From Actinomycetes bacterium (GTDB lineage Bacteria; Actinomycetota; Thermoleophilia; BMS3ABIN01), in assembly GCA_021787475.1 (NCBI GenBank), contig JAJYLW010000013.1, positions 1-64,000 of the forward strand: a stretch of 64,000 bases of DNA, in the 5' to 3' direction. Shown here piece after piece: positions 1-64,000 of the stretch (within the stretch, counting starts at the first letter, position 1; each line of letters begins with the position of its first letter). A program made the translations under genes and the position numbers. A model generated the notes under the pieces. That model was not told where the DNA came from, searched no databases, and worked only from the letters and a program-made list of their open reading frames with translations.

Positions 1-189
1 AAACGGGGCAATCGCCACAAGGAAACGCCAAAAACCAGGCAAACTATAGTTCACAAAAAAGCCCGCAATTGGAGAAAATGAATAAAGAACACCGATGATC
101 ATCATGCCCATCCACCAAATCAGATTGAAAACCCACCGGTGGCGCCTTATAAATGATTGTCTTGGCATTTCAGGGTTGTTTGTTTTCAT
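1..189 (-). CDS. Partial small membrane protein (3' end outside window)
   Basis: Reverse-strand ORF MKTNNPEMPRQSFIRRHRWVFNLIWWMGMMIIGVLYSFSPIAGFFVNYSLPGFWRFLVAIAPF..., hydrophobic, runs off the left edge. Confidence 0.5.
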   Translation of the reverse strand, partial: MKTNNPEMPRQSFIRRHRWVFNLIWWMGMMIIGVLYSFSPIAGFFVNYSLPGFWRFLVAIAPF

Positions 190-217
190 AAATGCAGCGA
201 TTCAAAAGATTTGTTAA

Positions 218-3200
218 TCACTGCAGCGGCCCCGGAAACCAGTACGTCCTGCCAGCGTCATCCTGGCAATTGGCGTAAGTGGTGGTCGTAAACCTTGAAA
301 TGGTCGTAGGCACAAAGTACTTTAGAGTAACGGTTTCAGACGTACTTGGATTCAGGTCTGAAACCGTCATCGGCAGCGTCGTGGTTGCGTAGACGCTGGT
401 GGGACTAGCGATGGAAGCAGCGATAGTAGGACTTTTGGCAAACCCCGTGCCGCTGTTACCCAGGCTGTAATCGATGGAGAGCTGGCGGTTGTTATAGTCG
501 TCCCAGGAGGCCCAGTAGATTCTCTTCACTCCCCAGGTGAGGCTGGGAATGGTGGTGGCGGCCGTGGGGATGTTGGAGATCGGTGAGAACTGTCCCGCCT
601 TGTCCATGGCCTTGATGGCAAAGTAATACGTTGTGCCGGCGTTTAGACCGGTAACGGTGATTTCCTGGGTGTTGCCGGCAGGCAGCGGCGTAGGCAGATT
701 TCCTGCCGGAGTGGCGTCGTTCCAGTACTGATCGGTGATGGCAGAGGTTGAATATCGCAAGTCGTAGGAGGTGGCCGTTCCCGTATTGCCGTCGTCGCCG
801 GGAGCAGTGAAAGATAAGGTGGCCGTGCCGGAGCTGGTGGCGGTAACCGCCAGATCACTGATCTGGGCCGGGGGCGTGAAATCAACTGTGTTAGTAGTGG
901 TGGTGTCGGGGGTCTTCTGGATTAAGTCGCTGCCGTTACCGTATACGTCTATGGCGGCAGAGTAGTTCCTGGTTGAATCAAGAGTCATGGAGATCTTGCT
1001 GGACGGGTTCACCTGGATATTGTTGTAATTCAGGGTATCTACCGATCCGCCCGAATGATCAGGTGCTGTTACCGTTATACTGGCAGCGCCGGTTCCGTTT
1101 CCATCATCTTCGACCCTGTAGCCGTCATCAATGTTGCCGCCGTGCACCACGATGCTTGCCCTGTCCAGCTCTGGATAGTCGAGATATTCGGCATTGGGGA
1201 TGGGTACATCGTTGGGGCCCAGATTCTTCGCCATCACCCGTCCTTGCGAGTCGTACAAACGGATATCGACCGGCGAATGTTTGGTGACTTCGAGATCTGT
1301 CTGAGAAGCCGTAGCGTCCTGGCAGCCGTCGCAGGAACCCCAGGCAAATGCGTTCTGCCAATAATTAGACGTTTGAAAAGGCGGATTGTCCGGCCCATCT
1401 CGGTACCCACCTAGTTGAGGTTCTGGATAAAAACCGATGTTGGCTCCAGTATATTCTCCCCACTGCCCCTTAAACTGGAGCCAGGCAAATGGAGTTCCGC
1501 CTGAGCTATCGACCTCAGGAATCACGGTTGCCGAAGTCTTTTTGCCAGGACCGGGATTGCTCGGATCATTGAGAGTGTCACCGTTGCCTAGTGCAGTATC
1601 CCAAAAACCCAAATTAAGAATCGGAATCGTGGACCCAGGAAAAACGTCATACTTATCACCAGGCTTAAAATAATTTGCATGCGACCCTTTGGCGACATAG
1701 GTGACAACTTGATTGGGATCGGTGGGCGATTTTTCCACGCTGCCGGGGCCGCTCCAGTTTCGGTACTGTCCGTTTCCATGCTGGCTGTAGACTGCCCGGT
1801 AAGGGCTGAGGTTTCCGTCCAGATCGATTTGAATCAGCTCCCAGTCGCCTTCATGAAAATCCTCCGGGAAATCATTGGCATAATAGAAAATCCAGTACTG
1901 GATGAAGGAGCTCGTATTTCCAGCCGGCCGGGAGACTACTCGCGTATAAACCGTTGCCGGGAATTGCCCCATCCTTTGCTGATATGGTGCAACATAATCA
2001 TTTTGAAGTAGTTGATAATTGATTGAGATTGTAGGATTAAAAAGCGACAGCTCGCCACCGCCGGTACTTATTGAATTGCCGTACAAATCTATATAAAGGT
2101 CCGGGATGGACGCATCCGATGCCAGAACCTGCGCCGTCGGATTTTCTACCGGCGTAAACGTAGGGTCATTCCTTTTCATCAAGAATGTTAACGGCGCCGT
2201 TAGAAACTGCTCTACCGGCATGGGGAAGAAGTTCTCGTTCTGGGCCAGCTTGAGCTCCGGCTTGTATTTGTCCGCCAGCGTCTGCGCAGTATCGCCGATC
2301 CGGTTTTCATAAATGGCGTTCAGGCCCAAGCGCTGATCTACCCAGATAATGAAGCCGGAGGAAGAGGAGACATCAGGACTATCAACGGGGGTGCCGCCAG
2401 ATTCTGACACCGGTTGGGTGATGCCGGTGGCAAGATTATTCATATAGACCAGGTTGGTTAAATAAGAATCCCAGACGACGATATTGCCGTTTATCCTGAC
2501 AGCCAAGGCATGATCACTTCCTGGGATGGTCTGGGTCTGCCCGGTGGCAAGGTCATAAACAAAAACCCTGTCATCCATAGCGTAGTATCCCGTGGGCCCA
2601 TTCACCCACCAGGAAATCTTCGTGCCGCTGATAGACGGCGATTCCGGAACATTGCCCGAGCCCCCACCTGTGGCAATCTGCCTAACCTCGCCCGTGACAA
2701 TATTCATGGCCATTATGTTAGCTATGGCTGGCGTTCCCAGGTTGTAATTGTCGTAATGGCCCCAGGTTATCCAGTCGCCGTCAATCGAAGGAATAGAATC
2801 GTCACCAGCGGTGGTTACTACCGGCTGCGCGCCCAGGGACGGGTTGTCCAGGTCAAACATGTAAATGTCAGATTGACCGAAGCCGTTGCGGGTGTCCTGC
2901 CAGACAATCCGGTGGCCGGAGACCGAAAGGTATTCTGGCACTGCGCCTGGAGTGCTTAAGAGCTGGTCGCAGCCACTGGCGCCGGGGCAGCCGCCGCCGA
3001 GAAACATATAGTGAATCTGATAAGGAGAGAAGCTATACTCTGCCGGTTGCAGCCAGACAACCAGGTTGCCGCTAATTGCCGGGCCTATCTGACCGTCGAA
3101 TGCCTGTCCATTGCCGGGAGTCTGAACCAGCGGCTGCTCCGCACTGTTTGTGCTTAAGTCCTTGTAGAAGATGCGCGCCGGATTGCCCATCCCTCCGCCG

Positions 3201-3450
3201 GGCCGGTCATCAGACCAGACCGCGATATCTCCACTAATGGCTGGATACTGCTGCCAGCCGTCATGCGTGGCTGTCACCGGCGAATCGGCGCCGAAGACGA
3301 ATGGGCTCCGGGATTGGAGATGCTGGCGGCGCGAGCTGGTGCAGAAAAAGCAAGAGTTAGGGCAAAGGTGGCAAATGAAACAGAAAGGAAGAAACAAGAC
3401 AAGCGACGATAAGAACTACCTGTAAGCTGAAAGCGTAAAGGCACGCCCAT
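218..3450 (-). CDS. Secreted multi-domain protein: TolB/propeller-like repeats, Vps62-like region, fibronectin type III domain; apparent frame break near 3276-3320
   Basis: ORF 218..3397 has repeated ISGxxVVWxDxR motifs, FHEGDWELIQIDL...YVAKGSHANYF (Vps62-like) and an FN3-like TPPAQISDLAVTA...GTTYYFAIKAMDKAG. A signal peptide with a GGGAGGGG RBS lies in another frame from 3450. Confidence 0.7.
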
Positions 3451-3673
3451 AACCCCTCCCGTAATGAGCCTGCAAGGAACCTGCCCCCGTGTCAGACAAG
3501 CAGGCTTGAATTATGAAACGGCAATCCTGCTTAGCTTTAATTTGCCAAGTCGAGAATCTATCATAGACAAATCATCTCGTCAATTTAGTATTTTATGTTT
3601 AGTAGGTTGAGTCAAATTTCTGCCAATTAAAGAATTTGGATTATTAAGCTCAGGTATTAAACACAAAAAGGAA

Positions 3674-4396
3674 TTAAGGCAGGCTTAAGAATTCTGCAAA
3701 CACCTTTTTCCCCAGGTGTTCAAGTGATGCGGCGTGCCTGACCGTGCCGGATTCAATTTCCGCCAATCCCGGCCCGCCGGCCAGGGCCAGCACTTCTTCC
3801 CGGTTGGCGGGGACGGACAGCCATTCCGATATCATCGGCGCTGTTACCTCAAGGTGGAATTGAAGCGCGTAGACATTGCGTCCAAAACGGAAGGCCTGGT
3901 GAGGACAGAGGGAAGAGGAAGCGAGCAACTCCGCCCCGGCTGGAAGCGCGAACGTGTCGCCATGCCACTGAAAAACCGTCTGGCCCGCGCCGAGGCGGGA
4001 CAGAAGCGGATCGGCCATGCCTGCCGGCGTCGGCTCAACTTCGTACCAGCCGATCTCCTTGCCGCCGCAGGGCATGACTTCCGCGCCCAGCGCCGCGGCG
4101 ATCAGCTGCGCCCCGAGGCAGACGCCCAGGACCGGCGCTTCTTTTTCCACTGCTTTTTTAATGACGCCTGTCTCCCGCTCCAGCCAAGGATACTTGTCGT
4201 ACAGGCTGGCCGGCCCGCCCATCACTACGAGCATATCAAACGCCGCCTCGTCAAGACCGGGGTCGCCCGGGGCAAAATATTTATAATCTACCGCCGCATC
4301 AACAAACGCCGGCTCAATCAGCCCGAGGCCTTCATGGTGGACATGCTTGATGACGGCGGCAAAGCGTTTCTTTCCCGGGGGCTGGCTCATCAGCAT
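3674..4396 (-). CDS. Class I glutamine amidotransferase (GMP synthase-like)
   Basis: VLGVCLGAQLIAAALGAEV nucleophile elbow; VFQWHGDTF; ALQFHLEVT. Confidence 0.85.
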   Translation of the reverse strand: MLMSQPPGKKRFAAVIKHVHHEGLGLIEPAFVDAAVDYKYFAPGDPGLDEAAFDMLVVMGGPASLYDKYPWLERETGVIKKAVEKEAPVLGVCLGAQLIAAALGAEVMPCGGKEIGWYEVEPTPAGMADPLLSRLGAGQTVFQWHGDTFALPAGAELLASSSLCPHQAFRFGRNVYALQFHLEVTAPMISEWLSVPANREEVLALAGGPGLAEIESGTVRHAASLEHLGKKVFAEFLSLP

Positions 4397-4411
4397 ATGA
4401 TACAGCCAGGA

Positions 4412-5716
4412 TCACCGGAGCAACAACAACGACAGGGCGCCGCCGGCCAGGACAACATAAAGGATGTCCACCTTCCTTACCAGCGCCGCCAGCGCCGCGG
4501 CCGCCAGCAACGCTTTCAGCGGCCCCCAGTTCACGGAGATGGCGAATTTCACGGTGACGTAGGCAAGCAGCCCGACAAACGACGCCAGCACGCCCGCAGA
4601 TGCCCGGGCAAACCAGGGGGAGCGCTTCAACCGGTCGTAAAAGGGCGTAACGATGATGATCATCAGGAATGAAGGTGAGAACACGGCCGCCGTAGCCACG
4701 AACGCCCCCGCCAGGCCAAATGCCAGATAGCCGACAAAAGTCGTTGTCATCACGATCGGCCCCGGCGTGACCTGGCCCAGGGCGATGCCGTTGATAAAAG
4801 TTTGGCTGTCCATCCAGCCGTGAACATGAACAACCTCATAAAGAATCAGCGGCAGTGAGGCAAAGCCCCCGCCAAAAGCAAACAGGTCGATCCTGAGCAT
4901 CAGCGCGGCCAGGTAGAAAAGCTGCCGCGTGAAAATGAAGAGCGCCAGCATCGCCGCCGCCAGCAGGCCGAGCAGCAGCGCAACCGGCACTGTTTTAAAG
5001 TCCGCACCCGGGGCCAGCACTCCCGCTCCGGACTGTCCTTCGCGAGCGCCGGCATAAAAAAGGATGCCGGCCAAAGCGGCGCCGATGATGACAAAAAACG
5101 GGCTTATGCCAAACCAGAGCAGCAGGCCGGCGGCGGCGGCGAGTATGGGCGCCTGCCAACCCTGGAATATCTCCCTGCCAAAAGTCAGGGTGGCGTTGGC
5201 GACAATGGCGACGACGATCACCTGGAGCCCGGCAAACAGGGCCACGGCCGCAGGCAGGCTGTGGGCGCGGGCATAAAGGATGGAGAAGACAAGCATCAGC
5301 GCAAAAGCGGGCAAGGCGAAACCAATGTAACTTGCCAGGGCGCCACTGACCCCCCTGGCTTTAAGGCCCACCCAGGCGGCCGCCTGCATGGCGGTGGCGC
5401 CGGGAACCGCCTGCACCAGCGCCACGCCGTCCTTGAAGGTGTCTTCGTCAAGCCAGTGACGACGCGTCACCGCCAGCTCCCGGATATAGGCGACCATCGC
5501 CGGGCCGCCAAAAGCCGTCAGGCCAAGGCGGAGAAAAGCGGCAAATATTTGCTTGAGCGGGGGCTTCTGCCCTGGCGAAACGTTTTTTGGCGCCGCCTCT
5601 TTTCGGGATCTTTCCATCGATTTCACTATAATGTTGGTATTGTGTTTGACCTCACTGCTCAACGCCCGGTAACCGGCGAGATGAATTGACGTAGCGGCTG
5701 AAGGCTTCTGGCCCAC
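4412..5716 (-). CDS. chrA: Chromate transporter family (ChrA), two-domain
   Basis: Duplicated ChrA halves: FLRLGLTAFGGPAMVAYIRE... and LMLRIDLFAFGGGFASLPLILYEVV...GQVTPGPIVMTTTFVGY. Confidence 0.85.
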   Translation of the reverse strand: MGQKPSAATSIHLAGYRALSSEVKHNTNIIVKSMERSRKEAAPKNVSPGQKPPLKQIFAAFLRLGLTAFGGPAMVAYIRELAVTRRHWLDEDTFKDGVALVQAVPGATAMQAAAWVGLKARGVSGALASYIGFALPAFALMLVFSILYARAHSLPAAVALFAGLQVIVVAIVANATLTFGREIFQGWQAPILAAAAGLLLWFGISPFFVIIGAALAGILFYAGAREGQSGAGVLAPGADFKTVPVALLLGLLAAAMLALFIFTRQLFYLAALMLRIDLFAFGGGFASLPLILYEVVHVHGWMDSQTFINGIALGQVTPGPIVMTTTFVGYLAFGLAGAFVATAAVFSPSFLMIIIVTPFYDRLKRSPWFARASAGVLASFVGLLAYVTVKFAISVNWGPLKALLAAAALAALVRKVDILYVVLAGGALSLLLLR

Positions 5717-5724
5717 TTACACAG

Positions 5725-7404
5725 TTGCAACACCTCCTTGGAAATCAACGGAAGCGCCTGCTGCCGGCTGTGGCCGCAGCGGTGGTGGTTCTTGCTCTTT
5801 CCATCCCGTTTATCAACCAGCCATTCAACCAGGACGACCGCGACTTTGTCGCTTTCGCGCGCGCTTCCTCCAACAGCCTCACGGGGCTGATCATCAGGAA
5901 CTACACTTATGACGGGAAGTTTATCAGGAATTACCACGACCCCCACGGCCCGGCCCTGACAACATACATGGGATTATTCCTCAGTGCGGGGACCGGCGAA
6001 AGCGAGACCCTTTTCCATGCCCTCTACTTGATATTCCCTCTGACAGGCGCCGTGTCAATGTACTTTCTCGGGCGGCGGTTCACGAGACGACCCTTGATTG
6101 CGGCGCTCCTACTTATCTTCACGCCGGGATTTCTGGTGATGTCGCACACCCTGATGGATGATGCGCCGGGCCTGTCCCTGTCGCTGGCGGCCGCCGCGCT
6201 TTACATTGCCGGCGTGGACAGGGGCGACCGCCGGCTGCTGACCGGCTCGGGGCTCGCCATGATGCTTGCCGTTCTGACGGCGTACCAGACTCTGACTTTC
6301 CTGCCGGCGCTGCTGCTTTACGGAATCCTCAACAGAAAGAAGACGCTCAAGCCTTATCTCCCATACCTCCCATTCATAATGCTGGCGGCCGCCGGCATCG
6401 CCTGGATGGCGGTCACTTTCAAGGTTTACGGGCGGATTCCTTCGGTATCCTACAAGCTTAGGGGACAGAGCTATCATTGGCCCGGGTTCGAGACAAACTC
6501 AGGTCTGAAGCCTGACGCCATCCTGATCTCTCTGGCCGGCGCAACTGTGTTTCCACTGTCGGCGCTGTTTCTTTTTTTGCGCGGAAAGAAAAACCTGGCC
6601 GTTGGCCCGCTGGCGCTTGCGGCCGCAGCCGCCCTGGTCATTTTTTTAAACCGCGACGCTCTCGGCGGAGGCCTCTCGCAGAAAGTCCAGGTTATCCTGC
6701 TGACGTTTGCCGGAATTATCATCATTTACAAAATGATCATAAGCGGCGGTGCCTTTTTGTTCACGAGGAGCGCAGACTCACGGGACAACTTCTTTCTGCT
6801 GTCCTGGTTCGCTTTGACGTTGGGATGCTACATGTTGTTGCTGGTTCCATACGTATCGGTGCGCCATCTGTTGTTAACGTTTCCGCCCGTGATACTGGTT
6901 TTTGCACGAGAGTTTGATTCGCTCTGGCCCAGGCGGCAGCGCCTGCGGCTTCTGTTCATCACCGCAACCCTTTTCTTTACTCTGGCCGCCGGCCTTGGCG
7001 CCGCCATTGCCGATTACCGCTCCGCATCTGTGTATCCCGAGCTGGCGGCGAAGCTTGGCCGCCTTTATGGACAGGGAAAATGGCGGGGTGGAGCCGTGTA
7101 CTTCCGGGGTGAATTTGGTTACAGATATTATCTGGCGCAGCAGGGGTTCAAGTACCTGAATGATAAAACAGTCCTTCATACCGGCGACCTGGTAATCTTC
7201 TCAAAACTCTCTTCCAATTCGACTCCATGGCCAAAGGCTTCATATTCACCCGTCTGGCAATGGGAGCCATCCGACTGTTTTCCGGTTCGCGTCTGGAATT
7301 ACTGGGCCGGCGCCGGCTTTTACACTAACCGGATGGGACCGCTCCCGATTGCGATTTCCCAGGCAATCCAGGATCAGTTTATCGTCTACCGGGTTCAAAC
7401 CTGA
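5725..7404 (+). CDS. Glycosyltransferase family 39-like polytopic membrane protein
   Basis: N-terminal NQPFNQDDRDFV..., about 10 hydrophobic segments, PMT/ArnT-like layout. Confidence 0.6.
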   Translation: MQHLLGNQRKRLLPAVAAAVVVLALSIPFINQPFNQDDRDFVAFARASSNSLTGLIIRNYTYDGKFIRNYHDPHGPALTTYMGLFLSAGTGESETLFHALYLIFPLTGAVSMYFLGRRFTRRPLIAALLLIFTPGFLVMSHTLMDDAPGLSLSLAAAALYIAGVDRGDRRLLTGSGLAMMLAVLTAYQTLTFLPALLLYGILNRKKTLKPYLPYLPFIMLAAAGIAWMAVTFKVYGRIPSVSYKLRGQSYHWPGFETNSGLKPDAILISLAGATVFPLSALFLFLRGKKNLAVGPLALAAAAALVIFLNRDALGGGLSQKVQVILLTFAGIIIIYKMIISGGAFLFTRSADSRDNFFLLSWFALTLGCYMLLLVPYVSVRHLLLTFPPVILVFAREFDSLWPRRQRLRLLFITATLFFTLAAGLGAAIADYRSASVYPELAAKLGRLYGQGKWRGGAVYFRGEFGYRYYLAQQGFKYLNDKTVLHTGDLVIFSKLSSNSTPWPKASYSPVWQWEPSDCFPVRVWNYWAGAGFYTNRMGPLPIAISQAIQDQFIVYRVQT

Positions 7405-7605
7405 CGGTGACCATGAAAGGAACAATCGTTGAGGCGGCGTTTAAAACGCCGAAATTCAGCCGGAGACGATGCCGTGTCACGGCCGGAGCAATGGCTCGGA
7501 ATATGTTTGTTATTGAAAAAATATCTGCAAATGTATAGAATAATTCTCCAAGCAAGTTGGTGAAAAACTGAAATTTCAGGTAAAAGCTACTAGGGGCGAG
7601 GGGAG

Positions 7606-7983
7606 GTGGAAATGAACAAGAAAGCTTTAATGCTATTGGTTGCCATGCTCGCGATCGTCGCCATGTTAATTGCGGCAGTGCCGGCGTTTGCAACAGGCAG
7701 CGGCTCAGGTTCGGCACCCCCAGCCTCGTCGCACTCGGGCAGCGGCAGTTCGCCAGCGCCGACTGCGACGCCGACGCCAAGCAGATCGCCAAGCAGCAGC
7801 TCTTCCAGCAGCAGCGGAGGCAGCAGTTCCTCCAGCGGGAGTGTCAGCGGCACCAGCTCTTCCGGAACCAGCAGCGGCACCACCAGCAACGGCAAGACCG
7901 GCGCCGATGTATTTCTTTACGCCGGACTGGGAGTGGCGCTTCTCGGAAGCGGGTATTTCCTCACCAGGAAGGCCCGGGCCTAG
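7606..7983 (+). CDS. Secreted Ser/Gly-rich protein with sortase-like C-terminal anchor
   Basis: Signal peptide (MLLVAMLAIVAMLIAAVPAFA), Ser-rich linker, C-term NGKTGADVFLYAGLGVALLGSGYFLTRKARA; RBS gaggggaggtgg. Confidence 0.65.
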   Translation: MEMNKKALMLLVAMLAIVAMLIAAVPAFATGSGSGSAPPASSHSGSGSSPAPTATPTPSRSPSSSSSSSSGGSSSSSGSVSGTSSSGTSSGTTSNGKTGADVFLYAGLGVALLGSGYFLTRKARA

Positions 7984-8023
7984 TTTCCGGTTTTTCTGCG
8001 GTTCCAAAACCGCAATCGCAAGC

Positions 8024-8066
8024 AAAGGGCAGGAGCAGCGTCAATTTCGCGCTGCTCCTGCCCTTT
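8024..8066. terminator. Bidirectional intrinsic terminator between convergent genes
   Basis: AAAGGGCAGGAGCAGCG / CGCTGCTCCTGCCCTTT, 17-bp perfect stem. Confidence 0.8.
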
Positions 8067-8076
8067 ATTTTCTGAG

Positions 8077-8190
8077 CCATCCTTAGATTCTGTCCCGGTA
8101 GGCGTATCCTGCTGCGGCCGGCTGCAAAGGCCATCAATGCAGGTGTTTTCTTGCCCGCTTTTCGCTCAGCCTCGCCAGAAATTTCCTACT
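8077..8190. repeat. REP-like palindromic family 2 copy
   Basis: tgtcccggtaggcgtatcctgctgcggccggctgcaa... Confidence 0.5.
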
Positions 8191-10774
8191 GAGAAAAATT
8201 CTTGAACCTGACCACCAGCAGCGCGATGTCGTCCCGGAGACCGCCTTGCGAATATTCGATGGCCGACTCAAGCAGTTCATCGGCGACTCTTTGGGCATCC
8301 AGACAGCAACGGCCGGCTACGGCCCGGGCAACTCGCAACTCCCCAAACGGCTCGCCCCCTTCCGGCCGGGCTTCGATCAATCCGTCCGTGTACATAAAAA
8401 TGGCGCAGGCGCCGGAAACAGGCATCTGTGACGACAGAAAGGTAAATTCTTCCAGGACGCCCAGCGGCACTGCCTGGGGGGCATGCATCGGGTTGGCCTG
8501 CCCGTCGCGGCAGAGAAGCGGCGGCGGATGTCCGGCGGAAGCATAATTAACGGTCTCTTTCTGAGTGTCAATTACCGCCAGGCCCATTGTGATGAACTTC
8601 TCCGCCGAGACCTGGCCATAGACTGCCCGGTTCAGTTTGGTCAGGCAGTCGCCGGGAAACATGCCCTCGCCCAGGTAGGCACGCAGCATGTACTTGATCA
8701 TGGCGGTGTAGGTGGCGGCCTCCAGCCCTTTGCCGCAGACATCGCCGACGGCGATGGCGATCCGTCCCTGGTCCAGCTCGATGAAATCATAAAAGTCCCC
8801 GCCAACCTTGGCGTAGGGAGCGGCAGAGCGGTAAAGCAGCCCTACCTCGATATCATCGCGGACAGGTTTTTCCGGCAGTAGCGCCGTCTGCAGCGTTTCG
8901 GCCACGTAATGCTCGCGTTCGTAGTTCTCGGCGCTGGCGAGCGCCACCGAGCATTGCGCCGCAAGCAGGGAAATTACCTCTTCATCCTCGGCGGTAAAGT
9001 CAGCGCCGCCTTTCCTGTCGGTAAGCATGAAATAGCCCCTGGCCCTGCCTCTGAGGTCTCGGATTGTTGCCACGATAAGGCCGCGCATCATGAAATGCCC
9101 AGGCGGTAGCGGCCGGATCAGATCAAGTTCGGAGATCCGGACCGCGTCGCTGCCGCCCTCGCGGCTGATGAGGGCGGCGACGGCCTCGTGCATCGCGCCG
9201 GGTCCCTGTTCCACTTCGCAGCGCTGCTGATACCAGGCCGGCCGGTAGATGGAAATGACCTCCGGCTGGGCTTGGGTGCTGCCGAAAAGCAAGAGAATTC
9301 CGACCCCGGCAAAGGTGAGCTCGCCAGCTCCGCGCAGCACCATCTCCAGGAGTTTCTTCTGGTCGGTCTCCCGGATAAGGGACAAGCCAATCTCGTGCAG
9401 GATTGACAAGCGGGTGGCGTAATCGAGGATTCTGCTGCGCGCATCCAGCTCGCTTTCAAACAGGCGCGCGTTGCCGATGGCGACCGCTGCCTGCCGGGCA
9501 AACGACGCCAGCAGGCGGGCTTCATGATCACTGAAAGCGGCGCGGTTTTCCGAAAAAACGGCCAGAACTCCCAGCACCGTCGACTCCATCAAAATGGGTG
9601 CGGCGACAGCCGAGCGCAAAAATTTTCCCGATTCCGCCATTTGCGCCCGGGAGCCAGAAATGTTCCCAAGAATCATCGGCTCGCGGCTGCCAACGACCTT
9701 TGTGGCCAGGTTTTCATCTTTTAGCATTACTTCAACCGGCGGGTCCTTAAGCCCTTTGGCGGCGACCCTGACCAGTCGGTCGGGATGCTCTTCGGAATGA
9801 AGCAGAGCAAGAGCGTGCGGGCTGTGCAGGATACCCGCCGCCAGATCCGTAATAAGATCAAGCGTTTTGTCAAGCTCAAAGCTGGAGGCGAGCGCTTCGC
9901 CGATGCTTTCGAAGGCCTTCTCCAGATCCCGGCGGGCGCCATCGAGCTGAGAGTAAGGCTGCTGCAGCGCCGAGACAAATACGGCCCTGAGGATAAGGTA
10001 ATAAGCTGCAACCTTGTAGCTGTAGCCCATAATGTTATAGCTGTCATTAGGACCTGAGTAAAACGTGAAGGCCAGCTCGCTAAAAATGCTTATTACCAGG
10101 GCTGTTTGCAGATAAATTGTGGCACTGAGATCAAACACCCGCTTTCTCATAAGCACGACGCCGGTCGCGGCAAACGTGCCCATAACCACTATCTCAAGCG
10201 CTACCTTCAACGGCGTCGCCCCCAGGCCGCTGATAAACATTACCGGCAACGCCTCCGGCAACTTGCTTTCAATAAAGACCAGCAGAATGACGACGGCCGC
10301 GGCAGCCACCAGCAGCAACCTCGGGTTAACCCGCCGCGGCAGTCGGGACTCAGGGATAAAGATGGACGTCAGCAATCCGCCGCCCAAGAACAGTCTGGCG
10401 GCGATCCAGTACGTGGCTTCCTTGTTCATCGAATGCCCGGAAAGAAAGGCTGGCATTCCCCTAATGGTGAGCGCATGGAGAAAATCAAGCAACCCAACAG
10501 CAAAAAAAATGACGGCCAGGGCCAGGATGCGGCCGTTGGGCTGCTGTTTATAGCCGTACCAGCCGGTAATGAAGATGCCGAAGCTGACCGCGGCCGTGGC
10601 AATCTGGGAAACGATGCCGGTGACAGAGAAAAAATTTGACGGCAGCTGGTGGTTAAAGTAACTGCCAGCAAAGACGACCAGCAAAAAACCGGCGGCGGAG
10701 ATCAGGCCGGCCGCGAACAAATACGACAGGCGCCTGCGGCCGTCGCCGGGTGGATTTGCGGCAGCCTTGTTCAT
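8186..10774 (-). CDS. Membrane sensor: MASE3-like N-terminus, two GAF-like domains, SpoIIE/PP2C phosphatase
   Basis: LLDFLHALTIRGMPAF (MASE3-like); GAF-like blocks; VGGDFYDFIELDQGRIAIAVGDVCGKGLEAA and YTDGLIEA (SpoIIE). Confidence 0.8.
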   Translation of the reverse strand: MNKAAANPPGDGRRRLSYLFAAGLISAAGFLLVVFAGSYFNHQLPSNFFSVTGIVSQIATAAVSFGIFITGWYGYKQQPNGRILALAVIFFAVGLLDFLHALTIRGMPAFLSGHSMNKEATYWIAARLFLGGGLLTSIFIPESRLPRRVNPRLLLVAAAAVVILLVFIESKLPEALPVMFISGLGATPLKVALEIVVMGTFAATGVVLMRKRVFDLSATIYLQTALVISIFSELAFTFYSGPNDSYNIMGYSYKVAAYYLILRAVFVSALQQPYSQLDGARRDLEKAFESIGEALASSFELDKTLDLITDLAAGILHSPHALALLHSEEHPDRLVRVAAKGLKDPPVEVMLKDENLATKVVGSREPMILGNISGSRAQMAESGKFLRSAVAAPILMESTVLGVLAVFSENRAAFSDHEARLLASFARQAAVAIGNARLFESELDARSRILDYATRLSILHEIGLSLIRETDQKKLLEMVLRGAGELTFAGVGILLLFGSTQAQPEVISIYRPAWYQQRCEVEQGPGAMHEAVAALISREGGSDAVRISELDLIRPLPPGHFMMRGLIVATIRDLRGRARGYFMLTDRKGGADFTAEDEEVISLLAAQCSVALASAENYEREHYVAETLQTALLPEKPVRDDIEVGLLYRSAAPYAKVGGDFYDFIELDQGRIAIAVGDVCGKGLEAATYTAMIKYMLRAYLGEGMFPGDCLTKLNRAVYGQVSAEKFITMGLAVIDTQKETVNYASAGHPPPLLCRDGQANPMHAPQAVPLGVLEEFTFLSSQMPVSGACAIFMYTDGLIEARPEGGEPFGELRVARAVAGRCCLDAQRVADELLESAIEYSQGGLRDDIALLVVRFKNFSQ

Positions 10775-10874
10775 AAGAAAGGTACCTTTCCGAGAAAATA
10801 ATGCCCAAAAAGTTATTTTATAATCTGGACCAGCAAAATTCGAAACTCCCTGACCGCGGGAAATTTCGGTAATG

Positions 10875-10917
10875 AAAAACCCTTGCCGGATTTACTCTCA
10901 GCAAGGGTTTCACCTTT
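10875..10917 (-). terminator. Intrinsic terminator downstream of the superoxide reductase gene
   Basis: AAACCCTTGC / GCAAGGGTTT 10-bp stem, U-tract on either strand. Confidence 0.7.
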
Positions 10918-10940
10918 TTGTTGGGCGCCCAGAACCCTTT

Positions 10941-11003
10941 GAGCCTATCCCAGTGGGCGTATCCGGCAGCAGCCTTGCCACAAATACCGATTGCGACAGG
11001 CTC
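10941..11003. repeat. REP-like family 2 copy
   Basis: gagcctatcccagtgggcgtatccggcagc...gcgacaggctc. Confidence 0.65.
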
Positions 11004-11025
11004 TTATTTACTCCGACCGGCGGTC

Positions 11026-11379
11026 CTAAAAGGAGACATCCATGTTATAGGTCCAGTCTCCATGGATGTTGCATCTCTCAAACGCCCTCAGCGTTCCCGG
11101 CTGGTCCATGACAATGTTGAAGCACGCCTTGGGATAGGTATGATCCCAACTTATGTCGCAACGGGCGACAAAAGTTTCATCAAGATAGAGATCAATGAAC
11201 TCTATGTGGTGCTCCGCCTCCATCGGATGAGGCATCTGTTCGCCCAGCCAGACAGTAACCTCGAATGGCTCATTTGCCTTTGGCGTTCCGGCGATGTGAA
11301 TGACCGGCACGTGCTTTTTCTCCAGGTCGCTCATGTTCGATATGTCTTTGGCAACGTTAATGACTGATTGATAAGGCAT
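11026..11379 (-). CDS. Superoxide reductase / desulfoferrodoxin-like Fe-binding protein
   Basis: EKKHVPVI, MPHPMEAEHHIEFIDLY, CNIHGDW: His/Cys pattern of the SOR Fe centre. Confidence 0.8.
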   Translation of the reverse strand: MPYQSVINVAKDISNMSDLEKKHVPVIHIAGTPKANEPFEVTVWLGEQMPHPMEAEHHIEFIDLYLDETFVARCDISWDHTYPKACFNIVMDQPGTLRAFERCNIHGDWTYNMDVSF

Positions 11380-11482
11380 TGATAAAACCTCCCGTAACCG
11401 CTCTTGAAATTACATTATTGGATTACCCTCAGGAAAAGACTTTAAAACCAAACATTCTTAACGCGGAATGTGGAATGCGAAT

Positions 11483-12724
11483 TTAGATGAGTGCTTTTGT
11501 TTTTTCGTTCCAGGCGGCGGCAACGTAATACAAAAGCATAATCATGACAACAAGCGCTACTGACCAGAAATACGATAAGTAGCTTGGAAGATAAACGGCG
11601 CTCCCCATAAGGGCGGCCAGCCCGGGGTGCAAATTGAACAGCTCCTGCAGCAGCGAGTTTGAAAATGCCATAAACACCAACCCGATCAACACCTTGATGC
11701 TGCCTTCGGCGAACCGCCAGCAGACGCCGCTGGCGCAGCCGCCGGCAAAAGGCATGCCGAAACCAAAAAAAATGCCGCCGATGAAACTGCCGGCCCAGAA
11801 TGTAGGCTCGACGTAAACTCCCGCCGGCCTGAGCCCGCTCGACTTAAGCACGGCAAAGCCGATCACGCTGACAATCACCGCAATCGCCATTGCCTTGGCC
11901 TGGGCGCCGTTCGCGGAGACAAACGGCTCCCGGAAAGCCTGCAGGAAAGCAAAGCGGCTGCGGTGGAGAACCAGGCCAAATAAAAGGCCGGCAATCAAAA
12001 TACCTCCGATCTGCCGGTAATCGGCGGCGGCGGCAGGGTCAGAGCCCATGCTGCGGTAGAGATAGACGGCCAGCAGCGCCACCGCCAGCGCCAGGGCGCC
12101 GAACCAGGGCTGAAGTTTCCTCAAATCCGGCGATCCGGCCCGGCGGCGCCGGGAGCGGCCTTCGCCACGCTTGAAACGAAAATGTTCCAGCTCCCAGTAA
12201 AGGTAATGAACCTCCAGATACACGCCAATTATCAGGCCGGCCATCATCGCCAGCCCGCCGAGAGACAGGGCGCTGGTGGCACTGAAGAAACCGCCAACAT
12301 TGCAGCCGGCTGCCATGGTAGCGCCTATCCCCATCATGATTCCCCCGGCTGCCGACCTGACCATCTCAAACGGCGGCGGCACCTTGACGGCAAATTGGCG
12401 CGACAACAAGGCGGAAGCAAAAGCGCCCCAGATCAGGGCAAAGGTCAGGACCGAGCCGTAGCTAAGCAGCGGGTTCAGCGGGTGTGAACCGTATAACCCG
12501 GCTGAGTAAAACAGCCAGTCAACCCATTCCCTCGGACCAGCAATCACCCCCAGCGGCCGCGCCCAGGCAAAAATGATGATGCTGAGCAGCCCTATCAGGA
12601 GTCCGCCCAGCCATACCGGCCAGTTCTTAAAGAAAACCTTTTCGTACGCTTCCCGGAAAATTAAAACAAGCGCACCCGCTTCTTCAACTGCGCCAGGCTG
12701 AACTGTTTTTGCTGAATCTTCCAT
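11483..12724 (-). CDS. YeeE/YedE family membrane transporter
   Basis: AAGCNVGGFFSATSALSLGGLAMMAGLIIG and FAGGCASGVCWRFAEGSIK, YeeE/YedE Cys motifs. Confidence 0.8.
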   Translation of the reverse strand: MEDSAKTVQPGAVEEAGALVLIFREAYEKVFFKNWPVWLGGLLIGLLSIIIFAWARPLGVIAGPREWVDWLFYSAGLYGSHPLNPLLSYGSVLTFALIWGAFASALLSRQFAVKVPPPFEMVRSAAGGIMMGIGATMAAGCNVGGFFSATSALSLGGLAMMAGLIIGVYLEVHYLYWELEHFRFKRGEGRSRRRRAGSPDLRKLQPWFGALALAVALLAVYLYRSMGSDPAAAADYRQIGGILIAGLLFGLVLHRSRFAFLQAFREPFVSANGAQAKAMAIAVIVSVIGFAVLKSSGLRPAGVYVEPTFWAGSFIGGIFFGFGMPFAGGCASGVCWRFAEGSIKVLIGLVFMAFSNSLLQELFNLHPGLAALMGSAVYLPSYLSYFWSVALVVMIMLLYYVAAAWNEKTKALI

Positions 12725-12752
12725 TGGCCAAGAAACCGTTTAACGTGAAACG

Positions 12753-13424
12753 TTAAACATTGTCATCATGCGCTCCATGACCGCCCAGTTGAACCATCGC
12801 CCGCGCCGTCATCACCATGGCCGCCCAAAGAGCGTCGATGCGAAGATGGGAGGCTGCCGTCTCGTCCAGCAGCATCTGCGCCCGTGGCGGAAATTCAAGG
12901 TCACCGGTCCATAGGATAACCGTTACGACCAGCTTGGGAAAAACCGGGATGGAGACGGCGGCGTCACCGCCCGCCGCGGCGCGCCCCCCCAGCATGACCC
13001 CGGTATGCATGAATTTCTCCGGGTCCGAGCCGAAGTTGTGGGCGATCACCTCGTTGGGGATTTCATGCGGGCCCTTGAAGAAGGCGGCTCCGCCCGGCAG
13101 GGAGTTTGGGGGAATCATCTTCCCGGACGTCTCGGGCGGCGCACAGCCGGCCAGATAAAGCGGAGCCAGCAGATTAAGGTGGGTGGTGTCGTCCAGGTGA
13201 AGCTCATGCAGGCCGATCTCCCTGATGCTGCGCCCATCAGGGTCAACCAAGTAGGCCTGCCCGAAAACGGGAAGGGCAAACACCGCGTCTTCCACCCAGT
13301 ATTCGGCGCCGGCGCACGCGGCTGCTTCCTCCGGATCGCGCCTTTCCAGCTTCTTCCAGGCCTCAAGCTCTCCGGCAAGCATAGTCAAGCCTTGGACCTC
13401 CCTTGCTTTAAGAAAAACGGTCAA
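12753..13424 (-). CDS. DUF3786-like protein
   Basis: PVFPKLVVTVILWTGDLEFPPRAQMLLDETAASHLRIDALWA resembles the DUF3786 C-terminal signature. Confidence 0.55.
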   Translation of the reverse strand: MTVFLKAREVQGLTMLAGELEAWKKLERRDPEEAAACAGAEYWVEDAVFALPVFGQAYLVDPDGRSIREIGLHELHLDDTTHLNLLAPLYLAGCAPPETSGKMIPPNSLPGGAAFFKGPHEIPNEVIAHNFGSDPEKFMHTGVMLGGRAAAGGDAAVSIPVFPKLVVTVILWTGDLEFPPRAQMLLDETAASHLRIDALWAAMVMTARAMVQLGGHGAHDDNV

Positions 13425-13533
13425 AGACCGCTTATTATCACGAAATCAAGGGCTATTTTCAAGGGGAGGCTGAGGCGAGCGCCTGTCCCGCAGGCACAAT
13501 CTGCTCATTCCTGATAACCTGCCGGGTGAACTC

Positions 13534-14118
13534 TTACCCGGCGCCAAAAATCCTGATCGAGGCCATGATAAAGATGATGCCCAGCTGAAAAACGCCCTGG
13601 ACTCCGCCAAGGCGGGCGTTTCGCATGCCCAGCTTCGATATCCTGCCTGTGTCCGGCTTATCGGAAAGCAGTTGCCGGAAGATCTGGATCTCGTTGGGCA
13701 GGAGAATGCCAAACCCCTGGATAATCAGAATGCCCGTAATGATATAAGCGGCAATTAACAGAGGGCTGGTGAGGGAGTAGCCCAGATGCGGGGCCAGCTT
13801 AAAGCCGGCGGTAACAGTCACCCCAGCCAGCACCGGCATCAGGAAAGTCATCTTCGGCATCAGGCGGGTGAACACAGCGACGCGGTTTTGCGGTTCCATG
13901 CCGCCCATTACCGGCCCCAGAACAAACCCCATGAACAGGTCAATTCCGGTCCAGGCGGCGCCGGTGATGATGTGAACGTAGTTGAGGCTGACCAGGGGAC
14001 CGAACAGGTAGGCGTAGAAAAAAGCCCCAATTGGCAGGATTACAGCTACAAGGACAAAGAAAGGGTTGGCCATGCGGATGATGCGTGAAAGCGTCGCCAC
14101 GGTTTTCCTCCATGCCAA
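13534..14118 (-). CDS. Integral membrane protein (DUF2269/CopD-like)
   Basis: Multiple hydrophobic helices, YVHIITGAAWTGIDLFMGFVLGPVM. Confidence 0.5.
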   Translation of the reverse strand: MAWRKTVATLSRIIRMANPFFVLVAVILPIGAFFYAYLFGPLVSLNYVHIITGAAWTGIDLFMGFVLGPVMGGMEPQNRVAVFTRLMPKMTFLMPVLAGVTVTAGFKLAPHLGYSLTSPLLIAAYIITGILIIQGFGILLPNEIQIFRQLLSDKPDTGRISKLGMRNARLGGVQGVFQLGIIFIMASIRIFGAG

Positions 14119-14506
14119 AGCCCAATAACCGATTGACAGCAGATGACGTAAGTTTTGTTATGCTATCGCTTAAGTTTGATAGATTCAATAATTTTTGGCT
14201 TACACTTGTGACGCGGCAGATTCGAGGCCTCGCCACTTAATGCAAGTTGCATTTGTTACATTTTGTTGCCATTTTGGCACTTTTTAACTAAAATGAACAG
14301 GTTTAAACACAAGCACGGTGCGTAGCGGCAATACTGATTGCCGGGCGCTTCATACTTTAGGCTCGATTTTCCGGGCGCTTTCCCCATTTTCCCTGTCTTT
14401 TTTTAATCCAGTACCGGGCTGCGCGTGGAAAAACGCTGCTTCAGGCGCCGTCAGGCAGGCTTGAGGAATTCCCTCCCGCAGCCTGCTGGTCATGAAAGCT
14501 AAATAA

Positions 14507-15073
14507 ATGAGCCTGCCCGAGGCGGGCTCGCAGGCCCCAGCAGGCCGGAAAGGATGTATGCGCAGTGCGTTTGCTGTTATTGTCGCAGCTGCAGTTCTCG
14601 GCGCCAGCTTTGCCAATTTTGGCGCCCAAACGCGGGCGGCGGTTGCCGAAGACCAGTTTTCCAGAAGCGTGCAGCCCGTCTGGACAGGACTTAAGAGAAA
14701 GCAAATCATGATAACCTGGAACCGGCTGACAACCGTTTATCTTGCTAAAGCAGGCGAGTTGGAAAAAAGGCAGGAACAACAAAAGAAGAGCCAGGAGGCT
14801 GTTGCCCGCTTCGGGCTGTGGGGGCCTGACCTGATCGAAGCGGCGGCAGAGTACGGACAGGATCCTGAAACTCTCTACCGTGTAATGATCTGCGAAAGCA
14901 TGGGGGACCCGGACGCCGACAACGGCGTCTGCAAGGGGCTGTTTCAGTTTAACCCCGGCACCTGGGCCGGGACGCCCTACGCCAGCCAAAACATATTTGA
15001 CGGTCATGCCCAGATCATGGCCGCCGCCTGGATGTTCTCCCAAGGGCGCAAGGGGGAGTGGACCTGTCAGTAA
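14507..15073 (+). CDS. Secreted lysozyme/transglycosylase-like protein
   Basis: Signal peptide from MRSAFAVIVAAAVLGASFA; YGQDPETLYRVMICESMGDPDADNGVCKGLFQFNPGTWAGTPYA catalytic-Glu motif. Confidence 0.65.
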   Translation: MSLPEAGSQAPAGRKGCMRSAFAVIVAAAVLGASFANFGAQTRAAVAEDQFSRSVQPVWTGLKRKQIMITWNRLTTVYLAKAGELEKRQEQQKKSQEAVARFGLWGPDLIEAAAEYGQDPETLYRVMICESMGDPDADNGVCKGLFQFNPGTWAGTPYASQNIFDGHAQIMAAAWMFSQGRKGEWTCQ

Positions 15074-15077
15074 TGTA

Positions 15078-15143
15078 GCGCCTGTGCCAGCAAGTAATTC
15101 GCGGCAAGGACGCGGCAGGATACGCCTGATGGGATAGGCTCTT
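15078..15143. repeat. REP-like family 2 copy
   Basis: gcgcctgtgccagcaagtaattcgcggcaagg..cggcaggatacgcctgatgggataggctc. Confidence 0.7.
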
Positions 15144-15246
15144 ATAAAAGCAGGCAATTTTTTACCGTCTCCCCGATAAACAACAGGAAACCGGAAACAG
15201 GCGTCATCATCATCCCGGGCCAGTTGGGCTATAATGTCGCTGGCCC

Positions 15247-17751
15247 ATGGACAAGTACAATCCCGCCGAAATAGAAGCCAAGTGGCAGCAGGCATGGAAG
15301 GAGCAGCAAGCCTTCACGGCGCCCAATCCAGGAAATGCCGGCGCGGCGGACCGCTCCCGGAAGAGCTACGTGCTGGAAATGCTTCCCTATCCCTCCGGGA
15401 CGCTGCACATGGGGCATGTCAAAAACTACACCATGGGCGATGTCCTGGCGCGCTTCCGCGCCCGCAACGGCCTCACTGTCTTTCACCCGATGGGTTACGA
15501 TGCCTTTGGCCTGCCTGCCGAGAACGCGGCGATCAAGACCGGCGCCCACCCGGCGGACCTGACCAGGATTAACACCGCCAACATCAATCAGCAGCTTCAC
15601 CGCCTGGGCGTCTCTATCGACTGGAGTAGGGAACTGGCCACCTGTGAGCCAGATTACTATAAGTGGACCCAGTACTTCTTTCTCAAGTTCTTTGAGCGGG
15701 GCCTTGCCTATCGAAAAGAGGCGTCCGTCAACTGGTGCCCTTCCTGCGCTACGGTGCTTGCCAACGAGCAGGTGGTCCAGGGCAACTGCGAGCGCTGCTC
15801 GACAGCAGTCAATCAGCGCAGCTTGGCGCAATGGTTCTTCAGGATCACCGACTACGCCGACAGGCTCCTGGAGGATTTTGACCTGCTGAAGTCGTGGCCG
15901 GAGCGGGTGATCACGATGCAGCGCAACTGGATCGGAAGAAGCGAGGGGGCGGAGGTGGTCTTCCGGGTGGCGGATCTGGACCTGGATATACCCGTCTTTA
16001 CCACCAGGCCCGACACGCTTTTTGGCGCCACTTTTTTCCTGCTAGCGCCCGAGCACGAGCTGGTGGAAACGCTCGTTGAGGGCACCGCGTATGCCAATCC
16101 GGTCCGGGATTACGTCGCCTCAGCCGGGATGAAGCCGCCCCAAGGCCGTGCTGCCGCCGAGCGTGAGAAAACAGGCGAGTTTACCGGCCGCTACGCCATT
16201 AATCCTGTCAACGGCGAGCCGCTGCCAATTTATGTTAGCGACTACGTGCTGATGGAATACGGCACCGGCGCGATCATGGCGGTGCCTGCCCACGACCAGC
16301 GCGATTTTGAGTTTGCGCGAAAATTTGACATTGAGGTCAGGCCTGTTATCGCCACCCCCGGCGGCGCCGCCGCCCACGGCGCCACCATGACGGCCGCCTA
16401 CGAGGAAGAGGGCGTCATCGTCAACTCGGGCCGTTTCGACCGCATGCCCAACCGGGAGGCCGGGCGGGCGATCACCCGTTGGCTTAGCAGCGAGCACCTG
16501 GGCCAGGCGGCGGTCAGCTACCGCCTCCGCGATTGGCTGGTGAGCCGGCAGCGCTACTGGGGCGCCCCTATCCCCATCATCTACTGTGACCGCTGCGGTA
16601 CCGTGCCGGTTCCGGAAGCCGACTTGCCGGTTCTGCTGCCGGATGTCGAGGATTACGCCCCCAAAGGGCGATCGCCAATCGCCGCCAGCGAGGAATTTGT
16701 CAACACTGCCTGCCCCGCCTGTGGCGGCGCCGCCCGCAGGGAGACAGACACCATGGACACCTTTGTCGATTCGTCGTGGTACTTCCTCCGTTATACCGAC
16801 CCGCATAATAACCGAGAGCCGTTTGACAAACAGGTAGTCAATTACTGGATGCCGGTTGACCAGTATATCGGCGGTGTCGAGCACGCCATTCTCCACCTGA
16901 TGTACGCCCGCTTTTTCACCAAGGTCCTTTATGACTTGGGCATGGTTGATTTCAAGGAGCCTTTCACAAATCTGTTTACCCAGGGAATGATCTACTACAA
17001 GGGCGCGAAGATGAGCAAATCCAAGGGAAACGTGGTCAACCCGGATGAACACGTCGGACGGTACGGCGCCGACACCCTCCGGCTTTACATTCTCTTCATT
17101 GGTCCGCCGGAGCTTGACGTGGAATGGCAGGACCAGGGCATCGAGGGCTCTTTCCGCTTTCTGGGACGGGTCTGGCGCTTCGTGAGCGAAGTGATCGAGA
17201 AAACCGAAGCCCTGCCGCAACCCGCGCCTGACTTTGGCAGCGCCGCCGGCGAAGCGGCGGCGCTGCTGGGCAAGACGCACCGGGTAGTCGCCAAAGTGAC
17301 CGCGGATATTTCAGAGCGCTTCCGCTTCAACACCGCCATCAGCGCCGTCATGGAGCTGGTGAACGACACCTATCTCGCCAGGGACGCGCTCCTGGCGGAC
17401 GATGAAGGCCGGGTCGTTCTTCGTTTCGTCGCCGAGACAGTGGTATCCCTCCTTGATCCGTTCACCCCCCATTTAAGCGCCGAGCTGTGGCATCGCCTTG
17501 GCAACGGCGACATCTGGAAGGAACCGTGGCCTCAGGCTGACTGGCGCCGGCTAAAGGAGGCGACTTTCGAGCTGGTGGTGCAGATAAACGGCAAGGTGCG
17601 CGACCGGCTGAAGGTGCCGGCGTCGGCCTCGAGGCAGGATCTGGCGGCGGCCGCCCGGTCGAGCAGCCGCATCGCCGTTTATACCGAGGGAAAGCAGATT
17701 GTCAAGGAGATAATCGTGCCGGGGAGGCTGGTTAACCTGGTGGTTAAATAA
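15247..17751 (+). CDS. leuS: Leucyl-tRNA synthetase
   Basis: MLPYPSGTLHMGHVKNYTMGD (HIGH), MSKSKGNVVNPDE (KMSKS). Confidence 0.98.
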   Translation: MDKYNPAEIEAKWQQAWKEQQAFTAPNPGNAGAADRSRKSYVLEMLPYPSGTLHMGHVKNYTMGDVLARFRARNGLTVFHPMGYDAFGLPAENAAIKTGAHPADLTRINTANINQQLHRLGVSIDWSRELATCEPDYYKWTQYFFLKFFERGLAYRKEASVNWCPSCATVLANEQVVQGNCERCSTAVNQRSLAQWFFRITDYADRLLEDFDLLKSWPERVITMQRNWIGRSEGAEVVFRVADLDLDIPVFTTRPDTLFGATFFLLAPEHELVETLVEGTAYANPVRDYVASAGMKPPQGRAAAEREKTGEFTGRYAINPVNGEPLPIYVSDYVLMEYGTGAIMAVPAHDQRDFEFARKFDIEVRPVIATPGGAAAHGATMTAAYEEEGVIVNSGRFDRMPNREAGRAITRWLSSEHLGQAAVSYRLRDWLVSRQRYWGAPIPIIYCDRCGTVPVPEADLPVLLPDVEDYAPKGRSPIAASEEFVNTACPACGGAARRETDTMDTFVDSSWYFLRYTDPHNNREPFDKQVVNYWMPVDQYIGGVEHAILHLMYARFFTKVLYDLGMVDFKEPFTNLFTQGMIYYKGAKMSKSKGNVVNPDEHVGRYGADTLRLYILFIGPPELDVEWQDQGIEGSFRFLGRVWRFVSEVIEKTEALPQPAPDFGSAAGEAAALLGKTHRVVAKVTADISERFRFNTAISAVMELVNDTYLARDALLADDEGRVVLRFVAETVVSLLDPFTPHLSAELWHRLGNGDIWKEPWPQADWRRLKEATFELVVQINGKVRDRLKVPASASRQDLAAAARSSSRIAVYTEGKQIVKEIIVPGRLVNLVVK

Positions 17752-17860
17752 TTCGCCTCCGCCGTCCTCCTTGCTTCGCTTTGGCCTCCCTACGGCCAGA
17801 TCTCGTCAGCCCCTCGCAATTTTACATTTCTCTGGTTTTCTGATAGAGCCGGATAACCGG
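17752..17860 (-). repeat. Interspersed element family 1, partial copy
   Basis: Reverse complement CCAGAGAAATGTAAAATTGCGAGGGGCTGACGAGATCTGGCCGTAGGGAGGCC matches the copy at 53574. Confidence 0.75.
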
Positions 17861-17901
17861 TTTATTTTAATATTTCCCGTTTAACGTAATCGGTTGTTTG
17901 C

Positions 17902-17930
17902 TTGACATTAACCCTCAACGGTTATATATT
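17902..17930 (+). promoter_or_regulatory. Sigma70-like promoter upstream of comEA
   Basis: TTGACA - 17 nt - TATATT. Confidence 0.7.
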
Positions 17931-17941
17931 ACAGTTCGCTG

Positions 17942-17964
17942 GGCGGCCGCGGGCCGCCTTTTTT
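17942..17964 (+). terminator. Terminator-like hairpin between the promoter and comEA start
   Basis: GGCGGCC-gcg-GGCCGCC followed by TTTTTT. Confidence 0.6.
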
Positions 17965-17965
17965 A

Positions 17966-18664
17966 ATGGGCGCCGGCAGGCTGATATTTCTGCTCCCGGC
18001 GCGGAGGCGGCCGGCTCAAATTCTTTTGAATGCGGAGAACTGGAAGGTTGAAGTTGAGTCTGAGGCTGAACGGAGCCGGAGCCCGCCTGTGTCGCTGTTG
18101 CGCGGACAGCTAATTGCCTGGTCGCTGGCCGGCCTGGTGGTCCTGATTCTCGGGGCGACGTTTCTGCGGAGCCATTATAACGGTGCAGATACGCCGGCCG
18201 CGACGACCATGCTGATCGGCACCACCGGCGCCGGCCAGGACAGACCGGCCCGCATCAAAATCGACATCGTAGGCGCCGTAGCCCGTCCAGGCCTCTATGA
18301 AGCCGCTTCCGGCGACCGCGTCGATGACGCTCTGCGGCTGGCCGGCGGCCCGACGCCGGCAGCCGACCTGGCGCAAATCAACCTGGCCGCCAGGATCGCC
18401 GACGGGCAGCAGCTAATTGTGCCGGAGAAAGGATCGGCAACAAGCGCCGCCGCACCATCATCGTCAGCCAAATCGGTAGTCAATCTGAACACCGCCACCC
18501 TTGACGAGCTTACCCAGCTGAATGGAATCGGCCCTAAAACGGCGGCGAAGATTATCGCCTACCGGGAAAGCCACGGCGGCTTTAACAGCACTGATGAGCT
18601 GATGCAGGTGCCCGGCATCGGGCAGGCAAAGTTTGACCAGATCAAGGACAGGCTGGCTGTCTGA
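17966..18664 (+). CDS. comEA: ComEA family DNA-binding competence protein
   Basis: SLBB-like IKIDIVGAVARPGLYEAASGDRVDDAL plus HhH VNLNTATLDELTQLNGIGPKTAAKIIAYRE. Confidence 0.93.
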   Translation: MGAGRLIFLLPARRRPAQILLNAENWKVEVESEAERSRSPPVSLLRGQLIAWSLAGLVVLILGATFLRSHYNGADTPAATTMLIGTTGAGQDRPARIKIDIVGAVARPGLYEAASGDRVDDALRLAGGPTPAADLAQINLAARIADGQQLIVPEKGSATSAAAPSSSAKSVVNLNTATLDELTQLNGIGPKTAAKIIAYRESHGGFNSTDELMQVPGIGQAKFDQIKDRLAV

Positions 18665-18685
18665 GATGAAACGGGCGTCGCATCC

Positions 18686-21100
18686 GTGCTCCGCCCGCCG
18701 GAATCCGGCCAGATGACAGCCTGGCTGCGGCGTCTCAGCGTGCAGGCCTGCGGGCGCTACCTGGGAGCGCCCGCCGCCTTTGTCCTTGCTTACCTTTCCG
18801 GCCTGTCATTCAGCCTGCTGCGCTCGTCGTGGCGGCAGGCAGCCATTGGCGGCGCTGCCGCCGCCTGCCTGCTGCTGGCCACCATGCGCATGCGAAAAAA
18901 GCCGGTTCTGCTGCTCGCTTTCGCCTGCCTGGGGCTGATGATCGGCTCGGCACGCATGCAGATGCTTTCGGCCAGCCTGCTCAGAGACAGGTACATGGGA
19001 AAGCGCATCCACGCCGATGTCACCATTGTTGATTCACCAAATCAAAAAGGAACAATGCTGGGCTTTACCGCTCGCGTTGACAGGGTGAAGCTGTCGCGTT
19101 CCTGGCAGAATGACGGTGAAGATATCCGCATAGAGATAATGTGCCATGACAAATGCGCTTTGGACCAGAGTCCGCCGCTTCGGCAGGGAGAGCAGTTGAA
19201 CCTTACCGGCCGCGTCCAGCCGGCGCCCTCCACACCGGGAGCGGATTTTGACTATGGCGCTTACCTGAAACAGAGGGGAATAAACGCGGTCCTGGTTTCA
19301 CAGCCGGGTGCGGTCAAGCTTCTGCGGCAAAGGCGCGGCGGCTGGGGCGGCCTGGTGGACGCCGTCCGCCGGCGCGCCTTTGCCAGCCTTGAGCAGGGCG
19401 GCTGGGGCACGGCCGGCGCTGTCCTGAAAGGGATGGTTCTAGGAGACACCAGCCAGGTTTCCGATGACGTCATCTCTGATTTCCGCGATTCGGGGCTGCT
19501 GCACCTGCTGGCTGTATCCGGTGAAAATGTGGTCCTGCTTGGCTTTATCGTCTCGCTGATCTGCCGTTTGCTGCTGCTGCCGCGCATGGCCGCAACAGTC
19601 ATCGCCATGTTTGTGCTATGCGTATATGTTCCCCTGACCGGAGCCGGCCCCTCAATTGTCCGCGCCGGCGTTGTCGGCTCCCTCGGGCTGGCGGCGACGC
19701 TACTGGGCCGCCGCGGCAACCGGTATCATTTCCTCGCCCTGGCGGCGGCGGTCATCCTGTCCCTGAATCCTTTCAGCCTGCTGGATCCTGGCTTCCAGCT
19801 ATCGTTTGCCGCCGTGCTGGCCATCTTCATGCTTGCCCCCATTATCAGGGAACGGCTTCGGCTGCTGCCGCGGACGCTTGCAGATGTCATCTCGGTGTCC
19901 ACATCGGCGGGCCTGGCGACGGCGCCGATAACCCTGATCCACTTCCGTCAGATATCGTTGCTGACAGTGCCCGCCAATATTGCCGTGGACTGGCTGGCGG
20001 GCCCGGTGATGCTGATGGGAACGCTTTCGATTGCTACCGGCCTGTTTTCATTAGATTTAAGCTGGCTGCTCAACGGCGCCGGCGCCGCCTGCACGGGCTA
20101 TGTCATTGCCGTTGCCGGTTTCTTTGCCGGCTTGCCGGGGGCGGTTTATAGCGGCGGCCCGCCCCCGGCAATTGCGACGATCTCTTACTACGCCCTGCTT
20201 GGCGGCGCGGTCACCGCGGCTAAAAAGGGCGTCATGAAGCCATTTGTTTCCCGGTTTATGCGGCGGCGCCGAGAGTTTGCCGCGCTGGCGCTGGTTGCCC
20301 TGGCGCTGACGCTGGGCCTGGCCTGGCTCAGCCACAGAAATACCGTGGCCAGTGCGCCGGAAAGCTTTCGCGTCTCTTTCTTCGATGTCGGCCAGGGAGA
20401 TTCGGCGCTCATCCAGGTGCCACATGGGGCAAGCATTCTCGTTGACGGCGGCCCCGGCTCTTCCGTCTTGGACCGCCTTTCCCAGAGCGGCGCCGCCAGC
20501 CTGGATGCTGTCGTCCTTACCCACAGCCACGCCGACCACCTGGCCGGGCTGATCGAGGTCCTGAAGCACTACCATGTCGGCACCGTTTACGACGGCGGCT
20601 CGCCCTCGTCCAGCCCCCTGTACCAGGATTTTCTCAAGGAAATAAAAGCGAGGGAGGTTGCGTACCACGTGGTCCGCCGCGGTCAGAAGCTCGCTTACGA
20701 CGAGCTGACGCTGGCTGTTTACAATCCCGGTGACTCCCAGCGGCCGGACGACCCCAACGCAAACTCGGTCGTCCTTGTGGCAAGCTACCACGGCCTTGAT
20801 ATACTCATGCCCGGAGATGCGGAAGGGGACGTCCTGAAAACACTCAGCCTTCCTCACGTGGACGTCTACAAAATCGGACACCACGGCAGCCGCGACCAGT
20901 CGATGCAGCAGGTGCTGGAGCGCATCCGGCCGGCCGTCGCCGTCGTGTCGGTTGGCGCCAACAATGATTACGGCCATCCGGCCGCCGAGACGATGGCAAA
21001 GCTGAAGGCGTCCGGAGCACGCATCTTCAGGACCGACCGCCAGGGCACTGTCCGTGTGTCGCTGACGGGAAACGGCATCGAGGTAAGGACCGACCGTTGA
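18686..21100 (+). CDS. comEC: ComEC/Rec2 DNA internalisation protein
   Basis: Competence domain GLLHLLAVSGENVVLLG; beta-lactamase-fold FFDVGQGDSALIQVP...THSHADHLAG. Confidence 0.95.
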   Translation: MLRPPESGQMTAWLRRLSVQACGRYLGAPAAFVLAYLSGLSFSLLRSSWRQAAIGGAAAACLLLATMRMRKKPVLLLAFACLGLMIGSARMQMLSASLLRDRYMGKRIHADVTIVDSPNQKGTMLGFTARVDRVKLSRSWQNDGEDIRIEIMCHDKCALDQSPPLRQGEQLNLTGRVQPAPSTPGADFDYGAYLKQRGINAVLVSQPGAVKLLRQRRGGWGGLVDAVRRRAFASLEQGGWGTAGAVLKGMVLGDTSQVSDDVISDFRDSGLLHLLAVSGENVVLLGFIVSLICRLLLLPRMAATVIAMFVLCVYVPLTGAGPSIVRAGVVGSLGLAATLLGRRGNRYHFLALAAAVILSLNPFSLLDPGFQLSFAAVLAIFMLAPIIRERLRLLPRTLADVISVSTSAGLATAPITLIHFRQISLLTVPANIAVDWLAGPVMLMGTLSIATGLFSLDLSWLLNGAGAACTGYVIAVAGFFAGLPGAVYSGGPPPAIATISYYALLGGAVTAAKKGVMKPFVSRFMRRRREFAALALVALALTLGLAWLSHRNTVASAPESFRVSFFDVGQGDSALIQVPHGASILVDGGPGSSVLDRLSQSGAASLDAVVLTHSHADHLAGLIEVLKHYHVGTVYDGGSPSSSPLYQDFLKEIKAREVAYHVVRRGQKLAYDELTLAVYNPGDSQRPDDPNANSVVLVASYHGLDILMPGDAEGDVLKTLSLPHVDVYKIGHHGSRDQSMQQVLERIRPAVAVVSVGANNDYGHPAAETMAKLKASGARIFRTDRQGTVRVSLTGNGIEVRTDR

Positions 21101-22110
21101 GCCCAAAAACAAGGAAGAAAGAGCCGTTAAAACCAGCGTATTTGATCACCGGCAGCGATGATTCCAAGGTTGAAAAGGCGGTGCGCCGGTTGAAACGGCG
21201 TGTCATTGCCGATTCTGGCACCGACCTGAACATCGATGTCTTTGACGCCCGCGAGCATAAGGCACCGGAAGTGCTCCAGGCGGCCGGCACGCTGCCGTTT
21301 GGGGCCGGCCCCCGTCTGGTGCTGGTGATCGAGGCCAGCGCCTGGAGCAAGGCCGACAAGGACGCCGTCGCGACTTTTCTCGTCGACACACCCGCCACTT
21401 CTGTTCTGGCAATTATCGGGAGCGGCATCAAGAAAAACGAGGCCCTCTTCAAAGCAGTGGCGGCCGCCGGCGAGGTGCTTGCCTACGAAGCGCCGCGGGG
21501 GAGCGGATTGACCCGCTGGACCCGGGAGCAGGCCGGTAGGCTTGGATTGAAACTGGGAACGGCGGAGGCGCAGCGGCTGGTCTTTCAGGCAGGTTCGGAC
21601 CAGCGGTCAATCCTCAGCGAGCTGGAAAAATTGTCGGCCCGTCTGGGACCGGGTCCGGTGCGCATTGATGATATTGAGAACCTGTGCTGGTCTTCCCCGG
21701 AAACAAAAATCTGGGACCTCACCGACGCGCTGGGGGCCGGCGACAGGGGCGCAGTGTTTCGCGGGCTGGAGGCCCTGCTGGGCGGCGGCATGGCTCCCGT
21801 GGCAATCTTTGCTTCCATTGCCAGGCACGTGCGCAACCTGACGCAGGTTGCTGAGGCTGCCGCCAGGGAGGAGGACCCGGTCCAGGCGGCCCTGGCTCTG
21901 GGACAGAAGCCCTACCCGGCCAGGAAGCTGGCTCAGCAGTGCCGCAATTTCAGCACCGGCCAACTGCGGCAGGTCGTCCGCATCCTGGTGGAGGCCGACG
22001 CTGATTTAAAGGGCGGGAAAGACATCCGCCCGGACCTGGCGCTGGAAAGCACAGTTGCCCGAATCATGGATCTTGCGGCGCCGCCGGCCGCGTCCGCTCC
22101 AGGTCGATAA
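21097..22110 (+). CDS. holA: DNA polymerase III delta subunit
   Basis: HolA-like architecture; 4-nt overlap with comEC. Confidence 0.85.
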   Translation: MSPKTRKKEPLKPAYLITGSDDSKVEKAVRRLKRRVIADSGTDLNIDVFDAREHKAPEVLQAAGTLPFGAGPRLVLVIEASAWSKADKDAVATFLVDTPATSVLAIIGSGIKKNEALFKAVAAAGEVLAYEAPRGSGLTRWTREQAGRLGLKLGTAEAQRLVFQAGSDQRSILSELEKLSARLGPGPVRIDDIENLCWSSPETKIWDLTDALGAGDRGAVFRGLEALLGGGMAPVAIFASIARHVRNLTQVAEAAAREEDPVQAALALGQKPYPARKLAQQCRNFSTGQLRQVVRILVEADADLKGGKDIRPDLALESTVARIMDLAAPPAASAPGR

Positions 22111-22870
22111 ACAGCACCGTGTAAGCGACAATGAAAAATGACAGCACCGCGCTGATCACCGCGGCGAAAAACACGTCGGAAAAAAAGTTGCCCTGGCCGA
22201 CGTTGAGCGTATTGATGATCGCCGTCAGCGCCAGTGACATCACCCCGAATATCAGCGAAAAACCAAGCACCTTCCACCACCGTCCCCGGACCAAATCCAT
22301 GCCGTAGCGGATGGCCCCCCAGCCGGTCCGTTGATTTAGAATGACCGCCTGGATGGCGAAAGTCCAGTAGACGTAAAATATGATCATCGGTACAATGAGG
22401 AGAAGGAACAGCCCCGACAGCATCAGCTCGATCATCAGCAGGGTGACGAACGCCGCCGGCCAGCGCCGCAGTGCCTGGGCCAGCGCCGCAGTCCATTCGA
22501 TCTGCCCGCCGTCGATGCCCACCTTAACCACCAGCGCAATCGCCATGAAAGACAGGGTTCCCGCCAGCGAGCTGAAAAAGTGAAGCGCCAGGGAAAGGCC
22601 AGCAAGCTCGGCCGAATCCTCGACAAACCCGCTCACGTCGACTTTCTGTGACTGATTATTGCGAATCAGGTTGGACTGCCGGTTGAGGAAGTTCTGCTGG
22701 CTGGTGAGGATGGGGAGGCGGTTAAGCCCCCAGGCGGCGGCCGCCAGTGGAATCTGCACGATCAGGACGATAATCAGGATCAGCCCGATCTTTTCCCTGA
22801 ATACTTTCCAGGCCTGCACGAAAGTGTCGCCCAGAGCAATCCCCGTGCCGGGAGCGGCTTCGCTGCTCAT
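22064..22870 (-). CDS. Integral membrane protein (glycerophosphoryl diester phosphodiesterase membrane-domain-like)
   Basis: ALGDTFVQAWKVFREKIGLILIIVLIVQIPLA, multiple TM segments. Confidence 0.6.
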   Translation of the reverse strand: MSSEAAPGTGIALGDTFVQAWKVFREKIGLILIIVLIVQIPLAAAAWGLNRLPILTSQQNFLNRQSNLIRNNQSQKVDVSGFVEDSAELAGLSLALHFFSSLAGTLSFMAIALVVKVGIDGGQIEWTAALAQALRRWPAAFVTLLMIELMLSGLFLLLIVPMIIFYVYWTFAIQAVILNQRTGWGAIRYGMDLVRGRWWKVLGFSLIFGVMSLALTAIINTLNVGQGNFFSDVFFAAVISAVLSFFIVAYTVLFIDLERTRPAAPQDP

Positions 22871-22891
22871 GACCGTCTTTCCGGCGCCGGG

Positions 22892-22956
22892 GGCCTGTCC
22901 CGGTACGTGTATCCTGCCGCCGCCACTTGCCCGGGATTACCTGCTGAGACAGGCTC
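22892..22956. repeat. REP-like family 2 copy (inverted relative to 15078)
   Basis: gcctgtcccggtacgtgtatcctgccgccgccacttgcccgggattacctgctgagacaggctc. Confidence 0.7.
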
Positions 22957-23205
22957 TGGCTGTGCGTAATGATAATGCAAAACAAACCCCGCAACTTTTA
23001 AATTTGATAGGGTCTAGCATGAATCGTTAAACGTGAAACTTTCCCAGACTCGGGATAATGTATCAAAATACCGGGTCAAAGGCTAAAATTGAGCTGCCCT
23101 CGCGGTTACGGCTCGGCGCAACGGCGACAGAGCTTCCGATTTGAAACCGCGGCGCCCGCGGCTGCATCTAAATTTTTCGGAGTCAATAACGACAAAGGAG
23201 CGGTA

Positions 23206-23613
23206 ATGCTTGACGTGGTTTTATTCTTGCTGATTGGAATTCTGGCCGGGGCTGTCTTTCTGAAACTGAAGGCGGGCTGGCGGCTCAAACGCGCCGGCGT
23301 CCGGCAGGTGCGAGCGCTGGAAGCGCTGGAACTGATAAACAATCACGGCGCCATCGTCGTGGACGTGCGCGAGCCGGGGGAATATGAAGCCGGCCGGATA
23401 CCAAACGCCAGGCACATGCCGCTGAGACAGGTCACGACCCGCCTCAGGAAGCTGGAAAAGGCAAAAGGCCGGCCCGTTGTCGTCAGCTGCCGCAGCGGCC
23501 GCCGTTCAGCAGCGGCCAGCATGATCATGCGCCGGCACGGATTCGAGCAGGTATATAATCTTAGGGGAGGCCTGATAGCCTGGCGCAAAGCCAATCTGCC
23601 ACTGGAAAAATGA
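23206..23613 (+). CDS. Membrane-anchored rhodanese-like sulfurtransferase
   Basis: N-terminal TM, VVDVREPGEYEAGRIPNARHMPL, VVSCRSGRRS (active Cys); RBS AAAGGAG before ATG 23206. Confidence 0.9.
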   Translation: MLDVVLFLLIGILAGAVFLKLKAGWRLKRAGVRQVRALEALELINNHGAIVVDVREPGEYEAGRIPNARHMPLRQVTTRLRKLEKAKGRPVVVSCRSGRRSAAASMIMRRHGFEQVYNLRGGLIAWRKANLPLEK

Positions 23614-23888
23614 TGCCCACGGTTACAATTTATGCCGCCCCCGTATGCCGGTATTGCGCTGCCGCCGAGCGTCTGTTAAAGGAAAAAGGCGTCACCGGCA
23701 TCAGGAAGATTGATATCGACCTTGACCCCCGCGGCCGTGACCGGCTGGAGGAGAAAACGGGCCGGCGGACGGTGCCGCAGATTTACATTGGCGATTACCA
23801 CGTGGGCGGCTATGATGACCTGGCGGCGCTGGAAAAGGCCGGTGAGCTGGACCGCCTGCTGTCAGGCGAATCGACGCTGCCCTATTGA
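23610..23888 (+). CDS. Glutaredoxin
   Basis: APVCRYCAAAERLL (CxxC), RRTVPQIYIGDYHVGGYDDL. Confidence 0.93.
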   Translation: MMPTVTIYAAPVCRYCAAAERLLKEKGVTGIRKIDIDLDPRGRDRLEEKTGRRTVPQIYIGDYHVGGYDDLAALEKAGELDRLLSGESTLPY

Positions 23889-23933
23889 TCGTTTCAAGTT
23901 GTCGGGGGCCCGGCGGGCCACCCGATTTGCGGA

Positions 23934-24767
23934 TTATTTCTTAATCCGCGTCATCGCCACCATCGCGTTGAGCCCGATCTCCCTGTCCTTGCTGGCCGCC
24001 AGCTCTTTCAGGTAAGGGATGGCGTCCTCGATCAGCCGGGGGCTGTTCATGCCAATGATGCCGATTGCCATGATCGCGTTCTTGACGACGGTGGGGTCGC
24101 CACTTTTCAGATAATCGATTAACGTCGGCATGTGCTCGCGCACCAGGTCGGGATAGTTGAATCCAAGGGCGCCAAAAGCGAAGACAACGCCGCCGCAACT
24201 GGTCTCCTTCGCGTGACGGAGCACGTCAACTAGCTTTGGAAACTGGTCCTTGATCAACTCCGGCGAGTTGACGCCGATCTTGCCCAGGGCGTGGGCGCCG
24301 GCCTCTCGCTCATCCTCGGAGCGGGAGTCAAGCATCTTCACCAGCGGCGGCAGCTGATCGCGGACCAGGTCGGGAAAGTTAAAGCCGATGTTGCCAATCG
24401 CGTAGGCGGCGTCCTGGCGGATGAAGGAATCGCTATTACGTATCATCTCCTTCAGCAAGGGAAGCACCTCCTCCGACTTGTCCTGGTAATTGAAAACGAG
24501 GTTGCCAAGGGCGCAGGCGCCTTCAGATTTCAGGAGCGGGTTGTCATCCAAAACTTTCATGATAGTGCCGGTGTAACCGTACACATCCTCGGGGTGATCA
24601 AAGCCGAAGCGGCCCAGCACATTGAGGATGCCCCGCTGCGTCTCCTCATCGCAGCCCTGGAGGCAGCGGATGAGCTCCGCGACCGCCTGCTGGCGATTCT
24701 TATAGAGCAGGTCCGACACCTCACCGAATTTTTTCTCTTTTAACAGGCTTTCCAGTTTTTGTGTCAT
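23934..24767 (-). CDS. HEAT-repeat protein
   Basis: Repeated AxxALGxIGxxxPELV-type helical repeats across the protein. Confidence 0.85.
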   Translation of the reverse strand: MTQKLESLLKEKKFGEVSDLLYKNRQQAVAELIRCLQGCDEETQRGILNVLGRFGFDHPEDVYGYTGTIMKVLDDNPLLKSEGACALGNLVFNYQDKSEEVLPLLKEMIRNSDSFIRQDAAYAIGNIGFNFPDLVRDQLPPLVKMLDSRSEDEREAGAHALGKIGVNSPELIKDQFPKLVDVLRHAKETSCGGVVFAFGALGFNYPDLVREHMPTLIDYLKSGDPTVVKNAIMAIGIIGMNSPRLIEDAIPYLKELAASKDREIGLNAMVAMTRIKK

Positions 24768-24924
24768 TTTTAGGTCAACCCGATGATGACGATGATGATA
24801 TGCTCCCGCGCCGAGCGGTGCGGCCGCAGGTTCCGGACTTTCGAATCATAGCACGCCCGCATAGAAACCGTTAGGCGGCGGCCAGGCGGGGAATATAAAT
24901 TTTAAACTGATCTTTGAGAGCCTA

Positions 24925-26206
24925 TCCCTCACCGGCTTCACGGAGCCCAGAGGCGGACGCACACGGTTTGGCGCCTTGTTGCTCGGCTACTACCAAGGAA
25001 AGTTCTTGTTTACGCCGGCCACGTTGGCGCCGGCTTCAACGAAGCCGGTCTCGACCGCCTTTACAAACTGATGCTGCCACTGGAAACAAAAAAACAACCT
25101 TTTCCGGCAGTACCGGCCACCAATAACCCCACCCACTGGATCAGGCTCAGGCTGGTAGCCCAGGTCAAGTTCGCCGAATGGACCCGGGAGGGCCTGATGC
25201 GCCAGCCGGTTTTTCTCTGGCTGAGAGAAGACAAGCGAGCAGGCGATGTCATCAGGGAAGAAAAAGCCGCCGGGGCGATGGTTCTGCCGCCGCTGGGAGA
25301 AGGAATCCGTTCAATCTTGCTTGATGGACGCCAGCTTGCGCTGACCAACCTGGGCAAGGTCTTCTGGCCGGCCGGCGGCTACACCAAATTTGACCTGATC
25401 AATTATTACCTCCGCGTCTCGCAGTTCATCCTGCCGCATCTTGCCGGCAGGCCACTTAACATGAAACGCTATCCTGACGGCGCCGGAAGCGGATTCTTCT
25501 TTCAAAAAACGCCGCTCTAGAAACTCCGGCCTGGATCAAAACCGAGCGCATTTTTCACGCCGACACCGGGGAGAGTATCGACTACATCATCTGCGACTAC
25601 GTGTCAACCCTGCTTTACCTGGCGAACCTCGCCTGCATCTCCCAAAACCCTTGGCTGTCAATGATGCCGCGCCTGGATTCGCCGGATATTATCGCGCTTG
25701 ACCTTGACCCGTCCCGCTCCGAAGATTTTGACGTATGCATCGAGGCGGGGCTGCTGGTGAAAAAGCAACTGGACCGCTTTGGCCTCAGGGGATACGCGAA
25801 AGCCTCGGGGGCGACCGGCATCCACGTCTACGTGCCGATCAAACCGCGGCACACCTTTGCCCAGAGCCACAGTTTTGCCGGCATTATTGCTCGCCTCTGC
25901 CTCCAGGAGCGGCCCGACCTGATCACCCTTGAGCCGGCGCTTGGCATGCGCCAGAGAAAGCTCTACCTGGATTACATGCAAAACGTTCGCGGAAAAACAC
26001 TGGCGTCTGCCTATTCCGTCAGGGCGGGGCCGGACGCGCCTGTCTCGGCCCCGCTTGAGTGGAGCGAGCTCAAACCCGGGCTTAAGCCCCGGGACTTTAC
26101 AATGAAAAACATGCCGGAGCGGCTTGCGGACGTCGGCGGTCTGTTTGCCGGAGCGCTCGCGGCTGATCAGGACCTCGGTGACGCGCTCGGCCGCGCCACG
26201 AATTAA
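24925..26206 (+). pseudogene. ligD: ligD relic: C-terminal part of ATP-dependent ligase domain plus LigD polymerase domain, 5'-truncated, two frame breaks
   Basis: GFTEPRGGRTRFGALLLGYYQGK / VLVYAGHVGAGFNEAGL...FLWLREDKRAGDVI...LTNLGKVFWP...FFQK / NAALETPAWIKTERIFHADTGESIDYIICDYVSTLLYLANLACIS... read in successive frames. Confidence 0.85.
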
Positions 26207-26222
26207 CTGGTGGGATAAGCTC

Positions 26223-26846
26223 TTACCCGCCCGCGGCTGCGGCCCGCTCGCGCCAGTGGCTCTGGTTCAGCTCGCCGCTGCCCGGTTCGCACATCCACCA
26301 GGGGACGTAGCGCCAGGCCGACCGCAGCTGACGTTCGATGGACTTGCAGTCCGGCTCAAAACGGGACACCAGCCGCCAGAAACGCGGCGAATGGTTCAAT
26401 TCGACAGTGTGGCAAAGTTCGTGCACGAACACGTACTCGACAAGCAGCGCCGGCACAAACAGCAGCTTCTCGTTGATGCTGACGGTGTGACGGGCGGAGC
26501 AGCTGGCCCAGCGGGTGCGCTGCTTTCTAAGAGCGGCGCGTCCAAACGGAAGACACAGCTCCCGGCTGATCTGACCCAGCCACGGCGGAAGATGGGCGCG
26601 CGCTTTCCTTGAAGTCCACCGCCGCAAAGCGTGCACGCACTCCTGCTGGCCGATATTTCCGGAAATTATGAGGCTGCCTTCCTGCTCGCGCGCCGAGGTG
26701 CGCGCTGACTCGCCGGGGTGGTAAAAGACATCCAGTTCCTCGCCGATTGCGCGCAGGGTGATAACGTCAGGCAGAGGAAAGGGAGGGACGGGGAGGTTAC
26801 TCTTCTTTCTTTTCCGGCTTCTTGCGCGGGGCAGCTTTCTTTGCAT
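26223..26846 (-). CDS. M48/DUF45 (YgjP-like) metallopeptidase
   Basis: VEYVFVHELCHTVELNHSPRFW (HExxH); ATG at 26846 overlaps rpsT 3' end. Confidence 0.75.
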   Translation of the reverse strand: MQRKLPRARSRKRKKSNLPVPPFPLPDVITLRAIGEELDVFYHPGESARTSAREQEGSLIISGNIGQQECVHALRRWTSRKARAHLPPWLGQISRELCLPFGRAALRKQRTRWASCSARHTVSINEKLLFVPALLVEYVFVHELCHTVELNHSPRFWRLVSRFEPDCKSIERQLRSAWRYVPWWMCEPGSGELNQSHWRERAAAAGG

Positions 26847-27609
26847 CGGGCTTCTTGCCGCTGTCTGTGGCTTTTGCTGAGCTTTTCTTCGCGGCGGCGG
26901 GCTTTGCCTCCTGCTTTTTCCCGAGCCCCGTCTTCGTCTCCGGATCATCAGCGGCAGGGGCGCTGTTCTCACCAGCCGGCGCCGGACCTTCCTTCTCAGG
27001 CTCCGCCTCAGCCTCAGCGGCCGCTTCCGCTGCCGGCTTCTTCCCGGCAGCCTTCTCTTCAACATCCGGCGCCTCTGCCTGCGCTTGAGGAGACGGCTCT
27101 GTTTGTGTTTCCGGCTCTTTTTCTGCTTCTGCTTCGGAAGCGCCGGGAGCCTCCGCGGCGGTCCCGACTGTCTCTTCTTTTTCAGCTTTGGGCACTACTG
27201 GGGTCCCGGCCTTGCCCGCTTCACCCGCCGCTGGTTTCTCGCGGCCGGCGGATTTTTTTGCCTGCCTCGCCCCGGAGCGTCCGGCGCGCCGATCGGCCTT
27301 GCTTTCGCCCTTTGGCTTGGTCGCGGCCGGCCCCGCTGTTTTCTTCACGCCCGGGGCCAGATCGACAATGGCCGTCACGCGGGATTTCTTGCGGGCGGCG
27401 CTGTTGGCGTGCAGCATCCCGCGCCCAGCGGCCCTGTCAATCAATGAGATCAGCTCCAGCGCCATTTGCCGGCCCTTTTCCTCATCCTCCCGGGCAGCAA
27501 CGGCCAAGGATTTAAACATCGTCTTGATCCTCGATTTGTATCTGAGGTTCTCGAGGCGCTCGCGCCTGGCGATTTTTACGCGTTTGCGTTGCTGCTTTAT
27601 GTTTGCCAA
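26797..27609 (-). CDS. rpsT: 30S ribosomal protein bS20 with long low-complexity C-terminal extension
   Basis: MANIKQQRKRVKIARRERLENLRYKSRIKTMFKSL...GMLHANSAARKKSRV followed by ~185-aa K/A/E/P-rich tail. Confidence 0.9.
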   Translation of the reverse strand: MANIKQQRKRVKIARRERLENLRYKSRIKTMFKSLAVAAREDEEKGRQMALELISLIDRAAGRGMLHANSAARKKSRVTAIVDLAPGVKKTAGPAATKPKGESKADRRAGRSGARQAKKSAGREKPAAGEAGKAGTPVVPKAEKEETVGTAAEAPGASEAEAEKEPETQTEPSPQAQAEAPDVEEKAAGKKPAAEAAAEAEAEPEKEGPAPAGENSAPAADDPETKTGLGKKQEAKPAAAKKSSAKATDSGKKPDAKKAAPRKKPEKKEE

Positions 27610-27748
27610 TATAGCTCCTGCTCGCTTAAGATAACTGGGTCAATAAATATTGGACATGCAAGGGCGAATGATAACACAAAAAAAGGACGGTGGACAATGG
27701 CGCATGCCTGGCAGGAGGGCAGGATAATGACGGTGCGGCATCGAAAGG

Positions 27749-30595
27749 TTGCCGGTGAACAATAACCCGCCACCTTACCAGTTCTCGGACTTCTGGGAAT
27801 ATCTAGCCCGCCGTTTCAATCTGGGCTCCCACGAAGAAGAGCCAGGCAACGTCCGGCCGCTGAAAAAGAAGAAGAAGCGGCTGTGGTTGCGCATCGCAAT
27901 CGGGGCCGTCATCCTGCTGCTTGTCCTTTTCTTCGGCCGCGGCGTCTACCTTTACACCGAGTGGCTCTGGTTTGGCGAAGTCGGCTACACGGGCGTCTTT
28001 TGGAAGGTGCTGCTTTCCAAAGCCGTTCTTGGCCTGGGAGCGGGAGTCGTTTTCTTCGCCGTTGTCTACGGAAACATCCTGCTGGCCAGGCGGCTGTCGC
28101 CCAAATTCAAGGTTGGCCCCGGCAGCGAGATCATCGAGCGGATGCCGGTTCCAGACCGATTGCTTAAGGTGCTGGTGCCGCTGGCCCTGTTTCTGCCCAC
28201 CATTATCGTCATCGCAGCGGTCGGCAGCGGCTGGCTCGATCTGCTCAGATTTCTTGACCGGGCCCCCTTCGGGGTGACGGATCCCATTTTCGGCCATGAC
28301 GCCGGCTTCTATGTCTTTGCGCTGCCGTTTCTGAGGCTGATGCAGTCGTTTACTTGGTGGACCCTGATCCTGACGCTGCTTATCACCACCGGCGTCTACT
28401 TTTTCGATTACGCCATCAACTGGGAGAAGGACAGGCTCCGTCTGGCGCCCCATGTGAAAGGCCATCTGTCGGTGCTGCTGGGGTTGATCATGTTCACGCT
28501 CGGCGTCAGCTATCTACTGAAGGGCTATACGCTGATGTTCTCTCCCCGGGGAGTCATTTACGGTGCCAGCTTTACCGACGTCCACGCCCAACTGCCAGTT
28601 TACAAATTTCTTTTTGCAGTCGCGATAGTGTCAGGATTATTGTTTATGGTCAACACATATTTCCGCGGCTGGAAGCTGCCGATCGCGGCAATCGGCCTCA
28701 TAATCCTGACGGCAATTTTTGCCGGCCTTGTCTATCCCTTTATCATCCAGCAATACGAGGTCTCGCCCAATGAGCTGGCCAAGGAGAAGCCGTACATCCA
28801 GCACAACATCGACTTTACCCGCCAGGCTTTCGACCTGAATGGATTTCAGGAAAAACCGTTTGCAGCGGAAAGCAACCTCACTGCGGCCGACATTCAGGCC
28901 AACTCAGCCACCATCAACAATATCCGCCTCTGGGAGCCTGACACGCTCGGGCAGACGTACAACCAAATCCAGGCCATCCGGCTGTACTATAACTTTCCCG
29001 ACGTTGACGTTGACCGCTACATGATCGGCAACAGGGAGACGCAGGTGATGCTGGCCGCCCGCGAGCTCACCGTAGACAGTCTTCCCGATCAGGCAAAAAC
29101 ATGGCAAAACGAGCATCTTGTCTACACACACGGCTATGGCCTGGCGATGAGCCAGGTGGCGCAGGTAAGCGCGGAAGGACTGCCGGAGCTGTTGATCAAG
29201 GACCTGCCGCCGGCAAGCTCGGCGCCGGAGCTGAATGTTACAAATCCGGCAATTTATTACGGCGAGCAGGCAAACGATTACGCTGTCGTCGACAGCAGCG
29301 TCAAGGAATTCGATTACCCCAAAGGCAACGACAATATCTACACAAATTACGCCGGCAGCGGCGGCGTCAACATCTCGGGTATTTTTAACCGGCTTGCCTT
29401 CAGCTGGCGCTTCGCCAGCCTGAAGCTGTTGGTCAGCGACGCCATCGGCAGCCGAACGCGCATCATGATCCACCGCCAGATTCAGGACCGGATCCGCAAC
29501 ATCGCGCCATTCCTCGTTTATGACCACGATCCCTATCTGGTGGTTGCGGGCGGCCGCCTGTACTGGATCCAGGACGCCTACACGACGACTGACAGCTACC
29601 CTTACTCGCAGCCCTCTCCGGAGGGCTACAATTACATTCGCAACTCTGTCAAGGTCGTCGTTGACGCTTACAATGGCAGCGTCACTTTTTACGCCGTCGA
29701 TCAAAAAGACCCCCTGCTCAGGACTTACGAGAACATCTTTCCGGGCCTGTTTACGGCGGCCGGCAGGATGCCGGACGAACTTCGCCAGCATCTGCGCTAC
29801 CCCGAGGACCTGTTCAAGACGCAGGCAGAGATGTACGCCACCTATCACATGACCGATCCCCAGGTTTTCTACAATAAGGAAGACCAGTGGAGCATCCCCC
29901 GCCTCGGGGACGGCGGTGCCGAGATGTCCCCCTATTACGTGATCATGAGTCTGCCTGGCGAGAACAAGGAGCAGTTCATGCTGCTGCAGCCATTTGTGCC
30001 AAAAACGAAGGACAACATGATTGCCTGGATGGCGGCAAAGTCCGACGAGGGCGTCTACGGCCAGCGGCTGGTGTTCCAGTTTCCCAAGGACAAGCTCGTC
30101 TACGGCCCCCAGCAAGTCATGGCCCGCTTTAACCAGGACCCGACCATCTCGCAACAGGTTACCCTGTGGAATCAAAGCGGCAGTCAGGTAATTTACGGCA
30201 ACCTGCTGGTCGTTCCGGTGAACCAGTCGATCCTCTACGTCGAGCCGCTCTACCTGCGCGCGCAGCAGGGGCAGATACCGGAGCTCAAGCGCGTGCTTGT
30301 CGCCTACGGGGATCAGGTTGTCATGGAGGAAGATCTGGCCCAGGCCCTGACCAGGATATTTGGCGCTCCATCCACTGGAGTCACGGAAAAGCCGCCTGCG
30401 GCTGCCACCGCGGCGCCATCGCCGCCGGCCGCGCCCGGCGCCGCGCCGAATCTGAAGGCGCTCGCCGCCGCCGCTCTTGACCATTACAACAAGGCGGTCG
30501 CCGCCGAAAAACAGGGGGCTTGGACTACCTACGGCAGCGAGCTTAAGGCCCTGCAGGATACCCTGAACCAGATGCAGTCCGCCGGCGGAGGATAA
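27749..30595 (+). CDS. UPF0182/COG1615 family membrane protein
   Basis: YTEWLWFGEVGYTGVFWKVLLSK...YEVSPNELAKEKPYIQHNIDFTRQAF...RNSVKVVVDAYNGSVTFY; typical UPF0182. Confidence 0.95.
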   Translation: MPVNNNPPPYQFSDFWEYLARRFNLGSHEEEPGNVRPLKKKKKRLWLRIAIGAVILLLVLFFGRGVYLYTEWLWFGEVGYTGVFWKVLLSKAVLGLGAGVVFFAVVYGNILLARRLSPKFKVGPGSEIIERMPVPDRLLKVLVPLALFLPTIIVIAAVGSGWLDLLRFLDRAPFGVTDPIFGHDAGFYVFALPFLRLMQSFTWWTLILTLLITTGVYFFDYAINWEKDRLRLAPHVKGHLSVLLGLIMFTLGVSYLLKGYTLMFSPRGVIYGASFTDVHAQLPVYKFLFAVAIVSGLLFMVNTYFRGWKLPIAAIGLIILTAIFAGLVYPFIIQQYEVSPNELAKEKPYIQHNIDFTRQAFDLNGFQEKPFAAESNLTAADIQANSATINNIRLWEPDTLGQTYNQIQAIRLYYNFPDVDVDRYMIGNRETQVMLAARELTVDSLPDQAKTWQNEHLVYTHGYGLAMSQVAQVSAEGLPELLIKDLPPASSAPELNVTNPAIYYGEQANDYAVVDSSVKEFDYPKGNDNIYTNYAGSGGVNISGIFNRLAFSWRFASLKLLVSDAIGSRTRIMIHRQIQDRIRNIAPFLVYDHDPYLVVAGGRLYWIQDAYTTTDSYPYSQPSPEGYNYIRNSVKVVVDAYNGSVTFYAVDQKDPLLRTYENIFPGLFTAAGRMPDELRQHLRYPEDLFKTQAEMYATYHMTDPQVFYNKEDQWSIPRLGDGGAEMSPYYVIMSLPGENKEQFMLLQPFVPKTKDNMIAWMAAKSDEGVYGQRLVFQFPKDKLVYGPQQVMARFNQDPTISQQVTLWNQSGSQVIYGNLLVVPVNQSILYVEPLYLRAQQGQIPELKRVLVAYGDQVVMEEDLAQALTRIFGAPSTGVTEKPPAAATAAPSPPAAPGAAPNLKALAAAALDHYNKAVAAEKQGAWTTYGSELKALQDTLNQMQSAGGG

Positions 30596-31105
30596 AAGAA
30601 GGGAAACGCCCTAGAACCGGACTTTGGACCTTGGACATTTGAATAACAAGATCGAGGCAATCCCAGAGTTCATTCCTGAGCGAACTGGAAGATCAGCTAA
30701 AAGAAACAGAAGGCTCCGGGTGATCTAATGCCTCAAGCCTTGGGACCCACACTCAGCTTGACAAGGTCATAATTGCTTAAGAGCGGATTCTTTTACCGCC
30801 TCGATCGCCTTGCGAAGCTTCCCTTGGCCCGGCCTGCGACCTCCCGGAGCTCTAAAAGTGATATCGTCAGAAACTGCGCATCTTTAAAGAGAAGGAAAAA
30901 TTTCTTCCGCAAACAGCAGTGAGCCCCAAGTGAGGATTGCTGACGGCCTGAACGAGATGTCAATCCGACAATCTGCCGGAAAAAGTTTCAGCCCATCTCT
31001 TTGCCTTGGGACTCACTTATATTATTGCGCGCCCGGCAATTAATAAACATTTTCGGCGATGGCATTCCAAACGCCTGCGGACATCCGGAACCTCAAGGAG
31101 ACAAT

Positions 31106-32698
31106 TTGCCACCTGTACCAATATCTGAGGCGGAAGCAACGCCGGTTGGCCGCCGTCTCGCCACGGCGGCGCTGATAGTCATTGCCGCCACGGCGGCGTC
31201 ACGGGGATTCGGCTACGTGCGCGAGATTGCCGCTGCCGCCTTCTTTGGCGCCGGCGCCGACAAGAGCGCTTTTGACGTTGCTTTCCTAGTCCCGTCGACG
31301 GTGCAGATCCTGGTGGCCCAGGCAGCGCTGAGCGCGGCGCTGATACCGGTTTTTGCGGGTCTGCTGGAAAAGGGTGAGCGGCAAGAGGCATGGCTGGTGG
31401 CCAGGACCGTCTTCACCCTGATGATGCTTGTGCTTGGCGTCGTAGTCGCCGTCTGCATCATATTTGCTCCCTCGATCATGCCTCTCTTCGCCCCGGGATA
31501 CCGCCACGACACCGTCATGATGGCAAAGATTGTCTACATGTCGCGGCTGCTATTCCCAACTGTTTTGCTGCTCGCGGCTACAGGCGTCTTTATTTCGGTG
31601 CTCAATTCCTTTGATCATTTCACATTGCCGGCCATTGCGCCAATTGTCTGGAACGTTGTCATCCTGCTGGCAATTTTTTTTGGCTCAGGCCGGCTTGGCA
31701 TCGACGCCCTTGCCTGGGGCGTGCTCCTGGGAACGCTGGCGCAACTGGCGATGCAAATGCCGGCGCTGACCGGCCGCGGCGGGCGACTCGGCTGGGGCCT
31801 TTCCTGGCGCAACCCGTACGTGCGGCAGGTCGGGGCCCTGATGCTTCCGGTAAGCCTCAGCCTCGGACTGATAAACCTGAACGGCGTCATTGACATTCAG
31901 TTTGCTTCATTCCTGGGGCAGGGAGGAGTGGCGGCAATGAACTATGCCTTTCGCCTTTATCAGTTGCCCGAGTCACTTTTTGCCATCGCCGTGGGGACGG
32001 TTCTGTTCCCAACCCTGTCCAAGCTGGTGGCGCGCAAGGATTATGACAGCTTCAGGGACACCGTTTCCCTGGGGCTGCGCGCCATTTTCTTTATCCTCAT
32101 TCCGGCAACGGCGTTCATGCTGGCAATGTCAACGCCGCTGGTCCGACTTGCCTACCAACACGGCCAGTTCGGCGCCGGCAGCACCGCGCTGGTTGCCTCT
32201 TCCCTGTTTTTCTTTGCGTTTGGCAGCGCCTTCAGTGGCGGCAGCGCCCTGCTTACCCGGGGCTTTTTCTCGCTGAGCCGGCCCTGGATTCCCACAACCG
32301 TGGCAGTTTTCAATCTTGGAGTCAATGCCTTCCTTAACTGGCTTTTTATCAAGCCGTTCGGCCTGGGAGGCATACCACTGTCCACCTCGGTGGTGTCTGC
32401 CTGCACCTTCTTTGTGCTTCTGATCCTGCTCAGAAGGGAACTGGGAAGAATAAACGGCCGCGCGGTTTTAAGGTCGGCGCTTGCCGCGGTTGCGCTCTCC
32501 ATTGCGGCAGTCCTGGGCGGGTTCGCTGCCTGGAGGATGCTCGACGGCGCGCTGGGGCGGAGCCTTTCCGCGCAAATGGTCTCCCTGTTTGCCGGCATCC
32601 TGGCCGTGACGGCTATTTACCTTGTTCTCGCACGGCTGCACAAAATGCCTGAGCTGCAACTGGCCGGTCTGCTGCGACGCAGTAATAATAAAACGTGA
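31106..32698 (+). CDS. murJ: Lipid II flippase MurJ/MviN
   Basis: SRGFGYVREIAAAAFFGAGADKSAFDVAF, MviN-like topology; TTG at 31106 with RBS AAGGAG. Confidence 0.9.
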   Translation: MPPVPISEAEATPVGRRLATAALIVIAATAASRGFGYVREIAAAAFFGAGADKSAFDVAFLVPSTVQILVAQAALSAALIPVFAGLLEKGERQEAWLVARTVFTLMMLVLGVVVAVCIIFAPSIMPLFAPGYRHDTVMMAKIVYMSRLLFPTVLLLAATGVFISVLNSFDHFTLPAIAPIVWNVVILLAIFFGSGRLGIDALAWGVLLGTLAQLAMQMPALTGRGGRLGWGLSWRNPYVRQVGALMLPVSLSLGLINLNGVIDIQFASFLGQGGVAAMNYAFRLYQLPESLFAIAVGTVLFPTLSKLVARKDYDSFRDTVSLGLRAIFFILIPATAFMLAMSTPLVRLAYQHGQFGAGSTALVASSLFFFAFGSAFSGGSALLTRGFFSLSRPWIPTTVAVFNLGVNAFLNWLFIKPFGLGGIPLSTSVVSACTFFVLLILLRRELGRINGRAVLRSALAAVALSIAAVLGGFAAWRMLDGALGRSLSAQMVSLFAGILAVTAIYLVLARLHKMPELQLAGLLRRSNNKT

Positions 32699-32890
32699 AA
32701 AATAACGGAGAATCTCCTTGAAGCGCATGCGGACGTATTTTGCAGTAAAACGCTGGCGCCGGGAGCACCCCTAATTTTAATGTTATCAATGTTGACAACG
32801 ATTGACTATACAACTTTGGTTGTATTTTCATTTTTAGAATAATAATTAATGAAGCGCGCCAGTCTTGCTTAAATCTGTTAACCTTTACCG

Positions 32891-33103
32891 ATCATACAAC
32901 TCGCTCTGGATAACCACGGAAATGTTGTATTGTTGCGAGGGGCTTGCCGGGATTTGGCCGCAGGGAGGCTGAAGCCAAGCAAGGAGGACGGCGGGTTTTC
33001 CGGCGAGGACTGTCTGAGCCCCTCAGGGGCGAGTTGCGCAGCCGGCCGGACATAGGCAAATCCAAGGCAAGCTCCGAGCAAATACCTGAACAAACCGCAT
33101 AAT
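32891..33103 (+). repeat. Interspersed element family 1, full copy
   Basis: atcatacaactcgctctggataaccacgg...gcaaatccaaggcaagctccgagcaaatacctgaacaaaccgcataat; closely matches 39858-40092. Confidence 0.85.
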
Positions 33104-33226
33104 CTGTTAATCTTTTTTCCACCAGAGGGTAGATTCAACGATCAGGAAAGTTCAGCAAGAATTGTCGTGATTATTGGCCTGGGTTCCAAAATACCTCACT
33201 TTCATTAAACGAAAAGCATTGACCAA

Positions 33227-35032
33227 ATGACCGCTCAATCGCGCATCCGGAATTTTTCCATCATTGCCCATATCGACCACGGCAAATCGACGCTCGCCGA
33301 CCGCATGCTTGAGATAACAAATACCGTCAGCGGCAGGGACATCACTGACCAGATGCTGGACATGATGGATCTGGAGCGGGAGCGCGGCATCACGATCAAG
33401 GCGCAGGCGGCCCGGGTGCTTTACAAGTCGAGCGACGGCAAGGAGTACATGCTGCATCTGATCGACACCCCCGGGCATGTTGACTTTTCCTATGAAGTAT
33501 CAAGGAGTCTGGCGGCATGCGAAGGCGCTTTGCTGGTGATTGACGCCGCTCAGGGAGTCCAGGCCCAGACGCTGGCAAATGCCTACCTGGCGCTTGACAA
33601 TAACCTTGAAATCGTGCCAGTACTGAACAAGATCGACCTGCCGGCAGCTGATCCGGACCGTGTGGCTGCCGAAGTGAAAGACTTGTTCGGCGCCGGCGCC
33701 GGGGAGATCTTGCGCGTTTCCGCCAAGACGGGCGAGGGAGTGGGGGATGTGCTGGAAGCGATCGTGCACCGGATTTCGCCTCCGGGCGGCGATCTCCAGG
33801 CGCCGCCCCGGGCGCTTATCTTTGACTCCGTCTATGACCAGTACCGGGGCGTAATCGCGTTTGTGCGCGTTGTTGACGGCTCATTCCAAAAAGGTGAACA
33901 GATAATCGCAATGGCGATGGGAACGCGGGCCGAAATTGAAGAAGTCGGTTTCTTCTCACCCAACATGCTTCCGACCACGGCCCTCTCTGCCGGAGAGGTT
34001 GGCTATATCATTACCGGCATAAAGACCGTTGGCGACCTTCGCGTCGGCGACACCCTGACCGATGCCGGGAGGCCGGCGCAGCAAGCGCTGCCTGGCTACC
34101 GCGAGGCCAAGTCAATGGTTTTCTGCGGCCTTTTCCCGATTGAGGGCGATGATTATCCAGCCCTCCGGGAAGCGCTCGACAAGCTCAAACTGAACGATGC
34201 TTCCTTAAACTATGTTCCGGAAACTTCCCGCGCCCTTGGATTTGGCTTCCGCTGCGGCTTTCTCGGCCTGCTCCATATGGATATTGTCAGAGAGCGCCTT
34301 CAGCGCGAATACGGCCTCGATTTGTTGGCGACAACTCCGAATGTGGAGTACCAGGTGGGCCTGTCTTCCGGCGAAGAGGCAGTTGTCCACAACCCGGCAG
34401 AGATGCCTGACCCTGCCCGTATTGTCTGGATAAAAGAACCATATGTAAAGGTTTCCGTGCTGGTGCCGGGAGAGTTTGTTGGCGCGGTTATGGAGCTCTG
34501 CCAGGAGCGCCGGGGAGAGTTTGATGACATGCAATATCTGTCATCAAACCGGGTGCAGCTTCATTACAAAATCCCGCTTGCTGAGATTGTGCTTGATTTC
34601 TTTGACCAGCTAAAGTCCCGCACCAAGGGCTATGCTTCCATGGATTACGAAACATCCGGCTACCGCGAAAGCAAACTCGTGAAGCTGGACGTCCTGATTG
34701 CCGGCGAGCCGGTGGACGCGCTGTCGCTGATCTCGCATCAAAGCAAGGCTTATGCCCAAGGGAAGGCGCTTGTTCAGCAGCTCAAGGAAGAGATACCCAG
34801 GCAGCTTTTCGAAGTCGCGATTCAGGCGGCGATCGGTAAAAAAATTATCGCCAGGGAAACGATCCCCGCCAAGCGCAAGGATGTGCTTGCCAAATGTTAC
34901 GGCGGCGATATTACCCGCAAGCGCAAGCTGCTGGAGAAACAGAAGGCGGGGAAAAAGCGGATGAAGCAAGTGGGAAAGGTCGAGATACCCCAACAGGCGT
35001 TCCTGGCGGTGCTGAATATAGCAAAGAAGTAG
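33227..35032 (+). CDS. lepA: Elongation factor 4
   Basis: [48 protein letters not shown]; LepA C-terminus. Confidence 0.98.
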
Positions 35033-35065
35033 TTCCGTGCTAAATCCATGAAATCAGCCAAAGAA

Positions 35066-35096
35066 AAAGCCCCAGTCTAGCCGGCACTGGGGCTTT
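35066..35096 (+). terminator. Intrinsic terminator after lepA
   Basis: AAAGCCCCAGT / ACTGGGGCTTT perfect 11-bp stem. Confidence 0.75.
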
Positions 35097-35277
35097 CCAC
35101 TAGGGGGGTGGGGGGTTGAAAGGTTATTGGGCACCTTTCTTCCAAGTGAAACTTATCATACCCCCATAGGTATCGTCAATAGCCGAAAACCTTTAGTATT
35201 TCTAATGGAAGCAAGCAAAATTGCAGATAATACTTATAATCCCGGCTCTAACGCAAATTGCTGGCCGGTTTCCATTT

Positions 35278-35404
35278 AAAGCCTATGCCAGCAGGTCTGT
35301 TCTGCTGCGGCCGGCTGCAAATGGCATAAAAGCAGATGCTGGATCGTCCTTGCCCACGGCTTTTTCGCTCGGCTCCGCTACGAAAGCCTGCTGGGACAGG
35401 CTTT
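35278..35404. repeat. REP-like family 2, long copy with 18-nt terminal inverted repeats (16/18)
   Basis: AAAGCCTATGCCAGCAGG ... CCTGCTGGGACAGGCTTT. Confidence 0.7.
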
Positions 35405-35519
35405 TATATTCCGGGTTCATGAATGTTACCATTTACTTAATAGGATTGTTTTCATCCGGTGCCGGTTTTAGAAGCCGAAGCCTTGGCTCTAGCCGGCGGT
35501 CCCTGCCAGGAGCGCGCAG

Positions 35520-37634
35520 TTGAAAATTGGTTACGGCAAAAAACGCATTCTCTGGTATGCCGCGCTCGGCATTCTGGCTGGCGGGCTCATATTGCTCCTC
35601 CACAACCTGTCGGAACGGTACCTGCCAGAATACCGCAACTTGATCCTGGGCGTTGTCGTGCCGACAATGGCGGCCGCGCTGGCGCTGCTGGCTTACCGGG
35701 AAAACGCCGTTTACCGCTGGGGCAGCCGCCTCGATGACGCCCGCCGCCGCGGCAACGAGCTGATGATGACGGCCGTTGCCCAAAAGAAGTGGGAACAATC
35801 ACTGGCAGACCCCGCACTGGCGACCTGCTGGCGTGAGCTGGGCTGCGTCAAGAAGGACTGCCCCGTCTACGGGAAAGAGCATGCCCGCTGTTGGCTGATC
35901 GCCGGCACTTTCTGCCGCGGCCTCGTGCAAGGCAAGTTTGCCAAGAAGCTGAAAGACTGCCGCCTCTGCCGGGTCTATCAACAGGCGACTACCGATCCTG
36001 TAAGTCAGATTACCGAAAACTTCATGGCCATGAACTATCTGCTGGGCGAGCGCGAGGAGCAGATGCAGCAGGCTTACGATGAAGCCCGTGACCGGGGCGA
36101 GAAGCTGGCGGGACTGGTGGCGCTGTCCGAGGCGGCGCTTTCGTCTGTGCATTTGTCCGAGGTGATGCAGAACCTGCTCGAATCGGCCGCAGCTTTCGTG
36201 GGTGCTGATATCGGCTATGTTTCCCTCGTTGACGCGGCCGGCAAAAACCTGGTCACGCGCGTCACGTACGGTCTGCCTGCCGGAGCCGCCGCTTCCTTGA
36301 CTATAAGCGCGGGCGAGGGAGTCGTCGGCCGGGCGTTTGCCGGAACTTATGTGGCCGTCTCTGAGGATCTGCTAATTGACAGCAGATTCGTGAGCCCATA
36401 CCTGAAATCGCTGAAGGCCAGGACCCTGATCAGCCTGCCACTGATCTGCCGCGGGCAGCCGCTGGGAATGCTGACCCTGGGGACTTTTTCGCCTCATCAC
36501 TACACGGGCGAGGAAAAGGATTCGCTCAGCGTCGCATCGGACCGTGTTGCGGCCGCGATCGAAAACGCGAGGCTGGAGTCGGAGCTCAGCCGCGACCGCG
36601 GCCAGATGGAGCTAATGGAAACAGTCAGCCGGGATCTGGGCTCGCAGGAAGGCATTACTGGCGTATACAACTCATTCATCTTCCACGCCTCCGGGCTGAT
36701 CAAGTTTGACCGCGCCTGCCTGATGCTCTGGCACCCTGAGTCCAAAGAAACGGAAATTCTGGCGGTGAACACCAAGGCGCCCCGCACCTGGCTTAATGAC
36801 GGGCTGCGCCTGCCAAAAGAGGCAACGCCGGCAGGCAAGGTGATCACAACCGGACGTTCGCTTCTCCGCCACGATATCTTGGGGGATGAATATCCGGCTG
36901 ACAAGCTGTTGGTGGAAGAAGGGGTCCGCTCTTCGATATTTATTCCGCTGATTTCCAAAGGCGAGGTTTTAGGAATCGTAAACATGGACAGTTTTCAGCC
37001 GCAGGCTTTTTCAGACGGGGACCTGAAACTGCTGGAACCGGTTGCGCGCCAACTGGGCCTTGTTCTTGACAATGCCCGCCTGCGCGATCAGACAAAGCGG
37101 CATGCGCTTGTTGATAATCTTACAGGTTTGTATAACCACCGTTATTTCTATGAGGCTGTTGTGCGGGAGATCTCACGGTCCAACCGGCATGGCGGTCAGC
37201 TGTCTGTGATGCTGTTCGGCGTGGACGGTTTTAAGGATTTTAACCGGGAGCGCGGTCATTTTGAGGGTGACCGCATCCTCAAGGAAATTGCCGCGACGCT
37301 GGCGGCAGTCGTGAGGCAGGCGGACATCGCCGCCAGGTACGGCGGCGACGAGTTTGCCGTGCTTTTGCCGGAACTGGGCGTCTCCGGCCGGGGTGGATCC
37401 GACCGGGTTAACGCGGTGCGGATTGCCGGGCGCATTCGCGATGCCATCGGCGGGCGCGTATTTGCCGGCCCGGACGGCAGCCGGCTGCCCCTATCTCTCA
37501 GCGCCGGCGTGGCGGAATATCCCGCCCATGCTTTCGATGCCGCCACCCTGCTTGAGCGGGCTGACTGGGCTCTGTGGGAAGCAAAAGCAAACAGTGGTGA
37601 TTTTGTCGTAATTGCGGAAAAAACACAAATGTAG
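35520..37634 (+). CDS. Diguanylate cyclase: TM segments, Cys-rich CW-type domain, two GAF domains, GGDEF
   Basis: CWRELGCVKKDCPVYGKEHARCWLIAGTFCRG...CRLCRVYQ; GAF blocks; ARYGGDEFAVLLPE. Confidence 0.85.
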   Translation: MKIGYGKKRILWYAALGILAGGLILLLHNLSERYLPEYRNLILGVVVPTMAAALALLAYRENAVYRWGSRLDDARRRGNELMMTAVAQKKWEQSLADPALATCWRELGCVKKDCPVYGKEHARCWLIAGTFCRGLVQGKFAKKLKDCRLCRVYQQATTDPVSQITENFMAMNYLLGEREEQMQQAYDEARDRGEKLAGLVALSEAALSSVHLSEVMQNLLESAAAFVGADIGYVSLVDAAGKNLVTRVTYGLPAGAAASLTISAGEGVVGRAFAGTYVAVSEDLLIDSRFVSPYLKSLKARTLISLPLICRGQPLGMLTLGTFSPHHYTGEEKDSLSVASDRVAAAIENARLESELSRDRGQMELMETVSRDLGSQEGITGVYNSFIFHASGLIKFDRACLMLWHPESKETEILAVNTKAPRTWLNDGLRLPKEATPAGKVITTGRSLLRHDILGDEYPADKLLVEEGVRSSIFIPLISKGEVLGIVNMDSFQPQAFSDGDLKLLEPVARQLGLVLDNARLRDQTKRHALVDNLTGLYNHRYFYEAVVREISRSNRHGGQLSVMLFGVDGFKDFNRERGHFEGDRILKEIAATLAAVVRQADIAARYGGDEFAVLLPELGVSGRGGSDRVNAVRIAGRIRDAIGGRVFAGPDGSRLPLSLSAGVAEYPAHAFDAATLLERADWALWEAKANSGDFVVIAEKTQM

Positions 37635-37676
37635 CATGTCTGGCCGCGATCCCACCAAATACCAGCAAATCAATTA

Positions 37677-38399
37677 ATGGCGATCGTCCGCGTAGGGACC
37701 TCCGGCTGGAATTACAGCCATTGGCGGGAGCGGTTTTATCCCGCCAAGCTGCGGCAATCGGAATGGCTGGAATTTTACGCCGGTGTCTTTGACACCGTTG
37801 AGATCAATGCGACTTTTTACCGGCTGCCAAAGCCGGAGTATGTGGACGGCTGGCGCCGGGCGGTGCCGGGCAATTTCCTTTTCTCAGTCAAGGGCAGCCG
37901 TTATCTTACGCATGTCAAGCGGCTTGGCGAAAACGGCGAACCCGTTGACCGTTTTTTTGACTTGGTCGGCAGACTGAGAAAAAAAGGGGGACCTGTGCTC
38001 TGGCAGTTGCCGCCAAGTTTCAAGCGCAATGACGACCGGCTGGCCGCGTTTGCCGGCGACCTGCCCGGCGGCTGGCGCCATACATTTGAGTTCCGTCATC
38101 CCTCCTGGTTCAATGCGGAGGTCTACGATATCCTGGAGAGGGCCGGAGCCGGTCTCTGCATTCCCGACCATCCCGATATACCGGCCGAAAGGGTGCTGAC
38201 AGCCGGATGGACTTATATCCGTTTTCACTATGGCAAGGATGACGGCAGTTACACGCGCCGGCAGTTGGGACAGTGGGCCGGACGCATCCGCGACTTTATC
38301 CAGTCAGGCGCCGATGTTTACGCCTACTTCAACAATGACTTGATGGGCTACGCGGTCCAGAACGCAGGCCAGCTTAAGAAAATGTTGAATCTGGGATAA
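37677..38399 (+). CDS. DUF72 (YecE-like) protein
   Basis: VRVGTSGWNYSHWRERFYP...FDTVEINATFYRLP...RFHYGKDDGSYT...YFNNDLMGYAVQNA. Confidence 0.9.
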   Translation: MAIVRVGTSGWNYSHWRERFYPAKLRQSEWLEFYAGVFDTVEINATFYRLPKPEYVDGWRRAVPGNFLFSVKGSRYLTHVKRLGENGEPVDRFFDLVGRLRKKGGPVLWQLPPSFKRNDDRLAAFAGDLPGGWRHTFEFRHPSWFNAEVYDILERAGAGLCIPDHPDIPAERVLTAGWTYIRFHYGKDDGSYTRRQLGQWAGRIRDFIQSGADVYAYFNNDLMGYAVQNAGQLKKMLNLG

Positions 38400-38488
38400 C
38401 ATAACCGGGGATTAATTCAAATTGATGATCCAGCTTGCTCCGGCGCCAAGTCAAAAGGGTTTGGTTTTATCATGAAGATGTTTGACCC

Positions 38489-39106
38489 ATGAAAATATTC
38501 GTAGGAATATCGGGGGCTTCCGGCGCCATTTATGGAGGCCGGCTGCTTAGGGCGCTGACCGGGGACGTTCACGAAGTGAGCGTCTGCTTTTCCGACGCTG
38601 CCGTTGAAGTTGTCCGGCACGAGGAATTTGACGCCGGCCTCGAATTGCTGGGCGCCCCCGCCGAGCAGGTGCTGGAGGCGTTTTTCTCGCGGCATGGAAT
38701 CTCGCCGCGCCGGCTGGAAATCGTTCTGCCGGGCAACATCGGCCACGCCTTTTCCAGCGGCAGTGCGCTGGCGGATGCGGCTGTAGTCTGTCCCTGCTCC
38801 ATGTCAACGATTGCCGCAATCGCATCCGGAATCAGCGGCAATCTTATTCAGCGGGTGGCCGACGTGATGCTGAAGGAATCACGGCCGCTGGTGGTGGTTC
38901 CCCGGGAGACGCCCCTGAATGAGATCCAGCTCCGTAATCTCTACCGGGTAAAAAAAGCAGGCGCGCAGATTGTTGCGGCAATGCCTGCTTTTTATCATAA
39001 TCCGCAGACGGTTGAGGATCTGGCGGATTTTATCGTCGGCAAGGTTCTCGATGTTCTCGGCGTTGACCATCAGCTCTTTCGTCGCTGGGAAGGAGGACAG
39101 CGATGA
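38489..39106 (+). CDS. ubiX: UbiX family flavin prenyltransferase
   Basis: IFVGISGASGAIYGGRLL; CPCSMSTIAAIASGISGNLIQRVADVMLKESRPLVVVPRETPLNEIQLRN. Confidence 0.93.
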   Translation: MKIFVGISGASGAIYGGRLLRALTGDVHEVSVCFSDAAVEVVRHEEFDAGLELLGAPAEQVLEAFFSRHGISPRRLEIVLPGNIGHAFSSGSALADAAVVCPCSMSTIAAIASGISGNLIQRVADVMLKESRPLVVVPRETPLNEIQLRNLYRVKKAGAQIVAAMPAFYHNPQTVEDLADFIVGKVLDVLGVDHQLFRRWEGGQR

Positions 39107-39819
39107 CCGCCGGCGCCAGAGCCGCGCCAGAGCCGGAGCGGGTGCGGACAATGTTTGACGGCATTGCCGGCCGCTATGACTTGATGAACAACATCATCTC
39201 TGCCGGGAGGCACCATCGCTGGCGTCAACTGGCGGCGGATGCGGCCGCCATCGGCCCCGGGATGAGCGCGCTTGACGTCTGCTGCGGCACCGGGGAAATG
39301 GCTTTTGCGCTGGCTGACCGCGTCGGCCCCACGGGCCGGGTGTTCGGGGTTGATTTTAGCCGGCGCATGCTGGAAATTGCGCGACAGAAAGCCATCCGGC
39401 AGGGCGCGGCGGTTCAGTTCAGCCTGGGAGATGCCAGCCAACTGGAACTTGAGCCAGATGCTTTCGACGCCTGTACTGTCGGATTCGGTGTGCGTAATAT
39501 CCCCGGCCTGGCCGGCGTCTTTGCCGAGATGAACCGCGTCGTCCGGCCGGGAGGACGGGTCGTCTGCCTTGAGATTACCAGGCCGATTCGGCCGCCGTTC
39601 CGGCAGTTTTACCGGATCTGGTTCGACGGGGTCGTGCCGGCGCTGGGCAGGATTGTTTCCCGCCATGAATCCGCATACAGCTACCTGCCCGCATCCGTGC
39701 GCCGGTTCCCGGCCGCTGCCGAGCTGGCCGCGATCATGCGCGAGGCGGGGCTGCAGCAGGTCGGTTACCGGCTGCTCGCCGGCGGCATCATCGCACTGCA
39801 CTGGGGAAAAGCCACATGA
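39103..39819 (+). CDS. menG: Demethylmenaquinone methyltransferase
   Basis: VRTMFDGIAGRYDLMNNIISAGRHHRWR; LDVCCGTGEMAFAL; 4-nt overlap with ubiX. Confidence 0.92.
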   Translation: MTAGARAAPEPERVRTMFDGIAGRYDLMNNIISAGRHHRWRQLAADAAAIGPGMSALDVCCGTGEMAFALADRVGPTGRVFGVDFSRRMLEIARQKAIRQGAAVQFSLGDASQLELEPDAFDACTVGFGVRNIPGLAGVFAEMNRVVRPGGRVVCLEITRPIRPPFRQFYRIWFDGVVPALGRIVSRHESAYSYLPASVRRFPAAAELAAIMREAGLQQVGYRLLAGGIIALHWGKAT

Positions 39820-39857
39820 ATTCCGCGTTTATGCCGTATGATTTTAAAGGTATACCA

Positions 39858-40092
39858 ATCATACAACCCGCTCAGGATAACCACGGAGATGATGTATTGT
39901 TGCGAGGCGCTTGCCAGGATTTGGCCGCATGGAGGCTGAAGCCAAACAGGAGCACGGCGGAGTTTCCGGCGAGGACTGTCTGAGCCCCGCAGGGCGGGTT
40001 ACGCAGCCGGCCGCCGTCCGGCGTAGCGGAGCCGGCCGGACATGGCAAATCCAAGGCAAGCTCCGAACAAATACCTGAACGAATCGTATGAT
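39858..40092 (+). repeat. Interspersed element family 1, full copy with best terminal inverted repeats
   Basis: ATCATACAACCCGCTCAGG ... CCTGAACGAATCGTATGAT. Confidence 0.85.
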
Positions 40093-40122
40093 CAGTAAAG
40101 ATATTTTCACGAGAGGCTAAAC

Positions 40123-41124
40123 ATTTATAACTCGATACCAGCGATTGAGGCCAAGGCTCCGCTTGAGCAATTCAAGGCGCTTTACTGGAGGCGCTACACG
40201 CTGCCCATGCGACGCTGTGAACAGCTTCTTGAAAAAATTGCCGCCCTGCCGGCAGGCACGCTGGGCGAGTCGTGCACGCTGACCCTGACAGCCGGAGGCA
40301 AGCGGCTCCGGCCCTTGCTTGTCTTTCTTGCCGCCCGCGCCAGCGAAAGCATCGGCGAAGGAGTTGTGACGGCTGCCGCCGCAGTCGAGCTGGTCCACAT
40401 GGCCACGCTTGTTCATGACGACATCCTGGATAGAGCCGAGCTCAGGCGCGGCCAACCGACCCTGGCGGCAAAATTCGGGCACGCGGTCAGCGCCGCGGCC
40501 GGCGACTACCTGTTTTCCTGCGCCTTTGATATTTTGGCATCAGCAGGCTCCATACGGGCAGTCAGCGTTCTTTCCGCGGCAAGCCTGGGGCTGAGCCGGG
40601 GTGAGCTGCTCCAGATGCAGGCAAGCCGCAATTTCGGGCTTGCCTCCGGCGCCTATTATGAGCGTGCGGCCCTGAAGACTTCCGGTCTGTTTTCAGCCGC
40701 TTGCCAACTGGGCTCACTGCTTTCCGGCTGCCGCGAGGAAACAATAACGGCTTTGGGCAAATTTGGTCATTTCCTCGGCCTTTCATTTCAGCTCTCTGAT
40801 GATATTCTTGATCTTTCCGGCGACGCCTCCGAGACAGGAAAAGAACCAGGGACGGATTTGCGGGAGGGAACGGTGACGCTGCCACTGATTTTGGCGCTCA
40901 GGAATGACCCGTCCATCAGAACGCTTCTTGACGAACCTGCTTCCAAAGCAAGATCGGCGGAGATCTGCAGGCGCATCGAAGCTGCCGGCGGTCTCGAAAG
41001 CGCGCGGCGCCAAGCCGGCAAATATGTAAACAGCGCCCGGGAGAGCCTGAGGCCCGCTGCGGGTGAAATCGACCCGGAGCCGCTTGAGCTTATCGCTAAG
41101 GCAGCCGTCCACCGGAGTAAATAA
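40123..41124 (+). CDS. Polyprenyl diphosphate synthase (start uncertain; ATG at 40207 or upstream ATT at 40123)
   Basis: GGKRLRPLLVFLAA; LVHMATLVHDDILDRAELRRGQPT; LSDDILDLSGD. Confidence 0.88.
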   Translation: MYNSIPAIEAKAPLEQFKALYWRRYTLPMRRCEQLLEKIAALPAGTLGESCTLTLTAGGKRLRPLLVFLAARASESIGEGVVTAAAAVELVHMATLVHDDILDRAELRRGQPTLAAKFGHAVSAAAGDYLFSCAFDILASAGSIRAVSVLSAASLGLSRGELLQMQASRNFGLASGAYYERAALKTSGLFSAACQLGSLLSGCREETITALGKFGHFLGLSFQLSDDILDLSGDASETGKEPGTDLREGTVTLPLILALRNDPSIRTLLDEPASKARSAEICRRIEAAGGLESARRQAGKYVNSARESLRPAAGEIDPEPLELIAKAAVHRSK

Positions 41125-41125
41125 T

Positions 41126-41578
41126 ATGCAACAGTCAGATGAAGAGCTGGAGCAATTGCTGAACGCAATCATCCCGTTCGCCCAGCGCATGCTTTCCCGG
41201 CACGGCGAGTTTTACCCGTTTGCCGCCGCCGTCAGCCGTGACGGCAGACTGAAATTTATTGGCGAGTTTGTCGGCGACGCGCCCGTGCGGGAAAATCCTC
41301 TCGCCGCCGAGCTGATCGGCTACCTGCGCGAACAGCTAATTGACGGCGCCAGCAAAGGAGAGTTCCGGGCGACAGGCCTTTGCTCCGGTGCCCAGGTGGA
41401 TGTTTCCGGCCAGAATGAAAAAAGCGACGCTGTGCGCATTTCCGTCGAGCACCTGGACGGCCGGGCAATGAATGTCTTTTTGCCATACCGGCTTGACTCG
41501 GCCGGGGAAGTTTTATATGGAGATGTGTTTGCCACCGCGGCCGAGGCGGTCATTTTTTTGCGCGGCTTTAATGACTAG
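41126..41578 (+). CDS. Conserved hypothetical protein
   Basis: Intact ORF in the operon, start ATG 41126. Confidence 0.6.
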   Translation: MQQSDEELEQLLNAIIPFAQRMLSRHGEFYPFAAAVSRDGRLKFIGEFVGDAPVRENPLAAELIGYLREQLIDGASKGEFRATGLCSGAQVDVSGQNEKSDAVRISVEHLDGRAMNVFLPYRLDSAGEVLYGDVFATAAEAVIFLRGFND

Positions 41579-41631
41579 AGACAGGACTTAAGAATTAAAC
41601 CCAAAATCCAAAATTCGGCAGAGGAGCTTTA

Positions 41632-42420
41632 ATGACTGGTGCTGACGACAGGCTTAAGGTTCTCGTAATCGGCGCACTGGGAAAGATGGGCCGCGCTGTC
41701 TGCGACGCAGTCAGCGACGAGCCCGACCTGGAGCTGGCGGCAGTTGTCGACGCTGCCGGCCGCGAGGTGGTGTGGGCGGGGCCGGCTGCCGCGGCCGCCG
41801 CCTACGTTTCCCTCGACGAATGCCTCGAGAAGGAAAAACCTGATGTGGCGGTCGACTTTACCACTCCGGGCGCGGCTTTTGAAAATGTTACCGCTTGCCT
41901 GAAAAAAGGGATCAACTGTATTGTTGGCACCACTGGCATAAAAGAACATCAACTAAAACAGATAGAGCTCGAGTGCCGGCTAAGCGGAGCAAGCTGCCTG
42001 ATTGCTCCCAATTTCGCCATCGGCGCGGTGCTGATGATGGACATCGCCCAGGTAGTGGCCCGCTACATGCCTTTTTGCGAAATTACCGAGCTTCATCACG
42101 ACCAGAAGCTTGATGCTCCATCGGGCACGGCGCTCAGAACCGCCGAGATGATCGCCGCCGCCCGACTGGACTGCCCGGAGCCGCCCGGCCCTGAAGGAAA
42201 CGTGGCCCGCGGCCTGGCCCACCACGGCATCCCCATCCACAGCGTCCGTCTGCCGGGCCTGGTGGCCCATCAGGAGATAATTTTCGGCGGCCAGGGCCAG
42301 ACTCTCACTGTCCGCCACGACTCGATCTCACGCCAGTCTTTCATGCCGGGAGTTGTGATGGCGGTGCGCCGCGTTGCCAGCCTGGACGGCCTGGCTGTCG
42401 GGCTGGAGAAGATCATGTAA
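41632..42420 (+). CDS. dapB: 4-hydroxy-tetrahydrodipicolinate reductase
   Basis: VLVIGALGKMGRAVCDAV; ELHHDQKLDAPSGTAL. Confidence 0.96.
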   Translation: MTGADDRLKVLVIGALGKMGRAVCDAVSDEPDLELAAVVDAAGREVVWAGPAAAAAAYVSLDECLEKEKPDVAVDFTTPGAAFENVTACLKKGINCIVGTTGIKEHQLKQIELECRLSGASCLIAPNFAIGAVLMMDIAQVVARYMPFCEITELHHDQKLDAPSGTALRTAEMIAAARLDCPEPPGPEGNVARGLAHHGIPIHSVRLPGLVAHQEIIFGGQGQTLTVRHDSISRQSFMPGVVMAVRRVASLDGLAVGLEKIM

Positions 42421-42513
42421 ATCTGGGATAATACCCCTAGTTCCCGGTTCCGGATTCAAAGTTAACTTGGAACCATAACTTTGAACTTAAATTTGCACTA
42501 GGAATATTGAACT

Positions 42514-43398
42514 TTGAACTCTTCTTTTGGTGACATAATTACAGCCATGGTCACTGCCTTTCATGAAGACGGGCAGGTGAACTACCAGGCCACCGCCGAT
42601 CTGGCCTTGCATCTGGTCGAGAGCGGTTCCGACGGACTGGTCGTCAGCGGCACTACCGGCGAGTCGCCCACTTTGACCGATGAGGAAAAGGTCGAGCTTT
42701 TCCACGTGGTCAAGGAAGCCGTCGGCGGCCGCGCCGCTGTCATTGCCGGCACCGGCTCAAATGATACGGCCCACAGCGTCCACCTGACCGGGCGGGCCCA
42801 TGAGGCAGGCGTCGACGGCATCCTGGCCGTGACGCCCTATTACAACAAGCCGCCACGCGCCGGCATCATCGCCCATTTCCGGGCAATCGCCGCCGCTACC
42901 GACAAACCGGTCATCCTTTACAACATTCCCGGCCGCACCGCCCTTAACGTGGGGCCAGAAACGCTGGCGGAGCTGAATGAGACAGACAACATTGTCGCCG
43001 TCAAGCAGGCCAATCCTGACCTGGAGCAGTCGCGCCTGCTCGCAAGCATCTGCGACATGGGCATCTACGCCGGCAACGACGATATGCTCTTGCCGCTGCT
43101 GGAGCTGGGAGCATGGGGAGGCATCTGTGTAGCGTCGCATCTTGCCGGGCGGCAGATGAAAAAAATGGTCGAGCTCTACCGGTCTGGAAATCTGGCAGAA
43201 GCCGGGGCAATCAATGACTCGCTGGCGCCGTTATACAAGGCGCTGTTCATCACCGCCAATCCGATTCCGGTTAAAGCAGCCCTGAATATGACCGGCCTAG
43301 ATGTAGGGGGCGTGCGCCTGCCGCTGGTTCCCGCAACTGCAGCCGAGGAATCCCAGATTCGCGATGCGCTGGCGGCAGGGGCGTTGATCGGCGGTTAG
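42514..43398 (+). CDS. dapA: 4-hydroxy-tetrahydrodipicolinate synthase
   Basis: GTTGESPTLTDEEK; TPYYNKPPRAGIIAHF; YNIPGRTALNV; TTG start. Confidence 0.96.
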   Translation: MNSSFGDIITAMVTAFHEDGQVNYQATADLALHLVESGSDGLVVSGTTGESPTLTDEEKVELFHVVKEAVGGRAAVIAGTGSNDTAHSVHLTGRAHEAGVDGILAVTPYYNKPPRAGIIAHFRAIAAATDKPVILYNIPGRTALNVGPETLAELNETDNIVAVKQANPDLEQSRLLASICDMGIYAGNDDMLLPLLELGAWGGICVASHLAGRQMKKMVELYRSGNLAEAGAINDSLAPLYKALFITANPIPVKAALNMTGLDVGGVRLPLVPATAAEESQIRDALAAGALIGG

Positions 43399-43560
43399 AG
43401 CCTGTCTCAGCAGATAATTCGTTGCGAGGCCAGGCAAAATGCAAGGCTGGAGGAGATGAGACCTTGGGCGGGGCCGGCGGGCATCGCAGGAGAATAGCGC
43501 CGGACAGCGAAACATAAGCGGGGGCGAGTCTGGCGGAGGGCCGATAATTCTGACCACATT
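43398..43560. repeat. REP-like family 2 related element upstream of rnj
   Basis: gagcctgtctcagcagataattcgttgcgaggccagg... Confidence 0.5.
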
Positions 43561-43613
43561 TCACCTGTTTCTGGCAGTTTCCCGGGTATGAACACAAATT
43601 TGAATCCATTTCG

Positions 43614-45275
43614 TTGACTGAATCCAAACTGAGAATTATTGCCCTGGGCGGCTTGGGCGAGATCGGCAAGAACATGATGGTCCTTGATCTGGACGGCCGC
43701 CTGCTTGTCATCGACGCTGGCCTCGCCTTTCCCCGTGATGAGCTGCTGGGAATCGACCTTGTCATCCCCGATTTTGCTTTCCTCCGGGAAAGGGCCGATG
43801 CCGTTGAGGCGGTGCTCCTGACCCACGGCCATGAAGACCATGTTGGCGCTGTTCCGTTTCTGCTGAAAGAGATCAACGTCCCCGTTTATGGCACCAGGCT
43901 GACTCTGGGGCTGGTGGGTAACAAACTGGAGGAGCACGGGCTGTCGGCAAGCGCCGACCTGCGCGAGATCAATCCGGAACGTCCGGAACAGATTGGGCCG
44001 TTCCGCTGCGATTTTATCAGCGTCACCCACAGCATTCCTGACGGCGTTGCGGTGGCGGTAACAACGCCGGTGGGCACTATCATCCATTCCGGCGATTTCA
44101 AGCTTGACCCGAATCCGATTGACCGGCGCCGTACCAACCTGGGCAAGTTTGGCGAGCTGGGGGCCCGGGGGGTGTTGCTGCTCATGTCCGACAGCACCAA
44201 CGCCGAGCTAGAGGGCGTCACCGGTCCGGAGCGGTCGGTGGGCAAAACCCTGGACGAGATTTTTGCGATGGCGCCGGGCCGCGTCATTGTCGCTTCGTTT
44301 GCTTCACACATCCACCGGATCCAGCAGATTGTCAATGCCGCCCGCCATCACCGCCGCAAGCTGGTTGTAGTGGGCCGGTCGATGATCAGAAACGTGCAAA
44401 TGGCGCGCGAGCTTGGCTATCTGGATGCACCCCCGGAAATGATGATCCCTTTAAGTGAGATCAATAACGTCAGGCCGCGTAAGCTGGTGATCCTCTCCAG
44501 CGGCAGCCAGGGCGAGCCCCTCTCGGCACTTACCCGGATGGCCTTCAACGACCATAAGAAAGTGAAGCTTCAGCAGGACGACACGGTCATCATCTCGGCC
44601 CGGCCGGTGCCCGGCAACGAAATCAGCGTCCACCAGGTGATCAACCGTCTTTTCCGCGCCGGGGCAAATGTCATCTATGAATCGGTTGCGCCGGTGCATG
44701 TTTCCGGGCATGCCGCCCGCGAAGAGCTGAAGATGCTGATCAACCTAACACAGCCAAAATATTTCATGCCTATCCATGGAGAATACCGTCATCTTCATTT
44801 TCACAGCCAGCTGGCCGAGGAGATGGGGATGAAAAAAGACCGGATCATCATGGCGGCCAACGGCGATATTATCGAATTGTCCGGCGGCAAGGTGGCTATG
44901 GATGGGCGCATCGAGGCCGGCATGGCGTTTGTTGATGGCCTCGACGTTGGCGATATCCACGAAGTAACGTTGCGCGACCGGAAAAAGCTTTCGCGAGACG
45001 GCACCATCCTTGTTGTCCTGCCGGTGCGGGAACAGGACGGCTCGCCTGTGGCGCCCCCGGAGATATCCGATAAAGGATTTGTCTACATGCGCAACCGCAA
45101 AGAGCTGATGAAAGAGGTTTCCAGCCTCGTGGACGAAATAATTAAGGAAGGAGCTGATCAGGGAATCAGCGACCCAGGCCTTCTTCAGGAGCATATTCAT
45201 GACCGGCTGGCGAGATTTATCTACAAGAAGACCAAGAAGCGCCCGCTGATTATTGCTGTGGTTGTCGAGGTTTAA
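43614..45275 (+). CDS. rnj: Ribonuclease J
   Basis: IALGGLGEIGKNMMVLDLDG; LTHGHEDHVGAVPFLL; PVHVSGHAAREELKMLINLTQPKYFMPIHGEYRHL. Confidence 0.96.
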   Translation: MTESKLRIIALGGLGEIGKNMMVLDLDGRLLVIDAGLAFPRDELLGIDLVIPDFAFLRERADAVEAVLLTHGHEDHVGAVPFLLKEINVPVYGTRLTLGLVGNKLEEHGLSASADLREINPERPEQIGPFRCDFISVTHSIPDGVAVAVTTPVGTIIHSGDFKLDPNPIDRRRTNLGKFGELGARGVLLLMSDSTNAELEGVTGPERSVGKTLDEIFAMAPGRVIVASFASHIHRIQQIVNAARHHRRKLVVVGRSMIRNVQMARELGYLDAPPEMMIPLSEINNVRPRKLVILSSGSQGEPLSALTRMAFNDHKKVKLQQDDTVIISARPVPGNEISVHQVINRLFRAGANVIYESVAPVHVSGHAAREELKMLINLTQPKYFMPIHGEYRHLHFHSQLAEEMGMKKDRIIMAANGDIIELSGGKVAMDGRIEAGMAFVDGLDVGDIHEVTLRDRKKLSRDGTILVVLPVREQDGSPVAPPEISDKGFVYMRNRKELMKEVSSLVDEIIKEGADQGISDPGLLQEHIHDRLARFIYKKTKKRPLIIAVVVEV

Positions 45276-45277
45276 AT

Positions 45278-47692
45278 ATGAGCGCAACGACTCGCCGGCG
45301 CAAAACCGGAAGCCGAAAGGGCAGCGCCAGGAAACGCGCCGGCCGTGGCCTTGATCTTAAGCGCGTGCGTGAGATCGGTGGGCTGGCGGCCGCAGCAGCG
45401 GGCTGTTTCCTGGCCCTGGTGCTCTATCTGGGCTGGTCCGGCGGCCTTGCGGGAGGCTGGTCAGAGGAGCTGCTCCGTTACCTGTTTGGCGTCCTGATCT
45501 ATCTGAGCCCACCGGCTCTCATTGGAGGCGGCGCTCTGCTTATCTTTCCGGATGCGCCGCTGGGGCCGCACGGCCTTCGCGCCGGCCTGCTGCTGCTGTT
45601 GATTGCCCTTTTCCTGATCACAGGAGCAAATACTTTTTCCGTTCTGGGCTCGGCGCCGGCCCATACCAGCTATTTTGACACCAGCTACTTTTCCGGCCAC
45701 GGCGGCATCACCGGCGACGCCCTCTACTGGGTCACAGGTTCGTTGATCGGAGACGTGGGCAGCTCCATCGCTGCAGTGTTTCTTCTAATGGCCGCAGCGT
45801 TTTTGATTACTGGGGCCTCGGTGAGGACGGCGATCATGGCTTCCGGCGTCAGCGCCCGCCGGGCTGCGGCCGGAGCAAGCAAATCAACCCGGCAACTCAG
45901 CCGTTCCCTGTCAGAAAAGATGGGAAAAAATACCATCCAATTGGATGGTGAATCAACATCTGCTTCTGCCTCCACACGGCCCGCCGTCGGCGAAAGCCCG
46001 GCTGCCTGCGCCGGTGGTTCCGGCCTCCTGAACGGCGCCGCGGCCTTCCCTGACATTTACGGCCCCGGGGGACCGGCGCCGGCAGCCGCCCCGGCGCCGG
46101 AAGCGGTGCTGCTTAACAATTCCAGCAATCCGACCAGCCAGCTTTCCTTGCTTGAAGAAACAGGGGATGACGATGATTACCGGCACGATGAAGAATCCGG
46201 CTACGTTCTGCCTGATTCAGACCTGCTGCGAAAAAGCGGCGCCGGGCAGACGGTTTCGGCGGACAGCGCTGACAGGATCAGCCGCGTGCTGGTGGAAACG
46301 CTGGCCAGCTTTGGAATCGAGGCAATCGTGGCCGGCAGCGTCTCCGGGCCGCGCGTCACCCGTTATGAGCTGCAGCTTGCTCCCGGCATCAAGGTCTCGC
46401 GCGTCAGCAGCCTCAAGAATGATATCGCCTATGCGCTGGCGACCACGGACATCAGAATTCTCGCGCCAATCCCGGGGAAATCGGCGGTCGGAGTTGAAGT
46501 TCCCAACGTCAGCCCCAATCTGGTAACGCTGGGCGACATTTTCCGCGACTTTCCGGACAAAAGCGGCCCGCTGATGGCCTGGCTTGGCAAGGACATCTCC
46601 GGCAAGCCGGTTTACGCCGATCTGGCCCAGATGCCGCACCTGCTCGTAGCCGGCACCACCGGCTCGGGCAAAAGCGGCTGCATCAATTGCATGATTTCTT
46701 CGATTCTGCTCAGGAGCACCCCCGAAGAAGTAAAAATGATTCTGATCGATCCCAAGCGGGTTGAGCTGAGCCATTTTGAGGGAATCCCGCACCTGCTCAC
46801 GCCGGTGGTGACAGTAATGAAGGACGCCGCCAACGTGCTGGCCAACCTTGTCCAGGAGATGGATTCGCGCTACAGCCAGATGCAGTTGGCCAGGGCCCGC
46901 CACCTCGACGAGCTCAACCGGGTGCGCGCGGCGCGCAGCCAGCAGCCGGTGCCCTACATCCTGCTTGTCGTTGACGAGCTGGCCGACTTGATGATGGTGT
47001 CTCCGGCAGAAGTTGAAGACGCCATCATCAGGCTGGCGCAAAAGGCGCGCGCCGTCGGCATCCACCTGGTGCTGGCGACGCAGCGCCCGTCGGTGGACGT
47101 GATTACCGGCATGATCAAAGCCAACGTCCCCTCCCGGATTGCTTTTGCCGTCTCCTCACAGGTCGATTCACGCGTCATTCTTGACACCACCGGCGCGGAA
47201 AGCCTCCTGGGACAGGGAGACATGCTGTTCCGGCCGCTGGGAGCGTCCCAACTAAAACGCATTCAGGGCGCCTACGTCTCTGAAGAGGAAATTAAGCTGC
47301 TTACAGACCGCTGCCGCGGCCAGCGGTCGCCCGATTTCCGTCACGAGCTGCTTGAGGGCAAGATTGCGGATGGAGATGAGGGCTTCCCCGCGGATGAAGA
47401 CGACCTCCTGCCCGAGGCAATGCAGCTCGTCGTCAGCACCGGCACCGCCTCGGTGTCGTTCCTGCAGCGGCGGCTCCGCGTCGGCTACACCCGCGCCGGC
47501 CGCCTCATCGACATGCTGGAGAAACGCGGTGTGATCAGCGGCTATGAAGGCAGCAAGCCCCGCCGGGTGCTGGTAGGCGAGGAGAGCCTCGAGCATATCC
47601 TTGCCGGCAGCCGCGCCGGCGTTGGTGCCGGCGGCAGCGTGGAAGGCGGCCCCAATGATGCCGGCAGTGACGGGTTTGGCGCAGACGACTGA
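45278..47692 (+). CDS. ftsK: FtsK/SpoIIIE DNA translocase
   Basis: AGTTGSGKSGCINCMISSIL (Walker A), VVDELADLMM, C-terminal gamma-like wHTH. Confidence 0.96.
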   Translation: MSATTRRRKTGSRKGSARKRAGRGLDLKRVREIGGLAAAAAGCFLALVLYLGWSGGLAGGWSEELLRYLFGVLIYLSPPALIGGGALLIFPDAPLGPHGLRAGLLLLLIALFLITGANTFSVLGSAPAHTSYFDTSYFSGHGGITGDALYWVTGSLIGDVGSSIAAVFLLMAAAFLITGASVRTAIMASGVSARRAAAGASKSTRQLSRSLSEKMGKNTIQLDGESTSASASTRPAVGESPAACAGGSGLLNGAAAFPDIYGPGGPAPAAAPAPEAVLLNNSSNPTSQLSLLEETGDDDDYRHDEESGYVLPDSDLLRKSGAGQTVSADSADRISRVLVETLASFGIEAIVAGSVSGPRVTRYELQLAPGIKVSRVSSLKNDIAYALATTDIRILAPIPGKSAVGVEVPNVSPNLVTLGDIFRDFPDKSGPLMAWLGKDISGKPVYADLAQMPHLLVAGTTGSGKSGCINCMISSILLRSTPEEVKMILIDPKRVELSHFEGIPHLLTPVVTVMKDAANVLANLVQEMDSRYSQMQLARARHLDELNRVRAARSQQPVPYILLVVDELADLMMVSPAEVEDAIIRLAQKARAVGIHLVLATQRPSVDVITGMIKANVPSRIAFAVSSQVDSRVILDTTGAESLLGQGDMLFRPLGASQLKRIQGAYVSEEEIKLLTDRCRGQRSPDFRHELLEGKIADGDEGFPADEDDLLPEAMQLVVSTGTASVSFLQRRLRVGYTRAGRLIDMLEKRGVISGYEGSKPRRVLVGEESLEHILAGSRAGVGAGGSVEGGPNDAGSDGFGADD

Positions 47693-49265
47693 CGGCGACA
47701 AGGTCCCGAACACGCCGGCAGCCCGGCTTTGGTCTGCGGCACGCCGGTATCCCCATTTTATTGCATCGGCGTTTCTGGGCCTGGCGTTCCTGACGCTTTA
47801 TACTTACACCCTTGCACCCGGGCTTCTTGGTCATGACTGCGGCGACTGGCAGGCGGCGGGAGCGACGCTCGGCATCAGCCATTCTCCCGGCTCGCCGGCT
47901 TATACAATCATAACCTGGCTGGTTTCGCTGGTGCCGGTTGGCAATCTGCCGGCGCGGGTCAGTTTTGTCTCGGCGCTGGTGGGCGCGGCAGGCGTTATCG
48001 CCGTTTATGTTTTCATGCTGATGCTGCTGGGGCGCTGGCTACCGGCGCTGGTTTCCGCCCTGACGCTGGGCTTTGGCGGCCAATGGTGGGCCCAGTCTTC
48101 CGTCGCGGATCCCTATAACGCGATCCCGGCAATGATCGCCGTTTTTCTGATTCTGCTCCTGCTCTGGCAAAGGAAAGGGGACATCAGATTAGTCTGGGGC
48201 GGGGCATTTCTGGCCGCGTTTGGTTTTGCCTACCATCCGACGATACTTTATTTCATCCCGGTGCTGCTGGCGGGAGTGCTTGTCCTCGGGCCGTGGCGAA
48301 AGCTGCTGAAGCCAAAGGCGCTGCTGGTGACGCTGCTTCTCATCATCCTGGGTGTAAGCTTTTACGCCTACCTGCCCATCCGCAGCGCCACCAATCCCGC
48401 GGTTCTTTATGAGAAAATTGACTCGCTGGGCAGGCTGTACCGGTTCGTGACAGTGAGCGGGGCGCGCAGCACCGGCTCCTTTGCCGTCACTGTGCCCGGC
48501 CAGGAGCTGCTCCGCGAGCGCCTCTCCGAGGTCGTCAGGCAGGGCTATTATCCCTCGTTTGCTTTTCTGGTGCTGGCGCCGGCGATCACGTTGCTCTATC
48601 CGGTAGTGCTCAGGAAGCTGAAGCAGCTGCGCCGCTATCTGATCTGGCTGGCGGCGGGAGCTTTTTTCCACATGGCGGTTGTTTTTGCAATCAGCGGCGT
48701 CTATTTGCAGTACTATCTTCCGTTGCTGCTTTATTTTTCAATCTGGACCGGCTTTTCCTTATACCTGGTGATGACAACCGCCGGCGCCTACCTGGAAAAG
48801 GGCCGCTTCCGCCAGGTGCCCGGGATCATCACTGCGGTCATCTACATGGGCGTGCTGGCGCTCGGTCTTCCACATATATGGCCTTTCGTCAACCATCATG
48901 ATGACCATGGCATGCGTACATTTGGCAACTGGGCATTTTCACAGGCAAAGCCGGGCGCCGTCATCCTGGCGAACTGGGATTCGGAGCCGGGGCTGCTTTA
49001 CATGCAGAAGGTCGAAGGCCAACGGCCGGATTTAAAAATCTATGCGGTCCCTCCCGACACATGGCGCAACAACCTGAATGACGTGCGCAAGAAATACCCC
49101 AAGGCTCAGGTTCTGCTGGCCCGCTCGCTGCCATTTGACAACCGGGCCGAAACCCGCGCGATTGGCTCCTGGTACTTCATCAGCATCAAAGGCAGGACCT
49201 ACCAGGACCAGGACCACGACCTGCCCTGGCCGGCGGCTGTGCAACTGTTTGAGGTAACTTCTTAG
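47658..49265 (+). CDS. DUF2723-family membrane protein
   Basis: LAPGLLGHDCGDWQAAGATLGISHSPGSPAYTIITWLVSLVPVGNLPARVSFVSAL. Confidence 0.85.
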   Translation: MPAVTGLAQTTDGDKVPNTPAARLWSAARRYPHFIASAFLGLAFLTLYTYTLAPGLLGHDCGDWQAAGATLGISHSPGSPAYTIITWLVSLVPVGNLPARVSFVSALVGAAGVIAVYVFMLMLLGRWLPALVSALTLGFGGQWWAQSSVADPYNAIPAMIAVFLILLLLWQRKGDIRLVWGGAFLAAFGFAYHPTILYFIPVLLAGVLVLGPWRKLLKPKALLVTLLLIILGVSFYAYLPIRSATNPAVLYEKIDSLGRLYRFVTVSGARSTGSFAVTVPGQELLRERLSEVVRQGYYPSFAFLVLAPAITLLYPVVLRKLKQLRRYLIWLAAGAFFHMAVVFAISGVYLQYYLPLLLYFSIWTGFSLYLVMTTAGAYLEKGRFRQVPGIITAVIYMGVLALGLPHIWPFVNHHDDHGMRTFGNWAFSQAKPGAVILANWDSEPGLLYMQKVEGQRPDLKIYAVPPDTWRNNLNDVRKKYPKAQVLLARSLPFDNRAETRAIGSWYFISIKGRTYQDQDHDLPWPAAVQLFEVTS

Positions 49266-49280
49266 AGGATTTTCCCGCCT

Positions 49281-49337
49281 GAGTCCTTGCCTGTCATTCC
49301 CTCGGCCTCGCCATGAATTACCTTCCGGGATAGACTC
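49281..49337. repeat. REP-like family 2 diverged copy
   Basis: gagtccttgcctgtcattccctcggcctcgccatgaattaccttccgggatagactc. Confidence 0.5.
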
Positions 49338-49395
49338 TTCTTTGAGTTTTGCGTCAAACCCCGAGCGGGTATAAACGTAGAAACCAAGGAGGGAC

Positions 49396-50556
49396 ATGAT
49401 CGGACTAAAGCTAGGAAAATGGGCCGGCAGGACGGTTCCGGCCGGAAAGGCAGCGCTGTTTATTGTTCTGGCGTTTTTTTTAGCCGTCCTGGCCGGGGGT
49501 TGCGGTTCGGGCCAGCAGGGCGCCGTTACCATCACGACGGCAGCCCCTTCCCCATCCCAGAAAACGGCTCCCCAAGGCGGACTCACCGGCGCTGTGGTAC
49601 AAGTCGTACAGAAAGTAAAGCCGGCCGTTGTCCAGATAACCAACGAGCAGCAGGCGTCGGGCCAGTTCAATCAGCCTTTTACCGTTCCTGCCGGGGTCGG
49701 CTCCGGAGTCATTATTGATTCAGCCGGCCATATCATCACCAACAACCATGTTATCGAAGGCGCGCAGAAACTGCTGGTGACTCTGCCGGACGGGCGCTCT
49801 TTTGACGGCAAGATCGTCGGCGGAGACTCGCGCACCGACGTTGCCGTTGTCCAGATAAAAGGCAACAACTTGCCGGTTGCGATGCTGGGCGACGCTACTA
49901 AGCTTCAGGTGGGGGAGTGGGTAGTCGCGATCGGCAACGCTCTGGCGCTGCCTGGCGGACCGACTGTGACGGCCGGCGTCATCAGCGCCCTGGGCCGGAC
50001 CATCCAGGAGCCCGCCGCCACCAGCAGCAGTTCCACTCAGGGTCCCTTCCTGTTTAGCGCCATCCAGACGGATGCGGCAATAAATCCGGGCAACTCCGGC
50101 GGGCCGCTAGCAAATTTAAGCGGTCAGGTCGTCGGCCTGAATACGCTGGTCGCCGGCGATTCCCAGACCGGCGGGCAGGCTGAAGGCATCGGCTTCGCCA
50201 TCTCCATCAATACCGCCGGCCAGATCGCCCAGGAGCTGATCAACACGGGCAAGGTCGTGCACCCGTACATCGGCATTACCTACGAGCCGCTTGACCCGCT
50301 GACAGCATCACAGCTGGGAATTTCTGCCAACGAGGGCGCGCTGGTGGTGGAAGTGGCCTCGGGCTCGCCCGCGGCTGCCGCCGGCGGACTGAAACCCCGT
50401 GACGTCATCACCGCGGTCAACGGCAAAATGCTTGTCAGCGACTCTGACCTGGCTGAAGTTCTGAATTCACATAAGCCCGGAGACACGCTCAGCATGAATG
50501 TGCAGCGTGACGGCAAGAAAATCACGGCAAAGATAACACTGGCCAATGCGCCCTGA
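49396..50556 (+). CDS. htrA: HtrA-like S1C serine protease with PDZ, predicted lipoprotein
   Basis: GHIITNNHVIEG (H), DVAVVQIKG (D), INPGNSGGPLANL (S), C-terminal PDZ; lipobox LAVLAGGC. Confidence 0.93.
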   Translation: MIGLKLGKWAGRTVPAGKAALFIVLAFFLAVLAGGCGSGQQGAVTITTAAPSPSQKTAPQGGLTGAVVQVVQKVKPAVVQITNEQQASGQFNQPFTVPAGVGSGVIIDSAGHIITNNHVIEGAQKLLVTLPDGRSFDGKIVGGDSRTDVAVVQIKGNNLPVAMLGDATKLQVGEWVVAIGNALALPGGPTVTAGVISALGRTIQEPAATSSSSTQGPFLFSAIQTDAAINPGNSGGPLANLSGQVVGLNTLVAGDSQTGGQAEGIGFAISINTAGQIAQELINTGKVVHPYIGITYEPLDPLTASQLGISANEGALVVEVASGSPAAAAGGLKPRDVITAVNGKMLVSDSDLAEVLNSHKPGDTLSMNVQRDGKKITAKITLANAP

Positions 50557-50789
50557 AAGCGGGCTGTCCAAAAAAGGGGCTTCCGGGTTGGCGGCTGGTT
50601 TCAGCAACCCGGTATGAAAGTGCTAAAATCCTAAAACCGGGTCTAAAACCGGACTTTGGATATTGGACACTGGATGAAACCTCCTTACTGGATGAAGCCT
50701 TCTTATTTGTTGTCCAATCCGGGGTTTAATATCTGTTTTTAAGACATACTTCGAGTCGGGGGCCGCTCCGGCCAAGAAGGACTTGGGCC

Positions 50790-51617
50790 ATGTTTGAGAT
50801 CGGAACCACATTAAGAGACGCCAGGGTGCGGCGCAACATCTCGTTGCAACAGGCCGGAGACGACACAAAAATCAGGGTCAAATACATCCAGGCAATGGAG
50901 AATGAAGACTTTGACGTTCTTCCGGGGGGCACTTATGTCAAAGGATTCCTGCGAACCTATGCCGACTATCTGGGTGTTGATTTTCAGGTGGTCCTGGATG
51001 AGTACAACGAGCGCTTCGGCGCCAGCGACATTCATGAGCATACGATCCAGCCTCCCCGGACCGCCAAGCCAAAAGCGCCGCGCAAACACCAGAATTTTCT
51101 GTTCGTGGCTATCCTGGCGGTTGCAATTATAGCCGCGCTGGCCTACCTGGGATGGGGAAACTCCTCCAGCCACAATCTGCCGCCGGTGCCGGCAGCCACC
51201 GGAGCAACGACGACCGCGGCAGTTCCGGCAGCGCCGGCTGCCGCGGCCACCCAGACCCAGGCCCAGACCGGGGCGGCCCCGGGGCCGGCAACCGTGACTG
51301 ATGCGGACGCATTCCAAAGCATCACATTCAAGTCAAGCTCGCAAAGAAACTGGGTTGGGATTTACAAGGACAGCAACTTAAGCAGCGTGATCTGGGGCGA
51401 CACGCTCGCCCCCGGGGAGAGCAAGACGCTCGACAACTCCAGCTTCGCGTCGCTGACGGCAGTGTGGATGGACGTCGGCAGCACCGACGGGCTGGAGATC
51501 AAGGTCAATGGGCAGGACCAGAAAATAAGCGGTCCGGGTATTTACAAAGTCACGCCAAACGGGATCGCCGGTTCGGGGGAAATTTCAACAAACAGCAGTA
51601 CCGTTGGCCCGGGATAA
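50790..51617 (+). CDS. rodZ: RodZ-like HTH membrane protein with DUF4115-like C-terminus
   Basis: GTTLRDARVRRNISLQQAGDDTKIRVKYIQAMENEDFDVLPGGTYVKGFLRTYADYLGVD; single TM; C-terminal beta domain. Confidence 0.85.
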   Translation: MFEIGTTLRDARVRRNISLQQAGDDTKIRVKYIQAMENEDFDVLPGGTYVKGFLRTYADYLGVDFQVVLDEYNERFGASDIHEHTIQPPRTAKPKAPRKHQNFLFVAILAVAIIAALAYLGWGNSSSHNLPPVPAATGATTTAAVPAAPAAAATQTQAQTGAAPGPATVTDADAFQSITFKSSSQRNWVGIYKDSNLSSVIWGDTLAPGESKTLDNSSFASLTAVWMDVGSTDGLEIKVNGQDQKISGPGIYKVTPNGIAGSGEISTNSSTVGPG

Positions 51618-51624
51618 GCTCCTT

Positions 51625-52236
51625 ATGAGCGAGTCAAGGCCTGTAGCTCCGCCAAATCACACAATTTCCAGGGAGCGCTGGCGGCTGCCGGTAAATCTTG
51701 CGAATATTCTCACCGGCTTGCGCATCCTCCTGATTCCGGTTTTTCTGGTTTTCCTGCTCCAATTTGAAATTGTTCCCTACAGCGTTGACATCGCCGTCGC
51801 CATTTTCATCGTGGCGGCAATCACCGACACGCTTGACGGCTATTTTGCCCGCTCCCGCGGCGCCGTTACCGTGCTGGGGCAGATTCTCGATCCGGTGGCG
51901 GACAAGCTTCTCATCTCGGCGGCGCTGATCGCACTCGTGTCCCTTGACCGCATCCCGGCATGGATTGCCATGCTTATCATCGCGCGGGAGTTTTCCGTGT
52001 CCGGGCTGCGGCTGGTCGCGGCCGCCAGCCGGATTGTCATCCCCGCCAGCCCACTTGGAAAAATAAAGACCCTTAGCCAGGTAGTGGCGGTGGCGGCGCT
52101 GCTTTTACCGGGTTTTGGCTTTATCCTTGGCAGGCCGCTCAGCTGGTACCTGATTTACCTGGCGGCGCTCCTGACCGTAATCTCCGGAGCTGATTACTTC
52201 GCCCGAGCCAGGGTTCTCCTCAAGTCGCCACAATGA
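51625..52236 (+). CDS. pgsA: CDP-diacylglycerol-glycerol-3-phosphate 3-phosphatidyltransferase
   Basis: NLANILTGLRILLIPVFLVFL; DTLDGYFARSRGAVTVLGQILDPVADKLL. Confidence 0.93.
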   Translation: MSESRPVAPPNHTISRERWRLPVNLANILTGLRILLIPVFLVFLLQFEIVPYSVDIAVAIFIVAAITDTLDGYFARSRGAVTVLGQILDPVADKLLISAALIALVSLDRIPAWIAMLIIAREFSVSGLRLVAAASRIVIPASPLGKIKTLSQVVAVAALLLPGFGFILGRPLSWYLIYLAALLTVISGADYFARARVLLKSPQ

Positions 52237-53465
52237 AAGCAGCCATCATTACCGCCGGCTCGGAACTCACTGACGGCCGGGTGCTCGACACGAACACAGC
52301 CTTTCTGGCCCGCCGCCTCGATTCACTCGGTGTAAAAGTGGTCCTTACGCTTAGCGTTCCTGACGACCGCGAGCTGATCGTCGCAGCGATAAATTTCGCC
52401 CTGGGGGAAAAGCCCGGGCTTGTCGTTATCACCGGCGGGCTGGGGCCGACGGAGGATGACCTGACCGCGCCGGCGGTAGCGGCGGCGCTGGACCTGAAGC
52501 TTGAGCTCAGCGGCCAGGCCGAAGAGTATGTGCGGGCCGCCGTGGGCGCTTCCGGAGAGCTGCCGCCGCATCAGGCCAAACAGGCGATGATGCCCCCCGG
52601 CAGCAGTGTTATCAGGCCGGCGGGGACGGCGCCCGGGTTTATCGTCAATGCCGGCGGCGGCAGAGTCGTGGCGCTGCCGGGCGTGCCCTGGGAGCTTCGG
52701 GCGATGTGGGAAGACGCAGTTTCCGACCCCCGGGTTTCCCGGCTTTTAAGCGCTGCCCGGCCTCCGGCCCGGGGCCGGCTTAGCTTCTACGGCGTCGCCG
52801 AGGCGGAGATTGGGGCGGCAGTCGGGAAAATCATGGGGAGGAACGGTGCCGGCCTTGATGTGAGCATCTGTTCGCGGCGGGGCGAGGTTATGCTGGAAGT
52901 CACTGCCGACAGTAAGGATGAAGGCCGGGTGCAGGAACTGGTCAAAACACTCAAGCAAAACTTCAGTGATTTTGTTTTCTCGGAAGGTGAAGAGATCGAA
53001 AACGTAGTTGCCGCCCGGCTGACCGGCATGGGAGCGACGCTGGCGGTCGGCGAGTCGTGTACGGGCGGGATGCTGGGCGAGGCGATTACGCGCGTGCCCG
53101 GCGCCTCGGCATTTTTTCTGGGCGGGGTGACCGCCTACAGCAATGATGTCAAGAGAAACCTGCTCAAGGTGCGGCAGGAGACGCTGGATAACGTTGGCGC
53201 CGTCTCGGAGCCGGTGGCGCAACAGCTGGCACTGGGCGCCAGGTCTTTAACGGGCTCCGACTACGGCGCCGGCATCACCGGCGTGGCCGGGCCCGGCGGC
53301 GGCACCGCGGAAAAACCGGTCGGCCTTGTCTTCATCTGCGTTTCTTCCGACGCCGGCGATGTTGTAAGGCGCTTTGATTTCCCTGGCGGCCGCGGCCAGG
53401 TGCGCCAGTCGGCGGTGACGGCGGCGCTGCACATGCTGCACTGGAAAATAATTGCTGACCCCTAG
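52233..53465 (+). CDS. cinA: CinA family protein (competence/damage-inducible, NMN amidohydrolase)
   Basis: ITAGSELTDGRVLDTN; TGGLGPTEDDLTAPAVA; GESCTGGMLGEAITRVPGAS. Confidence 0.95.
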   Translation: MKAAIITAGSELTDGRVLDTNTAFLARRLDSLGVKVVLTLSVPDDRELIVAAINFALGEKPGLVVITGGLGPTEDDLTAPAVAAALDLKLELSGQAEEYVRAAVGASGELPPHQAKQAMMPPGSSVIRPAGTAPGFIVNAGGGRVVALPGVPWELRAMWEDAVSDPRVSRLLSAARPPARGRLSFYGVAEAEIGAAVGKIMGRNGAGLDVSICSRRGEVMLEVTADSKDEGRVQELVKTLKQNFSDFVFSEGEEIENVVAARLTGMGATLAVGESCTGGMLGEAITRVPGASAFFLGGVTAYSNDVKRNLLKVRQETLDNVGAVSEPVAQQLALGARSLTGSDYGAGITGVAGPGGGTAEKPVGLVFICVSSDAGDVVRRFDFPGGRGQVRQSAVTAALHMLHWKIIADP

Positions 53466-53573
53466 AACTCGGAATGCTGATTTTGGATTCGGGAATGAAG
53501 AAACATATTAGCTTAGCCCTCCTACTCCTATGTTTTGTGGGGTTTATCTCAAATCTGGAACATTCCGAAATCT

Positions 53574-53756
53574 GATTATCCAGCTCGCTCAGGATAACCA
53601 GAGAAATGTAAAATTGCGAGGGGTTTGACGAGGTCTGGCCATAGGTAGGCCGATGCGGAGCAAGGATGACGGCAGCGCTCACCTGTGGATTTCTTCCGGT
53701 GAGCATGTCTGATGCGAGGCAGGCCCCAAGCAGTTTCCTGAATAAACTGTATGATC
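53574..53756 (+). repeat. Interspersed element family 1, diverged full copy
   Basis: gattatccagctcgctcaggataaccagagaaatg...cctgaataaactgtatgatc. Confidence 0.75.
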
Positions 53757-53788
53757 AGTTCCCAGAATCAAAACATTCCGCAATCCGC

Positions 53789-54412
53789 ATGATGAGGAGT
53801 TCGCGCCGCCAGGGGCGGGGGGAGCGCTACCGCGAGGGCAGGCGGCGGCCGGAGGGCCCTTCACTCCGGCTATTCATTGCCGCTGAAATCCCGCCGCCGG
53901 CGACCCGCAAGCTGGCCGGATGGCAAACGGAGTTCCTGGCATCGGACCGGTCTCTCCGGCTTGTGCCGGAGGCGCAGCTTCATATCACGCTCATCTTCCT
54001 GGGGCAGATGGGTGAAGAGGAGCTGCAGGGCGCTGCCGGGCAACTGGCGGAGTTGCGGCAGCAGGATCCGCTGACCTCGTTTGAGGTCACCGCTGGCGGC
54101 CTTGTCGGCCTTTCCAAGGGAAGGAACCTCAGAGTAATTGCCGCCTCGCTGGAAGAACCCGCCGGGCGGCTAAAAGCCATCCACGACGAGCTGGCGGCCG
54201 GACTGGTCCAAAAAAAAATCTACAAGCGCGAAAAACGCCGGTTCTTCCCGCATGTCACGATTGCCCGGGCGCGGGGCAGGGTGGCGCTTAATCCGGCGGA
54301 AATCCGGCCGGATCCGGTTAAATTTACAGCTGTCCGAATCACGCTGTATAATAGCATTCTCAAACCAAGCGGGGCCATTCACCAGGCCCTGGAAACGGTC
54401 CAACTGAACTGA
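53789..54412 (+). CDS. thpR: RNA 2',3'-cyclic phosphodiesterase
   Basis: Two HxT motifs: LHITLIFLGQM and FPHVTIARARG; LRLFIAAEIP. Confidence 0.9.
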   Translation: MMRSSRRQGRGERYREGRRRPEGPSLRLFIAAEIPPPATRKLAGWQTEFLASDRSLRLVPEAQLHITLIFLGQMGEEELQGAAGQLAELRQQDPLTSFEVTAGGLVGLSKGRNLRVIAASLEEPAGRLKAIHDELAAGLVQKKIYKREKRRFFPHVTIARARGRVALNPAEIRPDPVKFTAVRITLYNSILKPSGAIHQALETVQLN

Positions 54413-55462
54413 TTGGAGGCTGCGGTGGAAAAGGAAAAAGCGCTGGAAGTTGCATTGGGCCAAATCGAGCGGCAGTTTGGCAAAGGGTCAATCATGCGCA
54501 TGGGCGATGACTGCGCCGGGATCCAGGTGGGAGTCATCCCCACGGGAGCCCTGGCTCTGGACATCGCGCTTGGCATTGGCGGCCTGCCCCATGGGCGCGT
54601 CATTGAGATTTTCGGACCGGAAGCATCCGGCAAGACCACGCTCGTTTACCATGTCATCGCCGAGGCGCAAAAACGGGGTGGCATTGCCGCCTTCATCGAC
54701 GCCGAACACGCCATGGATCCCGTTTACGCCCGCCGGATTGGCGTCAATGTCGACGACCTGCTCGTGTCCCAGCCTGACTATGGCGAGCAGGCTCTTGAGA
54801 TAGCCGAGATGCTGATCCGGAGCGGCGCCATTGACGTAGTCGCCGTTGACTCCGTGGCTGCCCTCACCCCTAAAGCTGAGATTGAGGGTGAGATGGGTGA
54901 CTCTCATGTGGGACTCCAAGCACGGTTGATGTCGCAGGCGCTCCGCAAGCTGGCCGGGACGCTCAACAAGACCGGTACGGTAGCCATCTTTACCAATCAG
55001 CTGCGGGAGAAAATCGGCGTCATGTTCGGTAATCCCGAGGTCACTCCCGGCGGCAAGGCGCTCAAGTTTTACGCCTCTGTCCGCCTTGATCTGAGGCGGA
55101 TCGAGACGCTTAAAGAGGGAACGCAGGCAGTCGGCAACCGCGTCCGCGCCAAGGTCGTAAAAAACAAGATGGCGCCGCCCTTCCGGCAGGCTGAATTTGA
55201 TGTCATGTACGGCGAAGGCATCTCCCGGGAAGGCAACATTCTTGACATGGGGGTTGCCCAGGGAATTATCGACAAGAGCGGGGCTTTCTTCTCTTACGGC
55301 GGCGAGCGCCTCGGTCAGGGCCGCAATAACGCCAAGGCGTTCCTGAAAGAAAACAAGGACATGGCCCAGGCCATCCTGAATGAAACGCTGGTGGCCGCTG
55401 GCGTGCAGATTTCTGAGGACGGCGGCAAACATGCCGAGACGGCAGATGCCGTAGCCAAATAG
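54413..55462 (+). CDS. recA: RecA recombinase
   Basis: [48 protein letters not shown]. Confidence 0.99.
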
Positions 55463-55478
55463 CCTTTCAAACCGATAT

Positions 55479-55517
55479 CCGGCCGGCTGGCAATTGCCAG
55501 CCGGCCGGGACTTTTTT
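55479..55517 (+). terminator. Intrinsic terminator after recA
   Basis: CCGGCCGGCTGGC-aatt-GCCAGCCGGCCGG stem then TTTTTT. Confidence 0.9.
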
Positions 55518-55552
55518 CTCCACCATTCACCATCCATCATCCGGTCTTTTCA

Positions 55553-55581
55553 TTGACAGGCCTGTCAAGGACCGATAGAAT
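55553..55581 (+). promoter_or_regulatory. Sigma70-like promoter with a palindrome over the -35
   Basis: TTGACA-17 nt-TAGAAT; TTGACAGGCCTGTCAA is a perfect 16-bp palindrome. Confidence 0.7.
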
Positions 55582-55587
55582 GAAAGC

Positions 55588-55870
55588 GTTGGAAATCTGC
55601 TTTGCATACAAAACAAGCTATCAACGATAGATTTTCTTGCTCTTCTTTGTATTTCAGGTAAATAGCAACACCAGAAAGCCAAAACGGGCTTAGTGAAAAC
55701 AGGCAGTCGGGTCGTTCACTTCACTAATATAAACCCGGTCGCCGGGCCGCTGCTTAAGCGGTTTGACGGCGCCGGCGCCGCTTACAAAGAAGGCTTGAAC
55801 CGGGCCTGAGGACCCGGAAGATACTTGTTTCCTTGACTATGCCGAGCAGGTGCTCGGCTTTTTGGGTTTT
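55588..55870 (+). ncRNA. Candidate structured leader or small RNA upstream of rny, ending in a terminator-like hairpin
   Basis: TTAGTGAA/TTCACTAA stem, CCGCT/AGCGG, CCGGG/CCCGG hairpins, then GCCGAGC-aggt-GCTCGGC-TTTTT; no convincing ORF. Confidence 0.4.
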
Positions 55871-55942
55871 TAAGGCCGGAATCGGCGGTTTCGGATGGTG
55901 CGGGCAAACGCCAATTTGGCCTGGTAAAGATTGGAGTCAAAA

Positions 55943-57475
55943 ATGAATGTGGTACTGATTGCGGTTGTGGTGGCGGCCGTCGCCGCTGGGGCCGGCTATT
56001 TCCTGCGCAAAATGCTTTCCGAGGCCAGGATAACCGATCTCGAAAAGAGCGCCAAAACAGCCCGGGACGGGGCCGCCCGGGAACTTGAGACCATGCGCCG
56101 CACGGCGGAAGTGGAAGCGCGCGAAAAGTTGCAGCAGTTTCGGGAACAGGCGGAAAACGAGCTGAAGCAGCGCCGCGCCGAAATTCTTAAAGGCGAGCAG
56201 CGGCTGGAGGACAAGGAAAAGCTTATTTCCGAGCGCGACCGCGATATCCAGCGCCGTGAACAATCATTAAGCGACCGGGAAACCAATAACAAAAAGCTGG
56301 GCGAAGAGCTCGAGCTTGCCATCCAGGAAAACCGCAAACAGCTTGAGCGGGTTTCCGGACTCACCAGCATCCAGGCAAGAGAGATGCTGCTGAAACAAGT
56401 CGAAGAAGAAGCAAGGCATGATATGGCCAAGCTGATCCGCGCGGTTGAGGAAGAGGCGCGCCGCGAATCGGACCGCCGCGCCCGCAATATCCTTTCGCTG
56501 AGCATCCAGCGCACCGCCGCCAATCACGCCGCCGAGACCACGGTTTCGGTAGTGTCGCTCCCGTCTGATGAAATGAAGGGCCGCATCATCGGCCGCGAAG
56601 GCCGCAACATCCGCGCCCTGGAGAATATCAGCGGCATCGACGTTATCATCGATGACACTCCCGAGGCGGTAGTGTTGAGCGGATTCGACGGCGTCAAGCG
56701 GGAGATTGCCAGGCTCACCCTGACAAAACTGCTCGCCGACGGCCGCATCCACCCGGCCCGCATTGAGGACACTTACAAGCAGGCCAAGGCCGAGGTTGAG
56801 AAAACCATCATGGATGCAGGCGAGCAGGCAACGTTAGAGGCAAACGTTCATGGACTGCCGGAGAACCTTATCAAGCTGCTGGGCCGCCTTAAGTACCGCA
56901 CCAGCTATGGGCAGAATGTGCTTGCGCATTCACTCGAAGTCAGCCACTTGGCCGGGATCATGGCCGCCGAACTGGGCGCCAGCCCCAAACTGGTGCGTCG
57001 GGCCGGCCTCCTGCATGACATCGGCAAAGCTGTTGATCACCAAGTTGAGGGCACGCACGCCAGCATCGGCGCTAACCTGGCCAAGAAAAACAAGGAAAGC
57101 CAGGCAATCTGGCATGCTATTGAAGCGCATCATGGCGACGTCGAGCCGCAGACTGTGGAAGCCGTGCTCGTGCAGGCGGGCGACGCCGTCAGCGCCGCCA
57201 GGCCCGGCGCCCGCCGCGACAGCCTGGAAAGCTACATCAAGCGGCTGGAATCGCTGGAGAGCATCGCATTGAGTAAAAAGGGCGTGGAGAAATGCTACGT
57301 GATGCAGGCCGGCCGCGAAATCAGGGCGATGGTAAAGCCTGCCGAGATAGACGATGACGAAGCAGCCCTGTTGTCAAGGGAGATTGCCAGGGAGATCGAG
57401 AAGCAGCTGGATTATCCCGGGCAAATCAAGGTTACCGTTATCCGCGAGAGCCGGGCGACTGAGTTTGCGAAGTGA
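55943..57475 (+). CDS. rny: Ribonuclease Y (start near 55931-55943)
   Basis: N-terminal TM, coiled coil, [58 protein letters not shown]. Confidence 0.96.
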
Positions 57476-57611
57476 CAAGCGGATGGCAGATTCTGGATTC
57501 TGGGTCCTGAGTGCTGGATACTGAGCAAACCAAAACCCGCAGTTCAACATTTTTGTGAAATCTTAAACGTCAAACGCGCTCTTCAGTTTGAAACCGGGTT
57601 GAGCGAAGAGA

Positions 57612-58946
57612 ATGCCTTCTTACTACCTCACAACCTTCGGCTGCCAGATGAATGAGCACGACTCGGAGCGCATCCGCGGAGTGTTGGAGGAAGACGGCTG
57701 GCAGCCCGCTTCCGGGCCCGAGACCGCCGACCTGCTTGTTTTCAATACCTGCGCCGTGCGCAAGAGCGCCGAGAACAGGCTGCTGGGCAGGCTGGGCGAG
57801 GCCAGTCGCCTGAAGAAGGAAAATCCCGGCCGGCTGGTCGCCCTCGGCGGCTGCTTTGCCCAGCGCCGCCGGGAAAAACTGTTTAATGAGCTGCCTTTTC
57901 TCGACGTGGCTTTCGGCCCCCGGAGCATCGCCGAGCTGCCGCGTTTGCTCGCAAACGCGACTGCCGGATCAAGGTCAGCCGCCCCGGCGCCTTCATATTC
58001 CTTTGAGTCAAAACCAACCCTGAGCGCAGATCTGCCGGTGCGCCGCAGCGACAGGTTCCGCGCCTGGGTGCAGGTAATGAGCGGCTGCACCAATTGCTGC
58101 AGCTACTGCGTTGTGCCTTCAGTGCGCGGGCCGGAGCGGAGCCGGCCTGCAGCCGATATTGTGGCGGAAGTGGAAAGGCTCGTTGACGACGGAGTGGCAG
58201 AAGTAACGCTGCTGGGGCAAAACGTCAATGCTTACGGGCTTGACCTTGAAAAGGACAGCCCGGGCCGTCTAACTTTTTCCGGCCTGCTCCACCGCCTGGA
58301 CGCTATTTCAGGCTTGGAAAGGATAAGGTTCACAACATCCCATCCTCGCGACCTTAACGATGACCTGATCGCTGCGATCCGTGATTTGCCCGGCGTCTGC
58401 GAGCATCTGCACCTGCCGGTCCAGTCAGGCTCCACGCATGTTCTTGGCCGCATGAAGCGCGGCTATACCCGGGATGAATACCTGGCGCTGGCAGAACGCC
58501 TCTACGAAGCCGTTCCGGAACTGGCTCTCACTACAGACATAATTGTCGGCTTTCCGGGTGAGCGCGAGGAGGATTTTTACCGGACGACCACTCTGGTTGA
58601 GCGCATCCGTTTTGACGGCGCCTTCACGTTTGTCTTCTCCTCCCGCCCTGGAACCGAGGCCGCCGGCCTGCCGGGCAAGGTTCCGGAAAAAGCAATCAGG
58701 CGGCGGATGCGAGAGCTTGTCAGTTTAACCCAGAGGCTGGCGCAAGCGAAAAACCGGCAGTTGATCGGGCGGCAACTGCCGGTCCTGGTGGAGGGCTCAA
58801 GCCGCCATGCGGGCGGCCAGATGCGCGGCCGCACGCGCACAAACAAGATTGTCAATTTCAGCGGCGCCGCAGGCGCCGGTCAGGTGGTTGACGTCACCAT
58901 CGATTCGGCAACTTCGACCACTCTCGGGGGCAGGCAGGCGTGCTGA
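57612..58946 (+). CDS. miaB: tRNA-2-methylthio-N6-dimethylallyladenosine synthase
   Basis: YLTTFGCQMNEHDSERI; SGCTNCCSYCVVPSVRGPERSR; TRAM tail. Confidence 0.95.
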   Translation: MPSYYLTTFGCQMNEHDSERIRGVLEEDGWQPASGPETADLLVFNTCAVRKSAENRLLGRLGEASRLKKENPGRLVALGGCFAQRRREKLFNELPFLDVAFGPRSIAELPRLLANATAGSRSAAPAPSYSFESKPTLSADLPVRRSDRFRAWVQVMSGCTNCCSYCVVPSVRGPERSRPAADIVAEVERLVDDGVAEVTLLGQNVNAYGLDLEKDSPGRLTFSGLLHRLDAISGLERIRFTTSHPRDLNDDLIAAIRDLPGVCEHLHLPVQSGSTHVLGRMKRGYTRDEYLALAERLYEAVPELALTTDIIVGFPGEREEDFYRTTTLVERIRFDGAFTFVFSSRPGTEAAGLPGKVPEKAIRRRMRELVSLTQRLAQAKNRQLIGRQLPVLVEGSSRHAGGQMRGRTRTNKIVNFSGAAGAGQVVDVTIDSATSTTLGGRQAC

Positions 58947-59048
58947 TTGTGTTTGCAGGCATGTTGTGTTAAACCAGCCATGGGCGGCTGTTGACGTCCG
59001 CAACCGCAGATAACTTCCTAAGAATGCCTCACGGGGAGGGGTATTGCC

Positions 59049-59867
59049 ATGAATCAACCGGGGGGGACCGTACGTCGGCCGGCAGTCGCCGGCCAGTTTT
59101 ATCCGGGCAGCCGCGAGGAGCTTAGCGACGCTGTCAGCCGCCTGACCGTCGCCGGTCCGCTCCGGAAAGCACTGGGCGTGATGGCGCCTCATGCCGGCTA
59201 CGTCTATTCCGGCCGGGTCGCCGGCGAAGTCTACGGCCAGCTTGAGCTGCCAGATACTTTTGTTATCATCGGACCCAACCACACCGGTCTGGGGGCGCCG
59301 GCGTCCATCATGACCGCCGGCGTCTGGAAGACGCCCCTCGGTGACGTTGCCATCGACTCGGAACTGGCGGCAGAGGTGGCTGGCTCGGGCAATCTCCTCG
59401 AGGAGAACAGCGCCGCCCACGCTCGTGAGCACTCAATTGAGGTTCAGCTGCCATTTCTGCAATTTCTGGTAAACAAACCAAAAATCGTCCCCATCTGCCT
59501 GATGCCGCTTTCGGCGGCGCTATGCCAGGACATTGGGCTTGTTATTGCATCTACCATCAAGTCAACGGAAAAACCGGTTCTGATTATCGCCAGCTCTGAC
59601 ATGTCGCATTACGAAAGCCAGGAGCGCGCCAAGGGCCAGGACGAGCTGGCCCTTGGCGAGATAATGCGGCTGGACGGCGCCGGGCTGCTGAGGACGGTGC
59701 AAGCGAACCAGATCACGATGTGCGGCGCGGCGCCGGTGGCGGCAATGCTGGCCGCCTGCCGCGAGCTGGGAGCCTCCCGCGCCCGGCTGGTCAGGTACGC
59801 GACTTCCGGCGACGTCACCGGTGATTACAGCCACGTGGTGGGCTATGCCGGAGTTGTTATAATTTAA
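59049..59867 (+). CDS. MEMO1 family protein (AmmeMemoRadiSam system protein B)
   Basis: RRPAVAGQFYPGSREEL; GVMAPHAGYVYSGRVAGEVY; SDMSHYES. Confidence 0.93.
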   Translation: MNQPGGTVRRPAVAGQFYPGSREELSDAVSRLTVAGPLRKALGVMAPHAGYVYSGRVAGEVYGQLELPDTFVIIGPNHTGLGAPASIMTAGVWKTPLGDVAIDSELAAEVAGSGNLLEENSAAHAREHSIEVQLPFLQFLVNKPKIVPICLMPLSAALCQDIGLVIASTIKSTEKPVLIIASSDMSHYESQERAKGQDELALGEIMRLDGAGLLRTVQANQITMCGAAPVAAMLAACRELGASRARLVRYATSGDVTGDYSHVVGYAGVVII

Positions 59868-59869
59868 TT

Positions 59870-60469
59870 GTGACACTGAAATCCGGCGCGATGGCGCTAA
59901 CGGCATCGCACTCAAGTTTGAACGTGAATCTGACTCCGAATAAAAATCCGGCTCACTTGGCCCGGGAAGTTGTGCAGGCGGCGCTTCAGTACAGCCATCT
60001 CCCCGATCCGCCGCCGGAAGAGTTTTACCGGCGGCGGGCCGCCTGTTTCGTCAGCATCAAAAAACAAGGCGGGCTGCGCGGCTGCATCGGCACGCTCGAT
60101 CCGGCGGAGACCGATCTTGCCCGCGAGATAATCCGCAACGCCCAATCGGCGGCATTTGCCGACCCACGCTTTCCACCGGTAGTGCTGGCAGAAGTGACGC
60201 TGCTTAGTTTCAGCGTCGACGTCCTCAGCGCCCCCGAGCGGATTGACTCGCATCAGGAACTTGACTGCAAGAAGTATGGAGTCATTGTCGGTTGCGATTA
60301 CCGCCGGGGCGTGCTCCTGCCCGACCTGGAAGGCGTTGACAGCATCGAGCGCCAGCTCGAAATCGCCTGCCAGAAAGCCGGCATTTACCCGGGCGATAAA
60401 TTTGACATGCACAGATTCACTGTTGTCCGCTACGATGAGAATTGGAACCCGGGTCAGCTCCCGGAATAA
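59870..60469 (+). CDS. AMMECR1 domain protein (AmmeMemoRadiSam system protein A)
   Basis: FVSIKKQGGLRGCIGTLDPAETDLAREIIRNAQSAAFADPRFPPV. Confidence 0.93.
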   Translation: MTLKSGAMALTASHSSLNVNLTPNKNPAHLAREVVQAALQYSHLPDPPPEEFYRRRAACFVSIKKQGGLRGCIGTLDPAETDLAREIIRNAQSAAFADPRFPPVVLAEVTLLSFSVDVLSAPERIDSHQELDCKKYGVIVGCDYRRGVLLPDLEGVDSIERQLEIACQKAGIYPGDKFDMHRFTVVRYDENWNPGQLPE

Positions 60470-61397
60470 AGAAATCCCGGTAGCGGTCATCTCCGGCCCC
60501 ACGGCCGCCGGCAAAAGCCGCATCGCGACAGAGGTAGCGGTCGCCTGTGGCGGTGAGGTTGTCTCAGCCGACTCAATGCAGGTTTACGGCGGCGTGCCTG
60601 TGCTCACCGACCAGCCGTCAGCCAGCCTCCTCACGACCGTCCCGCACCACCTTGTCGGCACCGTGCCTTTAGACGAGGAATACAGCGCCGCCCGCTTTGC
60701 CCGCGAAGCGGCAGCCGCCATTGAGGAGATTTCCCGGCGCAGGCGGCTGCCGCTGGTTGCCGGCGGCACCGGCCTTTATGTCCGCGCCCTCCTCGGAAAT
60801 TTTTCTTTCGCCGGCCGCAGCGGTCCGGAGCCGCGGCGCAAATGGGAAAAGTTCATTGCCAGTCAAGGAATCGTCGCCGCCCTGAACGAGCTTTCCCGCC
60901 TGGACCCTGAATCGGCGGCATTTGTGGATGCCGGCAATCCCAGGCGGCTGGCGCGTGCTCTTGAAGCCGCCGAGTCGAGCATTCCGCTCTCGGCCGAGCG
61001 CAGCCGGCTCTGGTCGGGCGACTCGCCATACCGCGTTCTTTTCTTTGGCCTCGAGCTGCCCCGCCCGGAGCTATACCGGCGCATCGACGCCCGCGTCGAC
61101 GCGATGCTGGCCGGCGGCGCTGCCGGCGAGGTCAGGGCGGCGCTTCAGGGCAAAGTTTCGCGCACCGCTGCTCAGGCGATCGGCTTTGTCGAGATTTCTG
61201 CCCTTCTCGCCGGCGAAGCTGGCCCCGAGGAAACCGCCGCCGCTATCAAACAGAGAAGCCGCCGCTACGCCAAACGCCAGCTCACCTGGATGCGAAAGAT
61301 GCCGGATGTTGTTAGAATCGACCTGACCGGCAGTAATGTCGCCCAGGCCGCTCGGGATATCGCCGGCCGTATCCGTCAGGCTGGGCTGGTTTCCTGA
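60435..61397 (+). CDS. miaA: tRNA dimethylallyltransferase
   Basis: VAVISGPTAAGKSRIATEVAVACGGEVVSADSMQVYGG; LVAGGTGLYVRALL; QRSRRYAKRQLTWMRK. Confidence 0.95.
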   Translation: MRIGTRVSSRNKEIPVAVISGPTAAGKSRIATEVAVACGGEVVSADSMQVYGGVPVLTDQPSASLLTTVPHHLVGTVPLDEEYSAARFAREAAAAIEEISRRRRLPLVAGGTGLYVRALLGNFSFAGRSGPEPRRKWEKFIASQGIVAALNELSRLDPESAAFVDAGNPRRLARALEAAESSIPLSAERSRLWSGDSPYRVLFFGLELPRPELYRRIDARVDAMLAGGAAGEVRAALQGKVSRTAAQAIGFVEISALLAGEAGPEETAAAIKQRSRRYAKRQLTWMRKMPDVVRIDLTGSNVAQAARDIAGRIRQAGLVS

Positions 61398-62278
61398 TGA
61401 GCACCGTAGACGCCGAAGCAAATTTCTCCAAGTGGCACGGCCTGGGCAACGATTACATAATCGTGGCCGCTCGCGACCTTCCCTTCAAGTTGACCCCGGA
61501 ACGTACTATTGTTATCTGCGACCGCCATTTCGGCATCGGCTCCGATGGCGTCCTGCTGTGGAGCGGCGACGAGGCCTCCGGTTTTAGTCTCGAAATTCAC
61601 AATCCCGATGGCAGCATGGCGGCGCTGTCCGGCAACGGCATGCGCATGTTGGCCAAATACCTTTATCAGAATGGCTTCGCAAAAGACGCTTCCCTGACGG
61701 TCAGCACCAGCGCCGGCGTCATCAAGCCGACAGTCCAGCCCGATGGCCAGGTGCGGGTGTTTATGGGCAATGCTCGGCTGGGCGGGAGAGGCATTGCTGG
61801 TTATGAGGGAGCCGCCGACCAGAGCGAGGCCGTGGGCGTCCGCCTGGAAGCCGCCGGAGAAGAGTTCAGTTTCACCTTCGTCGACATGGGCAACCCCCAT
61901 TGTGTCATCGAAACTGCCGACCTAGCCGCGGTGGAGATGGAGCGCCTCGGCCCAGCATTGGAAAATCACCATTTGTTCACCAATCGCGCCAATGTCGAGT
62001 TCGTGAAGGTCACTGGTCCGGCTGAGGTTTCCATGCGCGTCTGGGAGCGGGGCGTGGGGGAGACCAGCGCCTGCGGCACCGGCGCCTGCGCCGTCGCCGT
62101 TGCCGCCTGCCGCGCCGGCAGCGTCAAAACCCCGGTAACCGTGCATCTGCCGGGCGGCGATCTTCTGATCGAGGTGCACCCCGATCTGGGCGTTCACATG
62201 ACCGGACCGGCTGAGGAGACTTACAACGGTGTCATGTCTAAAGAGTTTGTCAACCGAATAATGGAGCTTCAAGAATGA
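61397..62278 (+). CDS. dapF: Diaminopimelate epimerase
   Basis: FSKWHGLGNDYIIV; NPDGSMAALSGNGMRMLAKYL; ERGVGETSACGTGACAVAV. Confidence 0.97.
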   Translation: MSTVDAEANFSKWHGLGNDYIIVAARDLPFKLTPERTIVICDRHFGIGSDGVLLWSGDEASGFSLEIHNPDGSMAALSGNGMRMLAKYLYQNGFAKDASLTVSTSAGVIKPTVQPDGQVRVFMGNARLGGRGIAGYEGAADQSEAVGVRLEAAGEEFSFTFVDMGNPHCVIETADLAAVEMERLGPALENHHLFTNRANVEFVKVTGPAEVSMRVWERGVGETSACGTGACAVAVAACRAGSVKTPVTVHLPGGDLLIEVHPDLGVHMTGPAEETYNGVMSKEFVNRIMELQE

Positions 62279-63432
62279 GATTCTCGCGCCGCATGGACGG
62301 TCTGCCGCCCTACCTGTTTGCCGAGATCGAGCGCAAAGTGGCCGAAAAGAGAAAGGCAGGCGTTGACGTAATCAGCCTCGGCATCGGCGACCCGGACATG
62401 CCCACGCCGGCGCACATTGTCACCGAGATGCAAAGGCAGGTTGCCGATCCGGCGAACCACCAATATCCCAACAACCGCGGCCTGGACGAGTTCCGCCAGG
62501 CCGTCGCCGATTTCTACCGGCGCCGCTTTGGCGTGACGCTGGACCCTGAGAAGGAAGTCTTTCCGCTGCTGGGCGCAAAGGAAGGAATTGCCCACATCTG
62601 CTTCAATTTCCTTGACACCGGCGACGTCTGCCTCGGCGCCGATCCAGGCTATCCCGTTTATGCCGGCGGGCCGGTGCTGGCCGGCGGCGATGCCATGCCG
62701 CTGCCGCTGAGGCCCGAGCTTGATTTTCAGCCCGACCTTGCCGCCATCCCGGCCGACATCGTTGCCAAAGCGAAAATGCTGTTTGTCAACTATCCCAATA
62801 ATCCCACCGGCGCCGTCGTCGAAAACGAGTTTTTCGAACACTTGGCCGAGTTCGGCCGCCGCCATGACATCTGTATCATCCATGACAATGCATACTCCGA
62901 GATCACCTTCGATGGTTATGAGGCCCCAAGCTTTTTGGAGACGCCCGGAGCAATTGACGTTGGTCTGGAATTCCTTTCGCTGTCAAAAACGTACAACATG
63001 ACCGGCTGGCGGATCGGGGCCGCTGTCGGCAACGCCGGCGTCATCGAAGCGCTCTGGCGGCTGAAGACGAACATCGACTCAGGCATGTTCCAGGCCCTCC
63101 AGCGCACCGCCGCCTTCGCCATGAACTCATCGCAACAGTGCGTCCGTGACATGAATGAGATCTACCGCCGCCGCCGCGATCTGGTGGTGGGAACGCTGGC
63201 CAGGATCGGCATCAAGGTAACGCCACCCAAAGGCACGATCTATATCTGGGCGGCGGTGCCGGACGGCTACACTTCGGCCGAGTTTGCCGAGATGGTGCTG
63301 GAAAAGTGCGCCGTCGTCGTGCCGCCGGGCTCCGGCTACGGCCCCAGCGGCGAGGGATTTGTCCGCATTTCACTGACCGCGCCCGACGAGCGCATCGCCG
63401 AGGCGCTGGGGCGAATCAAGGATAGTCTTTAA
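62275..63432 (+). CDS. dapL: LL-diaminopimelate aminotransferase-like PLP aminotransferase
   Basis: VISLGIGDPDMPTPAHIV; HQYPNNRGLDEFRQAVADFY; SLSKTYNMTGWRIGAAVGN. Confidence 0.85.
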   Translation: MRFSRRMDGLPPYLFAEIERKVAEKRKAGVDVISLGIGDPDMPTPAHIVTEMQRQVADPANHQYPNNRGLDEFRQAVADFYRRRFGVTLDPEKEVFPLLGAKEGIAHICFNFLDTGDVCLGADPGYPVYAGGPVLAGGDAMPLPLRPELDFQPDLAAIPADIVAKAKMLFVNYPNNPTGAVVENEFFEHLAEFGRRHDICIIHDNAYSEITFDGYEAPSFLETPGAIDVGLEFLSLSKTYNMTGWRIGAAVGNAGVIEALWRLKTNIDSGMFQALQRTAAFAMNSSQQCVRDMNEIYRRRRDLVVGTLARIGIKVTPPKGTIYIWAAVPDGYTSAEFAEMVLEKCAVVVPPGSGYGPSGEGFVRISLTAPDERIAEALGRIKDSL

Positions 63433-63448
63433 TCACAACCGGAATCTT

Positions 63449-64000
63449 TTGAACTCGGAATTCGGAACCCGGAACCCGGAACTTGCTTATCTGATAGCCG
63501 TCCTCCCTGGCCCGGCTCCGGAAGAAGGACGGGACCAGCTAGCAGAGCTGAAGGAATTGCTGGCGACCGCCGGCGCCCGATTTGCGGGCCAAATGGTGCA
63601 GCATCGCGCCCGTCCCGCGGCGGCGACCTATTTCGGCAAGGGGAAACTCAAGGAGCTGAAAGCCGAGCTGGACCGGCTTGAGCCGGACCTTGTCGTTGCT
63701 GAGGACGAACTGACGCCGACGCAACAGCGCAACCTGGAGGCCCGCCTGGGCTTGCGCGTCATCGACCGCACCGCGCTCATCCTCGACATCTTCGCGCAGC
63801 ATGCGCATACGGCTGAGGGCAAGCTTCAGGTTGAGCTTGCCCAACTCCGGTTCAACCTCACGCGCATGCGCGGCCAGGGCACGGAGCTTTCCCGCCTGGG
63901 CGGGGGCATCGGCACACGCGGCCCCGGTGAGACAAAACTTGAGGTTGACCAGAGGGTTGCCCGCAAACGGATCGGGACGCTCAAGCAACGCCTGAGAGAT
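63449..64000 (+). CDS. hflX: GTPase HflX, N-terminal part (cut by window end)
   Basis: Not in ORF list (no stop): YFGKGKLKELKAEL...DELTPTQQRNLEARLGLRVIDRTALILDIFAQHAHTAEGKLQVELAQLRFNLTRMRG...GGGIGTRGPGETKLEVDQR. Confidence 0.93.
   Translation, partial: MNSEFGTRNPELAYLIAVLPGPAPEEGRDQLAELKELLATAGARFAGQMVQHRARPAAATYFGKGKLKELKAELDRLEPDLVVAEDELTPTQQRNLEARLGLRVIDRTALILDIFAQHAHTAEGKLQVELAQLRFNLTRMRGQGTELSRLGGGIGTRGPGETKLEVDQRVARKRIGTLKQRLRD

Follow-up and report, generated by a model that had tools for sequence, protein, structure and literature searches.

The ribosomal protein bS20 encoded in a 64,000-nucleotide stretch of DNA from an actinobacterium of the class Thermoleophilia (the window) carries a long C-terminal tail that is genuine, in frame with the bS20 domain and present throughout the window's family. 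The rpsT open reading frame (27609..26797, minus strand; 270 aa) has a TTG start with a GGAG ribosome-binding site upstream and ends at a TAA stop, and it is the sole bS20 gene in its genome, which gave one match. Most likely, in our judgment, though we hold this with about as much doubt as belief, the product works as bS20, and its C-terminal extension, specific to the lineage, stays on the small subunit permanently; a conserved helix of the tail would dock on rRNA near the bS20 site and a polyampholyte arm would be exposed to solvent.

Over its first 83 residues (27361..27609, minus strand), starting from the TTG codon, the protein is a canonical bS20. The Pfam family PF01649 covers residues 2-82 with an E-value of 5.8e-19 and 69 bits (curated cut-off 29.5 bits), and the NCBIfam equivalog TIGR00029 covers residues 1-80 with 67.3 bits (cut-off 33 bits). 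AlphaFold, run on an alignment of 31 sequences, predicts helices at residues 4-41, 43-63 and 68-82 with pLDDT between 87 and 98, giving a three-helix bundle fold. The bS20 chains of solved ribosomes share this full-length core but lack the additional C-terminal residues and their conserved helix; no solved bS20 chain with such a tail was found, the longest matched being 106 aa. Judged from its sequence, the window's ORF encodes an ordinary bS20 in its core, with novelty limited to the C-terminal extension. The first-pass annotation had described the first ~83 residues as ordinary bS20, and the two models, both scoring above their cut-offs, bear this out.

The locus is also broadly the usual one. 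In other families of the class, rpsT adjoins homologues of the window ORFs at 30944-32695 and 20968-22107, which we take, from their position and from what is known of the rpsT neighbourhood, to be lepA and holA. Homologues in these two positions flank the window's rpsT at a distance, so that the typical placement between lepA and holA is broadly kept. Members of the window's family have a divergent UPF0182 gene adjacent to rpsT, with a gene for a HEAT-repeat protein close by, and in the window's genus rpsT is followed by a gene for a YgjP-like metallopeptidase (26223-26846, minus strand). There is no ATG, GTG or TTG between the rpsT stop and the conserved N-terminus of this YgjP-like protein. 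Because the nearest in-frame ATG, at 26846, falls within the bS20 tail, this gene and rpsT may share about 50 bases.

A tail of this kind could in principle arise from a frameshift, an assembly error or stop codon readthrough fusing a short rpsT to downstream sequence, and the first-pass annotation named close relatives that terminate at the junction as the finding that would refute a genuine tail. No such relative was found: the tail is present in all 18 genomes of the family that have a bS20 gene, out of 19 genomes in total, with no bS20 match in G009 (86% complete). Seventeen of these genes read through to a stop, at 165-286 aa, one of them (L015) containing a run of N, while G008 has rpsT in two parts on separate contigs (L018 and L237), with the tail visible in the second part. 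The bS20 proteins read from other families of the same class measure 85-101 aa, except in one genus described below; many matches in this survey were judged by open-frame size alone and others were unlisted, so it may miss rare tails. Since all 18 relatives carry the tail and, that genus apart, the bS20 proteins read from the rest of the class have 85-101 aa, the tail is neither a frameshift nor a readthrough product. The frame is kept in 18 genomes, a conserved motif occurs in every tail read through it, and no analysis turned up anything in favour of an artefact, an explanation to which we assign practically no probability. The ORF of the window continues in frame past bS20 to residue 270, as first proposed, and the frame is intact across the family.

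The tail spans residues 84-270, which by the boundary used here is 187 residues rather than the ~185 initially given. Residues 87-270 are 17% K, 24% A, 15% E and 11% P, with F, W, Y and C absent, and no Pfam family matches beyond residue 83 at E <= 1. A linker containing Gly, Pro and Thr (residues 84-103; 27301..27360, minus strand), with pLDDT of about 56-61 and a conserved SK at its end in the family alignment, leads into a conserved basic helix (residues 104-123; 27241..27300, minus strand) with pLDDT of about 80. Beyond it lie an acidic, Ala/Glu/Pro-rich arm (residues 124-225; 26935..27240, minus strand), with pLDDT of 40-60 and a net charge per residue down to -0.25, and a second Lys/Ala-rich segment (residues 226-270 and the stop codon; 26797..26934, minus strand), at +0.2 to +0.3, distinguished by the alignment and the charge profile. 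The first-pass annotation had called for a disorder prediction, and AlphaFold returns one: the linker region (~83-103) is uncertain, the helix is predicted at 104-123, and everything beyond is disordered.

Among 16 aligned family members, residues S103, K104, R108, R111 and K119 do not vary, and the four basic ones (K104, R108, R111 and K119) share a single helix face (p 0.025 relative to randomly placed positions within the helix). Charge in the window's tail is segregated into positive, negative and positive blocks, an arrangement equalled in blockiness by 3 of 500 residue shuffles, and the net charge is about +3 over 187 residues. Because its charges are segregated and its net charge is only about +3, the tail is a polyampholyte and not uniformly basic. 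The original description of a low-complexity tail, basic, then Glu/Ala/Pro-rich, then Lys/Ala-rich, agrees with the charge blocks but overlooked a conserved segment within the first ~40 residues.

Conservation differs along the tail. Across the family the distal arm differs widely in both length and sequence, retaining composition and charge blocks instead of sequence. Of 12 family members tested, 11 (all but L004) have tails with stronger charge blocks than their shuffled versions. The third, positive block occurs in the closest relatives; its Lys/Ala-rich segment (226-270) is shared with L002 and partly with L004, and is absent from most of the family. By the Nei-Gojobori method, dN/dS is about 0.02-0.14 in the core and, where dS is measurable, mostly about 0.04-0.5 in the proximal and distal tail, with synonymous change saturated for several pairs. 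pN is below pS in nearly all pairs, and the close pair L010/L011 has a proximal-tail dN/dS above 1 with a wide interval. These values suggest that the tail is translated and constrained, under purifying selection that is looser than that on the core.

The bS20 site lies at the foot of the 30S body. In known ribosomes, bS20 contacts 16S rRNA at the 5' domain and h44 (PMC10931766). In the ribosome-resident reading that we favour, the core would first bind this usual site (5' domain and helix 44), the linker would then allow the basic helix to rest on nearby rRNA, and the arm would remain in solvent as a polyampholyte brush. Such a brush may alter the surface charge and spacing of the ribosome, affecting crowding and subunit or polysome contacts, or may alternatively screen the basic protein before assembly. 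The earlier suggestion that the tail binds rRNA is accordingly narrowed to the conserved basic helix, for which it is plausible. We also considered compensation for an altered rRNA at the bS20 site and set it aside: partial 16S sequences from three family members, reaching to about position 750-900 and not covering helix 44, have a 5' domain of ordinary lengths with no unusual insertion. This result also counts against the proposed docking of the helix, since these sequences offer no extra 5'-domain element for the tail to contact.

The tail might instead act before bS20 reaches the ribosome. As an assembly aid, the acidic arm would fold back over the basic core and helix until the protein meets rRNA, which would keep unbound bS20 in solution or limit autoregulation; in the ribosome the arm would be displaced. 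The charge segregation with its acidic distal part fits this idea, as does the role of bS20 as a primary rRNA binder (PMC10931766). The start codon may also bear on it: the TTG of the window's gene (27607-27609, minus strand) is found in 17 of 18 family members, compared with 3 of 42 from the rest of the class, a hint that synthesis is held back. A review notes that an rpsT with a UUG start is uncommon except in some gammaproteobacterial families (PMC10931766). However, the UUG link is a correlation inside one clade, the AlphaFold model predicts no interaction, and the tails of L001, L002 and L004 are near neutral or positive overall. We regard an assembly aid as improbable.

At least four further actinobacterial families also have a tailed bS20, with tails of differing sequence. 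In f31, a family of a Coriobacteriia-like class that is probably Eggerthellaceae, all 21 genomes have a tail, and bS20 is 158-180 aa. AlphaFold predicts a core, a linker and a helix at residues 107-158. This tail resembles the window's in its linker of about 20 residues, its basic helix opening with K-x3-[RK]-x2-R and its Ala/Glu-rich end, but its helix is far longer and it has little disordered arm. Genus g66 of family f8, in the same class as the window, has a bS20 of 160-178 aa with a different tail (L115, L116, L117, L166 and L167); three genomes of genus g326 in f82 have 150-157 aa and a Lys-rich tail; and Lys-rich tails are also found in f17 (three genomes) and f60 (one genome), with a bS20 of 148-179 aa. 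All four groups share with the window a Lys/Ala-rich C-terminal tail on the same protein but differ from it in sequence (KKPAAKK, KKAPAKK, K/T/S-rich).

A single origin for all of these tails was considered, and profile comparisons with column-shuffled controls gave nothing decisive. The most suggestive pair is the window's family and f31, whose tail profiles score 14.0 with hhalign against a shuffle mean of 9.6 and maximum of 15.2; the similarity is not significant, with 1 of the 60 column-shuffled controls scoring as high. K-x3-[RK]-x2-R lies near the helix start in both, as a motif picked after the sequences were seen. The g66, g326 and f17 tails, the others entered in the comparison, have no detectable relation to the window's tail, and common ancestry was not established by the profiles for any two tails. 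Family labels and differing sequences, used here in place of a species tree, suggest that the gains were independent. One further proposal, which we put forward as clearly less probable than not, is that the bS20 C-terminus is a repeated attachment point, at which at least five actinobacterial lineages would have independently added a basic or mixed-charge arm, two of them with a helix at the same extra rRNA site, creating a new, lineage-specific protein element at the 30S foot with a tuning role in assembly or in contacts between ribosomes.

The first-pass annotation had likened the tail to histone H1, and a DNA- or nucleoid-binding tail would give bS20 a second, extraribosomal role. The Lys/Ala-rich end of the window's protein and the strongly basic K/T/S/A tails of f17 lend this some colour, but the likeness is one of composition: the tail has no Pfam match at E <= 1, linker-histone and histone-like models included, its net charge is close to zero in the window's protein and does not rise above zero in most relatives, where it is nil or negative, and the acidic arm would disfavour DNA. 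We consider a histone-like role very unlikely.

The main rival to the ribosome-resident extension is that the tail is mostly non-adaptive, with low-complexity coding sequence tolerated where the ends of ribosomal proteins face solvent, in lineages whose genomes are prone to K/A/E/P-rich repeats, and with composition alone under weak selection. Other ribosomal proteins of the same ribosomes, named by eye and by Pfam searches from stretches of the genomes, bear on this. In the window's genome, uL4 (L102:17098-18132, minus strand) has a K/E/A-rich N-terminal addition of well over 100 residues, acidic then basic, and uL3 (L102:18156-18974, minus strand) contains an internal K/E/A-rich insert, about 60 residues long. 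In the 11 family genomes that were examined, the uL4 addition occurs in all readable genes except those of G008 and G009 (the G004 gene was not parsed, and its 334-aa open frame suggests an addition), and the uL3 insert is missing in G006, G008 and G009. Because other ribosomal proteins gained K/A/E-rich additions, part of the bS20 tail may be non-specific lineage drift, and the strong variability of the distal arm and the repeated gain of differing bS20 tails point the same way. A trend toward tails on all ribosomal proteins was rejected, since bL17, at about 120 aa, and bS16, at about 80-90 aa, have normal lengths without tails in the window's family. That these two proteins grew no tails also weighs against non-adaptive growth, as do the invariant basic residues in the helix, a dN/dS below 1 in most comparisons, and the retention of the bS20 tail in 18 of 18 genomes, when some genomes lack the uL4 or uL3 addition, which makes it the most constant of several additions. 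We judge tolerated growth a real possibility, clearly less likely than the ribosome-resident extension. Two further proteins of the window's genome carry additions: a SecE-like protein (L103:17513-17959, minus strand) is extended at its N-terminus by Lys/Ala-rich sequence, and RNA polymerase alpha (L102:3141-4205, minus strand) has an Ala/Glu-rich insert in its linker.

Long terminal extensions of ribosomal proteins, often disordered and gained lineage by lineage as here, have been reviewed together with histone tails (PMC11764897); that review does not mention bS20, and our search of the open-access literature, with subscription journals outside its scope, found no paper describing bS20 tails. 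Because the tail is family-wide and different tails arose elsewhere, we regard it as a real addition to the ribosome, with a testable function. Bacterial ribosomal proteins are commonly viewed as almost fixed components. The tail makes bS20 more than three times as long, persists throughout a whole family and has counterparts of different sequence elsewhere, which implies that large additions can be accommodated at the 30S foot. Should f31 be Eggerthellaceae, its culturable gut species would open such a tail to direct structural and genetic test.
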